The notes beneath the pieces were generated by a model. The model was not told the DNA's origin and searched no databases. It saw only the letters and a program-made list of their open reading frames with translations. The position numbers were made by a program, and so were the translations under genes. Positions 1-45,541 of a stretch of 45,541 nt of DNA are shown piece by piece; positions within the stretch are counted from its first letter, which is position 1, and each line of letters begins with the position of its first letter. The stretch covers positions 1 through 45,541 of the forward strand of contig JAGMDF010000075.1 in the NCBI GenBank assembly GCA_023128825.1, read 5' to 3'. Source of the DNA: Caldifarciminota bacterium. Lineage in GTDB: Bacteria > Hydrothermota > Tepidihabitantia > B3-TA06.

Positions 1-353
1 GAGACCATAAGGATCAGTGTGCGGTTCGCTCGGTCGGTGGTAACGCTTGCGTAGAACTCCTTTGAGAAATCAACAGCTTCAGAGCAGAGCAGGCGGTCAA
101 CGCGTTCGCCCTTTATCTCCATGCCCAAAATCGCATCCGCGTGGGATTCGACCTCCTCCATCGTGTGTGCGAGTTTGACTCCTCCGGCCTTGCCCCGACC
201 GCCAACGCCTACCTGTGCCTTAAGCACACATGGCAGACCTATCTCCCGGGTGGCAGTGCTCGCCTCAGCAGCGGAAAACACAAGTTGCTCCTGGGGGATG
301 GGTATATCGGCCCGAGCGAAAAACTCCTTTGCCTGATACTCCAGCAGCTTCAC
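1..353 (-). CDS. sucC: Succinate-CoA ligase beta subunit (partial, C-terminal part beyond window start)
   Basis: Reverse complement from GTG at 353 reads VKLLEYQAKEFFARADIPIPQEQLVFSAAEASTATREIGLPCVLKAQVGVGGRGKAGGVKLA, the characteristic ATP-grasp N-terminus of SucC. Not in the ORF track because it starts with GTG and is truncated. Confidence 0.85.
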   Translation of the reverse strand, partial: MKLLEYQAKEFFARADIPIPQEQLVFSAAEASTATREIGLPCVLKAQVGVGGRGKAGGVKLAHTMEEVESHADAILGMEIKGERVDRLLCSEAVDFSKEFYASVTTDRANRTLILMV

Positions 354-370
354 ATTAACCCTTGGGCGGA

Positions 371-398
371 AGAATACGCCAAATAGAGCCTCTGTCAA
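371..398 (-). promoter_or_regulatory. Putative promoter of sucC, TTGACA-N16-TATTCT
   Basis: Reverse complement shows TTGACA (393-398), 16-nt spacer, TATTCT (371-376), upstream of the GTG start. Confidence 0.55.
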
Positions 399-571
399 GC
401 TTTTTGTCGCTGTTGAAGTATCCCTCCCACTCGGTATAAGGGACCAACAGGTATCCGACTTCACTCATAATCGAGGGGTAGTATGCTTAACATCCCCCCT
501 CAATCAAGTTTCTCTTCTTTTTTCAAAATCCTTTGTAGACCTATCGCTCCGGCTTCCGGCAACCTCTTTAT

Positions 572-3500
572 TTAACGCAGGAGGAGGAGCTTCTGAACCG
601 CGCTGTAGTCCGGGCTCTGCATCCTTAAGAGGTACACCCCCTGAGGGAGCGCTCGGCCCAGATCGTCCTCGCCGCTCCACAAGACGAAGTGATAGCCCGG
701 CTGAATGCTGCCGTCAACGAACGTACGAACCTTCTGACCGGTAACGTCGTATAGGGCGAGCGAAACCGCGGCCTGGCGTGGCACTGCAAATCGAATAGCG
801 CATCTGCCGCGCAAAGGATTGGGGGCTACCTGAGAAAGCTCGAATACGGTTGGCAAAGCCTCCGCAATACCTGAGGTGCCGCCGATCTTAACCGGCTCCT
901 CCCACTCAGGATTGTGAGTGTCGTTGGATTTGACAAGGACAATCCCCACAGGCGGTCCGGCTTCAACCTTGGAAGCATCACCCATTATCGTTACATACGC
1001 GCTGTCCCGCCCACGAAGGATGAAGGACTTAGGATACAGAGCGTATATCCAGGGCGTCTGTGAAGAGATCTCCTTTACAACCAGATCCCTCATTCCTAAG
1101 TTATAGACCCAGAAGCTGCCCCGCATGGTTTGTCTGTCCACGACAGCGGTATCAGGTTTACAGCAGATATGAGGCGGGGTCTCCTCCACAAGGAGCTTGA
1201 CCGGTTCCAGGGCCGTGGGCTCATCCGGATCGTTGGAGTAAACCCTGATGTAGGCGTTGTAGACACCCTGTCTGAGTTTCTCCGGCGTAACGGTTACGTG
1301 AACGTCATGAGAGCCTGATGGTTCTACGTCAAATGCTGCAGGCGGAGAAACCGAGATCCACTGACGGTTGGGAACGATCCCGGTAACCTCAAGTGTCCGG
1401 TCGCCTTCATTGGCAACGGTAAGGTCATCCTCGGTTTTGTTCCGTGCCTCATTCTCCCAAGAGAAGAAGAAGTGAAGGGTATCCGGTGAGAGCGCTATAT
1501 CCGGCGTACCCATGTTCAGCCGCACGGGCAGCCTGCGTTGTTCCTCGTCAGGATCGTTGGTAGAAAACAGCACACCGCCCTCAAATATCCCGAAGCCAAA
1601 CCCGGCGGTGTCGATCGTAATCGAAACCGAAACGCAGCTCAAGCTGTCACCGGAGGGAATACTCAAGCTGGTCGGGTCTATCTCCTTGATCCAAGGGGTC
1701 GAAGAGGAGATAGAAGAAACCTCAAGCCCTGCACGACCCTCGTTTGTTACATCGCAAGCGATGGTTAGGGAATCGCCCGCCGGCATGTTGAAGACCACGG
1801 TGTCGGGGGTAATCTCTATATCCGGCCAGTCGCCCTTTATCAGCTTCACCGGATGATAAGCGACGGTTCTGTCCGGATCGTTGCTCAAGATGCGGATCCT
1901 GCCCAGATAGATATCGTCCGGGAGTCCTGCGGTGTCCACAAAGAACTCTATCTGGCGATCTTCACCAACCGACACGGTGCAAGCACTGGGGCAGATTGAG
2001 TCGATCCAGGTTGACTGGTAGGACGAGATCTGCGCGACCTGCAGGATGTCGGTGCCTGTGCTGGAGATGGTAAACGAGGAGGAGAGCGATTCTATCTCCG
2101 CATCTAACCAGGTGGTGTCGGGAGAGACAGTCAACTCGGCCCTGCTTACCCCTACCAGGATATTTTTATCTACCCAGCCATAATGATTTGCTCCGGTTAC
2201 CCTAAGTTCCATGAAGCCTGGGGTAGGTGAGATCTCCAGGGCGGCTACACCCGATGCGTCCGTATAAGCCCAGGCATAGACGTTCGGGGACTGCCGAGCG
2301 CAGACAAGCATCCCTCTGACAGGATAACCGGCCTGGGAGCTAACGGTGACGTAAAGGGTCTGTGGGCCTTCCACAACGGGCGGATGGCTGACTATAAACT
2401 CGGACGGCTCACGGGAGTGAACCGGCATGGCAGGATCACCGTGCAGGTTAAGCTCGTAGATGGACCAGCGACCGTACGAAACGTTTCCCCACCCAGCATT
2501 CTCTTCCTTAGCCGTGGCCAACGCCGGGCCGATCTCCGGGTTGTCCAGGCCGTATACCTCCTCGAAGAAGGAGACGTCAAGGCACTCCGAGGGACCACGC
2601 GTAGGAGGAGTGCCCCAACCGTAGCGGGAGTTTCCAACCCACGCGACCGTGCCGCCGTGCTCGGCCCACTGGAAGGCTTCAACCAGACACCCGCCGAACC
2701 CATCGTAGTCAAACGCACCAACAAGACAGGATATCGCAACGTACACGGGCATCCTGTCTGCGTTGGTAAGTGCCCTGGCTTGCCAGTTGTAGAAGGGCGG
2801 CTCACCATTCAAGTGCCCGCAGCAGATGACGATCTCGTTGCCGTGAGCGCAGTGATGAACAAGTCCTACCCCTGCGTTGAGTGAATCCTCTAACCCGTTA
2901 CGGGTAAGCGTACCCTGAGTCTCATACATCCTGGCAATGCTCGTTCCCGGATGCGCCAGGGCGGCGATCGCATCGTTGGTTCCGTCTCCTGAATAAGGAG
3001 GATTACGATCGGGCCAGAGGATCTCCGAAGGCAGCAGCAGCTTGGAGGCAAAACCCTGTGGCGGATTATCCTGATACACCACCACCTTGCCTACAAAAAG
3101 GTCCGCTTCCTGGGCATCATTCACGCATGCCCTGCCCACTGCAACCTCGGCTGAAAGATCAACCCCGTCGTTCATCTCACCGAAGACATTGTTACCGTTG
3201 GCATCCCAATCACCGTCAAGGCAGCCGAAGTACATATCCGTGGGGATGGTATCCTTAGAGCTTCCCGCATAGCTTGCGACAAAGCAATCCCTTGTGGGTA
3301 CAAGCTCTTCGTCGCCGCCGAGCAGAAGATACTCAAGCCCACACTGCTCGTGGGCAAAGATAACGAAGTTGCGAATCTGTTCTGCAAGGTCCCTGCCGGA
3401 AAAGCGTGAGGCAATGCTTTCCAGAGAAACCACGGTGTCGCGAACCCCTCTCGCCGTGTTCCAATCGGCAAGCTTCTGAAACTCACCTCGAAGTAAGGAA

Positions 3501-4204
3501 GGTGTAACTATCGCATGACGATAGCTTTCCTCAGCCGCAGGCTGGAACGTAACCCGTGGGGCCAGGGCTTCGGGATTCTCGACCAGAGCCTTGATCCTGG
3601 CACTAACCATGCGTTGCTGACTTGGGGTGATGCCTGCGGGCTGTATGTAGCCTGGGTCGGGCTCATACCCTACGGTAAGCACCATCCGTTCCGCAAGTTC
3701 CAACTTGCCCTCGGCAGGCGTGTAGCGCAGCGGACGAATCGCTATCAAGGCAACCCTCTCGCCCTCAAGCAATCCCTGGTATAGAACCTGGGCTTCGAAA
3801 TCCGAAACCGGAGTGCTGGAAGCGTAGATTTCCTCACGCGGCCCCACAAACTCGACCCCAGCGGTACTTAACGGTCGGGCGGGCTGAGCAGGATAAAGCG
3901 AGGCTTCTACGTAAGCTGTCTTCACGCTCAAAGCCTCAAGCTTAACATCTGCGACCTTCATCCCTCCGGGAATAAGATAGCGCTTCGTCATAAAAGGCAC
4001 GAGAGGGTAGCCCGGTGGAGCATCGTAGGAGGCTTCCTCGAAAGAAACCAACGTGTACTCTCCGAGCTTCTCTATACTGAGTTCGGTCAAAGGCAGCTCA
4101 AGAACACAGCGAAGCTCCCCGGCCTCAAGCGCCCCGTATGAGAAAACCGTCAACACCAAGCACGCTCCCAAAAGGATTCCGAGGCCGTAAGGCCTTGTCT
4201 TCAT
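572..4204 (-). CDS. Secreted C25 (gingipain-like) cysteine peptidase with ASH/Ig-like repeats and FlgD-like/T9SS-type C-terminal domain
   Basis: Signal peptide; propeptide-like N-terminus; candidate catalytic motifs LVHHCAHGNE (His) and YVAISCLVGAFDYDG (Cys); repeated SNDPD-type Ig-like modules; C-term IRFAVPRQAAVSLALYDVTGQKVRTF...WSGEDDLGRALPQGVYLLRM. AAGGAGGT upstream of ATG. Confidence 0.85.
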   Translation of the reverse strand: MKTRPYGLGILLGACLVLTVFSYGALEAGELRCVLELPLTELSIEKLGEYTLVSFEEASYDAPPGYPLVPFMTKRYLIPGGMKVADVKLEALSVKTAYVEASLYPAQPARPLSTAGVEFVGPREEIYASSTPVSDFEAQVLYQGLLEGERVALIAIRPLRYTPAEGKLELAERMVLTVGYEPDPGYIQPAGITPSQQRMVSARIKALVENPEALAPRVTFQPAAEESYRHAIVTPSLLRGEFQKLADWNTARGVRDTVVSLESIASRFSGRDLAEQIRNFVIFAHEQCGLEYLLLGGDEELVPTRDCFVASYAGSSKDTIPTDMYFGCLDGDWDANGNNVFGEMNDGVDLSAEVAVGRACVNDAQEADLFVGKVVVYQDNPPQGFASKLLLPSEILWPDRNPPYSGDGTNDAIAALAHPGTSIARMYETQGTLTRNGLEDSLNAGVGLVHHCAHGNEIVICCGHLNGEPPFYNWQARALTNADRMPVYVAISCLVGAFDYDGFGGCLVEAFQWAEHGGTVAWVGNSRYGWGTPPTRGPSECLDVSFFEEVYGLDNPEIGPALATAKEENAGWGNVSYGRWSIYELNLHGDPAMPVHSREPSEFIVSHPPVVEGPQTLYVTVSSQAGYPVRGMLVCARQSPNVYAWAYTDASGVAALEISPTPGFMELRVTGANHYGWVDKNILVGVSRAELTVSPDTTWLDAEIESLSSSFTISSTGTDILQVAQISSYQSTWIDSICPSACTVSVGEDRQIEFFVDTAGLPDDIYLGRIRILSNDPDRTVAYHPVKLIKGDWPDIEITPDTVVFNMPAGDSLTIACDVTNEGRAGLEVSSISSSTPWIKEIDPTSLSIPSGDSLSCVSVSITIDTAGFGFGIFEGGVLFSTNDPDEEQRRLPVRLNMGTPDIALSPDTLHFFFSWENEARNKTEDDLTVANEGDRTLEVTGIVPNRQWISVSPPAAFDVEPSGSHDVHVTVTPEKLRQGVYNAYIRVYSNDPDEPTALEPVKLLVEETPPHICCKPDTAVVDRQTMRGSFWVYNLGMRDLVVKEISSQTPWIYALYPKSFILRGRDSAYVTIMGDASKVEAGPPVGIVLVKSNDTHNPEWEEPVKIGGTSGIAEALPTVFELSQVAPNPLRGRCAIRFAVPRQAAVSLALYDVTGQKVRTFVDGSIQPGYHFVLWSGEDDLGRALPQGVYLLRMQSPDYSAVQKLLLLR

Positions 4205-4215
4205 CCTAAACCTCC

Positions 4216-5337
4216 TTATTCTTCCTTTGTCTCGATCTCGGCAAGCAGCTGCTCGGCTGAGATGGGTTGATTAAGTGAGACGATATAAGTGCGGGGTCGA
4301 CCGTCGCCTCTGTTTGACTGGAACAGGAGCCAGTTACCGTCGTTCGAAAGATCGGGGGTAGTATCCGTCCTCTCATTGTAGGTGACAGGTATAACCTCGC
4401 CAGTCCGCCGGTCGCAAACAAATACGTCAAACTGTCCGCCCCCGTTACGATCCGAGACGAATGCTATCTTGCGGTTGTGATCACCGAAGTCGGGGTAGAT
4501 ATCTCTCCCTGGCCAATCCGTGACCCTCTCTACTAGCTTCCCTCTGGAGTTCATGATGTATATATCGGGCTGTAGTCTGCGATAATCTGCGTAGACTATC
4601 AGTTTGCCGTTGCTGGAGTAACGGGGGAACCGATCCATGTAGGCGTCGTGCGTAAGCTCGATAAGCTCACCTGTCTTGCGATCGTAGAGAGCTATCTCCC
4701 CGGACTTGGTATCCACAGAGAGGTAGAAGAAGAGCACAGGTAAATCATTACTGACCCAATCCGGCGTTTCACAGAGTGATGAGAGGCCGCTGAGTAGCAC
4801 TTCGGGCTCACCACCTTCAGCGTTATAATATACAAGCTCCATACCCGTGTCGTCGGCTGTGCTGCGGATGTAGAAAAACTGATCCCGCGAACCTCCAAAG
4901 CAGGGAGTCGCGTTGTATCGGTCGTCAGCGGTAATCCAACGGAAGTTCTCTCCTGAAAAATCCATACTGCCTATCTGACCGTTTTTCATGGAATGGAAGA
5001 CGATCTTCCTGCCGTCAGGTGAAAAGCGCGGCGTCATAGCGATAGAGTCGGAGACGGGCTGCGGGAAGAAAGGTTCAAGCCCAAGGTATACGGCGACCTT
5101 CGTGCGAAGGAATACATCCGAGGCGAGTTTCAAGTCGAGATCCGCAAGACGCTTCCACGTTTCAATCGCCTGGACGGCTGAATCATCTTCACAGTAGCGC
5201 CTTGCAAGTTTGTATACTGCACGGGCGTTATCCGGACTCCGGGCAACCTTCTCCTCAAGCGAGGCAAGGCTTAGCTTAGCTTGCAGACTCCCTGCAACAA
5301 ACAAAACCCCCATCAAAAGAAAAGCAATTCTCTTCAC
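4216..5337 (-). CDS. Secreted TolB-like/WD40-like beta-propeller protein
   Basis: Signal peptide and repeated blades (PRFSPDGRKIVFHS, PRYSSNGKLIVYADYR, PDFGDHNRKIAFVSDRNGG, PDLSNDGNWLLFQSNR). Confidence 0.75.
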   Translation of the reverse strand: MKRIAFLLMGVLFVAGSLQAKLSLASLEEKVARSPDNARAVYKLARRYCEDDSAVQAIETWKRLADLDLKLASDVFLRTKVAVYLGLEPFFPQPVSDSIAMTPRFSPDGRKIVFHSMKNGQIGSMDFSGENFRWITADDRYNATPCFGGSRDQFFYIRSTADDTGMELVYYNAEGGEPEVLLSGLSSLCETPDWVSNDLPVLFFYLSVDTKSGEIALYDRKTGELIELTHDAYMDRFPRYSSNGKLIVYADYRRLQPDIYIMNSRGKLVERVTDWPGRDIYPDFGDHNRKIAFVSDRNGGGQFDVFVCDRRTGEVIPVTYNERTDTTPDLSNDGNWLLFQSNRGDGRPRTYIVSLNQPISAEQLLAEIETKEE

Positions 5338-5374
5338 TCAAACTCCTTGGTTCAGTTTAAGGCTTTTGACTACT

Positions 5375-5402
5375 ATTTTAACCTCCGTATCATGATTGTC
5401 AA
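5375..5402 (-). promoter_or_regulatory. Putative promoter TTGACA-N16-TAAAAT for the TolB-like/C25 operon
   Basis: tgtcaa at 5397-5402 and atttta at 5375-5380 (reverse strand), spacer 16; leader contains AAGGAG. Confidence 0.6.
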
Positions 5403-5445
5403 GCTCGCAGAATCGGCCAAGCAGATCAAAACAGCCGTCCTTTAT

Positions 5446-6579
5446 CTAATTGACAACTACTACCTTGCGCACGGCATCAAACCCGTCAGCTTCCATGCGG
5501 ACGAGGTAGACGCCTGTCGCGACCTTGCGGCCGCAGGCGTCGCAGCGGTCCCATGAACAAGAGTGGCGGCCCGGCTCAAAGACGTCGTTTTCTATGGACT
5601 TAACCCAGCGCCCATCAACGTCGAAAACGTCCACCTTCACCCAGCTTGAGTGAGGAACGGTGAACTTCACATGGCACCCGGCTGAGATCGTGTTTCCGGG
5701 TATCTCAAGGGCAAAACAGTCGGGAAGAGCCACGCCCTCTTCAGCTATACCCGGATACCATAAAAAGCTCACCTCAAAATCATCATCAGGGCAGTCATCA
5801 TTTACAAGCTCCGTGCTAGCTGAAAGTGCCTGGCTATGACGATCGGTGAGCACGTCGTAGGTCGGGAAGCAAACGTCAATGGTGTGTGGGTTGCCTGCGC
5901 TGTTGCCGCGCCAGTCCAGGAACTTGATATTCTTGAGTGCATGCCATAGCTCAACGTTATTGGAGTCGAGGTCGCGAACCTCCATGCGTACATGGATATC
6001 ATGCTCCACGTGGAAGCCGAAGTTCTCGATAGTGGCGGTGATCGTGATCTTGCTGCCCTCGTCGTAGACATCAGGCGGCTCGTCCGGAGGCTCAGGCCAG
6101 ACCATGTCGATCACGCCGACGTCGTGGGAGAACAGGCAGGTTACGTAATCTCGTACGGTGTCGTTAGTCTGTTCCTCTTCTAAATCCAGAGAGACAATAC
6201 CGAGAAGCGCGTACTCAACCCAGGGACCTTCATTGTTCCAACCTACGTCTCGGCAGACACCATCAGGCGTCCATTCACCTACCTCAACCTCTATGGAATC
6301 AGGATAAGACCCTATGTAGTCAACTATCTGGGTATCTGCAAAAACGGTGTCTCCCTCATCCTCGTCGATCGCGATGAACTCGACCGGGAAGTTGGTCTCG
6401 GCCTCCTCCCCCAGGTTGGCTATACCCAGGGTGGGTGTTATGGGAACGCCCGCCTCGATCCACTCGGTGCCGGTATCAGGCTCTATCATCGCATAGCAGG
6501 TCAGGTCGTGCGCCCCGTAACTTACGGATACACAGAGGGTTACCAGTCCGGCAACACAAAGAAAGGTTTTCATACTCAC
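5446..6579 (-). CDS. Secreted protein, CARDB-like modules plus FlgD-like C-terminal domain
   Basis: Signal peptide MKTFLCVAGLVTLCVSVSYG; C-term WVKSIENDVFEPGRHSCSWDRCDACGRKVATGVYLVRMEADGF; homologous to the C-terminal half of the 6585-9374 gene. Confidence 0.75.
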   Translation of the reverse strand: MSMKTFLCVAGLVTLCVSVSYGAHDLTCYAMIEPDTGTEWIEAGVPITPTLGIANLGEEAETNFPVEFIAIDEDEGDTVFADTQIVDYIGSYPDSIEVEVGEWTPDGVCRDVGWNNEGPWVEYALLGIVSLDLEEEQTNDTVRDYVTCLFSHDVGVIDMVWPEPPDEPPDVYDEGSKITITATIENFGFHVEHDIHVRMEVRDLDSNNVELWHALKNIKFLDWRGNSAGNPHTIDVCFPTYDVLTDRHSQALSASTELVNDDCPDDDFEVSFLWYPGIAEEGVALPDCFALEIPGNTISAGCHVKFTVPHSSWVKVDVFDVDGRWVKSIENDVFEPGRHSCSWDRCDACGRKVATGVYLVRMEADGFDAVRKVVVVN

Positions 6580-6584
6580 CTCCT

Positions 6585-9374
6585 TTAGTTGATTATCACT
6601 ACCTTGCAGACGTCTTTGAACTCATCGGCTTCCATTCTGACGAGGTAGACGCCTGCCGCGACCTTGCGGCCGCAGGCGTCGCAGCGGTCCCATGAACAAG
6701 AGTGGCGGCCCGGCTCGAAGACGTCGTTTTCTATGGACTTAACCCAGCGCCCGCCCGCGTCAAAAACATCCAGCTTAACCCAGCTTGTGTGCGGCACTAC
6801 GAACCTAACCTGGCAACCGTCTGAGATCGTGCTTCCGGGTATCTCAAGGGCAAAACACTCAGGAAAAGCCTCGGCTCCTTCAACTATTCCGGGTGGATGC
6901 CTTACCTTGCAATCGTTCTTAGGACACGCGTCGCGCTCAAGCTCAGTGCAGCAACTTATCGAGAAGCGGTGCTCGTTGAGCACGTCGTAGGTCGGGAAGC
7001 AAACGTCAATGGTATATGGGTTGCCTGCGCTGTTGCCGCGCCAGTCCAGGAACTTGATATTCTTGAGTGCATGCCATAGCTCGACGTCGTTGGAGTCGGC
7101 GTCGCGAACCACAAGGCGCACATGGATGTCGTGCTCGGCATGAAAGCCGAAGTTCTCGATAGTGGCGGTGACCGTGATCTTGCTGCCCTCGTCGTAAGGC
7201 GGCTCCTCAGGCCACTCCATATGGATCACGCCGACGTCGTGCGACCACAGGCAGGTCACGTTGTTACGAACGGTGTCGTTGTACGGGCAGTGGTCGGAGA
7301 GGTCAGGACCAACCTCACCCAGACGAACCAGACCGATCAGCTCGTAGTAGACGAAGGGAAGAGTATCGTCGCAGAGGCCTTCGGGGGTCCACGGCAGGGT
7401 GGTCCCGTAAGTGGTGTCCCCCTGATTAAAGGGGCCGCTCATCAGGGAGGTCTCATTAAAGACGGTGTCAGAGGTCTGCTCGTCAACGACGATGAACTTG
7501 ACATCGAAGAACTCTGCATCAGGCTCGGCCTGAAGTCCGATGTTTGCAATCGCGAGCTTCGGAGTGATAGGAACGTCGGCCTCGACGTACTCACCTGATG
7601 GCTCCATACGGTAACAGGTCAGGTCATGCGGATCATCGTAGTAGCAGGGAGGCTCAGGCAGAGGCGAGAAGTCAAGGTGGGTGTAGAGCTCGATCGGCCA
7701 CGTGTAGTAGTCGCCATAGTAGGCACCCCACTTGAAGTCGGAGGAGGGGCCGTGATCAGGGCCCAGCCATGTCCCGCTGCGGCCCGGGCCGGGGCCGAAG
7801 TAGCACGCCATCGGATCGGTCCAAACATACAAGCCGAGCTGCTGTAGAAGGCCTGCCCAGTTGCCGTAATCGGCGCTGGTATGGGCTGCCCAAAGGTTGC
7901 CTGGGGTGCCGGTGCTGACCCAGACGGGCCGATCGAAGACGACCTCGTTCCAATCGTGCTCAATCCTGGTATCGCAGTTCTTCCATGCCACAGGGTAGGA
8001 GCCATCGGCTACGCCGCCGCAGCCGTTCTCCGCTTCCCAGACCTCGAGCCGCGAGTAGGTGTAGTTCGCCTCAGGGCACGCGTCGAGCCATATACGTCCG
8101 CCGGTCACAAGCGCGCCGCCTTCCATGGGATAGGTCGTACCAAGACGGCACTGGTAAGCACCTATCCAGCCGTAGGCGTCGGCGAAGTTCCAGTAGTAGC
8201 TCAGGACGCCGTCGCAGCCCACTGTGCTCCTCACTATGAGGGTATCGTTGTGCTTGCACTCGTCGCTAGCGAGCATGGAGTACGCAACCTTGCGGTAGGA
8301 ATGGGTATCAGGCGACGGATAGAGCTCGCCAGGCGTCCAGCACGGGCAAACCATGGTGTCGTACTCGCCGGGCATAAGACTGAAGCCGGAAACGGTATGC
8401 GCGTAGACCAGCGAGTCGTCCTCGTCGTAGATATCCACACTGACCGGGAAGTGCTCGACTTCCTCACCGATGTTGCGGACTACCACTATCGGCTGGATCT
8501 CGGTCCAGCGAAGCACCGTCCCACCCGGTGAAAGGAAGACGTACGCCTGAACGTCGTGCTTGAAGACCCGCTTGTAGCCGGCGCGAATAACCCGGCCGTT
8601 GACAAGTAAACCTCCATAGGTTATACCCATTGTACCCATAGGATTCTCGATGCCGGTCTTGCCGCCGTCCGCAGTCCAGCCGTGACTCGAGGATTGGTAG
8701 AAGAAGTGGATAAAGTGGTAGCTGAAGACTATGCCGCAGGCGCCCTGGTTGATGAGCTTCATCTGCCCACCAAGGGTAAGGGCGAGCTCGAAGTTGTAGG
8801 TGTGGTTGTTGGCGTGACCCTGTGTATCGTACCACTGGACGTACAGCTGCTCCTGCATCGCATCGTACGAGTGGTAAACACGGTTGTCGTCGCTGGGCAC
8901 AGGGGTCTGGGTCGGATCCATATCCTGCCAGAGCGGTGCAATAACCGCGTTGGGAGCATCGGTAACCGGGAAGGGCGGGATGGCCGACGGAGGAGTGGAG
9001 AAGCCGTCCTCCGCGGCCGGATCGAAGCTGACCCAGCCGTCAGGGGACACGTAGAGTATATCGCCCGGCTTATACCAGCTGCCGTAGTACCAGAAGGAGT
9101 CAGGCAGTTGATACTCGTAGGGCTTGTCGTTGTAGGGAGCCCACTTGTTGGGGCCAGTAATGTCCACGAATCCAGGCAATCCAGCCACAGGGGGATCGGA
9201 AAACGGAGGGCCTGGCTCGGCGTCGTCATACATCCAGTACCAGCCGTTTGGTTCTGCTCTGGGCGGGGAGAACCAGCTGACGCTGCCGGACGCTGCAAGA
9301 GAGCCTCCCACAAACGCCAAGCTCCCCAGAACCGCCACCAGAAGCAACCTTGGAACACAAAGAAAGGTTTTCAT
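6585..9374 (-). CDS. Large secreted protein, paralog of 9636..12497, FlgD-like C-terminal domain
   Basis: Start placed at ATG 9374 (aaaaaggaggaggttATGAAAACC); signal peptide MKTFLCVPRLLLVAVLGSLAFVGGSLA; strong protein and DNA similarity to the next gene over the N-terminal two thirds. Confidence 0.8.
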   Translation of the reverse strand: MKTFLCVPRLLLVAVLGSLAFVGGSLAASGSVSWFSPPRAEPNGWYWMYDDAEPGPPFSDPPVAGLPGFVDITGPNKWAPYNDKPYEYQLPDSFWYYGSWYKPGDILYVSPDGWVSFDPAAEDGFSTPPSAIPPFPVTDAPNAVIAPLWQDMDPTQTPVPSDDNRVYHSYDAMQEQLYVQWYDTQGHANNHTYNFELALTLGGQMKLINQGACGIVFSYHFIHFFYQSSSHGWTADGGKTGIENPMGTMGITYGGLLVNGRVIRAGYKRVFKHDVQAYVFLSPGGTVLRWTEIQPIVVVRNIGEEVEHFPVSVDIYDEDDSLVYAHTVSGFSLMPGEYDTMVCPCWTPGELYPSPDTHSYRKVAYSMLASDECKHNDTLIVRSTVGCDGVLSYYWNFADAYGWIGAYQCRLGTTYPMEGGALVTGGRIWLDACPEANYTYSRLEVWEAENGCGGVADGSYPVAWKNCDTRIEHDWNEVVFDRPVWVSTGTPGNLWAAHTSADYGNWAGLLQQLGLYVWTDPMACYFGPGPGRSGTWLGPDHGPSSDFKWGAYYGDYYTWPIELYTHLDFSPLPEPPCYYDDPHDLTCYRMEPSGEYVEADVPITPKLAIANIGLQAEPDAEFFDVKFIVVDEQTSDTVFNETSLMSGPFNQGDTTYGTTLPWTPEGLCDDTLPFVYYELIGLVRLGEVGPDLSDHCPYNDTVRNNVTCLWSHDVGVIHMEWPEEPPYDEGSKITVTATIENFGFHAEHDIHVRLVVRDADSNDVELWHALKNIKFLDWRGNSAGNPYTIDVCFPTYDVLNEHRFSISCCTELERDACPKNDCKVRHPPGIVEGAEAFPECFALEIPGSTISDGCQVRFVVPHTSWVKLDVFDAGGRWVKSIENDVFEPGRHSCSWDRCDACGRKVAAGVYLVRMEADEFKDVCKVVIIN

Positions 9375-9585
9375 AACCTCCTCCTTTTTGGTTATTAGCC
9401 CTACATAAGACAGCCTAGCAATTTCCATGCCAGGCTGTATGGATATAAAGCGTTACCCCTCAACGCTTCGCTGAGCCGCTTCTATCGGGGCAGCATCGGA
9501 ATTATACAAAAAGTTAATTGCGGAGAACTTGGGAACAATAACCAGCCGGGGTCCCAAACAGAAGCGTGTTTCTGTTTAAGCTAAT

Positions 9586-9613
9586 AAAAAGAGGGGAGCC
9601 GGCGGCTCCCCTC
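9586..9613 (-). terminator. Intrinsic terminator downstream of the 953-aa secreted protein gene
   Basis: 10-bp stem gaggggagcc (9591-9600)/ggctcccctc (9604-9613); A-tract on the + strand gives TTTTT on the transcribed minus strand. Confidence 0.8.
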
Positions 9614-9635
9614 AAGGGTTAATCTTTTGTGCGAG

Positions 9636-12497
9636 TTAGTAAAGCACTATCTTCTTGGTAGCACTGAAGCTCGCGGCATCCATACGAACGAGGTAGATGC
9701 CCTGTGCAACGCTGCGTCCGAGATCATCGGTGCCGTTCCACACAACACTGTGGCGACCAGGGGCCTGGTTGCCGCTGACGAGCGTGGTAACGAGCTTACC
9801 GGTGATGTCGTAGACCTTCAGACTGACGTTGACAGTCGCAGGTACCGCAAACGAGATCGTGGTGGAGCCGACGAACGGATTCGGGGTGATCGCCTCTAAA
9901 GCGAACGGCAGACCGGCAGGCGTCTCGGCGATTCCGGTGTTGATGTGGCGGACCTTCGCATCGTCCTTCGGGCAAGCGTCGTCCACGAGCTCGGTGCGGC
10001 AGGTAAGGGTCTGGTGGTGACGATTGGTGAGCACGTCGTAGGTCGGGAAGGTGACGTCTATGGTGTATGGGTCGCCCGTGACGTTGCCGCGCCAGTCGAG
10101 GAAAGTGATGCTCTTCAGGGCATGCCAGAGCTCCACGCTGTTGGAGTCAATGTCGAGAACTACAAGGCGCACCTCGACGTCGTGCTCCGCGTTGAACCCG
10201 AAGTTCTCAACCGTGGCCGTTACCGTGATCTCGCTGCCCTCGTCGTAGTTGTTGGGCTCTTCGTCCGGTTCCTCAGGCCAGGTCATAGCGATCACACCGA
10301 CGTCGTGCGACAAGAGGCAGGTCACGTTGCGGCGAACGGTGTCGTTGTACGGGCAGTGGTCGGAGAGGTCAGGACCGACCTCACCCAGAAGCACGTAGCC
10401 GATCAGCTCGTAGGAGACGAAGGGAAGAGTGTCATCGCAGAGGCCCTCGGGCGTCCACGGCGATGTGGTCCCGTAAGTGGTGTCCCCCATATCAAGGGGT
10501 CCGCTCATCAGCGAGGTCTCGTTGAAGACGGTGTCAGAGGTCGTCTCGTCAACGGCGATGAACCCAACCTTGAAGAAGTCTGCATCGGGTTCGGCCTGAA
10601 GGCCCCTGTTGGCGATCGCGAGCTCAGGGGTGATGGGAACGCCGGCCTCGACGTACTCGCCTGATGGCTCTTCCATGCTGTAAACGGTCAGGTCATGCGG
10701 CTTGTCGTAGTAGCAGGGAGGCTCAGGCATAGGCGAAAAGCCAAGGTGCGTGCAGAGCTCGATCGGATACGTGAAGTAATTGTAGTTGGGGTAGCCGTAG
10801 TACATACCCCAGTGGAAGTTCCAGGATGCGCCGTGATCAGGGGCACTCCAAGTCCCACTGCGGCCCGGACCGGGGCCGAGGTAGCACGACATTGGATCGG
10901 GCCAGGGATTGAGGCCAAGGCCTATCAGGCGGCCGCCCCAGAGGCCGAAGTTGGCGCTGGTATGGGCTGCCCAAATGTTGCCCGGGGTCTCGGCTGGGAC
11001 CCAGATGGGTGCGTCGAAGGTGACCTCGTTCCACTCATACGCAATCCTGGTATCTAAGTTCTTCCATCCCGTATGGTAGGAGCCGTTGGCCACGGCGCCG
11101 CAGCCGTTATTCGCTTCCCAGACCTCGAGCCGCGAGTAGGTGTAGTTCGCCTCAGGACACTCGTAGAGCCATATACGTCCGCCAATCACAGACACGCCGC
11201 CATTTGCGGGGTAGGTAGTAGAAAGACGCCACTGATAGGCACCTATCCAGCCGTAGGCGTCGGCGAAGTTCCAGTGGTAGCCCGACATCCCGTCGCAGCC
11301 CACTTTGCTGATCACTTCCAGGGTGTCGTTGTGCCTGCAGAGGTCGCTATCGAGCATGGAGTACGCAACCTTGCGGTAGGAATGGGTATCAGGCACCGCA
11401 TAGAGCTCGCCAGGAGTCCAGCACGGACCTACGATGGTGTCGGTGGCACCGGGCAGAAGGTCGTTGATGGAGATGCTGAAGTGGTAAACCCGTGAGTCGT
11501 CATCCTCGTCGAAGATATCGATGGTGACCGGGAAGTGCTCGACTTCATTACCGATGTTGCGGACTACCACTATCGGCTGAATCTCGGTCCAGCGAAGTAC
11601 CGTCTCAGCAGGTGAAAGGAAGACGTACGCCTGAACGTCGTGCTGGAAGATCCGCTTGTAGCCGGCACGGATCCTGCGGCCGTTGGCAACGGTGCCCTGG
11701 TAGTATACGCCGTGCTCACCGGATTGGTTCTCGATACCGGTCTCGCCGTTGTCCGCAGTCCAGCCGTGACTCGAGGATTGGTAGAAGAAGTGGATAAAGT
11801 GGTAGGAAAAGACCACGCCGCACGCACCCTCGGAGAGAAGCTTGATCTGCCCACCAAGGGTAAGGGCGAGCTCGAAGTTGTAGGTGTGGTTGTTGAGGTG
11901 ACCCTGTGTATCGTACCACTGGATCCACACCTGCTCCTGCATCCCATCGTACGCGTGGTAAACACGGTTGGTGTCGCTGGGATCCGGGCTTTGGGTCGGA
12001 TTCATGTCCTGCCAGAGCGGTGCAATAACCGCGTTGGGAGCATCGGTAACCGGGAAGGGCGGGATGGCCGACGGAGGAGTGGAGAAGCCGGGCTCCGCGG
12101 CCGGATCGAAGCTGACCCAGCCGTCAGGGGACACGTAGAGTATATCGCCCGGCTTATACCAGCTGCCGTAGTACCAGAAGGAGTCAGGCAGTTGATACTC
12201 GTAGGGCTTGTCGTTGTAGGGAGCCCACGGGTCGCCGGAACTAATGTCCACGAATCCAGGCAACGCAGCCACAGGGGGATCGGAAAACGGAGGGGAGCTG
12301 AGGTTGTCGTACATCCAGTACCAACCGCTTGCCGCGTTAGGTGGGTAGGCCCAGCTTACGCTGCCGCCCTCTACGGGCGTTGTTCCCAAGCCATCAGTAG
12401 CGGGAAGCGCCTCACCTCCATCAACGACTTGCGGAGCCGCAAAGGCCAGCACCGCAAAGCTGAGGATTAGCGCTACCGCGAAAAGCTTTTTACTCAT
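9636..12497 (-). CDS. Large secreted protein with FlgD-like/T9SS-type C-terminal sorting domain
   Basis: Signal peptide MSKKLFAVALILSFAVLAFA; C-term FALEAITPNPFVGSTTISFAVPATVNVSLKVYDITGKLVTTLVSG...WNGTDDLGRSVAQGIYLVRMDAASFSATKKIVLY. Confidence 0.8.
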   Translation of the reverse strand: MSKKLFAVALILSFAVLAFAAPQVVDGGEALPATDGLGTTPVEGGSVSWAYPPNAASGWYWMYDNLSSPPFSDPPVAALPGFVDISSGDPWAPYNDKPYEYQLPDSFWYYGSWYKPGDILYVSPDGWVSFDPAAEPGFSTPPSAIPPFPVTDAPNAVIAPLWQDMNPTQSPDPSDTNRVYHAYDGMQEQVWIQWYDTQGHLNNHTYNFELALTLGGQIKLLSEGACGVVFSYHFIHFFYQSSSHGWTADNGETGIENQSGEHGVYYQGTVANGRRIRAGYKRIFQHDVQAYVFLSPAETVLRWTEIQPIVVVRNIGNEVEHFPVTIDIFDEDDDSRVYHFSISINDLLPGATDTIVGPCWTPGELYAVPDTHSYRKVAYSMLDSDLCRHNDTLEVISKVGCDGMSGYHWNFADAYGWIGAYQWRLSTTYPANGGVSVIGGRIWLYECPEANYTYSRLEVWEANNGCGAVANGSYHTGWKNLDTRIAYEWNEVTFDAPIWVPAETPGNIWAAHTSANFGLWGGRLIGLGLNPWPDPMSCYLGPGPGRSGTWSAPDHGASWNFHWGMYYGYPNYNYFTYPIELCTHLGFSPMPEPPCYYDKPHDLTVYSMEEPSGEYVEAGVPITPELAIANRGLQAEPDADFFKVGFIAVDETTSDTVFNETSLMSGPLDMGDTTYGTTSPWTPEGLCDDTLPFVSYELIGYVLLGEVGPDLSDHCPYNDTVRRNVTCLLSHDVGVIAMTWPEEPDEEPNNYDEGSEITVTATVENFGFNAEHDVEVRLVVLDIDSNSVELWHALKSITFLDWRGNVTGDPYTIDVTFPTYDVLTNRHHQTLTCRTELVDDACPKDDAKVRHINTGIAETPAGLPFALEAITPNPFVGSTTISFAVPATVNVSLKVYDITGKLVTTLVSGNQAPGRHSVVWNGTDDLGRSVAQGIYLVRMDAASFSATKKIVLY

Positions 12498-12619
12498 TGT
12501 TTGTTCCTCCTTGAAAAGGTTGTTTTCTGCATAAGGGGTTTTTCCTCTAATTGTCGCCCTTTGCTTGGTCTATTTACGTTTCACCTCCTTTTCACAGTTT
12601 ATCGTTTCCTTGTTTCGAA

Positions 12620-12647
12620 AGTATAGGGTTTTTCTCGTGCTTGTCAA
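12620..12647 (-). promoter_or_regulatory. Putative promoter TTGACA-N16-TATACT for the 953-aa secreted protein
   Basis: tgtcaa 12642-12647, agtata 12620-12625, spacer 16; predicted leader of about 115 nt. Confidence 0.6.
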
Positions 12648-12952
12648 GACCCCCGGCGGGAATCGGAAACAACTACACGAGTACCCTTATCGAAGTTGTC
12701 CAAAGAACCTGTTATCCTTAATCGAGATGTAGCAAGTTGCGTGCCACCTGCCCTTTCTTCTGTGCGGCGCGTATCTGCGCGACTTATGAAAACAAAGGCC
12801 GCCAAGCCCCAGCCCGAATGTCCCTTTAGTGAATCTTGGTTGCAGAAAAGCTTAACTCCCGCATAAAGCCTGAGAACTTAACATCCCACTCGATTATGAG
12901 ATTGCGCCGGGTTGCGATCCTTTTGCTGAAGGCGAAAAGGAGGATAGACGGC

Positions 12953-12980
12953 TTGACTTTCCCCCTCTGTAAAGTAGACT
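12953..12980 (+). promoter_or_regulatory. Putative promoter TTGACT-N16-TAGACT, -10 ends 9 nt before the GT2 ATG
   Basis: TTGACT 12953-12958, TAGACT 12975-12980, ATG 12990. Confidence 0.6.
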
Positions 12981-12989
12981 TTATCTGTT

Positions 12990-13901
12990 ATGAAGGTCTC
13001 AGTGTCAATCATAGTGCCTGCCTTTAACGAAGAAGAAAACATCCCGTTCCTGGTGGAGGAGTTCGCGACGCTTGCCAAAAAGGAACCGAGGTTTGATTTT
13101 GAGGTTTTGTTGGTAGACGACGGAAGCACGGACGAAACCTTTTCCGTGGCTACTGCCGAGGCAAAAAAACATCGTTTCTTGCGAATTCTGCGCCATCGGA
13201 CGAACTTCGGCGTCACCCGGGCGCTAGAGACTGGATTCGAGAATGCAAAGGGCGAGGTGTTCGTCTTCTTCCCGGCGGACCTGCAGTTCGTGGTAGACGA
13301 CATCCCAAGATTGGTGGAGCCGATCCTTGAGGGAAGGGCTGAACTGGTCACCGGCCGCAAGATCGGGCGATATAAGAAGCGCTTCGTCTCAGGGGTCTAC
13401 AACACACTCTCAAGGCTGTTATTCCGGATCAATGTAAGGGATTTGAACTCGGTGAAGGCGTTCCGGCGCGAGGTTGTTGAGGATATATCCATGCGCAAGG
13501 ACTGGCATCGGTATATCGTGGTGCTTGCCGCCAAGGACGGCTGGAGGATCGAGGAGGTAGACGTTACCCTCAGACCTCGAATGCACGGGCGTTCCAAGTT
13601 CGGATTCTGGCGCATCCCTCTTGGGGTGCTCGATCTTATCTCTGTCTCGTTCCTTCTTCGCTACTCACGCAAGCCGATGCTTTTGTTTGGGACAATGGGG
13701 GGGGTAAGCATAGGTCTGGGCATAATCGCCGGGCTGGTCGCTATCGGGCTGCGCATCGCAGGCATCGGCTTCCGGCCGCTTCTCTACCTCGTGATCCTCC
13801 TGGTCGTTACCGGTCTGCTTTTGATGATGGCCGGCTTCCTCGCAGAGCAGGTGGCACAGATTCGTGCCGAGATTGAGGATTTGAAGCGGCGGCAACGCTA
13901 G
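12990..13901 (+). CDS. Family 2 glycosyltransferase (DPM1/ArnC-like) with C-terminal TM segments
   Basis: SIIVPAFNEEENIPFLVEEF...VLLVDDGSTDETF...GKGEVFVFFPADLQ-type motifs; two hydrophobic C-terminal helices. Confidence 0.9.
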   Translation: MKVSVSIIVPAFNEEENIPFLVEEFATLAKKEPRFDFEVLLVDDGSTDETFSVATAEAKKHRFLRILRHRTNFGVTRALETGFENAKGEVFVFFPADLQFVVDDIPRLVEPILEGRAELVTGRKIGRYKKRFVSGVYNTLSRLLFRINVRDLNSVKAFRREVVEDISMRKDWHRYIVVLAAKDGWRIEEVDVTLRPRMHGRSKFGFWRIPLGVLDLISVSFLLRYSRKPMLLFGTMGGVSIGLGIIAGLVAIGLRIAGIGFRPLLYLVILLVVTGLLLMMAGFLAEQVAQIRAEIEDLKRRQR

Positions 13902-13904
13902 CCC

Positions 13905-15071
13905 ATGCGGGTTCTCTACCCAACTCACAACTATCCAAGGTTTACCGGAGACCCATCCGGGGCTTTTATTGAGGAGTTGTTGCGTGCACTGCCTGAGGAT
14001 GAAATAGAGCCTCATGTACTCTGCCCGCATGCATCGGGATTGAGCCTGACGGAGATAAGGGGGAATGTAAAGATACACCGCTTCCGCTATGCGACTGATA
14101 AGGATGAAACCCTGGCCTACGAAGGCAAGATGCTTGCCGTTTTCAAGCGAGGTGTGAAGGGGTTAAGACTTCTGGCATCATTTCTTAACGCCTTTGTGAG
14201 GGAGATGAGAGTAATAATTGAAGAAAAAAAAATCGATCTTATCCATGCGCATTGGCTTCTACCCGCAGGTGTTGCGGCGCGGGCGGCCCTTTCAGGATCA
14301 CACCTTCCCTTTCTTTTAAGCGTACACGGGACGGATGTACGACTGCTTGAAAAATTGCCCTTTGGCAACTCGCTTGCCCGCCGGGTACTGAAAAGGGTTC
14401 AACTTACCCTGCCTGTATCCAGTTATCTCGACGATAAACTTGCCAAGTTAAGTGGCCGCTTGCTACCAAGGACGGTACTCTCGATGCCTGCCTCAGGGAT
14501 CTTTCTCGCACCGCCCAGAAAGAGGTTGATTCCAAGTGTGGCTGCAGTAGGCAATCTCACTCATCAGAAACGTTTCGATCTCTTAATCAAAGCCTTAGGA
14601 ATACTCCACAGGAATGGATACCACTTTGAACTCATCCTCGTGGGTGAAGGACCCGCGAGAAATACATTAGGGAAACTAGCTGAAAAGGAAGGGATAGCCG
14701 ACAAGGTTGAATTCCTTGGCAAGTTACCACACTACAGGTTGCCGGAGGTGCTTAAAAGAGCCGGGGTAATGGTGCTTCCGTCGGTGGGTGAAGGGTTCGG
14801 GTTGGTTCTGGTAGAAGCTCAGCTTGCAGGTCTTGCCGTGGTCGGCACGGACGCTGGTGGGCAAAGAGAGATTATTCAACATCAGAAAACAGGAATTCTC
14901 ACGAAGCCGGATGATCCAGCAGCCCTGGCCCAAGCAATTAAAGAATTATATTCTAATAAAGAAAAGACCCTGAAGATGGCTTTTAAAGGACAGCAATCAG
15001 CCAAAGATCGTTTCCTAGCTGTTCCTACGGCCATCCGGCTCACCGATATATATAGAAGAATCCTGAAATGA
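13905..15071 (+). CDS. Family 4 glycosyltransferase
   Basis: HAHWLLPAGVAA, SVHGTDVRLL, LVGEGPARNTLGKLAEKEGIADKVEFLGKLPHYRLPEVLKRAGVMVLPSVGEGFGLVLVEAQLAGLAVVGTDAGGQREII. Confidence 0.92.
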   Translation: MRVLYPTHNYPRFTGDPSGAFIEELLRALPEDEIEPHVLCPHASGLSLTEIRGNVKIHRFRYATDKDETLAYEGKMLAVFKRGVKGLRLLASFLNAFVREMRVIIEEKKIDLIHAHWLLPAGVAARAALSGSHLPFLLSVHGTDVRLLEKLPFGNSLARRVLKRVQLTLPVSSYLDDKLAKLSGRLLPRTVLSMPASGIFLAPPRKRLIPSVAAVGNLTHQKRFDLLIKALGILHRNGYHFELILVGEGPARNTLGKLAEKEGIADKVEFLGKLPHYRLPEVLKRAGVMVLPSVGEGFGLVLVEAQLAGLAVVGTDAGGQREIIQHQKTGILTKPDDPAALAQAIKELYSNKEKTLKMAFKGQQSAKDRFLAVPTAIRLTDIYRRILK

Positions 15072-16075
15072 AGCAAGAAATAGATTCCACGGCTAGACTG
15101 AGGACTACACGGAGGGGAAAACCCTGGAAGAAGGTTCTGCGCTGGACCGTCCAAGTTGCAGTGATCGGGGCAATAGGCTTCTTTCTTGTAAGGACGGTCG
15201 TTCGCAACTGGCACGAGGTAGCCGAGTTCCCATGGCATTTCAATCCCTGGTTACTTATCCTTTCCTTACTGGTACTTGGCGGAACGATCTTTTTCATGAT
15301 CGTGCTGTGGCGCTGGCTGCTGGCAAGGCTGGGGGGCAAGATTCCTTTGAGCGTTGCGTTCAGGATATTCTCGATCTCCTCTCTCGGACGCTATCTGCCC
15401 GGCAAGGTATGGCAGGTTGCGGGAATGGTATATCTTGGGCGCAAAGAAGGAGTGCGGGCCGAGGCCGGGGTGTGGGCGGCGCTTCTTGCCCAGGTACTTG
15501 CCGTGCTTTCCGGATTCCTGGTAACCCTTGCGGCACTTTTTGTAGAGCAGAAGCGGATGCTTGCCCCGCTACTTGATAGATTAGGAGTGGAATCGATCTC
15601 CCTGTGGTGGTTCATTCTGCCGCTGGTGGTGATTCTTGCACTTCTCCATCCCAGGATACTGGAGCAGATAACCAACCTTCTTTTGAGATTGCTTAAACGC
15701 GAACCGATTCGCTTCGAACTCTCCTATCCCGGACTTCTGGGATTTTTTCTTCTATATCTGGTGAGTTGGCTTCTCTACGGCACCGCGTTCTATCTATTTC
15801 TTGCATCGGTGAATCCCGTTCCCCTGAGCGACTGGGTGGTAGTAACCGGTGGTTTTACGGCGGCATACATAGTTGGACTTCTGGCGATATTCGTTCCCGG
15901 CGGATTGGGGGTGCGCGAGGGACTCCTGGCTCTGTTTCTTGCCGGGCTTGTAGGATCGGGTGTAGCTGTAGCCCTTTCATTCGGCCAGAGGCTGTGGTTT
16001 ACGGCAGTAGAGTTGACTTTTGTGGCAATTTCGGTTATCTTCCTGCGGAGGAAAAATGGCAAAGAAAAAAATTGA
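15068..16075 (+). CDS. Lysylphosphatidylglycerol synthase TM/UPF0104-like integral membrane protein (flippase-like)
   Basis: Many TM helices; ISSLGRYLPGKVWQVAGMVYLGRKEG and VPGGLGVREGLLALFL motifs typical of the family; 4-nt overlap with the upstream GT. Confidence 0.8.
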   Translation: MKQEIDSTARLRTTRRGKPWKKVLRWTVQVAVIGAIGFFLVRTVVRNWHEVAEFPWHFNPWLLILSLLVLGGTIFFMIVLWRWLLARLGGKIPLSVAFRIFSISSLGRYLPGKVWQVAGMVYLGRKEGVRAEAGVWAALLAQVLAVLSGFLVTLAALFVEQKRMLAPLLDRLGVESISLWWFILPLVVILALLHPRILEQITNLLLRLLKREPIRFELSYPGLLGFFLLYLVSWLLYGTAFYLFLASVNPVPLSDWVVVTGGFTAAYIVGLLAIFVPGGLGVREGLLALFLAGLVGSGVAVALSFGQRLWFTAVELTFVAISVIFLRRKNGKEKN

Positions 16076-18602
16076 TAAAAGGTTCAAGAAAGAGCATCCA
16101 CAAAAACCTGCTGGAAGCAAACGCGGGTTTAAGATGCAGCCCGGCTGGCTGGTCCTCGGGCTTGCCGTATTGGTGATAGTTCTTTTTGCAAATACCCTCT
16201 TGCCCGGACACCTGATAGACGGCTCGGACCAGCTTATCTCGGGTTATATGTTCAAAAGTTTCGCCGTCGAGAGCTTGAAGACGACCGGTGAGTTTCCGCT
16301 GTGGAACCCTTACATCTTCGGCGGCCTGCCATACGTGGACGCAATGCACGGCGACGCCTTTTATATTACGATGCTGCTACGCTTCATCTTCTCAATCGGC
16401 AAGGTCATGGCTTTGGTGTTCATAACCCACATAATCGCCGCAGGCGCCGGGATGCTTCTCTATCTCAAGGAGCTCAAGCTTAAAACGGCCACCGCTTTCC
16501 TGGGAGCGCTGGCCTACATGTTCACCGGGGTGATTGTATCCTACGTCCTTGCCGGACACGACAGCAAGGTTGTGGTTACCTCGCTTCTGCCCTGGGCGAT
16601 GCTTTTCATACATCGAGGGTTCAGGCTCGGGAAACTGCTCGACTTTGCATTGCTGGGTCTGGTGTTCGGTCTGGGTCTCATAAGTCCCAACGTGCAGATG
16701 ATGTACTACACCTTCCTTATCTGCGGCTTCTACGTGCTTTATCAGATGTATCTTGCCTACAAGGACCACAGGAAGGCCAAGCCCGTTCTCAAGCCGTTTC
16801 TCTTATCCATAGGATCGGTAGCTGTGGGGATCGCCATCTCTGCGGCGCAGATGCTTCCAGGCATAAGTTATCTGGGATTCTCTCCTCGTGCCGGAGGCGG
16901 ACGGGGCTGGGATTTTGCCACCTCGTGGTCTCTGCCTCCGACGGAGCTTATTGATCTCTTGAATCCTCGTTTCTCAGGGATACTGCAGAACTACTGGGGA
17001 GCCAACGCGTTCAAGCAGCACGCCGAGTACTTCGGGATAATTATAGTGGCGCTCCTGATAGTGGGATTGATCCTTGCCTGGCGAAGGCGGGAGACAAAGT
17101 TCTTTGCAGGATTCGGGATCTTTGGATTATTGATGGCCCTTGGCGGCAACACCCCTTTCTACTACATCCCCTACTACGTGTTTCCTTTGGTGAAGAGCTT
17201 CCGCGCCCCGGCTATGATCTTTTTTACCGTGACCTTCTCGATTATAGTGATCGCGTCGCTTGGGCTCGAGCAGACGCTTTCCCCCGACCCCCGGATCGAA
17301 AGAAAGAAAGGCAAAAAGAGAGATACCCTTACCATCGTATTCGCGGTGCTTGCAGGACTCGTGTTCATACTCGCGTTGTGGTCCACCGCGGCGCCTCAGG
17401 GTTTCGGCAACTTCGTGGAAGCTCTCGCCAAGGGCGAACTGATCGGCAGATTCTCACGATTGCGCGCCAACATCACCAACGCATCGGGCGGCTTCTGGCT
17501 TGCGTTTCTGTTTCTGGCAGCAGGATGGTTGACGATCTTCCTATGGCGCCGCCTGCCAAAACTCAAATGGCTGTGGACACTCGGACTGGGTGCGGTTCTA
17601 TTCCTCGATCTCTGGCTGGTGGACAGACACTTCGTAAAAATCGTAAGGGATCAGGCAGGCAACCCTGTCTCGGCCCAACAGCTATACGCGCCTGACGAGG
17701 TGGTGAGTTTTCTCAAGAGAGACCCTGGGGTATACCGGGTCTTCCCGCTTCAGTTCAGAGGGCAGGACCTTTACCGCAGGGATTCCTACCTGATGCTGCA
17801 CCGCATCCAGTCCCTGGGCGGGTATCACGGCAACCAGCTTGGGCGCTACCAGGAGTTCATCGGCTCGCCCGGAACCATCATGTTCCGCGACGCGCAAAAC
17901 TTGAGGTATCCTGCTTTCCTTACCGCGCTGGACGTAAAATATCTGATAGGATTAAGGCTGCCCGGCCCGGAGGATTCCGAGCGGCTTTCACCTCAGGATC
18001 AGCAAACCCTTTACGCGATCTATTCCGACCTTGCACCCTGGCTTGATACGACCACGAGCTCGTTCAGGCCGGTATTCGCCGGTCAGCGCTACGTGATCTA
18101 CCGCAATTACGGACAGCACTCCAGAGCATGGCTATGCGTCGACGTTGAGGTGATCGGCGAGAACGAAGCTATCCTGACTCGGATGAAACGAGTGAATTTC
18201 GATCCACTTAAAACCGTGATACTTGAAGAGAAACCCGAAGGCTGGCGACCCTCAGCGGACCCATCAGATACAACCTCTCCAGGCCAGGTTCAGATAACCC
18301 GCTACGAACCGAACGTAATCGAGATCGCCGCAGATGTTAAACGACCGGCTGTGCTGGTCTTATCCGAAAACTGGTATCCTTACTACAGGGCGTGGGTTGA
18401 CGGCTCCGAGCGCAAGGTCTACCGTGCCGACTACACCCTGCGTGCGGTAGTGCTTGAACCCGGCAACCACCAGGTGGTCTTCCGCTTCAAATCACCCTAT
18501 CTAACCGCAGGGGTATGGATTACGATTGTGGCTCTGGGACTGGTTGGATTGGCAGTTGCCCTGTCGTTGATTGCTAATCGCAAGAAGCGGAAAGAGTCCT
18601 GA
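16056..18602 (+). CDS. YfhO-family polytopic membrane protein
   Basis: ATG 16056 preceded by GCGGAGGAAAA; 12+ TM helices; LPGHLIDGSDQLISGYMFKSFAVESLKTTGEFPLWNPYIFGGLPY and C-terminal LSENWYPYYRAWVDG. Confidence 0.85.
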   Translation: MAKKKIDKRFKKEHPQKPAGSKRGFKMQPGWLVLGLAVLVIVLFANTLLPGHLIDGSDQLISGYMFKSFAVESLKTTGEFPLWNPYIFGGLPYVDAMHGDAFYITMLLRFIFSIGKVMALVFITHIIAAGAGMLLYLKELKLKTATAFLGALAYMFTGVIVSYVLAGHDSKVVVTSLLPWAMLFIHRGFRLGKLLDFALLGLVFGLGLISPNVQMMYYTFLICGFYVLYQMYLAYKDHRKAKPVLKPFLLSIGSVAVGIAISAAQMLPGISYLGFSPRAGGGRGWDFATSWSLPPTELIDLLNPRFSGILQNYWGANAFKQHAEYFGIIIVALLIVGLILAWRRRETKFFAGFGIFGLLMALGGNTPFYYIPYYVFPLVKSFRAPAMIFFTVTFSIIVIASLGLEQTLSPDPRIERKKGKKRDTLTIVFAVLAGLVFILALWSTAAPQGFGNFVEALAKGELIGRFSRLRANITNASGGFWLAFLFLAAGWLTIFLWRRLPKLKWLWTLGLGAVLFLDLWLVDRHFVKIVRDQAGNPVSAQQLYAPDEVVSFLKRDPGVYRVFPLQFRGQDLYRRDSYLMLHRIQSLGGYHGNQLGRYQEFIGSPGTIMFRDAQNLRYPAFLTALDVKYLIGLRLPGPEDSERLSPQDQQTLYAIYSDLAPWLDTTTSSFRPVFAGQRYVIYRNYGQHSRAWLCVDVEVIGENEAILTRMKRVNFDPLKTVILEEKPEGWRPSADPSDTTSPGQVQITRYEPNVIEIAADVKRPAVLVLSENWYPYYRAWVDGSERKVYRADYTLRAVVLEPGNHQVVFRFKSPYLTAGVWITIVALGLVGLAVALSLIANRKKRKES

Positions 18603-18611
18603 GATAATCAG

Positions 18612-18646
18612 AAAAAGCCCGCTCCCCACATGGCAGGGGAGCGGGC
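18612..18646 (-). terminator. Intrinsic terminator between convergent genes, best oriented for the minus strand
   Basis: 11-bp perfect stem gcccgctcccc/ggggagcgggc (18617-18627/18636-18646) with A5 on the + strand (T5 on minus). Confidence 0.85.
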
Positions 18647-18684
18647 AGAGTTCTGCTCCACAAATCCCTTGGATTAACGAGTTG

Positions 18685-19422
18685 CTATAAGTGAACCCAT
18701 AAGAATGGCTTAAACGCGGTGGATTTGTTGGAAAGCTTGTCCCCAATACCCTTCTTGGTGGCAACCTTAACCACATATGGCTTGGCGAGTACTGGTGGGG
18801 AAACACCGAATATGTGAGAGCCTTCGGTATCAGAGGCATCCAGGACAACCTCAGTGGGGCCCTCCACCGGATCGGCGAGCTCAAGCAGGGCTTCAATATC
18901 TGGATCGGCAAGGTCTATCCCTTCTGCGTCGTAGATTGCCACCTCATAAGTGAGGTAATCTTCCCCTTCGTAAGAAAGTTTCTTCCACTTTAACTCAACA
19001 GCATCGCCGGTAAAAGTATCAGCGGGAGTAGCAATCTCGATCACGGGCAGGGTCTTGACCGTTACCTTATCGTACTCTTCCAAATCTTCGCCGTCAAGCA
19101 ACCACAGGGTATAGGTATAGTCGGTATTCGGAGTGAGGGTATCCACATCGGCGTAGATGGTTCCTTGGAGCTCGATCTGGACCGTATCCCGGGCATCGGA
19201 GCCTTCGCGGCCGAACACCGCCCGCTCATCCGTTACGCCGGTTCCGGTAAATACGTACTCGATGTCAACGAATGCAAACTCCTTGGACGCGCCCAAGGCC
19301 TGGATGGAGTTGATGCGCGAGGCGGTATGCGCTACGCCCTTGGTGAGTGCCTTCTTCAAGAAATCGCAGCCCGCCAGGGCCAGGGCGATCAAAAGGATGG
19401 GAAGAATCCTTTTTATACTCAT
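18685..19422 (-). CDS. Predicted lipoprotein with fibronectin-III-like region
   Basis: Lipobox LIALALAGC; TPNTDYTYTLWLLDGEDLEEYDKVTVKTL beta-sandwich-like text; AAGGAGG upstream. Confidence 0.65.
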   Translation of the reverse strand: MSIKRILPILLIALALAGCDFLKKALTKGVAHTASRINSIQALGASKEFAFVDIEYVFTGTGVTDERAVFGREGSDARDTVQIELQGTIYADVDTLTPNTDYTYTLWLLDGEDLEEYDKVTVKTLPVIEIATPADTFTGDAVELKWKKLSYEGEDYLTYEVAIYDAEGIDLADPDIEALLELADPVEGPTEVVLDASDTEGSHIFGVSPPVLAKPYVVKVATKKGIGDKLSNKSTAFKPFLWVHL

Positions 19423-19443
19423 TAAGACCTCCTTGGTTTCCTC

Positions 19444-19471
19444 ATCCTACTCGCCGGAGAACCTCTGTCAA
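19444..19471 (-). promoter_or_regulatory. Putative promoter TTGACA-N16-TAGGAT for the lipoprotein
   Basis: tgtcaa 19466-19471, atccta 19444-19449, spacer 16. Confidence 0.55.
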
Positions 19472-19524
19472 CCCCGTCTTTCCAATAGATCTTTCTGAAT
19501 TGAGATTAGGGTTATTTCATGCTC

Positions 19525-19624
19525 CCTTTGTCCTTCGGACAAAGGTTCGCAGAGCGTTCGACGGAACTTCGTTCCGTTAGCCGCATTCGGGGTCCCCGCA
19601 AGACCACGAAGTGAGCTTGTGGGG
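19525..19624. repeat. Cluster of three small hairpins (TTC loops)
   Basis: cctttgtcc-TTC-ggacaaagg (19525-19545), acggaac-TTC-gttccgt (19561-19577), ccccgcaag...cttgtgggg (19594-19624, with inner cac-gaa-gtg). Confidence 0.6.
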
Positions 19625-19712
19625 TAAATAAGCGTTGATAAACTCCGAGCCGTTGTCTGTCTGACTAAACCGATACCCTTCGAATAGATTATTTTTGAGG
19701 AACGTCGTGCCT

Positions 19713-19740
19713 TTGACATTCCGGCCATAATCCCTACAAT
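19713..19740 (+). promoter_or_regulatory. Putative mfd promoter TTGACA-N16-TACAAT, -10 ends 9 nt before ATG
   Basis: TTGACA 19713-19718, TACAAT 19735-19740, ATG 19750. Confidence 0.65.
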
Positions 19741-19749
19741 CAACCCTTC

Positions 19750-22656
19750 ATGGGTGAACACCTTGATAAAAAAGACCTCTATGAGCGCTTTCTTGAATCC
19801 GATGCGTTGATTCGCTTCTTTGATTTATCCGAGCTGCCTCGCTCGGTTTCAGGGCTGCCCGGAGGACTGCGTGCCTTCTTTCTTAGAGCACTTCGGGAGA
19901 GCGGGAGCCAGATACTCTACCTGGCGAAGAATGAAGACGATGTTCAACGCCTGCTCCTCGATCTGGAGGGGATTGATCGTGCAGGAATAGTGGCGATTCG
20001 CAGGATCGAGAGCCTCAACCTGTTACGTCTTCCTTCCGGCGCGCCGAGACTGATCCTATGCCCTGCGGAGCTGTCCGAGCAAAGCATGGGTTGGGAAGAT
20101 GACCGTGCCTCGCTTTATTTCGAGCTTTCGGGCGAGGTGGAGCTCGAGGCGGCTCTGGGATGGCTTGCCGACAACGGGTTCGAGCGGGAGAGCCTGGTGA
20201 CCGAGCCGGCAGAGTTTGCACAAAGGGGAGGGATTCTGGATGTCTTCTCCCCCTTGTGGTCCGAACCGGTACGCATTGAGTTCGAGGGCGACAGGGTTGT
20301 TTCCCTGCGACGCTTCGACCCCCTGACCCAGCGTTCGCATGAGAAACTTTCCTCGGTAGAGGTCGTATCCAACAAGCCCCCCGATAGCCAGGGTCCAACG
20401 CTCCGTGAGTATCTAAAGGATAGCTTGACAATCTCCGCTCTGCCTGAGGTCTCACCCCGACTACTTCTTACCGACAAGGCCGGAGAGTTCGACTTCGGAT
20501 TCGCGCCTGCCGGAAAGGTTCTGGGGCGTTTCGAGGAACTTGCAGAGCTCTCAGTCCAGGGTCTTGAGCTTCTTTTTGCGGTAGACCCGGAGCACGGGGA
20601 ATCCTACCTCTCGCATCACCTTGAGCGTTTCAAGTTGGTGGACGCTCACCTTTCAGGCGGCTGGGTGGCGAGAGCGGAGGGCTATGCGGTGTTTACCGAG
20701 AATGAGCTTTTCGGGGTCAGGCACAAACGAAGGATACCGAGGCATTTCAAGGGCATACCGCGTGACGCGCTCTACGAACTCCATCCAGGCGACTACGTGG
20801 TTCACATAGACTACGGCATCGGCATCTACCAGGGGCTAAAGCGTTTGGAGATCGGCGGGCAGGAAAAGGAGTTCTTAAAGATAGCTTATTCAGGCACGGA
20901 CGTTCTTTATCTGCCTGTGGAGAACCTTGGGCTCCTGGACCGCTACATCGGTGCCGAGGGGCACGCGCCCCGGGTCTCGAGGCTGGGCTCCGAGCGCTGG
21001 AAGCTTGCCCGCAAGCACGCCCGTAAATCCGCATACGACTATGCGCAGGAGCTTTTAGCCCTCTATGCTAAACGGTCGGTGGTGCGCGGCCACGCGTTCA
21101 GCCGGCATCCGGACGAGATGGAGTGGATCGAATTGACTTTTCCATACGAGGAGACACCGGATCAGCGCAAGGCGATCGAGGGGATCATCGCGGACATGGA
21201 GACTCCTCTCCCAATGGACCGGCTGGTGTGCGGTGAGGTGGGCTACGGCAAGACCGAGGTGGCGCTGAGGGCGGCCGTTAAGGCCGCTCTGGATTCAAAG
21301 CAGGTGGCAATGATGGCTCCGACCACCATCCTTGCGCTTCAGCACTACCGGACGTTCACCCAGCGGTTAAAGAACCTCCCCATAAGGGTCCAGATGCTCT
21401 CACGCTTCGTTCCTCAAGCCGAACGCCGCAAGACGCTCGCAGACCTGGCCGAAGGCAAGGTAGACGTCTTGATCGGCACCCACGCGCTTTTGGCGGATTC
21501 GGTCTCCTACAACGATCTGGGGCTTTTGATCATAGACGACGAGCACCGATTCGGGGTTCGCCAGAAGGAGAAGATTAGAAGAAAGAAGGCCGAGATAGAC
21601 ACCTTGACGCTGACCGCTACGCCGATCCCGCGAACGCTCTACATGAGCCTGGTGGGCATAAGGGACGTATCGAGGATCGAGACCCCGCCCGTTGGCCGAA
21701 AGGACGTGGTGACCGAGGTATCTAACTGGTCGGACGATATGGTAAGGGAATGGGTGCTGCGCGAGCGCTCAAGGGGAGGCCTGGTGCTCTTCATACACAA
21801 CAGGATCGAGACCATCGAGTCGTTAAGACGCAGGCTGGAAAGGCTTCTGCCGGGTTTAAGGATGCAGACCGCTCACGGCCAGATGCCGGAGCGCGATCTG
21901 GCAGCGATCTACGATAGATTCCTGGAGCACAAGGTAGACGTATTGATCTCCACCGCCATACTTGAGTCAGGGATAGACATACCGGACCTCAACACGATAA
22001 TCGTTGATCGCGCTGATCTGTTTGGCCTTGCGGATCTGCATCAGCTTCGCGGAAGGGTAGGCAGGAGCCAGCGCCAGGGATATGCGTTGTTCATCGTTCC
22101 GCGAAGGACCACCGACGATGCAAAGAAGCGGCTGGCGGCAATCAGGGCTTACGCGGAGCTGGGTGCAGGATACAGGCTGGCGGTAAGGGACATGGAGATG
22201 CGCGGGGTGGGCAATCTTTTGGGAACCCAGCAGCACGGTCACGTGAACGCTATAGGATTCACTCTGTACACAAAGCTCCTGGCCGAGGCGGTGGCAAGGC
22301 TCAAGGGCGAGGAGTGGTTCACCGAACCTGTGCTGGAGATTGACCACGGGGCGTACCTGCCCGAGACCTACATTTCAGACCCGGCGGAGCGGGTGTCGCT
22401 GTATAAACGACTATTATCGGTGGAGGAGGAGAGAGAGATCGACGCGTTGCACGAGGAGTTAACCGACCGCTTCGGTAAGATGCCTGAAGCTGCGATGAAG
22501 ATACTGGACATCGCCCTGGTTAGGGCATTAGCGAGGAAAAAGAAGGCGACCAAGGTCAGCTTCCGAAAGGATGCCTGGTTTATACTCACAGCCGACCGCA
22601 CCCTGCGCGGCACCGGCCCGTTCCCTACGCTGCTGGATCAGCTAAGGAAATTGTAG
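19750..22656 (+). CDS. mfd: Transcription-repair coupling factor
   Basis: [13 protein letters not shown] (CarD-like RID), [17 protein letters not shown] Walker [72 protein letters not shown]. Confidence 0.97.
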
Positions 22657-22723
22657 CACAAGCCTCAGCGTGCCCCTGGCGAGTTTGTCCGCCTTTATAA
22701 AAGAGGCCAGAACTCGATCTACT

Positions 22724-23014
22724 TCAGCACCCGGTCTTCCACGCCCAAGAACCGGAACAAACCAATATAAGATGCTTGCCCAACCTCGCTCCGGCCTGCG
22801 GAGCGGCCCACAACAAGACCTTCTCCACCCAGTCACGATCCGGAACATCATTTGATTCACGGGCATAGGTGGTGCTCGGCAAACCGGCAGCCTCCCCAGC
22901 ACTAGACCTGAGAAACGGACAAAATCCATACTTACCCAACGCCTCTGTCGTCTTCCTGTAATGATCGGGTGAAGGGTTCTTAAGGTCAAAAGATATGATA
23001 GCAAGCGAAGCCAT
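22724..23014 (-). CDS. Small SinR/Cas2-like ferredoxin-fold hypothetical protein, possibly frameshifted at its 3' end
   Basis: aaaggaggaggtcgaATGGCT; MASLAIISFDLKNPSPDHYRKTTEALGKYGF...HLILVCSGSWAW; a +1 frame continues as [32 protein letters not shown] to 22642. Confidence 0.5.
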   Translation of the reverse strand: MASLAIISFDLKNPSPDHYRKTTEALGKYGFCPFLRSSAGEAAGLPSTTYARESNDVPDRDWVEKVLLWAAPQAGARLGKHLILVCSGSWAWKTGC

Positions 23015-23035
23015 TCGACCTCCTCCTTTGTTCGG

Positions 23036-23049
23036 ATTGCTATAGCAAT
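23036..23049. promoter_or_regulatory. 14-bp perfect palindrome ATTGCTATAGCAAT in the leader of the small ORF (operator candidate)
   Basis: Perfect dyad located between the -10 (23055-23060, minus) and the start codon of 22724..23014. Confidence 0.4.
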
Positions 23050-23054
23050 AACTT

Positions 23055-23082
23055 ATATTAACTCCCTTTTCAGGCATGTCAA
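23055..23082 (-). promoter_or_regulatory. Putative promoter TTGACA-N16-TAATAT
   Basis: tgtcaa 23077-23082, atatta 23055-23060, spacer 16. Confidence 0.55.
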
Positions 23083-23096
23083 GTCCCCTCTCCTGC

Positions 23097-23125
23097 TTGA
23101 CACAAGCATCCCGCAAGGTTACACT
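23097..23125 (+). promoter_or_regulatory. Putative argS promoter TTGACA-N17-TACACT
   Basis: TTGACA 23097-23102, TACACT 23120-23125; followed by AAAGGAG and a TTG start. Confidence 0.5.
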
Positions 23126-23145
23126 TCTATCAAAGGAGAGATTGA

Positions 23146-25011
23146 TTGAAACCAAACGAGAACAAATCCCCTAGTTATGTGCTGGATGAGCTTTACTGGG
23201 AAGTGCACCATCTGGTTTTAGATTTAGCAGATACTCGTAATGAAATTCGCAGTGCCCCTAGGGGTTCGGATGCAATCTACGCGGTTCCCTGCTTTTTACA
23301 TGCAAAGATTCAAGGTGAAAATCCGGTCAAATCGGCAGAAGAGTTTGCAGAAAGATGGAATAAAATAATTCACGGTGATGATCCACTTAGTCAAACGCAC
23401 CAGAGGTGGTTTCCCAACTCGGTTATCCAACGCTTCGAAGCCTCAAGAGGCTACGTAAATGTATTTGTAGATCAAAAGGCTCTCCATACACGCATACTCA
23501 AAGACCTGCTAGATTATGGTGAAGAGTATGGCCATTACCCGAAGCTCAACAAGACCATGGTTGTTGACTACTGCTCGCCCAACATCGCCAAGCCTTTGTC
23601 GGTAGGGCATTTAAGATCAACCATCATCGGCCAGGCGCTTATAAATATCCTAAGGGCCGCCGGATACAGGGTAGTGGGCATAAACTTCATGGGCGACTGG
23701 GGCACCCAGTTCGGCAAGCTCTTATATGCGTTTGAGCAGTGGGGTAACGAGAAGAAGTTGGAAGATGAGCCGATCCAGCATCTATTGGAACTTTACGTGC
23801 GCTTTCACAAGGAGGCTAAGGAAAATCCGGCTTTGGAGGATGAAGGTCGGGCGGCGTTCAAGAGATTACAGCAGGGAGGAGAAAAGGAGCGAGCGCTCTG
23901 GCAGCGCTTCCGAGAAAGTAGCCTTGAGGCCTTCGAAAAGACGGTAGCCCGACTGGGGGTTAAGTTTGACCACAACTGGTTTGAGAGTGAGTTCGAGGAA
24001 AGGGCGCGTGAGCTTGTGGATGAGCTGTTAGCTAAAGGGATAGCTGAAGAATCCGAAGGAGCAATAATAATCCGATTCAAACCTTTATGGCCAGGCAAAC
24101 CACCTGAGCCTCCGCCAACCCAATCTCCACTTGTAATCCGTAAGTCTGACGGAACCACCCTCTACCCGACACGCGATCTCGCTTCAGCCGTGGAAAGAAT
24201 CGAAAGGTTCCAGCCGGTTCATAGGTTGTTATATGCTGTAGCTTCAGAACAAACCCTTTACTTCTCCCAGTTATGGAATGCCCTGGAGGAGATGCGGAAA
24301 AAGGGATTCTTCAAACATGCGAAGATAAATCAACCAGGGATACTTGAACACGTCCGCTTCGGTATGGTCTCGCTGCCCACGGGTAAGATTTCCACACGCG
24401 AGGGTCGGATCGTTTACCTGGACGAACTCCTGGACGAGGCCGAGCGCCGTGCACAGGAGATAATCAAGGAGAAGAACCCGGATATGCCGAAGGATGCAAG
24501 GGCACAGGTTGCCCGTAAGGTCGGCATAGGCGCGGTGATATACGCCGATCTTTCGCAGGATCGCATAAAGGACATCACCTTCGAGTGGTCGAAGATGCTT
24601 AGCTTTGACGGCAACAGTGCTCCTTATCTGCAGTACGCGGCGGTGCGCTGCGCAAAGATTCTCGAAAAGGCAAAGTCCGAGGATAGAGAACGGTTAGATA
24701 CGCTGAATGAGCAAGATATCCCAGCGCTTGCCGAAGAGTTAAAGGAGCCGGAAAGCGTTAAACTTTTGATGCATCTGGGTCGCTTCCCCCAGGCGATAGC
24801 TGAGGCTGCCGAGCGTTACGCCCCCCACGTTTTGGCCTCATACCTCTACGACCTGGCGGTCCTCTTGAGTCGGTTCTACACCCAGGTGCCTGTTCTTAAA
24901 GCCGAGACCGATGCGGCGCGTCTGGCAAGGCTGGAGCTTGTCGAGGCCACTGGCCGGGTCTTAAGAAAAGGGCTTGCTCTTCTGGGGATCGAGACGCCGG
25001 AGGAGATGTAG
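23146..25011 (+). CDS. argS: Arginyl-tRNA synthetase (TTG start)
   Basis: VVDYCSPNIAKPLSVGHLRSTIIGQAL (HIGH motif), GDWGTQFGKL, KISTREGRIVYLDELLDEA, DALR anticodon-binding-like C-terminus. Confidence 0.96.
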   Translation: MKPNENKSPSYVLDELYWEVHHLVLDLADTRNEIRSAPRGSDAIYAVPCFLHAKIQGENPVKSAEEFAERWNKIIHGDDPLSQTHQRWFPNSVIQRFEASRGYVNVFVDQKALHTRILKDLLDYGEEYGHYPKLNKTMVVDYCSPNIAKPLSVGHLRSTIIGQALINILRAAGYRVVGINFMGDWGTQFGKLLYAFEQWGNEKKLEDEPIQHLLELYVRFHKEAKENPALEDEGRAAFKRLQQGGEKERALWQRFRESSLEAFEKTVARLGVKFDHNWFESEFEERARELVDELLAKGIAEESEGAIIIRFKPLWPGKPPEPPPTQSPLVIRKSDGTTLYPTRDLASAVERIERFQPVHRLLYAVASEQTLYFSQLWNALEEMRKKGFFKHAKINQPGILEHVRFGMVSLPTGKISTREGRIVYLDELLDEAERRAQEIIKEKNPDMPKDARAQVARKVGIGAVIYADLSQDRIKDITFEWSKMLSFDGNSAPYLQYAAVRCAKILEKAKSEDRERLDTLNEQDIPALAEELKEPESVKLLMHLGRFPQAIAEAAERYAPHVLASYLYDLAVLLSRFYTQVPVLKAETDAARLARLELVEATGRVLRKGLALLGIETPEEM

Positions 25012-25062
25012 GCAAATCCTCCTTTTCTCCTGACGGAGAAAAGATCGGAGAAGAATAAAAGG

Positions 25063-25091
25063 AAGTGGCCGACGAAGTCGGCCACTTTTTA
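25063..25091 (+). terminator. Intrinsic terminator downstream of argS
   Basis: gtggccgac-GAA-gtcggccac followed by TTTTT. Confidence 0.85.
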
Positions 25092-25136
25092 CCTGCAATC
25101 TTCTACCCTGCAACAAAAAGAACCAGGTTAACTCCC

Positions 25137-25164
25137 TTGACAAATCCTATAATAGAGATAGTAT
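25137..25164 (+). promoter_or_regulatory. Putative marR promoter TTGACA-N16-TAGTAT, -10 ends 6 nt before ATG
   Basis: TTGACA 25137-25142, TAGTAT 25159-25164, ATG 25171 (GTG at 25168 alternative). Confidence 0.6.
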
Positions 25165-25170
25165 AAGGTG

Positions 25171-25644
25171 ATGGTGCGCACGATTGACGAACAGATCAAA
25201 CGTCTTGAAGAATTGGGGGCTATCCTTGTGCGAGGGTTGCAGCTCGTAGGCTCGGCCGGGCCTTTCGGCAGCGAACTTTCGTTCTCCCAGTACCTTATCC
25301 TGCAGACGCTTCTTGAGAAAGATGCTCTGCGGATGAATGAACTGGCGTTGACCCTGGGTGTCTCAAAGGCCAACGTCACCGGGCTTGTCGATCGCATGGT
25401 ACGTTCAAGGTTCATTGAACGTATGCGCTCCGACGATGATCGACGAGTCGTATTCGTTTCCTTGACCCCGAAAGGACGCAGAACCGTCCAGAGGATGCTC
25501 AACATGCAGCGTAAGGAATGGCGACGAATAATGGAAACCATACCGTCTCGAAATCTTGCCATCTTCATGGACTCCCTCGATCAACTCGCCCACGCCCTGG
25601 CAGAGAGAACTCGTGAAGCCACTCTGCCCGATGAAAAAGACTGA
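25171..25644 (+). CDS. MarR-family transcriptional regulator
   Basis: LILQTLLEKDALRMNELALTLGVSKANVTGLVDRMVRSRFIERMRSDDDRRVVFVSLTPKGRRTV wHTH. Confidence 0.9.
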   Translation: MVRTIDEQIKRLEELGAILVRGLQLVGSAGPFGSELSFSQYLILQTLLEKDALRMNELALTLGVSKANVTGLVDRMVRSRFIERMRSDDDRRVVFVSLTPKGRRTVQRMLNMQRKEWRRIMETIPSRNLAIFMDSLDQLAHALAERTREATLPDEKD

Positions 25645-26596
25645 TTCATCCTGCCTGTCGCCGATCAACGCATCAGGCAAACCCCTTCACAAGGAGAAGA
25701 TTTTGAAACCAGGCCGCCGGGCAAGGGCCCTCGTGGTTCTCGCCATGAGTGCGGTCCCGGCCTTCGCCTTCCTTGATCGGACAGAACCGCCCTTGATACT
25801 TGCTCACCGGGCAGGAGCGCTTGTTGTGCCAGAGAACACCATTGAGGGATGGGCCGAGTCGAGGATTCGTTACCGGCCCGACGTGTGGGAACTCGACGTG
25901 CGCCTTACAGCAGACGACAGCCTGGTGGTTATCCACGACGAGGCGGTTGACCGCACAACCAACGGCTCAGGGCTGGTCAGAGAGATGACATTTACCCGGA
26001 TCCGCTCCCTGGATGCAGGGTTCTGGTTCACCCCGGATTCGGGCAAAACATACCCCTGGCGAGGGAAAGGGGTTCGGATACCGACCATTGGCCAGGTCTT
26101 TGACTCTTTCCCGGACGACAACTTCAACATAGAGATCAAGGACTCACTTACATACGCGGCGGCCCGCCTGGTAGGGATCATCCGCGAAAAAAGAATGCAG
26201 AATCAGGTGGTTGTGGCCTCGGTGTATACCGAGGTTTTGGAATGCTTCAGGGAATTTGATCCATCTGTGGCCATCGCCGCCACGCCGGACGAGGTCCGTA
26301 GGTTCGTTCTCTGGGGTAAGATGGGGCTTGGATTCCTGGCCAGGACCACGATGGACGCGGTACAGGTGCCCGAATACTCAGGCTCCATACACGTGGTTAC
26401 GCCTGGCTTCGTTAAACGCTGTCACCGTAAAGGTATCCAGGTGCACGTCTGGACCGTCAACGACGCGGAAGCCATTAAACGTTTGCTTGAAATGGGCGCA
26501 GACGGCGTCATCACCGATCGGCCCGATGTTGCAGACAGGGTTTTCAAAACCATGGGGTTCCGCAAATTCCCCCGTAACACCCGTAACACCCCGTAA
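25631..26596 (+). CDS. Glycerophosphodiester phosphodiesterase family protein
   Basis: LILAHRAGALVVPENTIEGW...WELDVRLTADDSLVVIHDEAVDRTTNGSG...NIEIKDS...HVWTVNDAEAIKRLLEMGADGVITDRPD; start overlaps the marR end. Confidence 0.92.
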   Translation: MKKTDSSCLSPINASGKPLHKEKILKPGRRARALVVLAMSAVPAFAFLDRTEPPLILAHRAGALVVPENTIEGWAESRIRYRPDVWELDVRLTADDSLVVIHDEAVDRTTNGSGLVREMTFTRIRSLDAGFWFTPDSGKTYPWRGKGVRIPTIGQVFDSFPDDNFNIEIKDSLTYAAARLVGIIREKRMQNQVVVASVYTEVLECFREFDPSVAIAATPDEVRRFVLWGKMGLGFLARTTMDAVQVPEYSGSIHVVTPGFVKRCHRKGIQVHVWTVNDAEAIKRLLEMGADGVITDRPDVADRVFKTMGFRKFPRNTRNTP

Positions 26597-26648
26597 CACC
26601 CCACCCGTAACACCCCACCCGTAACACCCGTAACACATCGTAACACCC
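26571..26648. repeat. Degenerate tandem repeat of CGTAACACC(C) units
   Basis: GTAACAC at 26574, 26583, 26593, 26607, 26621, 26630, 26640 (spacings 9,10,14,14,9,10); begins inside the GDPD C-terminus and ends 6 bp before a -35 box. Confidence 0.85.
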
Positions 26649-26653
26649 ACCAC

Positions 26654-26681
26654 TTGACATACGCCAATAAAGCGTTATCTT
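26654..26681 (+). promoter_or_regulatory. Putative promoter TTGACA-N16-TATCTT, -10 ends 9 nt before GTG
   Basis: TTGACA 26654-26659, TATCTT 26676-26681, GTG 26691. Confidence 0.6.
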
Positions 26682-26690
26682 TAGGATGAA

Positions 26691-27086
26691 GTGAGAAAAC
26701 TGCTGCCGATTCTTATAGTTCTTGCAAGCGTGCTGGTGGGGTGCGGACGCAGGGTTACGGTTACTGGGGCGCTAACCCATAGCGAGACCGGCCGGCCCAT
26801 CGTCGGAGCGTGGGTTTACGATCCGACCATTGACACGCTCGCGATAGACTCACTTGCAACGCCCGATATTGAACCGCTTGACGGCATACACCCGAATAAA
26901 CAGATAGTCACCACTGACAGCGCTGGCCGCTATTTGTTGCAGAACGTCTCGGCGCGCTCACACTTCATCTACTTTGCCGCCGGGGATTTTGAGTGGATCA
27001 AGGTGAACTTCAAAGCAAAGGGGCGCGACTCGATATTCGAGCTAAACGTCAAGCTCGAGCCCGAACCCATCGAGGTGATTTACTAG
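26691..27086 (+). CDS. Predicted lipoprotein, carboxypeptidase-regulatory-like/CNA-B-like domain
   Basis: Lipobox VLVGC; VTGALTHSETGRPIVGAWV...TTDSAGRYLLQNVSARSHFIYFAAGDFE. Confidence 0.75.
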   Translation: MRKLLPILIVLASVLVGCGRRVTVTGALTHSETGRPIVGAWVYDPTIDTLAIDSLATPDIEPLDGIHPNKQIVTTDSAGRYLLQNVSARSHFIYFAAGDFEWIKVNFKAKGRDSIFELNVKLEPEPIEVIY

Positions 27087-27097
27087 AAGAGTTATTC

Positions 27098-28369
27098 CTA
27101 CCCAAGTCGGTCAAACAAAAGCGCCAAAGATTCGATCTGATGATCTACACCACCGGACTTATACTTTATTGATAGAGATTCGCGAATGGCATGGCAAATA
27201 TCGACAATTGCTCTTTTGAAAGCAAAGTCTCTTACAATCCCCCCATGCTTCATGTAAAGCCTATCTTGACGTGCTTTACTCGGACTCTCCCCTGAGTACG
27301 AAAGCTGAATGATCACATCTCCATCTCGCTTAGCAAAAGAGTAAACATTAGGATAAACCTCCCTAAGCAGTAAAAGAGGAAATCCCAAAAATACGTCTGA
27401 CTTCTGAGTCTCCTCAACCCTAGAGAGTAGAGCGATCATTCTTTCAATGGCACGAAGAACTCTTCTAGGATTACCAATCGTCTGAGAATCATAGATTTTG
27501 CTCCAGCATTTCCCTATCGCTTTGTCTAGTTCCTCCGGGATATCCTCTTGGATAAACGCCCGATATTTAGCCTTAATAAACTCCTGAAACTGTTTACTGC
27601 TAGGCAAGGGAATCCTGTGCATCCTATCGATTAACTTTTCGAGATACCAATGTCCATCTATATTAACATCTTTTCCAAAGCATGCTGTAATTGCATCTGA
27701 TACGACTTCATCGTCTAAAGCAACAACGAAGATTACCTCGTTGCTATTGAAGAATAACCTAAGTTTCTCTAATAGATCGAGAGCTTGATCTGGAAGACAT
27801 CTATCAAGGTCATCCAGAAGAATAACCGCATAGCTTCCCTCCTTTTTACCCCTCAACTCCAACCCCTTTTTTATCAACTCCCCAAATTTATTGCGCACTT
27901 CATCCTTAGTTCGCTTCCAAATCTTACGTATTTCTTTTACCGGGAGACGTGCATTTAAGTTCGCTCCCCCAGGTATTCCAACACCTACTGACACCGAAGA
28001 GATAAGCTCCAACAATGTATCCAGAAGTTTTTCGCTTACCTTAGAGCTTAGCCCGAAGTGCTCCGCGACTTCCGAAACCAAAGCGGCTGAAAGGTCAATC
28101 CGCCCCGAAAACTTCAATAACTCAATTGGGCCCACGACTTCAAATTCGTTAGAGTCTCCGATTTCATTCTTCACACATTTGAGGAAGCTCGTTTTACCTG
28201 TCCCCCACTCGCCTGTGAGGCCAATCACGTATGGCGGATCGGTGGCCCTTAACTCTTCTACAAATTGCGGGACAAGTTTATCAAAACCCAGCAAGTCGTT
28301 TTTGATATCGTCAATCGGTTCGTGCCGCTTGAAGCGGATAGTTGGTTTAAGTTCTTCGGCTTCGGTCAT
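27098..28369 (-). CDS. KAP-family P-loop NTPase
   Basis: VIGLTGEWGTGKTSFL (Walker A), YAVILLDDLDRCLPDQALDLLEKLRLFF (Walker B plus KAP signature). Confidence 0.88.
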   Translation of the reverse strand: MTEAEELKPTIRFKRHEPIDDIKNDLLGFDKLVPQFVEELRATDPPYVIGLTGEWGTGKTSFLKCVKNEIGDSNEFEVVGPIELLKFSGRIDLSAALVSEVAEHFGLSSKVSEKLLDTLLELISSVSVGVGIPGGANLNARLPVKEIRKIWKRTKDEVRNKFGELIKKGLELRGKKEGSYAVILLDDLDRCLPDQALDLLEKLRLFFNSNEVIFVVALDDEVVSDAITACFGKDVNIDGHWYLEKLIDRMHRIPLPSSKQFQEFIKAKYRAFIQEDIPEELDKAIGKCWSKIYDSQTIGNPRRVLRAIERMIALLSRVEETQKSDVFLGFPLLLLREVYPNVYSFAKRDGDVIIQLSYSGESPSKARQDRLYMKHGGIVRDFAFKRAIVDICHAIRESLSIKYKSGGVDHQIESLALLFDRLG

Positions 28370-28386
28370 CGCTTCTCCTTTGCGTT

Positions 28387-28414
28387 AATATACAAAAAAC
28401 CTGCCCTTTGTCAA
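28387..28414 (-). promoter_or_regulatory. Putative KAP NTPase promoter TTGACA-N16-TATATT
   Basis: tgtcaa 28409-28414, aatata 28387-28392; AAGGAG before ATG. Confidence 0.6.
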
Positions 28415-28426
28415 CCGTTACCACCC

Positions 28427-28454
28427 TTGACTCCCTACAATCTCACGGTATCCT
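28427..28454 (+). promoter_or_regulatory. Putative deoA promoter TTGACT-N16-TATCCT, -10 ends 5 nt before ATG
   Basis: TTGACT 28427-28432, TATCCT 28449-28454, ATG 28460. Confidence 0.6.
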
Positions 28455-28459
28455 TACCC

Positions 28460-29767
28460 ATGTCAATCTCTGCCTGCGAGTTCATCCGCCGCAAGAAAGA
28501 GGGAGGGATAAACGATCCCAAGGATATAAAGGAGTTCATTCAAGGTTATCTGGACGGAACCGTGGCCGACTACCAGATGTCCGCCTGGCTCATGGCGGTC
28601 TCGTTCAACGGGCTATCGGATGCCGAGCTTTTCGTCTACACCGAGGCGCTCGTAGAATCGGGTGAGCGGTTCGATCTCTCGGAAATCCCCGGGGTTAAGG
28701 TTGACAAGCACTCCACCGGCGGGGTCGGGGACAAGGTGTCCTTGATTTTGGCTCCCTTGGTCGCATCATGCGGGGTTGCGGTTCCCATGGTTTCGGGCAG
28801 AGGGTTAGGCCACACCGGCGGGACGTTGGACAAGCTGGCCTCGATCCCGGGATTCCGAACCGATCTTACGGTTGATGAGTTCAAACGGTTTCTATCTGAG
28901 ATCGGGGTGGCCATGATGGGCCAGAGTGCTGATTCGTGCCCGGCGGACGGAAGGATCTACGCCTTGAGGGACGTGACCGCCACGGTGGAATCCATTCCCC
29001 TTATAGCCGCCTCGATCTCTGCAAAGAAGATCGCCGAGGGTGCGGAAGGTCTGGTCCTGGACGTCAAGGTAGGCTCAGGCGCGTTCATGACTGACGAACA
29101 GTCAGCCGAGCTACTTGCCCGTGAGATAATCTCAATCACTCGCAGATTTGGTGTAAAGACGACCGCCGTCTTGACCGACATGAACCAGCCGCTTGGCAGG
29201 GCGATCGGCAACGCATTGGAGGTCGCAGAGGCAATCGCATGTCTTAAAGGCCAAGGACCGGCTGATCTGAGAAAGATAGTGCTTGAACTCGCTGCCGAGA
29301 TGCTCGTGCTCGCTGGACGCAAGGATCGTGTCGAGGCGAGAAAAAGAGCGGAAGATGCTTTGGAGCGAGGCAGGGCCCTGGATAAGTTCAGAGAGATGGT
29401 AAGGATACAGGGAGGTGATCCGAGGATCGTGGACGATCCGGTCCTTCTACCTCAGGCTGGCGGGAAGATCAAGGCAAGCTCCGAGCGTTCCGGAATCGTG
29501 CAATCAATAAACACCTATCAGATAGGGATGCTGGAAGTGAAACTGGGCGCTGGCCGCAGACGCAAGGAAGATTTAATAGATCCTGCGGTGGGGTTTGAGA
29601 TTTACAAGAAGATCGGTGATGAGGTACGAGAAGGCGAGGCGCTGGCGACCGTTCACGCAAGCGACGAATCTAAAGGGCTTAGGGTCGCGGAGGAATTGAA
29701 GGGCTGCTTTGAGATCGGAGAGGAACCGGTAAGCACGCCGTCGCTGATAATTAAGAGAATCGCGTAG
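28460..29767 (+). CDS. deoA: Thymidine/pyrimidine-nucleoside phosphorylase
   Basis: KVDKHSTGGVGDKVSLILAPLVASCGVAVPMVSGRGLGHTGGTLDKLASIPGF signature; N-terminus trimmed from the track ORF. Confidence 0.93.
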   Translation: MSISACEFIRRKKEGGINDPKDIKEFIQGYLDGTVADYQMSAWLMAVSFNGLSDAELFVYTEALVESGERFDLSEIPGVKVDKHSTGGVGDKVSLILAPLVASCGVAVPMVSGRGLGHTGGTLDKLASIPGFRTDLTVDEFKRFLSEIGVAMMGQSADSCPADGRIYALRDVTATVESIPLIAASISAKKIAEGAEGLVLDVKVGSGAFMTDEQSAELLAREIISITRRFGVKTTAVLTDMNQPLGRAIGNALEVAEAIACLKGQGPADLRKIVLELAAEMLVLAGRKDRVEARKRAEDALERGRALDKFREMVRIQGGDPRIVDDPVLLPQAGGKIKASSERSGIVQSINTYQIGMLEVKLGAGRRRKEDLIDPAVGFEIYKKIGDEVREGEALATVHASDESKGLRVAEELKGCFEIGEEPVSTPSLIIKRIA

Positions 29768-29827
29768 ATTGTCCTGCCTTGATCTCCTAAGAGACGCAAA
29801 ACTTAAACTTAATTGGACTGCAAGGGT

Positions 29828-29855
29828 TTGACTTCCGTCTCGCCGCGTGTAGAAT
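29828..29855 (+). promoter_or_regulatory. Putative gyrA promoter TTGACT-N16-TAGAAT, -10 ends 6 nt before ATG
   Basis: TTGACT 29828-29833, TAGAAT 29850-29855, ATG 29862. Confidence 0.65.
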
Positions 29856-29861
29856 ACAGTT

Positions 29862-32309
29862 ATGGACGATAGCCGAATCAACGATAGTCGAATGCAGCCC
29901 GTATACATAGAGGACGAGGTTCGCCAGTCATTCCTCGACTATGCGATGAGCGTCATCGTGAGCCGCGCCCTGCCAGACATAAGGGACGGCTTAAAGCCGG
30001 TTCAGCGCCGCATCCTTTACGCGATGAAGGAGCTGGGGCTCGAACCTGCTAAGGCTTACCGCAAGTGCGCGGCGGTGGTGGGCGAGGTTTTGGGAAAGTA
30101 TCATCCGCACGGCGACCAGGCGGTCTACGACGCATTGGCGCGCATGGCTCAGGATTTCAGCCTGCGGTATCTGCTGGTGGACGGCCAGGGCAACTTCGGG
30201 TCCATAGACGGCGACCCGCCTGCCGCATACCGCTACACCGAGGCCAAGCTCGAGAGGCTGACCCTGTCGCTCCTGGATGACCTTGATAAGGAAACCGTTG
30301 ATTTCGTGCCCAACTTCGACGGTTCGCGTAAAGAGCCCGAGGTGCTGCCCGCGGCTTTCCCTAACCTTCTGGTAAACGGAGCTTCCGGCATCGCGGTGGG
30401 CATGGCCACCTCCATCCCTCCCCATAACTTCTCAGAGATCACCGACGCCCTTACAGCCATGATCCGCGATCCTGAGATTACCGATGAGGCGTTGGCCGAG
30501 ATCATCCAGGGACCTGACTTCCCTACCGCGGGGTTGATCCTGGGTCGCGATGGCATCAAGGAGGCCTACAGGACCGGCCGGGGCAGGGTAATCGTGCGGG
30601 GGAGGGCGCGTTTCGAGGAGCCAAGACCGGGGCGCCAGGCTATCGTCATAACCGAGATACCTTATCAGCTGAACAAGTCACAGCTCGTCGAACGCATAAT
30701 CAACCTCGCACGCTCAAAGAAATTAGCTGACATCTCAGACCTGCGTGACGAATCGGGCCGCGAGGGAATCCGCATCGTTATAGAACTCAAGCGCGGCGCG
30801 AACCGCGAGGTTGTTCTAAACCGGCTCTACCAGCACACCCCGCTGCAGTCCACATACTCGATCATACTCCTGACCATCGACAAGATGACCCCCAAGATAT
30901 ATCCCCTGAAAAAGATACTGGAACAGTTTCTGGAGTTTCGCTATGAATGCGTGCGCAAACGCACAGAATTCGAGCTGCGCAAGGCCTCCGAGCGCGCGCA
31001 CATACTTGAAGGGTTAAAGATAGCGCTGGACAACATAGACGAGATAGTACAGATCATAAAGAAGTCTAAAGATACCCCTTCAGCCAAGGAAAAGCTCATG
31101 GCCAGGTTTAAGCTCTCAGACGTTCAGTCGCAGGCGATACTCGACATGCGGCTGGCGCGGCTTACCGGTCTTGAACGTGAAAAGATCGAGGCCGAGTACC
31201 GCAACCTGATCGCAGAGATCGAGCGGTTACGTTCGATACTCGCCTCCCGTGCAGGGGTAATGGCGGTGATCACCGAGGAGTTTAAAGAGCTCAAGAGGCG
31301 CTTCGGCGACGAGCGCCGCACCGAGATCCGGGACGAGAAGCCTGAAGAGATTACCTTGGAGGACATGATCGCGGAGGAGGACGTTACCATCACGCTTACC
31401 CTGAAGGGCTACATCAAGCGAACCCCGGTATCCGGGTACCGCAAACAGGGCAGGGGCGGAACCGGCAGAGGAACCATAGACCTGGGCAAACAGGACATGG
31501 TCTCCACCCTTCTCACCGCCTCCACCCACGACTCGATGCTATTCTTCTCCAACCTGGGACGCGCTTATCTGCTTAAAGCTTATGAAGTACCTGAGGGCTC
31601 GCTTTCCGCCAAGGGCCGCCCGGTGTTCCAGCTGTTCAATCTTGACGAGGGCGAGCGCATCACCCAGCTTCTGCGGGTCAAGGAGTTTGCCGAGAACGCT
31701 CACGTGGTTTTCGTTACAGAGCGGGGCGTTATCAAGCGCACCCCGCTTAAGCTTTTGGAAAACACCCGCCGTTCAGGTGTAATCGCCATAACCCTGAAGG
31801 AAGGGGATAGACTGCAGGATGTGCTTCTTGTGGGGAATGCAACTGACATCTGTCTGTTCTCGGCCCGTGGTCAGGGTGTCAGATTCTCCACTGATGAGGT
31901 GCGGCCCATGGGCAGAGCCGCCGCAGGGGTGCGAGGAATTAAGCTGGCCCGGAAGGACAGGCTGGTGGCCGCGGTGCTGGTGTGCGACGATGTCTCGCTT
32001 CTGTTCGTCACCCAGCAGGGCTACGGCAAGCGCATGAAGTTTGAAGAAATCCGACATATCCACAGGGGCGGCAAGGGTGTTCGCGCCATCGCGGTGAACG
32101 AGAAGTCAGGACCGCTTGTCGGCGTAAAGGTCATCGGTGAAGCCGGACACGCAATCATCGTAACCAAACACGGAACCGGTATCCGCATAGCCGCCAAACA
32201 GGTAAAGTTCCAGAAACGTGCATCGCTGGGCGTACGTCTCATCTCCCCGCATGAAGACGACGAGGTGGCCGAGGTCGCGATCGTTCCTGAAGACGAGGAG
32301 CAGATATAA
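29862..32309 (+). CDS. gyrA: DNA gyrase subunit A
   Basis: [86 protein letters not shown]-terminal beta-pinwheel repeats and QGRGGTGRG-like GyrA box. Confidence 0.97.
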
Positions 32310-32349
32310 CATCATCGAAAGCCAGGATCACCGCAGAAGGCGATACGAG

Positions 32350-32814
32350 ATGAACAAAGCACCTGAACGGATCCCCTGGGATGCCTATTTCATGAAGATA
32401 GCACGGCTGGTGGCCCAGCGGTCAACGTGCATCCGCCGCAAGGTAGGTGCGGTGATCGTTCGGGACAAACACATACTTACCACCGGCTACAACGGCGCGC
32501 CCAAAGGACTTGCCCACTGCACCGAGATAGGGTGTCTGAGAGAGGAGCTGGGGATACCCTCAGGCGAGCGGGTAGAGATATGCAGAGGGATACATGCCGA
32601 GCAGAACGCGTTGGTTCAGGCCGCGCGATTCGGGATATCGCTCGAAGGCGGCGTGCTCTACTGCACCACTCAGCCCTGCGTCACGTGCGCCAAGCTTTTG
32701 ATAAACGCGGGTATTGAAAGGATCATCTACCTCGAGGGCTACGCCGACAAGCTTGGGAACCGGATGCTCATCGAGTCGGGCGTGGAACTCGAGAAACTCA
32801 AGCTCGAGGAGTAG
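32350..32814 (+). CDS. Deoxycytidylate (dCMP) deaminase family protein
   Basis: [16 protein letters not shown]...[29 protein letters not shown] zinc-binding deaminase motifs. Confidence 0.92.
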
Positions 32815-32816
32815 CC

Positions 32817-33371
32817 ATGCCAAGAATCGCCTCAGGCGAGTTCAAAGGTCGCAACTTGCGTTATCCAGAGGGGGCAAGGTTCAGACCCACCATGGACAAG
32901 GTAAAGGAGGCGCTGTTCTCGATGCTGGGAGAGGATATAGTTGACGCCAGGGTGCTTGATCTCTTTGCAGCAGCAGGTGCACTGGGATTGGAGGCGCTCT
33001 CAAGAGGAGCGCGTCAGGCGGTGTTCGTGGAGCAGAACCCCGAGGCTTGCAGGCATCTTGAGGCGAATATCCGAGCCCTTAAGGTATCTGACCGCACCAT
33101 AGTGATTCGCCAGGACGTTCGCATCTACCTTAAACAATCGAAGTTCTTCGCAACCCATATCTTCTGCGATCCGCCCTACTACTCCAGCCGGGCCAAAGAG
33201 ACACTCGCGCTCCTTGCCGTCAACCCCGGAGTGACCACCGATGCCCTGATCGTTCTCGAACACGCCTCGGACAAGGAGATAGTGCTGCCTGGATCATTGA
33301 AGATAAAGGATTCGAGGGAGTACGGTGATACCAGGTTGAGCTTTATCGGCAAGAAAGAAAGGAGTGTTTGA
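32817..33371 (+). CDS. rsmD: 16S rRNA (guanine966-N2)-methyltransferase
   Basis: MPRIASGEFKGRNLRYPEGARFRPTMDKVKEALFSMLG...VLDLFAAAGALGLEALSRGA...IFCDPPYYS. Confidence 0.93.
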   Translation: MPRIASGEFKGRNLRYPEGARFRPTMDKVKEALFSMLGEDIVDARVLDLFAAAGALGLEALSRGARQAVFVEQNPEACRHLEANIRALKVSDRTIVIRQDVRIYLKQSKFFATHIFCDPPYYSSRAKETLALLAVNPGVTTDALIVLEHASDKEIVLPGSLKIKDSREYGDTRLSFIGKKERSV

Positions 33372-33856
33372 TGAGGATTGCCGTCTACCCGGGCACGTTT
33401 GATCCCATAACCTACGGGCATCTTGACGTTATAACGCGCGCACTCTCCTTGTGCGACAGGCTCGTGGTGGCCGTGGCCGATCGCAGGGAGAAGGACCCGC
33501 TCTTTTTGGCCCAAGAGCGCGCCGAGCTGATACGGGAAGTCTTAAAGGACGAACCTCGTGTAGAGGCGGAGGCATTCTCAGGCCTTCTTACCGAGTTCGC
33601 CAAATCAAAGAAAGCGACGTTCCTTATCCGAGGATTGCGCGCCGTATCCGACTTCGACTACGAGCTGCAGATGGCATTGACCAACCGCAACCTTGCACCC
33701 GAGATAGAGACCATCTTCCTCATGCCTGCCGAGCGCTATATCTTTGTCTCCTCGTCACTTGCAAAGGAAATCGCAAGGCTGGGCGGCGACGTTTCGGAGC
33801 TTGTGCCGCCCACGGTCGAGAAGGCCTTACGCGAGCGCTTCGCGGGCAACTGCTGA
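33371..33856 (+). CDS. coaD: Pantetheine-phosphate adenylyltransferase
   Basis: MRIAVYPGTFDPITYGHLDVITRAL, FLIRGLRAVSDFDYELQMALTNRNLAPEIETIFLM, YIFVSSSLAKEIARLGGDVSELVPP; start overlaps the rsmD stop. Confidence 0.96.
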   Translation: MRIAVYPGTFDPITYGHLDVITRALSLCDRLVVAVADRREKDPLFLAQERAELIREVLKDEPRVEAEAFSGLLTEFAKSKKATFLIRGLRAVSDFDYELQMALTNRNLAPEIETIFLMPAERYIFVSSSLAKEIARLGGDVSELVPPTVEKALRERFAGNC

Positions 33857-33903
33857 GCCGTTTTGCCCTTGGTGGAAATGATTATCACCTTTAAGAAGCA
33901 GGA

Positions 33904-33957
33904 GCAAGGCACAGCGTGTCCCTTGAGCGGTTCATACGCTCACAGGGTATGCCTTGC
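33904..33957 (-). repeat. Nested hairpin element, copy A (minus-strand orientation)
   Basis: Outer arms gcaaggca/tgccttgc; reverse complement core taccctgtgagcgtatgaaccgctcaagggaca matches core copies at 34190 and 41289. Confidence 0.7.
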
Positions 33958-34175
33958 CACTACGAATTCTGACTAGAGAGATATTTTACGGGGCGTATAA
34001 TCCCCTCCCCCTTTATCCGGTTTGAGACCGTCCACCAGGGAGGGGGAGCTATTACCCCACGCCGTTACTACGTAACGCCGCGGGGACCCCTAGGACAGTT
34101 CTATACTGCGATCTTTTTACCGCCAGGTAAAAAGGAGCATATAATTCCCTCCCACTTGACGGAGGGACGAAGCAG

Positions 34176-34241
34176 GTATGGGCACGGCATACCCTATGAG
34201 ATGTACAACATCTCAAGGGGCAGGCCCTGCCGTGCCCATAC
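34176..34241 (+). repeat. Nested hairpin element, copy B
   Basis: Outer 14-bp perfect arms gtatgggcacggca (34176-34189)/tgccgtgcccatac (34228-34241); core taccctatgagatgtacaacatctcaaggggca. Confidence 0.8.
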
Positions 34242-34298
34242 AATCCGGGAGAAGGTGCGTCCTTTATAAGTATCATACCAGCTATCGCGTTATCGAAC

Positions 34299-34326
34299 TT
34301 GACAGTAGGACTATCTTACCTATCAT
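34299..34326 (+). promoter_or_regulatory. Putative hslU promoter TTGACA-N16-TATCAT, -10 ends 6 nt before ATG
   Basis: TTGACA 34299-34304, TATCAT 34321-34326, ATG 34333. Confidence 0.65.
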
Positions 34327-34332
34327 AGAAGC

Positions 34333-35721
34333 ATGGCTGAAGCTTTGGAGAAACTTAGCGCTCCGTTGGGAGTGTTGATCCAGAACGGCATGTTCACGCC
34401 GTCGCAGATAGTCAGAGAGCTTGACCGCTACATCATCGGCCAGGACGCGGCCAAGCGCGCGGTGGCCATAGCCTTACGCAACCGCTGGCGCCGACAAAGG
34501 GTCAAGGGTCCCTTGCGTAACGAGATATATCCAAACAACATCATGATGATCGGCCCAACCGGGGTGGGCAAGACCGAGATCGCCCGCCGACTTGCACAGC
34601 TGGCCCAGGCACCGTTCGTCAAGGTCGAGGCGTCCAAGTTCACCGAGGTAGGATACGTTGGCCGGGACGTTGAGTCCATGATCCGCGAGCTTGTCGAGAT
34701 CTCGGTCAAGATGGCGAGGGAGGAGCAGACCTTAAGTGTTCAGGCAAAGGCAGAAGAGCACGCACGGGAGAAACTGGTTGACCTTCTCTTACCCGGCATG
34801 CCCCCGCCCAGTGAAGGGGAACCCGATAACCGCGCCGAGACACGCGCCAAGCTCAGAAGGATGCTGGACGCCGGCAAGCTGGACGAACGCACGGTGGAAA
34901 TCCACACCTCACGTGAACCGGCAGGGCTGTTCGACCTCTTCCGCATGAGCGGCATGGACGAGGTCAACGTTGAGCTTCAGGATATGCTTCAAAACGCTTT
35001 GCCGCGCAAGCAAAAGGCGCGCAAAGCAACCGTAAAGGAGTCCCTGCGGATACTGACCCAGGAGGAGGCGGCCAAGCTTGTGGATATGGAGGAGGTAACC
35101 CGGCTGGCAAAGGAACGCGCAGAGAACTCCGGGATCGTGTTCGTAGACGAGATAGACAAGATCGCGGTGGGCGAGGGAACCGGCGGCGGTCATGGCCCTG
35201 ACGTATCGCGCGAAGGGGTGCAGCGCGACCTTCTGCCAATCATTGAAGGCTGCAACGTATCAACCAAATACGGGCTGGTTCGCACCGATCATATCCTGTT
35301 CATCGGCGCGGGCGCGTTCCACAAAACCAAGCCCTCGGACCTGATACCCGAGCTTCAGGGTCGCATGCCCATAAGGGTGGAGCTTGACTCGTTGACCAAA
35401 CAGGATTTCGAGCGCATACTTACCGAGCCGGAGACGGCGCTCGTGAAGCAGTACCAGGCGCTGGTGGAGACCGAAAACGTCAGGCTCTCGTTCACCAAAG
35501 ACGGAATAGCGGCGGTTGCCGAGATCGCTGCGCTGGTCAACGAACGTTCCGAAAACATAGGCGCGCGCAGGCTTCATACGGTGATGACCACCTTATTGGA
35601 GGATTACCTTTTCAACCTTCCTGAGTCGGGCGAGCGGGCGATTAAGATCACCGGCAAGGCCGTTCGCGCCAAGCTCGACGCCATCGTCGCCGACGAAGAC
35701 CTCAGCCAGTACATACTGTAA
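34333..35721 (+). CDS. hslU: HslUV protease ATPase subunit HslU
   Basis: [63 protein letters not shown], conserved C-terminus DEDLSQYIL. Internal ATG 34390 is an alternative start. Confidence 0.95.
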
Positions 35722-35724
35722 GAC

Positions 35725-36453
35725 TCAATACTTCTGAGTCGAAGGCTGAACTCTATAGCATTGGATTACAAGCATCTTGGGATTCCGAACGTATGTGAAA
35801 CGGCTATTCCTTAAGTCACACAAATCAGAAAATTTGTACCCTTTTGTAAAGTCGAAGAGGATATAATACCCCCTCCTGAGTCGTGGACGATCGTTAATAT
35901 AATCCACAAGTTGTTTAATACCTACATTTGGGTCAAAGTTCCCGCTGTTCTTCACTTCAACTACGATCTCTACTTTCTTTGCGATTAGTATGTCAACAAA
36001 GCCACGGCCAGAGGGGATTTCTTTGTAGGCATAAATGCCATGACCCTGACAAAACCAAACGATTGAATTAAAGACAAACCCTCGGGTAATGTCTTCCCTT
36101 TGTCGCCCCTTATTCCAGATCAACCGATAGTGGTCTCGTGGAAGTTGGTAGTACAATTTGGTAAAGAAGTCGTCAAATAAACCTTTTAATTCCGACTTAG
36201 CTATCGTGGTTATTTCCTTAAGGTAGGGGTAAACGCCTTCCGCGAATTGTCTCCGACTGATGCCATTTACTAAGAAGAAAGGATTGTTCCCCTGAACTGT
36301 TTTCTCTAAGTTCGCGAGCGTGAGTTTGTTCTCCCGTATTAATCCTGCAACGCTTTCCGCAAATGGAATTTTGAATGCTGAATCCGCCTTTAGGTCATTC
36401 TCTGATAAGTAATCGGTGAGTTTAACTAAGACCTGTCCTACTATATCAACCAT
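35725..36453 (-). CDS. PD-(D/E)XK nuclease-like protein in wHTH operon
   Basis: GFVDILIAKKVEIVVEVKNSGNFDPNVGIKQLVDYI fits D-x10-ExK plus QxxxY of the PD-(D/E)XK superfamily. Confidence 0.65.
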   Translation of the reverse strand: MVDIVGQVLVKLTDYLSENDLKADSAFKIPFAESVAGLIRENKLTLANLEKTVQGNNPFFLVNGISRRQFAEGVYPYLKEITTIAKSELKGLFDDFFTKLYYQLPRDHYRLIWNKGRQREDITRGFVFNSIVWFCQGHGIYAYKEIPSGRGFVDILIAKKVEIVVEVKNSGNFDPNVGIKQLVDYINDRPRLRRGYYILFDFTKGYKFSDLCDLRNSRFTYVRNPKMLVIQCYRVQPSTQKY

Positions 36454-36826
36454 TGGCCCCCAAATTAAACTGTGTTTTTAGGTATCGGGAGATTCTTAGA
36501 ATCTTCTCAAACTGGTTTTTAGAGTAAATCGCATTCCTTCCAGATGATCTTCGATCAACCAATCCCTCTTTCCAGAGTAACGAGAGTCCAGAAGAGACAT
36601 CCTGTTTGTGCATATTCAGATCGCTAGTCAATTGGTCAAGAGTTCGTTTCCCGTCCACCGCTAGATAAATCCTTGCCAAGTTTCTGCTATTACCGAAGAC
36701 GGCATAGGCATTTTCGCGGGCTTTTGGAGTTGCGGACAACATGAATCCGAGTTTGTGATTTATTTCTTCCACCCTGGCTCTAATCTCAAGAATCTGATCC
36801 TGAGTTATTCTATCGGGCTCATCCAT
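36446..36826 (-). CDS. Small winged-HTH protein (third in operon)
   Basis: RIYLAVDGKRTLDQLTSDLNMHKQDVSSGLSLLWKEGLVDRR; SD GGAGGA; overlaps the nuclease start by 8 nt. Confidence 0.65.
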   Translation of the reverse strand: MDEPDRITQDQILEIRARVEEINHKLGFMLSATPKARENAYAVFGNSRNLARIYLAVDGKRTLDQLTSDLNMHKQDVSSGLSLLWKEGLVDRRSSGRNAIYSKNQFEKILRISRYLKTQFNLGANG

Positions 36827-36828
36827 AC

Positions 36829-37176
36829 TTATTCCTCCGCTTTAACCTCTCCCTTGCTGCTGGGAATTTCGGGCACCTCTATTCCCATTTCTTCGAGAGA
36901 GAACACTTTACGTTTCTTACGGCCCTTGAGTTCCTCTATCAGCCCTTGTTGTTCCCAAGCTTTCCACCATCCGGATATCGTAGCAATCGACACTCCAGTC
37001 GCTTCTGCAATTTCCTTAACACCGTTCTTACCATCAGTCATATGGTAAGCTAAAAGCTTTTTCTCGTCGTCAAGAACAGCACGCAACACTTCCTTAACGT
37101 GGGGTATGGCTTGAATCTTAGTCCACTTCAAAATCTCGGCCAAAAGAGCCCGCTCGTCCATGTCTTCATAAGGCAT
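36829..37176 (-). CDS. Small winged-HTH protein (second in operon)
   Basis: LLAYHMTDGKNGVKEIAEATGVSIATISGWWKAWEQQGLIEELKGRKKRKVF; SD GGAGG. Confidence 0.7.
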   Translation of the reverse strand: MPYEDMDERALLAEILKWTKIQAIPHVKEVLRAVLDDEKKLLAYHMTDGKNGVKEIAEATGVSIATISGWWKAWEQQGLIEELKGRKKRKVFSLEEMGIEVPEIPSSKGEVKAEE

Positions 37177-37178
37177 TC

Positions 37179-37508
37179 TTACCTCCAATCAATGTCGTAC
37201 CTTTTTACGGCGTTTCCATCTTTTCCATCAATCAGGTTTTCGTCCTTCAACTTCTTGATCAATCGACTGACACCGCTACCAACCATTTCTGTTGCTTCCG
37301 CTATTTGAGTTTGATTTTTTGCCCCATCAAGCATATCGTATACTTTTCGGCGCTTGGGGATGCTAGCTTTAGGGCCTTCCTCTAAAAGTTCCTTGATTCT
37401 CGTTTTTTCACCTTCTATCGCCTTTTGCAAAGCGACCTTATGGACCAGTTTTAAGGTACGATGAAGTTCTCTGACTTCATTTAGGAGTTCTTCGTTTATG
37501 TCAGGCAT
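37179..37508 (-). CDS. Small winged-HTH protein (first in operon)
   Basis: KVYDMLDGAKNQTQIAEATEMVGSGVSRLIKKLKDENLIDGKDGNAVKRYDI; aaggaggttaactATG. Confidence 0.7.
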   Translation of the reverse strand: MPDINEELLNEVRELHRTLKLVHKVALQKAIEGEKTRIKELLEEGPKASIPKRRKVYDMLDGAKNQTQIAEATEMVGSGVSRLIKKLKDENLIDGKDGNAVKRYDIDWR

Positions 37509-37559
37509 AGTTAACCTCCTTGTTAAACATTTGCCATAGTTCACTTACTCACACAATTA

Positions 37560-37587
37560 ATTATAGTGAAAAACAAGCCCCTGTCAA
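37560..37587 (-). promoter_or_regulatory. Consensus promoter TTGACA-N16-TATAAT of the wHTH/nuclease operon
   Basis: tgtcaa 37582-37587, attata 37560-37565. Confidence 0.75.
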
Positions 37588-37722
37588 GTCGATTGTGCAT
37601 TAGTTGCGCTTAAGTTTGAACTTTGTTTTCAATCTCCTATATTAATTGGACTTGCAAGTTTAATCGTTCGCAAATAAAAACATTGGGCGCACAAAAGTTC
37701 CCGGCCTCATCTACCCCCTGAT

Positions 37723-37748
37723 AAAAACAGGTGGCATTCGGCCACCTG
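37723..37748 (-). terminator. Orphan intrinsic terminator (minus strand)
   Basis: caggtggc-cgaat-gccacctg-TTTTT on the minus strand; no protein gene immediately upstream. Confidence 0.7.
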
Positions 37749-37878
37749 GTAATTGTTCTTCTTGTGTTAAATATTACCCGCCGGCGAGGGCTTGGAGTTT
37801 GGTCTGGGCGCATAATAACGCCAGCTACCTTTACTACCCGGATAACGCAAAAATACCCCAAAATCACCCCGAAATGTC

Positions 37879-37916
37879 CAGCTTTTGACCACCTTTTGAC
37901 CACCTTTTGACCAGCT
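37879..37916. repeat. Tandem repeat (agcttttgacc)(accttttgacc)(accttttgacc)
   Basis: Three near-identical 11-nt units. Confidence 0.75.
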
Positions 37917-37971
37917 TAATTGTGCCGAGTTCGATGTAAACCTGACCGGATTTGCACGGAAAAGGCAGGGC

Positions 37972-38000
37972 TTGACATCGCCCTTGGGGAGGGGTATAGT
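37972..38000 (+). promoter_or_regulatory. Putative promoter TTGACA-N17-TATAGT for the MutL-like gene
   Basis: TTGACA 37972-37977, TATAGT 37995-38000. Confidence 0.55.
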
Positions 38001-38018
38001 AAGCGGAATGGAAGGTTT

Positions 38019-40877
38019 ATGGATTTAAGTAAGTGCGAGCACGTGCTTGTCACCGACATCGGCAGCACCACGACCAAGGCGCTGCTGATTACGCGCAAGG
38101 GCGATAAGTACCGCTTCGCCGGTGAGTTAGAGGTTCCCACCACCGTAGAGAAACCTGCAGAAGACGTCAAGATTGGCCTCATCGAGTCGGTGCGGAAGCT
38201 TGAGCAAAAGACCGGCGCCAGGATTCTTGCCGACGGCAGGATAGCTATTCCATATCTGACCACCTCATCGGCGGGCGGCGGGCTTCAGATTTTGGTGTTC
38301 GGGCTATCCGCGGTCGAGACCGGCCGCGCGGCGGAAATGACCGCCTACGGCGCTGGCGGCGTGATTTTGCAAACCTTCACAATAGACGATGCTATCCCGG
38401 CGGTGGACAAGATGCGTCTGATCCGCGAGCTTCACCCTGATTTAATTTTAATGGCCGGCGGTGTTGACGGCGGCGCGATCTCAGGCGTGGTTCGTCTGGC
38501 CGAGTTATTGTCGCTGGCCGACCCTGAGCCGAAGTTCAGGCTATCAGCGCGGATACCGCTTGTCTTCTGCGGCAACGTAAACGCGCGCGGGTTCGTTACC
38601 CGCGTGCTTGAGGATAAGTTCGAGCTGCACGTTACCGACAACATCCGCCCGAACATGAATGAGCTTGCTACCGAGCCGGCCAAGCGCAAGGTGCACGAGC
38701 TGTTCATGAAGAACGTGATGGAGCGCGCCCCTGGCTATGCCGAGCTTAAGAACTGGGTGGCCGCGGACATCATCCCCACACCAGCAGGGGTCGAGAATAT
38801 CTTAAGATTATACGGCGAGAAGCTTAAGGCAAACATCCTTATGGTGGACATGGGCGGCGCGACCACCGACATCTTCTCGAATATAGGCGGAGCCTATCAC
38901 AGGACGGTGGCGGCGAACATCGGGATGAGCTACTCGGTATCGAACATTTTGGCCGAGGCCGGTGTGAAGCGGATAATGCGGCATCTGCCCGACGGGTTCA
39001 CAGAGACCGAGGTGCGCGATTACATCTCAAATAAGATGCTGAACCCGACCTACGTGCCGCGTTTTGCGTGCGAGCGGGTGCTTGAGCAGGCCGCGGCAAT
39101 CGAGGGGATCAGCGTGGCCTGGGAGCAGCACATCGAGATGAACTTCAAGGTCTCGCGGATAGGACGCCTGGATAAAAGGAGATTAAGGAAGGACGTCAAC
39201 AAGTTCGAGGAGCTGTTTTATATGACTGAGTACCGCTACTTCCAGCTCTCGGATATTGATTTGATTATCGGCGCTGGCGGTGTGCTTTCTCACGCTGAGA
39301 GAAAGGAAGAGGTGTTCTGGATGCTTGCCGAGGGGTTCAGGCCTTCGGGGATCACGAAGCTCGCGGTTGACCGCGGGTTCAAGAGCCCGCACCTCGGGGT
39401 TTTGGCAAAGCTGGACGCTGAGGTTGCGCTTGGGCTTTTTGAGGATGAGTGCCTTGAGGAGATCGGCTACGTTGTGGCGCCGGTTGGCAAGCTTCATCCC
39501 AAAAGGCTGGCGCTCACCATCAAGGACAGCCGAGCATCCAAGGCTTACGCGCTGCAGGCCGGGGAGTTTTTGTATCTTCCCCAGGGCGGCGATCTGAAGA
39601 TACTGCTGGAGAAGGGGTTGTGTATTAGCAACAGCCTTGAAAGGTTCGAGTTGAACACCTCGCTTCCCGTGCTTTTCGACTGCCGTGGCAGGGGCGAAAA
39701 GCTGCTGGGCGTGCCGCTTGCCTGCTCAGGGATAGAGGAGTTCTCACAAGCCGCAGGGGTGTTCAAAACAGAGGTAAGGAAAGAAGCGGCTGAGATATCG
39801 GAGGGCACCTACAAAATCCAGCGCCGGCTGCCATACGAGGGCGAGATATTCGTTAGACCCGGCCAGGAGGTAAAGCCCGCTGATATCATAGGCGAGAACC
39901 GGTTCGGCCCGCCAAAGCTCTATATCATCGATATGCAGCGAGTCGTAGGATACGATAAGCCGTTGAGTGAGGAGGATTTCCTCAAAGGAATCAAGGTAAA
40001 GATCGGTGATACGGTCAGACTGGGACAGAACATCTTTCACTTCAAACCCAAAGGCGCATTGCAGATTCCATACAACTGTCAATCTCCCATCAGGGGCATA
40101 GTGACGGGTATCGAGCAAACCAGTAAGATGATAATTTTGCGTGAGATACAGGACTACGACGGCAGGCCTCACGTTGTAGACGTGGCCGGCAAGCTGGACG
40201 TAAAGCCAGGACACATCAAGGCGCACATAAAGTTCCAGGAGGGCGACTTTATCGAGATAGGCCGGATAATTGCCCAAAACACGTCACAAGGCCGATTCCT
40301 GGTGGCAAAGGCCACCTCAACCGGGATGTTAAAAAAGATAAACACTAAGGACGGCACGGTTACGATCCAGTACCACATCACACCCATCACGTTGAAATCG
40401 TTCGTTTCGGGCAAGGTGAGCAGGGTCAAGGAGAACCTGGGCGTCGAGATAACAGGCCAGGGCAGGAGGCTTTACGGCATCATAGGCTTCGGCGGCGAGG
40501 CATCGGGCAGGCTGGCGTTTCTTGATGCCGCCGACGGGCTTGAGGGGTCGCTGAAAGATCGGGTATTGGCGGTGGCAAGCCCGATTGACGATGGGTTCTT
40601 GAGAAAGGCTGCCGAGGTCGGCGTGGCCGGGCTAATCGCGCCCTCGATTCACAACGCCGATTGGGTCCGGTTCTACGGCTCCGAGATCGGGGTGGCGCTG
40701 ACCGGCGACGAGCAGATACCGTTTACGTTGATACTTACCGAGGGATTCGGGCGCTTTGCGATGAACGCGCGCTACCGTAGCTTCTTTGAGGCCTCGGCGG
40801 GCAAGCTGGCAAGCATTTCGGGGCGGACACAGATTCGCGCAGGCGTCACAAGGCCCACGGTCATCGTAAGCGATTGA
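38019..40877 (+). CDS. MutL/GlmL-like (glutamate mutase L family, actin-like ATPase fold) protein with a long C-terminal extension
   Basis: VLVTDIGSTTTKALLI, VMAGGVDGGAISG-like (LILMAGGVDGGAISG), ILMVDMGGATTDIFSNI, IIGAGGVLSHA; about 450 extra residues downstream. Confidence 0.75.
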   Translation: MDLSKCEHVLVTDIGSTTTKALLITRKGDKYRFAGELEVPTTVEKPAEDVKIGLIESVRKLEQKTGARILADGRIAIPYLTTSSAGGGLQILVFGLSAVETGRAAEMTAYGAGGVILQTFTIDDAIPAVDKMRLIRELHPDLILMAGGVDGGAISGVVRLAELLSLADPEPKFRLSARIPLVFCGNVNARGFVTRVLEDKFELHVTDNIRPNMNELATEPAKRKVHELFMKNVMERAPGYAELKNWVAADIIPTPAGVENILRLYGEKLKANILMVDMGGATTDIFSNIGGAYHRTVAANIGMSYSVSNILAEAGVKRIMRHLPDGFTETEVRDYISNKMLNPTYVPRFACERVLEQAAAIEGISVAWEQHIEMNFKVSRIGRLDKRRLRKDVNKFEELFYMTEYRYFQLSDIDLIIGAGGVLSHAERKEEVFWMLAEGFRPSGITKLAVDRGFKSPHLGVLAKLDAEVALGLFEDECLEEIGYVVAPVGKLHPKRLALTIKDSRASKAYALQAGEFLYLPQGGDLKILLEKGLCISNSLERFELNTSLPVLFDCRGRGEKLLGVPLACSGIEEFSQAAGVFKTEVRKEAAEISEGTYKIQRRLPYEGEIFVRPGQEVKPADIIGENRFGPPKLYIIDMQRVVGYDKPLSEEDFLKGIKVKIGDTVRLGQNIFHFKPKGALQIPYNCQSPIRGIVTGIEQTSKMIILREIQDYDGRPHVVDVAGKLDVKPGHIKAHIKFQEGDFIEIGRIIAQNTSQGRFLVAKATSTGMLKKINTKDGTVTIQYHITPITLKSFVSGKVSRVKENLGVEITGQGRRLYGIIGFGGEASGRLAFLDAADGLEGSLKDRVLAVASPIDDGFLRKAAEVGVAGLIAPSIHNADWVRFYGSEIGVALTGDEQIPFTLILTEGFGRFAMNARYRSFFEASAGKLASISGRTQIRAGVTRPTVIVSD

Positions 40878-40888
40878 CTTGGCGGGCG

Positions 40889-41020
40889 TCAAATGGGAGA
40901 TTCTACGATGCGGATTTCTTCCTCGGTGAGGTTATAGAGTTCGTACACAAGCTTATCAATCTCCGTGTCGGTGGCGGCAATCTGGCGTTCCAAAACTTTA
41001 CGCTCGTGTGAGACAAGGGG
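40889..41020 (-). pseudogene. Decayed 3' end of a Type IIG RM/methyltransferase gene (remnant 1)
   Basis: LERQIAATDTEIDKLVYELYNLTEEEIRIVESPI* aligns with the C-terminus of 43071..45541 (LQRQIDYTNSEIDKLVYELYDLSEEEIKIVEGVK*). Confidence 0.75.
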
Positions 41021-41236
41021 CTTAAAAGCCTGCGACTCTCGTTCATTAACTCCTTGTCTGACTTTTAACACTATGCACTTTCCATGCACTTTGCTTCACC
41101 TTTTTTGGGGGTTTGCTGTAGTTTTGTTTCTACTATTATTGTAGATAACGGGCGGCGACAATTGGGCTTAAGATGTGCCGCGATGTAACCATTTACTCGA
41201 TTTCTCTCTCACATGTTACATAATCAATCTTTTAGG

Positions 41237-41386
41237 TGGAGCGCGGGTTCTCTAACCCGCGCAAATATCATTATTGAACGGACTGGAGTACCCTATGGGC
41301 TACCGTAAAATTAGTACCCCAAGGAGCACGCTGTACCCTATGGGATACCAAGTATCCCAAGGGGCATACTAAGTCCGTTCTCCATG
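41237..41386. repeat. Direct repeat copy 1 (homologous to 43004-43066) interrupted by an 83-nt insertion
   Basis: tggagcgcgggttctctaacccgcgcaaatat..tattgaacggactggag ... agtccgttctccat; insertion 41289-41371 lies between ggactggag and agtccgttc. Confidence 0.8.
41289..41371 (+). repeat. Dimer of the small hairpin element (copies C and D)
   Basis: taccctatgggctaccgtaaaattagtaccccaaggagca-cgctg-taccctatgggataccaagtatcccaaggggca-tacta. Confidence 0.75.
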
Positions 41387-41387
41387 C

Positions 41388-41462
41388 TCATCTTGACGCT
41401 ACCTCCACGATTTTTATTTCCTCCTCCGTCAGGCTTTTCACCTTCCCCTTGACTGGGGAGGA
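41388..41462 (-). pseudogene. Decayed 3' end of a Type IIG RM gene (remnant 2)
   Basis: Reverse strand reads KGKVKSLTEEEIKIVEVASR*, matching the LSEEEIKIVEG tail of the full RM gene. Confidence 0.6.
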
Positions 41463-41477
41463 TTAAAGAGTGGGTGA

Positions 41478-41654
41478 CTATAACTTTAACCCTGCCTTTG
41501 CTGACTTTTCTATGAGATAGTTGATAAAGGCCGAACAGGCTACAAGCATATACTTGGAGTCGGCAAAGTCGCAGGTTGATTGCTCGCTCATCGCGTGTCT
41601 TATACCATCAGCATCGCTTGTGTAGCCATATATTGCTTCGTACCCGTCCTTTGG
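41478..41654 (-). pseudogene. Remnant of an abortive-infection/HEPN-like protein C-terminus
   Basis: Reverse strand reads DGYEAIYGYTSDADGIRHAMSEQSTCDFADSKYMLVACSAFINYLIEKSAKAGLKL*, resembling the conserved tail of AbiJ-like hypothetical proteins; in-frame stop at 41655-41657 and no intact ORF. Confidence 0.5.
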
Positions 41655-41735
41655 CTAGCTTGTGCCCGTCTTTTGGGTAGGGCTGCGTTAGCAGACGTGT
41701 GGGTGATTAAAGTTAGGGGGTGTCAAATGGGGGAA

Positions 41736-42713
41736 CTACTGTTCGGTTTCTTCGATAACTTTGACTAAATCCTTCTCAGTAATCTGAACTGTTTTAAGTT
41801 TTCCCTCCTTGGAAGCAGTCGCCTCAATGGGATAAATATCTATTGTGAGCATGAAAATGGTTTTTCCGTTATAAACCACGAAGGGCGTTGATTGTTCTTG
41901 GTGGGATAAAACCAACTTTAAATCAGAATTAGATGTGTTGAAAATAATCAAGTACCCAAACGGTTCACTGTAATCTCTAGTATATCGATATATCTGAGTG
42001 AAACCCTTGGCGATGTAGCTTTTTTTATTTGGAGCGTTGAAAATCTTAACATCTGCTATCAACGGATCATCGCTCTTCTGGGCAGCAACCAAATCAGCTT
42101 CTCCAGATATAGACTGCGGTTCTATTGAAAAATCCAGACCTTGGTCATGCAAGTATTCGTAAAGATGCATCGCTAGAAGTCTCTCCCCCTTCTGAGTATT
42201 GTTCTTCCATAATTCAAACAGTTTGTCCCGTTGAAACCACTCGCACTTATGCTTGTACTTTCTTAAGAGTGCCAGGATTGCGCGTTGGTCATCAAGTTGT
42301 TCGTCAAGATAATCATATAGGGGTTCCACAAAAAGGGACTTGAAAAGGTCTGAGGCGTTAGAAAGTGAGTTTTCTAAAGAGTATATTAAACCTGCATTTA
42401 TTTCTGAATCTTTCGAAGACCTCTCGATACACCCTTTTAAAACAAGATATGATAACGCCACTAGCCCTTTCTCATCTTCTGGGTAGAACGGACCAGAAAG
42501 ATTGCCTGTGGGTATATTAATAGCAGGCCCTTGTATCTCTTCAGGTATATTATGTTCAATTTTCTCTAGAATTCCAAGAAAAATGGAGTTGCTGTTGATG
42601 TAGCCCCAGAATTGTTGGACAACTGCATGAAGTACTTGAGAGTCAGCACCATTAACCCTGCGCATCCGTTTTTGTAGCTTGTATCGCAAATTCTGTACAT
42701 AGTTTGGATCCAT
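41736..42713 (-). CDS. PD-(D/E)XK nuclease-like hypothetical protein
   Basis: SIEPQSISGEADLVAAQKSDDPLIADVKIFNAPNKKSYIAKGFTQIYRYTRDY fits E/D...DxK...QxxxY; helical N-terminal region. Confidence 0.6.
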   Translation of the reverse strand: MDPNYVQNLRYKLQKRMRRVNGADSQVLHAVVQQFWGYINSNSIFLGILEKIEHNIPEEIQGPAINIPTGNLSGPFYPEDEKGLVALSYLVLKGCIERSSKDSEINAGLIYSLENSLSNASDLFKSLFVEPLYDYLDEQLDDQRAILALLRKYKHKCEWFQRDKLFELWKNNTQKGERLLAMHLYEYLHDQGLDFSIEPQSISGEADLVAAQKSDDPLIADVKIFNAPNKKSYIAKGFTQIYRYTRDYSEPFGYLIIFNTSNSDLKLVLSHQEQSTPFVVYNGKTIFMLTIDIYPIEATASKEGKLKTVQITEKDLVKVIEETEQ

Positions 42714-42721
42714 AAACCCTC

Positions 42722-42952
42722 CTAGAAGTTTATGCTTATTTCAAAATTTTTGGTTAGATTCTTTATGGCTTCCCTTACCCTTCTACTTTCCTTTCGATAT
42801 TCGTTCAAGTAATCATCCAGTTGGATATTTGATTTACATCCTCTACAGATAACAACATCCCTGACTTTTACTTGCTTGAGGAATATATCATTGTAGAAGC
42901 CACATCGAGGACATGGCACATCAATGGATAATCTATCCAAACTAAACATCAT
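42722..42952 (-). CDS. Small zinc-ribbon protein
   Basis: DVPCPRCGFYNDIFLKQVKVRDVVICRGCKSNIQL: two CxxC knuckles; 8 nt upstream of the nuclease-like gene. Confidence 0.65.
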   Translation of the reverse strand: MMFSLDRLSIDVPCPRCGFYNDIFLKQVKVRDVVICRGCKSNIQLDDYLNEYRKESRRVREAIKNLTKNFEISINF

Positions 42953-43003
42953 CTTTCCAATTAAGAAGTCATCCTAAACCACATTCTTGTCAACTCCCTC
43001 CCG

Positions 43004-43066
43004 TGGAGCGCGGGTTCTCTAACCCGCGCAAATATTATTGAACGGACTGGAGAGTCCGTTCTCCAT
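43004..43066. repeat. Direct repeat copy 2 (uninterrupted), two hairpins downstream of the RM gene
   Basis: gcgcgggttctctaacccgcgc hairpin, then gaacggact-ggag-agtccgttc hairpin. Confidence 0.8.
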
Positions 43067-43070
43067 ACCC

Positions 43071-45541
43071 TCATTTCACCCCCTCCACTATCTTAATCTC
43101 CTCCTCGCTCAGGTCGTAGAGCTCGTACACCAGCTTATCAATCTCCGAGTTGGTGTAGTCAATCTGGCGTTGCAGGCGTTTCTTGGTATCCGGGACTTTG
43201 GCTTGGGCCAGCTTTTTGTTCAAATCAAGCATCCGCTCCACCAGCTTTACCATCGTGTCGTGGCGCTTCTTATCCTCAGGGTCGTCAAAGTCAATGGTGC
43301 GAATGGGGAGGGGTTTTAGGTTTACGACCTTTACTTGTGCAAAGGTTCTTCCACTTTCCTTTACACGTTCGACATATAGGAAATTCAGCAACTTAGAATT
43401 GTATATTCCGAGGAAATATTTGAGTGAGAATAAAGGCTCCTTCAAATGAATAACATGAGTGCTATCTAAAGTCAGGTATTTCTCTGTGTCTATTGTAGCT
43501 CGTAACCGATCACTTGTTTGGCGACTTATCAACTTTCCTGAAACCTTAAACATTTGGGGATTAGTATTACTCCAGAGCTTTTCAGGTGCATAGAATACAT
43601 AATGACCGCCGAACTCTAAAAAATATCGGTCTATATCGCGCCCTCGGATTACTTTTTCCCACTTCTTACCTGTTGGTGTAGTCGAAAGAAACTGTTTGTT
43701 ATCCCCAGTGATTATACCTTGATAGACGGTGCAAATGCTACCTAAAGGAACACATGGTTTTTGCTTAATTCTATCGAGCAATGCTATAACTTTGGGGTTC
43801 ATTAGAAGGTTAAACTGGGGGGCTTTTAAGAATATTTCTCTGTTGGCGATGGTTGTTTCGGGAGTATTAAACACCTGATATGAATTTGCAGTTTCAACAA
43901 CTGCCTTCCGAATCCTCTTATTCGGTGTAAAGACAAAAATGCCACTTCCACCTAGCTCTGCTTTCGGGAATACTTTGTATCTCAGATCCACAATTCTAGA
44001 AAGACTACCTTCTTCTATCATTAACTTCCTGAGGTCTTGGAAATAAAAACTAGTAAAGAATAAATTAGGGATGATAAAAGAAAACTCTCCCTTGGGTGTA
44101 AGCAGCTTGATACATTTTTCCATAAATAATCCGAAGAGGTTCATTTTATACTGAGCCGCATGTGGATATTTATTGCTGTAATATGAGATTATCTCTTTGT
44201 CTTCAGATTCCTGTTTTCTTCCGAGGAGTAAGCTCCGGTACGGCGGATTCCCTATCACTGCGTCGAAGCCGCCCGCATCCATGATGTCCTTGAACTCAAC
44301 CTCCCAGTCAAAGGCGTTGATGCGGTACTGCGCCTCATCGTCGAACATGTCGGCCTGCTTACCTTGGTAGAAATCCAAGCCGATCAGCGAGTTGCCGCAC
44401 TTTATGTTCGAGCCCAGGTCGGGCAGCGCCCGCTGGTGGAATATCGCAAGCTGGCGCTTCAACGTCTCCTCACTCTCGCCCTCCAGCACCTTTAAGAGCA
44501 GCGAAAGCTTGGTGACCTCCACCGCCTGCAGGTCTATGTCCACCCCGTAGATGTTATTTAATAGTATCCGCTTGCGCTCCTCGGTCGAAAGCCGCCACTC
44601 CCGCTCCGTTACCTGATAAAGCTGCTTGCGGTGCTTTTCCGGCCCATCTTCGATGTAGTAGTCGCGGTGCCAGTCCAAAAGATACTGGTAAGCACCCAAA
44701 AGGAACGACCCCGACCCGCACGCCGGGTCAAGTATCCTGAGCTTTGCCGCCTGAGCAGGCGTCTTGCCCTTGCACAGCTTGCCCACCGTGTTGGAAACGA
44801 TATAGTCAACTATGTAGGTTGGAGTGTAGTAGACCCCGCCCGCCTTGCGAACCTCAGGCTTTTCTTCAACCTTTGCATAGTGCGCCTTAGTAAGCCGGAT
44901 GACCTTGCCCAGGAACTGCTCGTACACCTGGCCCAGGATGTCGGCAGGCAGAACCGAGAACTCGTAAGGGCTGTCCGGGTAGTAAATGTCCTTGATGATG
45001 CGCTTGAGCTTGTCGTTATCTATTGTAAGATTCAGGGTGAGATCATCGGGCGGCTCTTCCCTGCCCTTCTCTTTCTTGAAGTGGAACAGCCCGGAGTTGT
45101 AGCGGTCGTCGGCATCGCGGAATAACTGGGTGAGACGCTTGTAGATATTAGCTCCGTTCATGATTGACTGGAGCCTTCCATACCCCTCGATTCCCCGGTC
45201 CTCGCAGATTCGCAGGAAGATGATACGGTCAATGGTCTTCTGTACAGCGAAGTTCAGTTGACGGGTGGAGAGCTTGGGATTACGGAGGGCGATGTTCCGG
45301 GCAAGCTCGTCGCGCCACTGCTCTATCTCGGCCAGGAAAGCATCGTCTACCTCGGCGGTGCCTCGCTTCAGTTTGGTCGATTCAACATATTTGTCGAACG
45401 AACCCTTGAGCACCGCATCCTTGGAGAAGATGGAGGCGATTTCATCCCAGCGGTCGATGTAGTCCTTGTATTCGATATAGAGGATACGGGCTGTTGACGC
45501 CTTGTCGGTCTGCACCGGCTTGATGCGACAGTCGTAGACCG
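43071..45541 (-). CDS. Type IIG restriction-modification enzyme/Eco57I-like N6-adenine DNA methyltransferase (5' end beyond window)
   Basis: LDPACGSGSFLLGAYQYLL (motif I), FDAVIGNPPYRSLL (motif IV NPPY), TRD-like C-terminal region; frame stays open to the window edge (VYDCRIKPVQTDKAST...). Confidence 0.9.
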   Translation of the reverse strand, partial: VYDCRIKPVQTDKASTARILYIEYKDYIDRWDEIASIFSKDAVLKGSFDKYVESTKLKRGTAEVDDAFLAEIEQWRDELARNIALRNPKLSTRQLNFAVQKTIDRIIFLRICEDRGIEGYGRLQSIMNGANIYKRLTQLFRDADDRYNSGLFHFKKEKGREEPPDDLTLNLTIDNDKLKRIIKDIYYPDSPYEFSVLPADILGQVYEQFLGKVIRLTKAHYAKVEEKPEVRKAGGVYYTPTYIVDYIVSNTVGKLCKGKTPAQAAKLRILDPACGSGSFLLGAYQYLLDWHRDYYIEDGPEKHRKQLYQVTEREWRLSTEERKRILLNNIYGVDIDLQAVEVTKLSLLLKVLEGESEETLKRQLAIFHQRALPDLGSNIKCGNSLIGLDFYQGKQADMFDDEAQYRINAFDWEVEFKDIMDAGGFDAVIGNPPYRSLLLGRKQESEDKEIISYYSNKYPHAAQYKMNLFGLFMEKCIKLLTPKGEFSFIIPNLFFTSFYFQDLRKLMIEEGSLSRIVDLRYKVFPKAELGGSGIFVFTPNKRIRKAVVETANSYQVFNTPETTIANREIFLKAPQFNLLMNPKVIALLDRIKQKPCVPLGSICTVYQGIITGDNKQFLSTTPTGKKWEKVIRGRDIDRYFLEFGGHYVFYAPEKLWSNTNPQMFKVSGKLISRQTSDRLRATIDTEKYLTLDSTHVIHLKEPLFSLKYFLGIYNSKLLNFLYVERVKESGRTFAQVKVVNLKPLPIRTIDFDDPEDKKRHDTMVKLVERMLDLNKKLAQAKVPDTKKRLQRQIDYTNSEIDKLVYELYDLSEEEIKIVEGVK

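Follow-up and report, generated by a model that had tools for sequence, protein, structure and literature searches.

A stretch of 45,541 nucleotides from an uncultured WOR-3 bacterium (hereafter the window) carries a four-gene minus-strand operon, here confirmed as A-B-C-D, in which three small wHTH proteins precede a PD-(D/E)XK nuclease, and relatives of one of these wHTH proteins lie beside HEPN_Swt1 proteins at three other loci. That one wHTH family is paired with two nuclease types unrelated to each other is suggestive and forms the central new point of this analysis; across the four loci, what appears to recur is a unit of small wHTH protein(s) and an exchangeable nuclease. The initial annotation had proposed a system made up of three wHTH paralogs and one nuclease. 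As a conserved unit this did not hold, since the wHTH homologs of the B family adjoin HEPN_Swt1 genes elsewhere, D is without close relatives in the collections searched and C is not clearly a close paralog, so that the fixed four-gene unit is not conserved. The complete set was found in one genome only, and co-conservation of A, B and C with D therefore cannot be shown. If right, the association would link HEPN and PD-(D/E)XK effectors to one small-wHTH partner family, and such modules could be found by their regulators rather than by their nucleases.

The operon and its proteins

Gene A (37179-37508, minus strand) encodes a 109-aa wHTH protein with a long N-terminal helix-like region, B (36829-37176, minus strand) a 115-aa wHTH protein of a rare family with members also beside HEPN_Swt1 genes, C (36446-36826, minus strand) a diverged wHTH protein of 126 aa, and D (35725-36453, minus strand) the 242-aa PD-(D/E)XK nuclease. 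As originally described, the four genes are tightly packed, with 2 nt between A and B, 2 nt between B and C and an 8-nt overlap of C with D, and they stand behind a perfect sigma-70-type promoter, TTGACA-16-TATAAT (37587-37560, minus strand), with 12/12 consensus matches and a 16-nt spacer. Each gene had also been given its own Shine-Dalgarno sequence; such a sequence does lie ahead of every ATG and is clear for A, B and C, but that of D is weaker (TTTGGGGGCCAATGG). Upstream of the promoter, a terminator-like hairpin (37728-37748, minus strand) would insulate the cassette from minus-strand transcription arriving from upstream. Only weak imperfect repeats lie near the promoter, and no clear palindrome that could be an operator overlaps it; neither an Rfam family nor a tRNA was found at the cassette site.

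A, B and C each score as wHTH proteins against HTH profiles of Pfam and NCBIfam, mostly below the curated cut-offs: A matches MarR_2 (5e-5), B matches HTH_28 (5e-8) and C matches HTH_metalloreg (2e-7, under that model's cut-off). Throughout, the E-values of weak profile matches are rough. The structural model of B, built on an eight-sequence alignment that joins it to A, C and five proteins encoded at other loci, shows one long helix (8-34) and a wHTH domain with a pLDDT of 80, and its nearest structures in the PDB are ArsR/MarR-like regulators (E 0.002-0.03). Profiles and model thus agree with the wHTH identity first assigned to these proteins. Matches to CasR/Csa3 in PADLOC were rejected as generic HTH similarity because only the HTH part of the longer CARF proteins is covered.

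The description of A, B and C as three tandem paralogs survives in part. Two-sequence BLAST gave E-values of 6e-5 for A-B, 0.004 for B-C and 0.012 for A-C, and leave-one-out profiles scored B at 86 bits, A at 35 and C at 20, compared with 22-32 bits for the generic ArsR-type wHTHs of the phylum against a similar profile. These scores argue moderately for tandem paralogy of A and B only. B groups clearly with four proteins from the other loci (L053a, L053b, L054b and L085a), which A joins more weakly; C is a wHTH protein that scores no higher against them than generic ArsR-type regulators do. The ArsR-like matches of the phylum to the wHTH profile were themselves set aside as generic regulators in unrelated contexts. 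Single-protein searches of IMG/VR, plasmids and 61 genomes returned no relatives of C.

The last gene of the operon had been read as a PD-(D/E)XK nuclease bearing D-x10-ExK and QxxxY; the latter is present (Q181xxxY185), but the spacing of the former is x11 (D154-x11-E166-V-K168). Written as a regular expression, this motif is matched by 4 of 200,000 shuffles of D and, among 774 real ORFs, by D alone. The motif was already known when this expression and the nuclease profile described below were chosen, so that the shuffle counts gauge the rarity of the pattern and are not a blind test. D has no significant sequence match in Pfam, NCBIfam or the PDB. Close relatives were absent from 390 genomes and from four other collections, and single-protein searches with D of genome contigs, IMG/VR, plasmids and phages returned no relatives. 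One credible distant relative was found in the 390 genomes; this protein of 535 aa combines an AAA_35 ATPase with a PDDEXK_9-like domain at its C-terminus, and D is 28% identical to it over 148 aa (two-sequence E 3e-8). The relative itself matches PDDEXK_9 only weakly (0.016). Relatives spanning at least 80% of the 535-aa protein are carried on 15 plasmid records, and a profile of ten C-terminal domains, those of the 535-aa protein and of nine plasmid proteins, scored D at 26.5-27 bits and shuffles of D at 7.5 bits at most. With 2,359 ORFs as background, D ranked first, directly behind the profile's own members, and its E120, D154, E166, K168, Q181 and Y185 align with conserved profile columns. 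Taken together, the profile score, the identity and the aligned catalytic residues argue with good confidence for D as a PD-(D/E)XK nuclease, in keeping with the original reading: its predicted core is homologous to the nuclease domains of the AAA_35 proteins and the catalytic residues are kept.

The AAA_35 ATPase-PD-(D/E)XK fusions, which give weak matches to PDC-S01/S27, therefore resemble D in their homologous nuclease core and catalytic pattern. Unlike them, D is without an ATPase, the place of which is occupied by an N-terminal region of about 110 residues, and its partners are separate wHTH proteins. The helical N-terminal half of D is unlike any family searched, and an AlphaFold model of D built from its sequence alone reached a pLDDT of 40, too low to be usable. 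Weak in-phylum matches to D (E 5e-4 to 5e-3) were taken as chance; the best of them falls in what reads, by sequence, as a succinyl-CoA synthetase-type gene, and the majority of the remainder share query range and ORF size.

The slot after hslU and its surroundings

The left edge of the site is the core gene hslU (34333-35721, plus strand), which is convergent with D at a stop-to-stop distance of 3 nt, and the right edge is a remnant of a TPR/PorV-like gene, 39 nt of its 3' end (37773-37811, minus strand). Past the cassette, the window continues with this remnant, a dispersed repeat and a MutL-like gene. In two other genomes (G001 and G002), a TPR/PorV-like gene, its function read from sequence, lies next to hslU on the opposite strand; a full copy was not found elsewhere in the window's own genome, which is about 91% complete. 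The cassette had been described as wedged between hslU and the MutL-like gene, which is right as regards hslU, but the MutL-like gene was brought beside the cassette by a rearrangement, the TPR/PorV-like gene being the native neighbour.

In G001 the same slot is occupied by a 334-aa + PIN cassette; its counterpart in G002 is a PIN cassette that has decayed, and in G005 the slot is near-empty, with no more than a short intergenic stretch. On contig C45 of G004 a full hslU is followed by a DUF6932 gene (nucleotidyltransferase-like; PDC-M63A 1.6e-14) and a gene for a 337-aa protein. Contig C25 of G004 (L030 1-3700) carries a 3' fragment of hslU, a 751-aa gene, a 3' remnant of the TPR gene and a transposase-like ORF of 205 aa; it starts only 127 nt ahead of the hslU match, so that a chimeric contig is possible. 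The window and C25 have the right-hand junction in common, the TPR remnant being followed by GGGCGCATAATAA, and the cassettes between differ, which is what exchange within one slot would leave. The cassette has a GC of 0.42-0.47 and a GC3 of 0.42-0.49, compared with 0.57-0.59 and 0.72-0.74 in hslU and mutL, indicating that it is foreign. Composition and variable slot agree with the accessory status originally proposed and, if this is right, the space after hslU would be a cassette slot in this WOR-3 genus.

The dispersed repeat (37849-37919) consists of three GGTCAAAAG-type units and then GGACATTTCGGGGTGATTTTGGGG, and has no Rfam match. With the DNA of the intergenic region and the cassette as query, 34 matches were obtained in this genome and 31-51 in five related genomes; almost all of them fall on this repeat.

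Besides the cassette, two AT-rich islands lie in the window. One, between core genes, holds a KAP P-loop NTPase (27098-28369, minus strand) matching PDC-S20 at 7e-31 and also PifA and QatA in PADLOC; the other (41736-45515) holds a protein of 325 aa (41736-42713, minus strand) that has a PD-(D/E)XK-like core and scores 20.8 bits against the nuclease profile used for D, beside a type IIG restriction-modification protein (43071-45515, minus strand; PADLOC 4e-157). The window is, by these matches, rich in defence-like genes, which speaks for the setting of the cassette and not for its function. The defence or toxin-antitoxin (TA)-like context expected by the initial annotation is found both in these islands and in the sharing of the slot with other cassettes.

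Partners of the B family and possible functions

Outside the window, the B family is rare, being found in 2 of 390 genomes, both WOR-3 (G031 and G001), and on one Nanoarchaeota contig. A 245-aa HEPN_Swt1 protein is flanked by two B-family genes in G031, two wHTH genes are followed by that of a 277-aa HEPN_Swt1 protein in G001, and a B-like gene overlaps that of a 252-aa HEPN protein on the Nanoarchaeota contig. The partners in G031 and G001 match PF18731 in Pfam at about 1e-10, the R-x4-H motif is present in all three, and all match PDC-M34B in PADLOC (7e-51, 2e-36 and 2e-24, respectively). No HEPN_Swt1 protein is present in the cassette, nor was one found in the window's genome at its completeness of about 91%. 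The wHTH homologs found elsewhere, whose occurrence without the nuclease had been foreseen as a counterargument, do have a nuclease-type effector beside them, but it is HEPN_Swt1 and not of the D type. A second cluster in G031 (L053 4488-5845, minus strand), with HTH-like proteins of 74 and 84 aa followed by a 320-aa protein, was set aside because it is unrelated to the B family and the larger protein has no nuclease-profile match; relatives of this 320-aa protein occur on Rhodococcus and Gordonia plasmids.

We lean, at slightly better than even, towards the cassette being a horizontally acquired TA-like or abortive-infection-type module. The wHTH proteins would associate via their N-terminal helices and bind their own operon promoter, which they may repress, and/or nuclease D. 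D would stay silent in this state; once the wHTH proteins are titrated or destroyed by invading DNA or stress, it would cut nucleic acid, with DNA as the probable substrate, and so stop either the invader or the cell. The nuclease would be the swappable part of a 'wHTH + nuclease' module. The observed basis of this reading is the arrangement of the operon, with one promoter, the wHTH genes first and the overlapping nuclease gene last, together with the foreign composition, the variable slot in which sister genomes carry other TA- or defence-like cassettes, and the pairing of B-family proteins with HEPN elsewhere. The HEPN pairings suggest a wHTH part that partners dangerous nucleases in general and is not a targeting subunit dedicated to one DNase, and it is this association with HEPN elsewhere that makes a TA-like or abortive module preferable to a targeting device or a purely selfish addiction cassette. 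However, the wHTH proteins could be plain autoregulators, which would count against it.

Directed DNA restriction, in which a hetero-oligomer of the three wHTH proteins recognises invading DNA, delivers D and spares the chromosome, would account for three different wHTH proteins sharing one operon with a PD-(D/E)XK nuclease; D's relatives fuse the nuclease domain to an AAA ATPase, making a directing partner plausible, and restriction-modification genes lie 5 kb away. We nevertheless consider it unlikely, since the cassette is without a methylase or other self/non-self discriminator, the wHTH trio itself is not conserved, and related wHTH genes adjoin HEPN proteins, which are typically RNases, so that aiming a DNase is not necessarily the task of the wHTH part. 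A plain type II TA-like selfish cassette, with D as toxin and one or more wHTH proteins as antitoxin and autorepressor, would be kept by addiction with no role in defence. The order of the genes, regulators first and then an overlapping nuclease gene, fits such a cassette, as do the TA-type PIN and nucleotidyltransferase modules in the same slot of sister genomes, but three regulators exceed the need of typical TA pairs and defence-like islands cluster in the window, leaving this reading improbable as well. That the cassette is a remnant of a mobile element, or consists of ordinary regulators by chance beside a solitary nuclease, agrees with its presence in one genome only and with the dispersed repeat and rearrangement at its border; it is nonetheless very unlikely given four intact, closely packed ORFs behind one consensus promoter, the intact catalytic residues of D and the recurrence elsewhere of the B family with a nuclease-type effector.

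A broader proposal is possible though rather doubtful: the loci may represent undescribed, horizontally spreading conflict modules of bacteria and DPANN archaea, in which sets of small helix+wHTH proteins would be interchangeable sensors or inhibitors for swappable nucleases (HEPN RNase or PD-(D/E)XK), the trio in the window acting as a composite sensor.

Relation to known systems

No named system matches all four genes, as the initial annotation had stated, and the literature searched held no description of the combination of three wHTH proteins with a PD-(D/E)XK nuclease. The cassette resembles type II TA modules with DNA-binding antitoxins in its regulators upstream of an overlapping nuclease gene and in the PIN and DUF6932-type cassettes of its slot, but differs from typical ones in having three regulators. 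The HEPN_Swt1 proteins that are the effector partners of B-family wHTH proteins at the three other loci belong to the Abi2/Swt1 group of the HEPN superfamily (PMC3710099).

These wHTH + HEPN relatives fall beside the PADLOC candidate PDC-M34, which consists of M34A, a 215-aa protein that is probably of wHTH type, and M34B, a HEPN_Swt1 RNase. In both PDC-M34 and the cassette, small protein(s) of DNA-binding type are encoded immediately ahead of a nuclease effector; the cassette differs in that its nuclease is of the PD-(D/E)XK type, not HEPN, and in its three wHTH genes, none of whose products matches the PDC-M34A profiles. PDC-M34 is known here by its PADLOC profile names, no description of it having been found in the literature searched. 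PDC families are computational candidates, most of which await experimental validation according to an archaeal survey (PMC12988326). If the association reported here is right, it suggests that candidates such as PDC-M34 belong to a wider mix-and-match set. The PDC-M34 pair itself (M34A + M34B) is present in the same phylum (G046, L090), and a further HEPN_Swt1 cassette of the genus is found in G002 (L089 1483-2869, minus strand), where a 191-aa protein is followed by a HEPN_Swt1 protein matching PDC-M34B at 3e-44.
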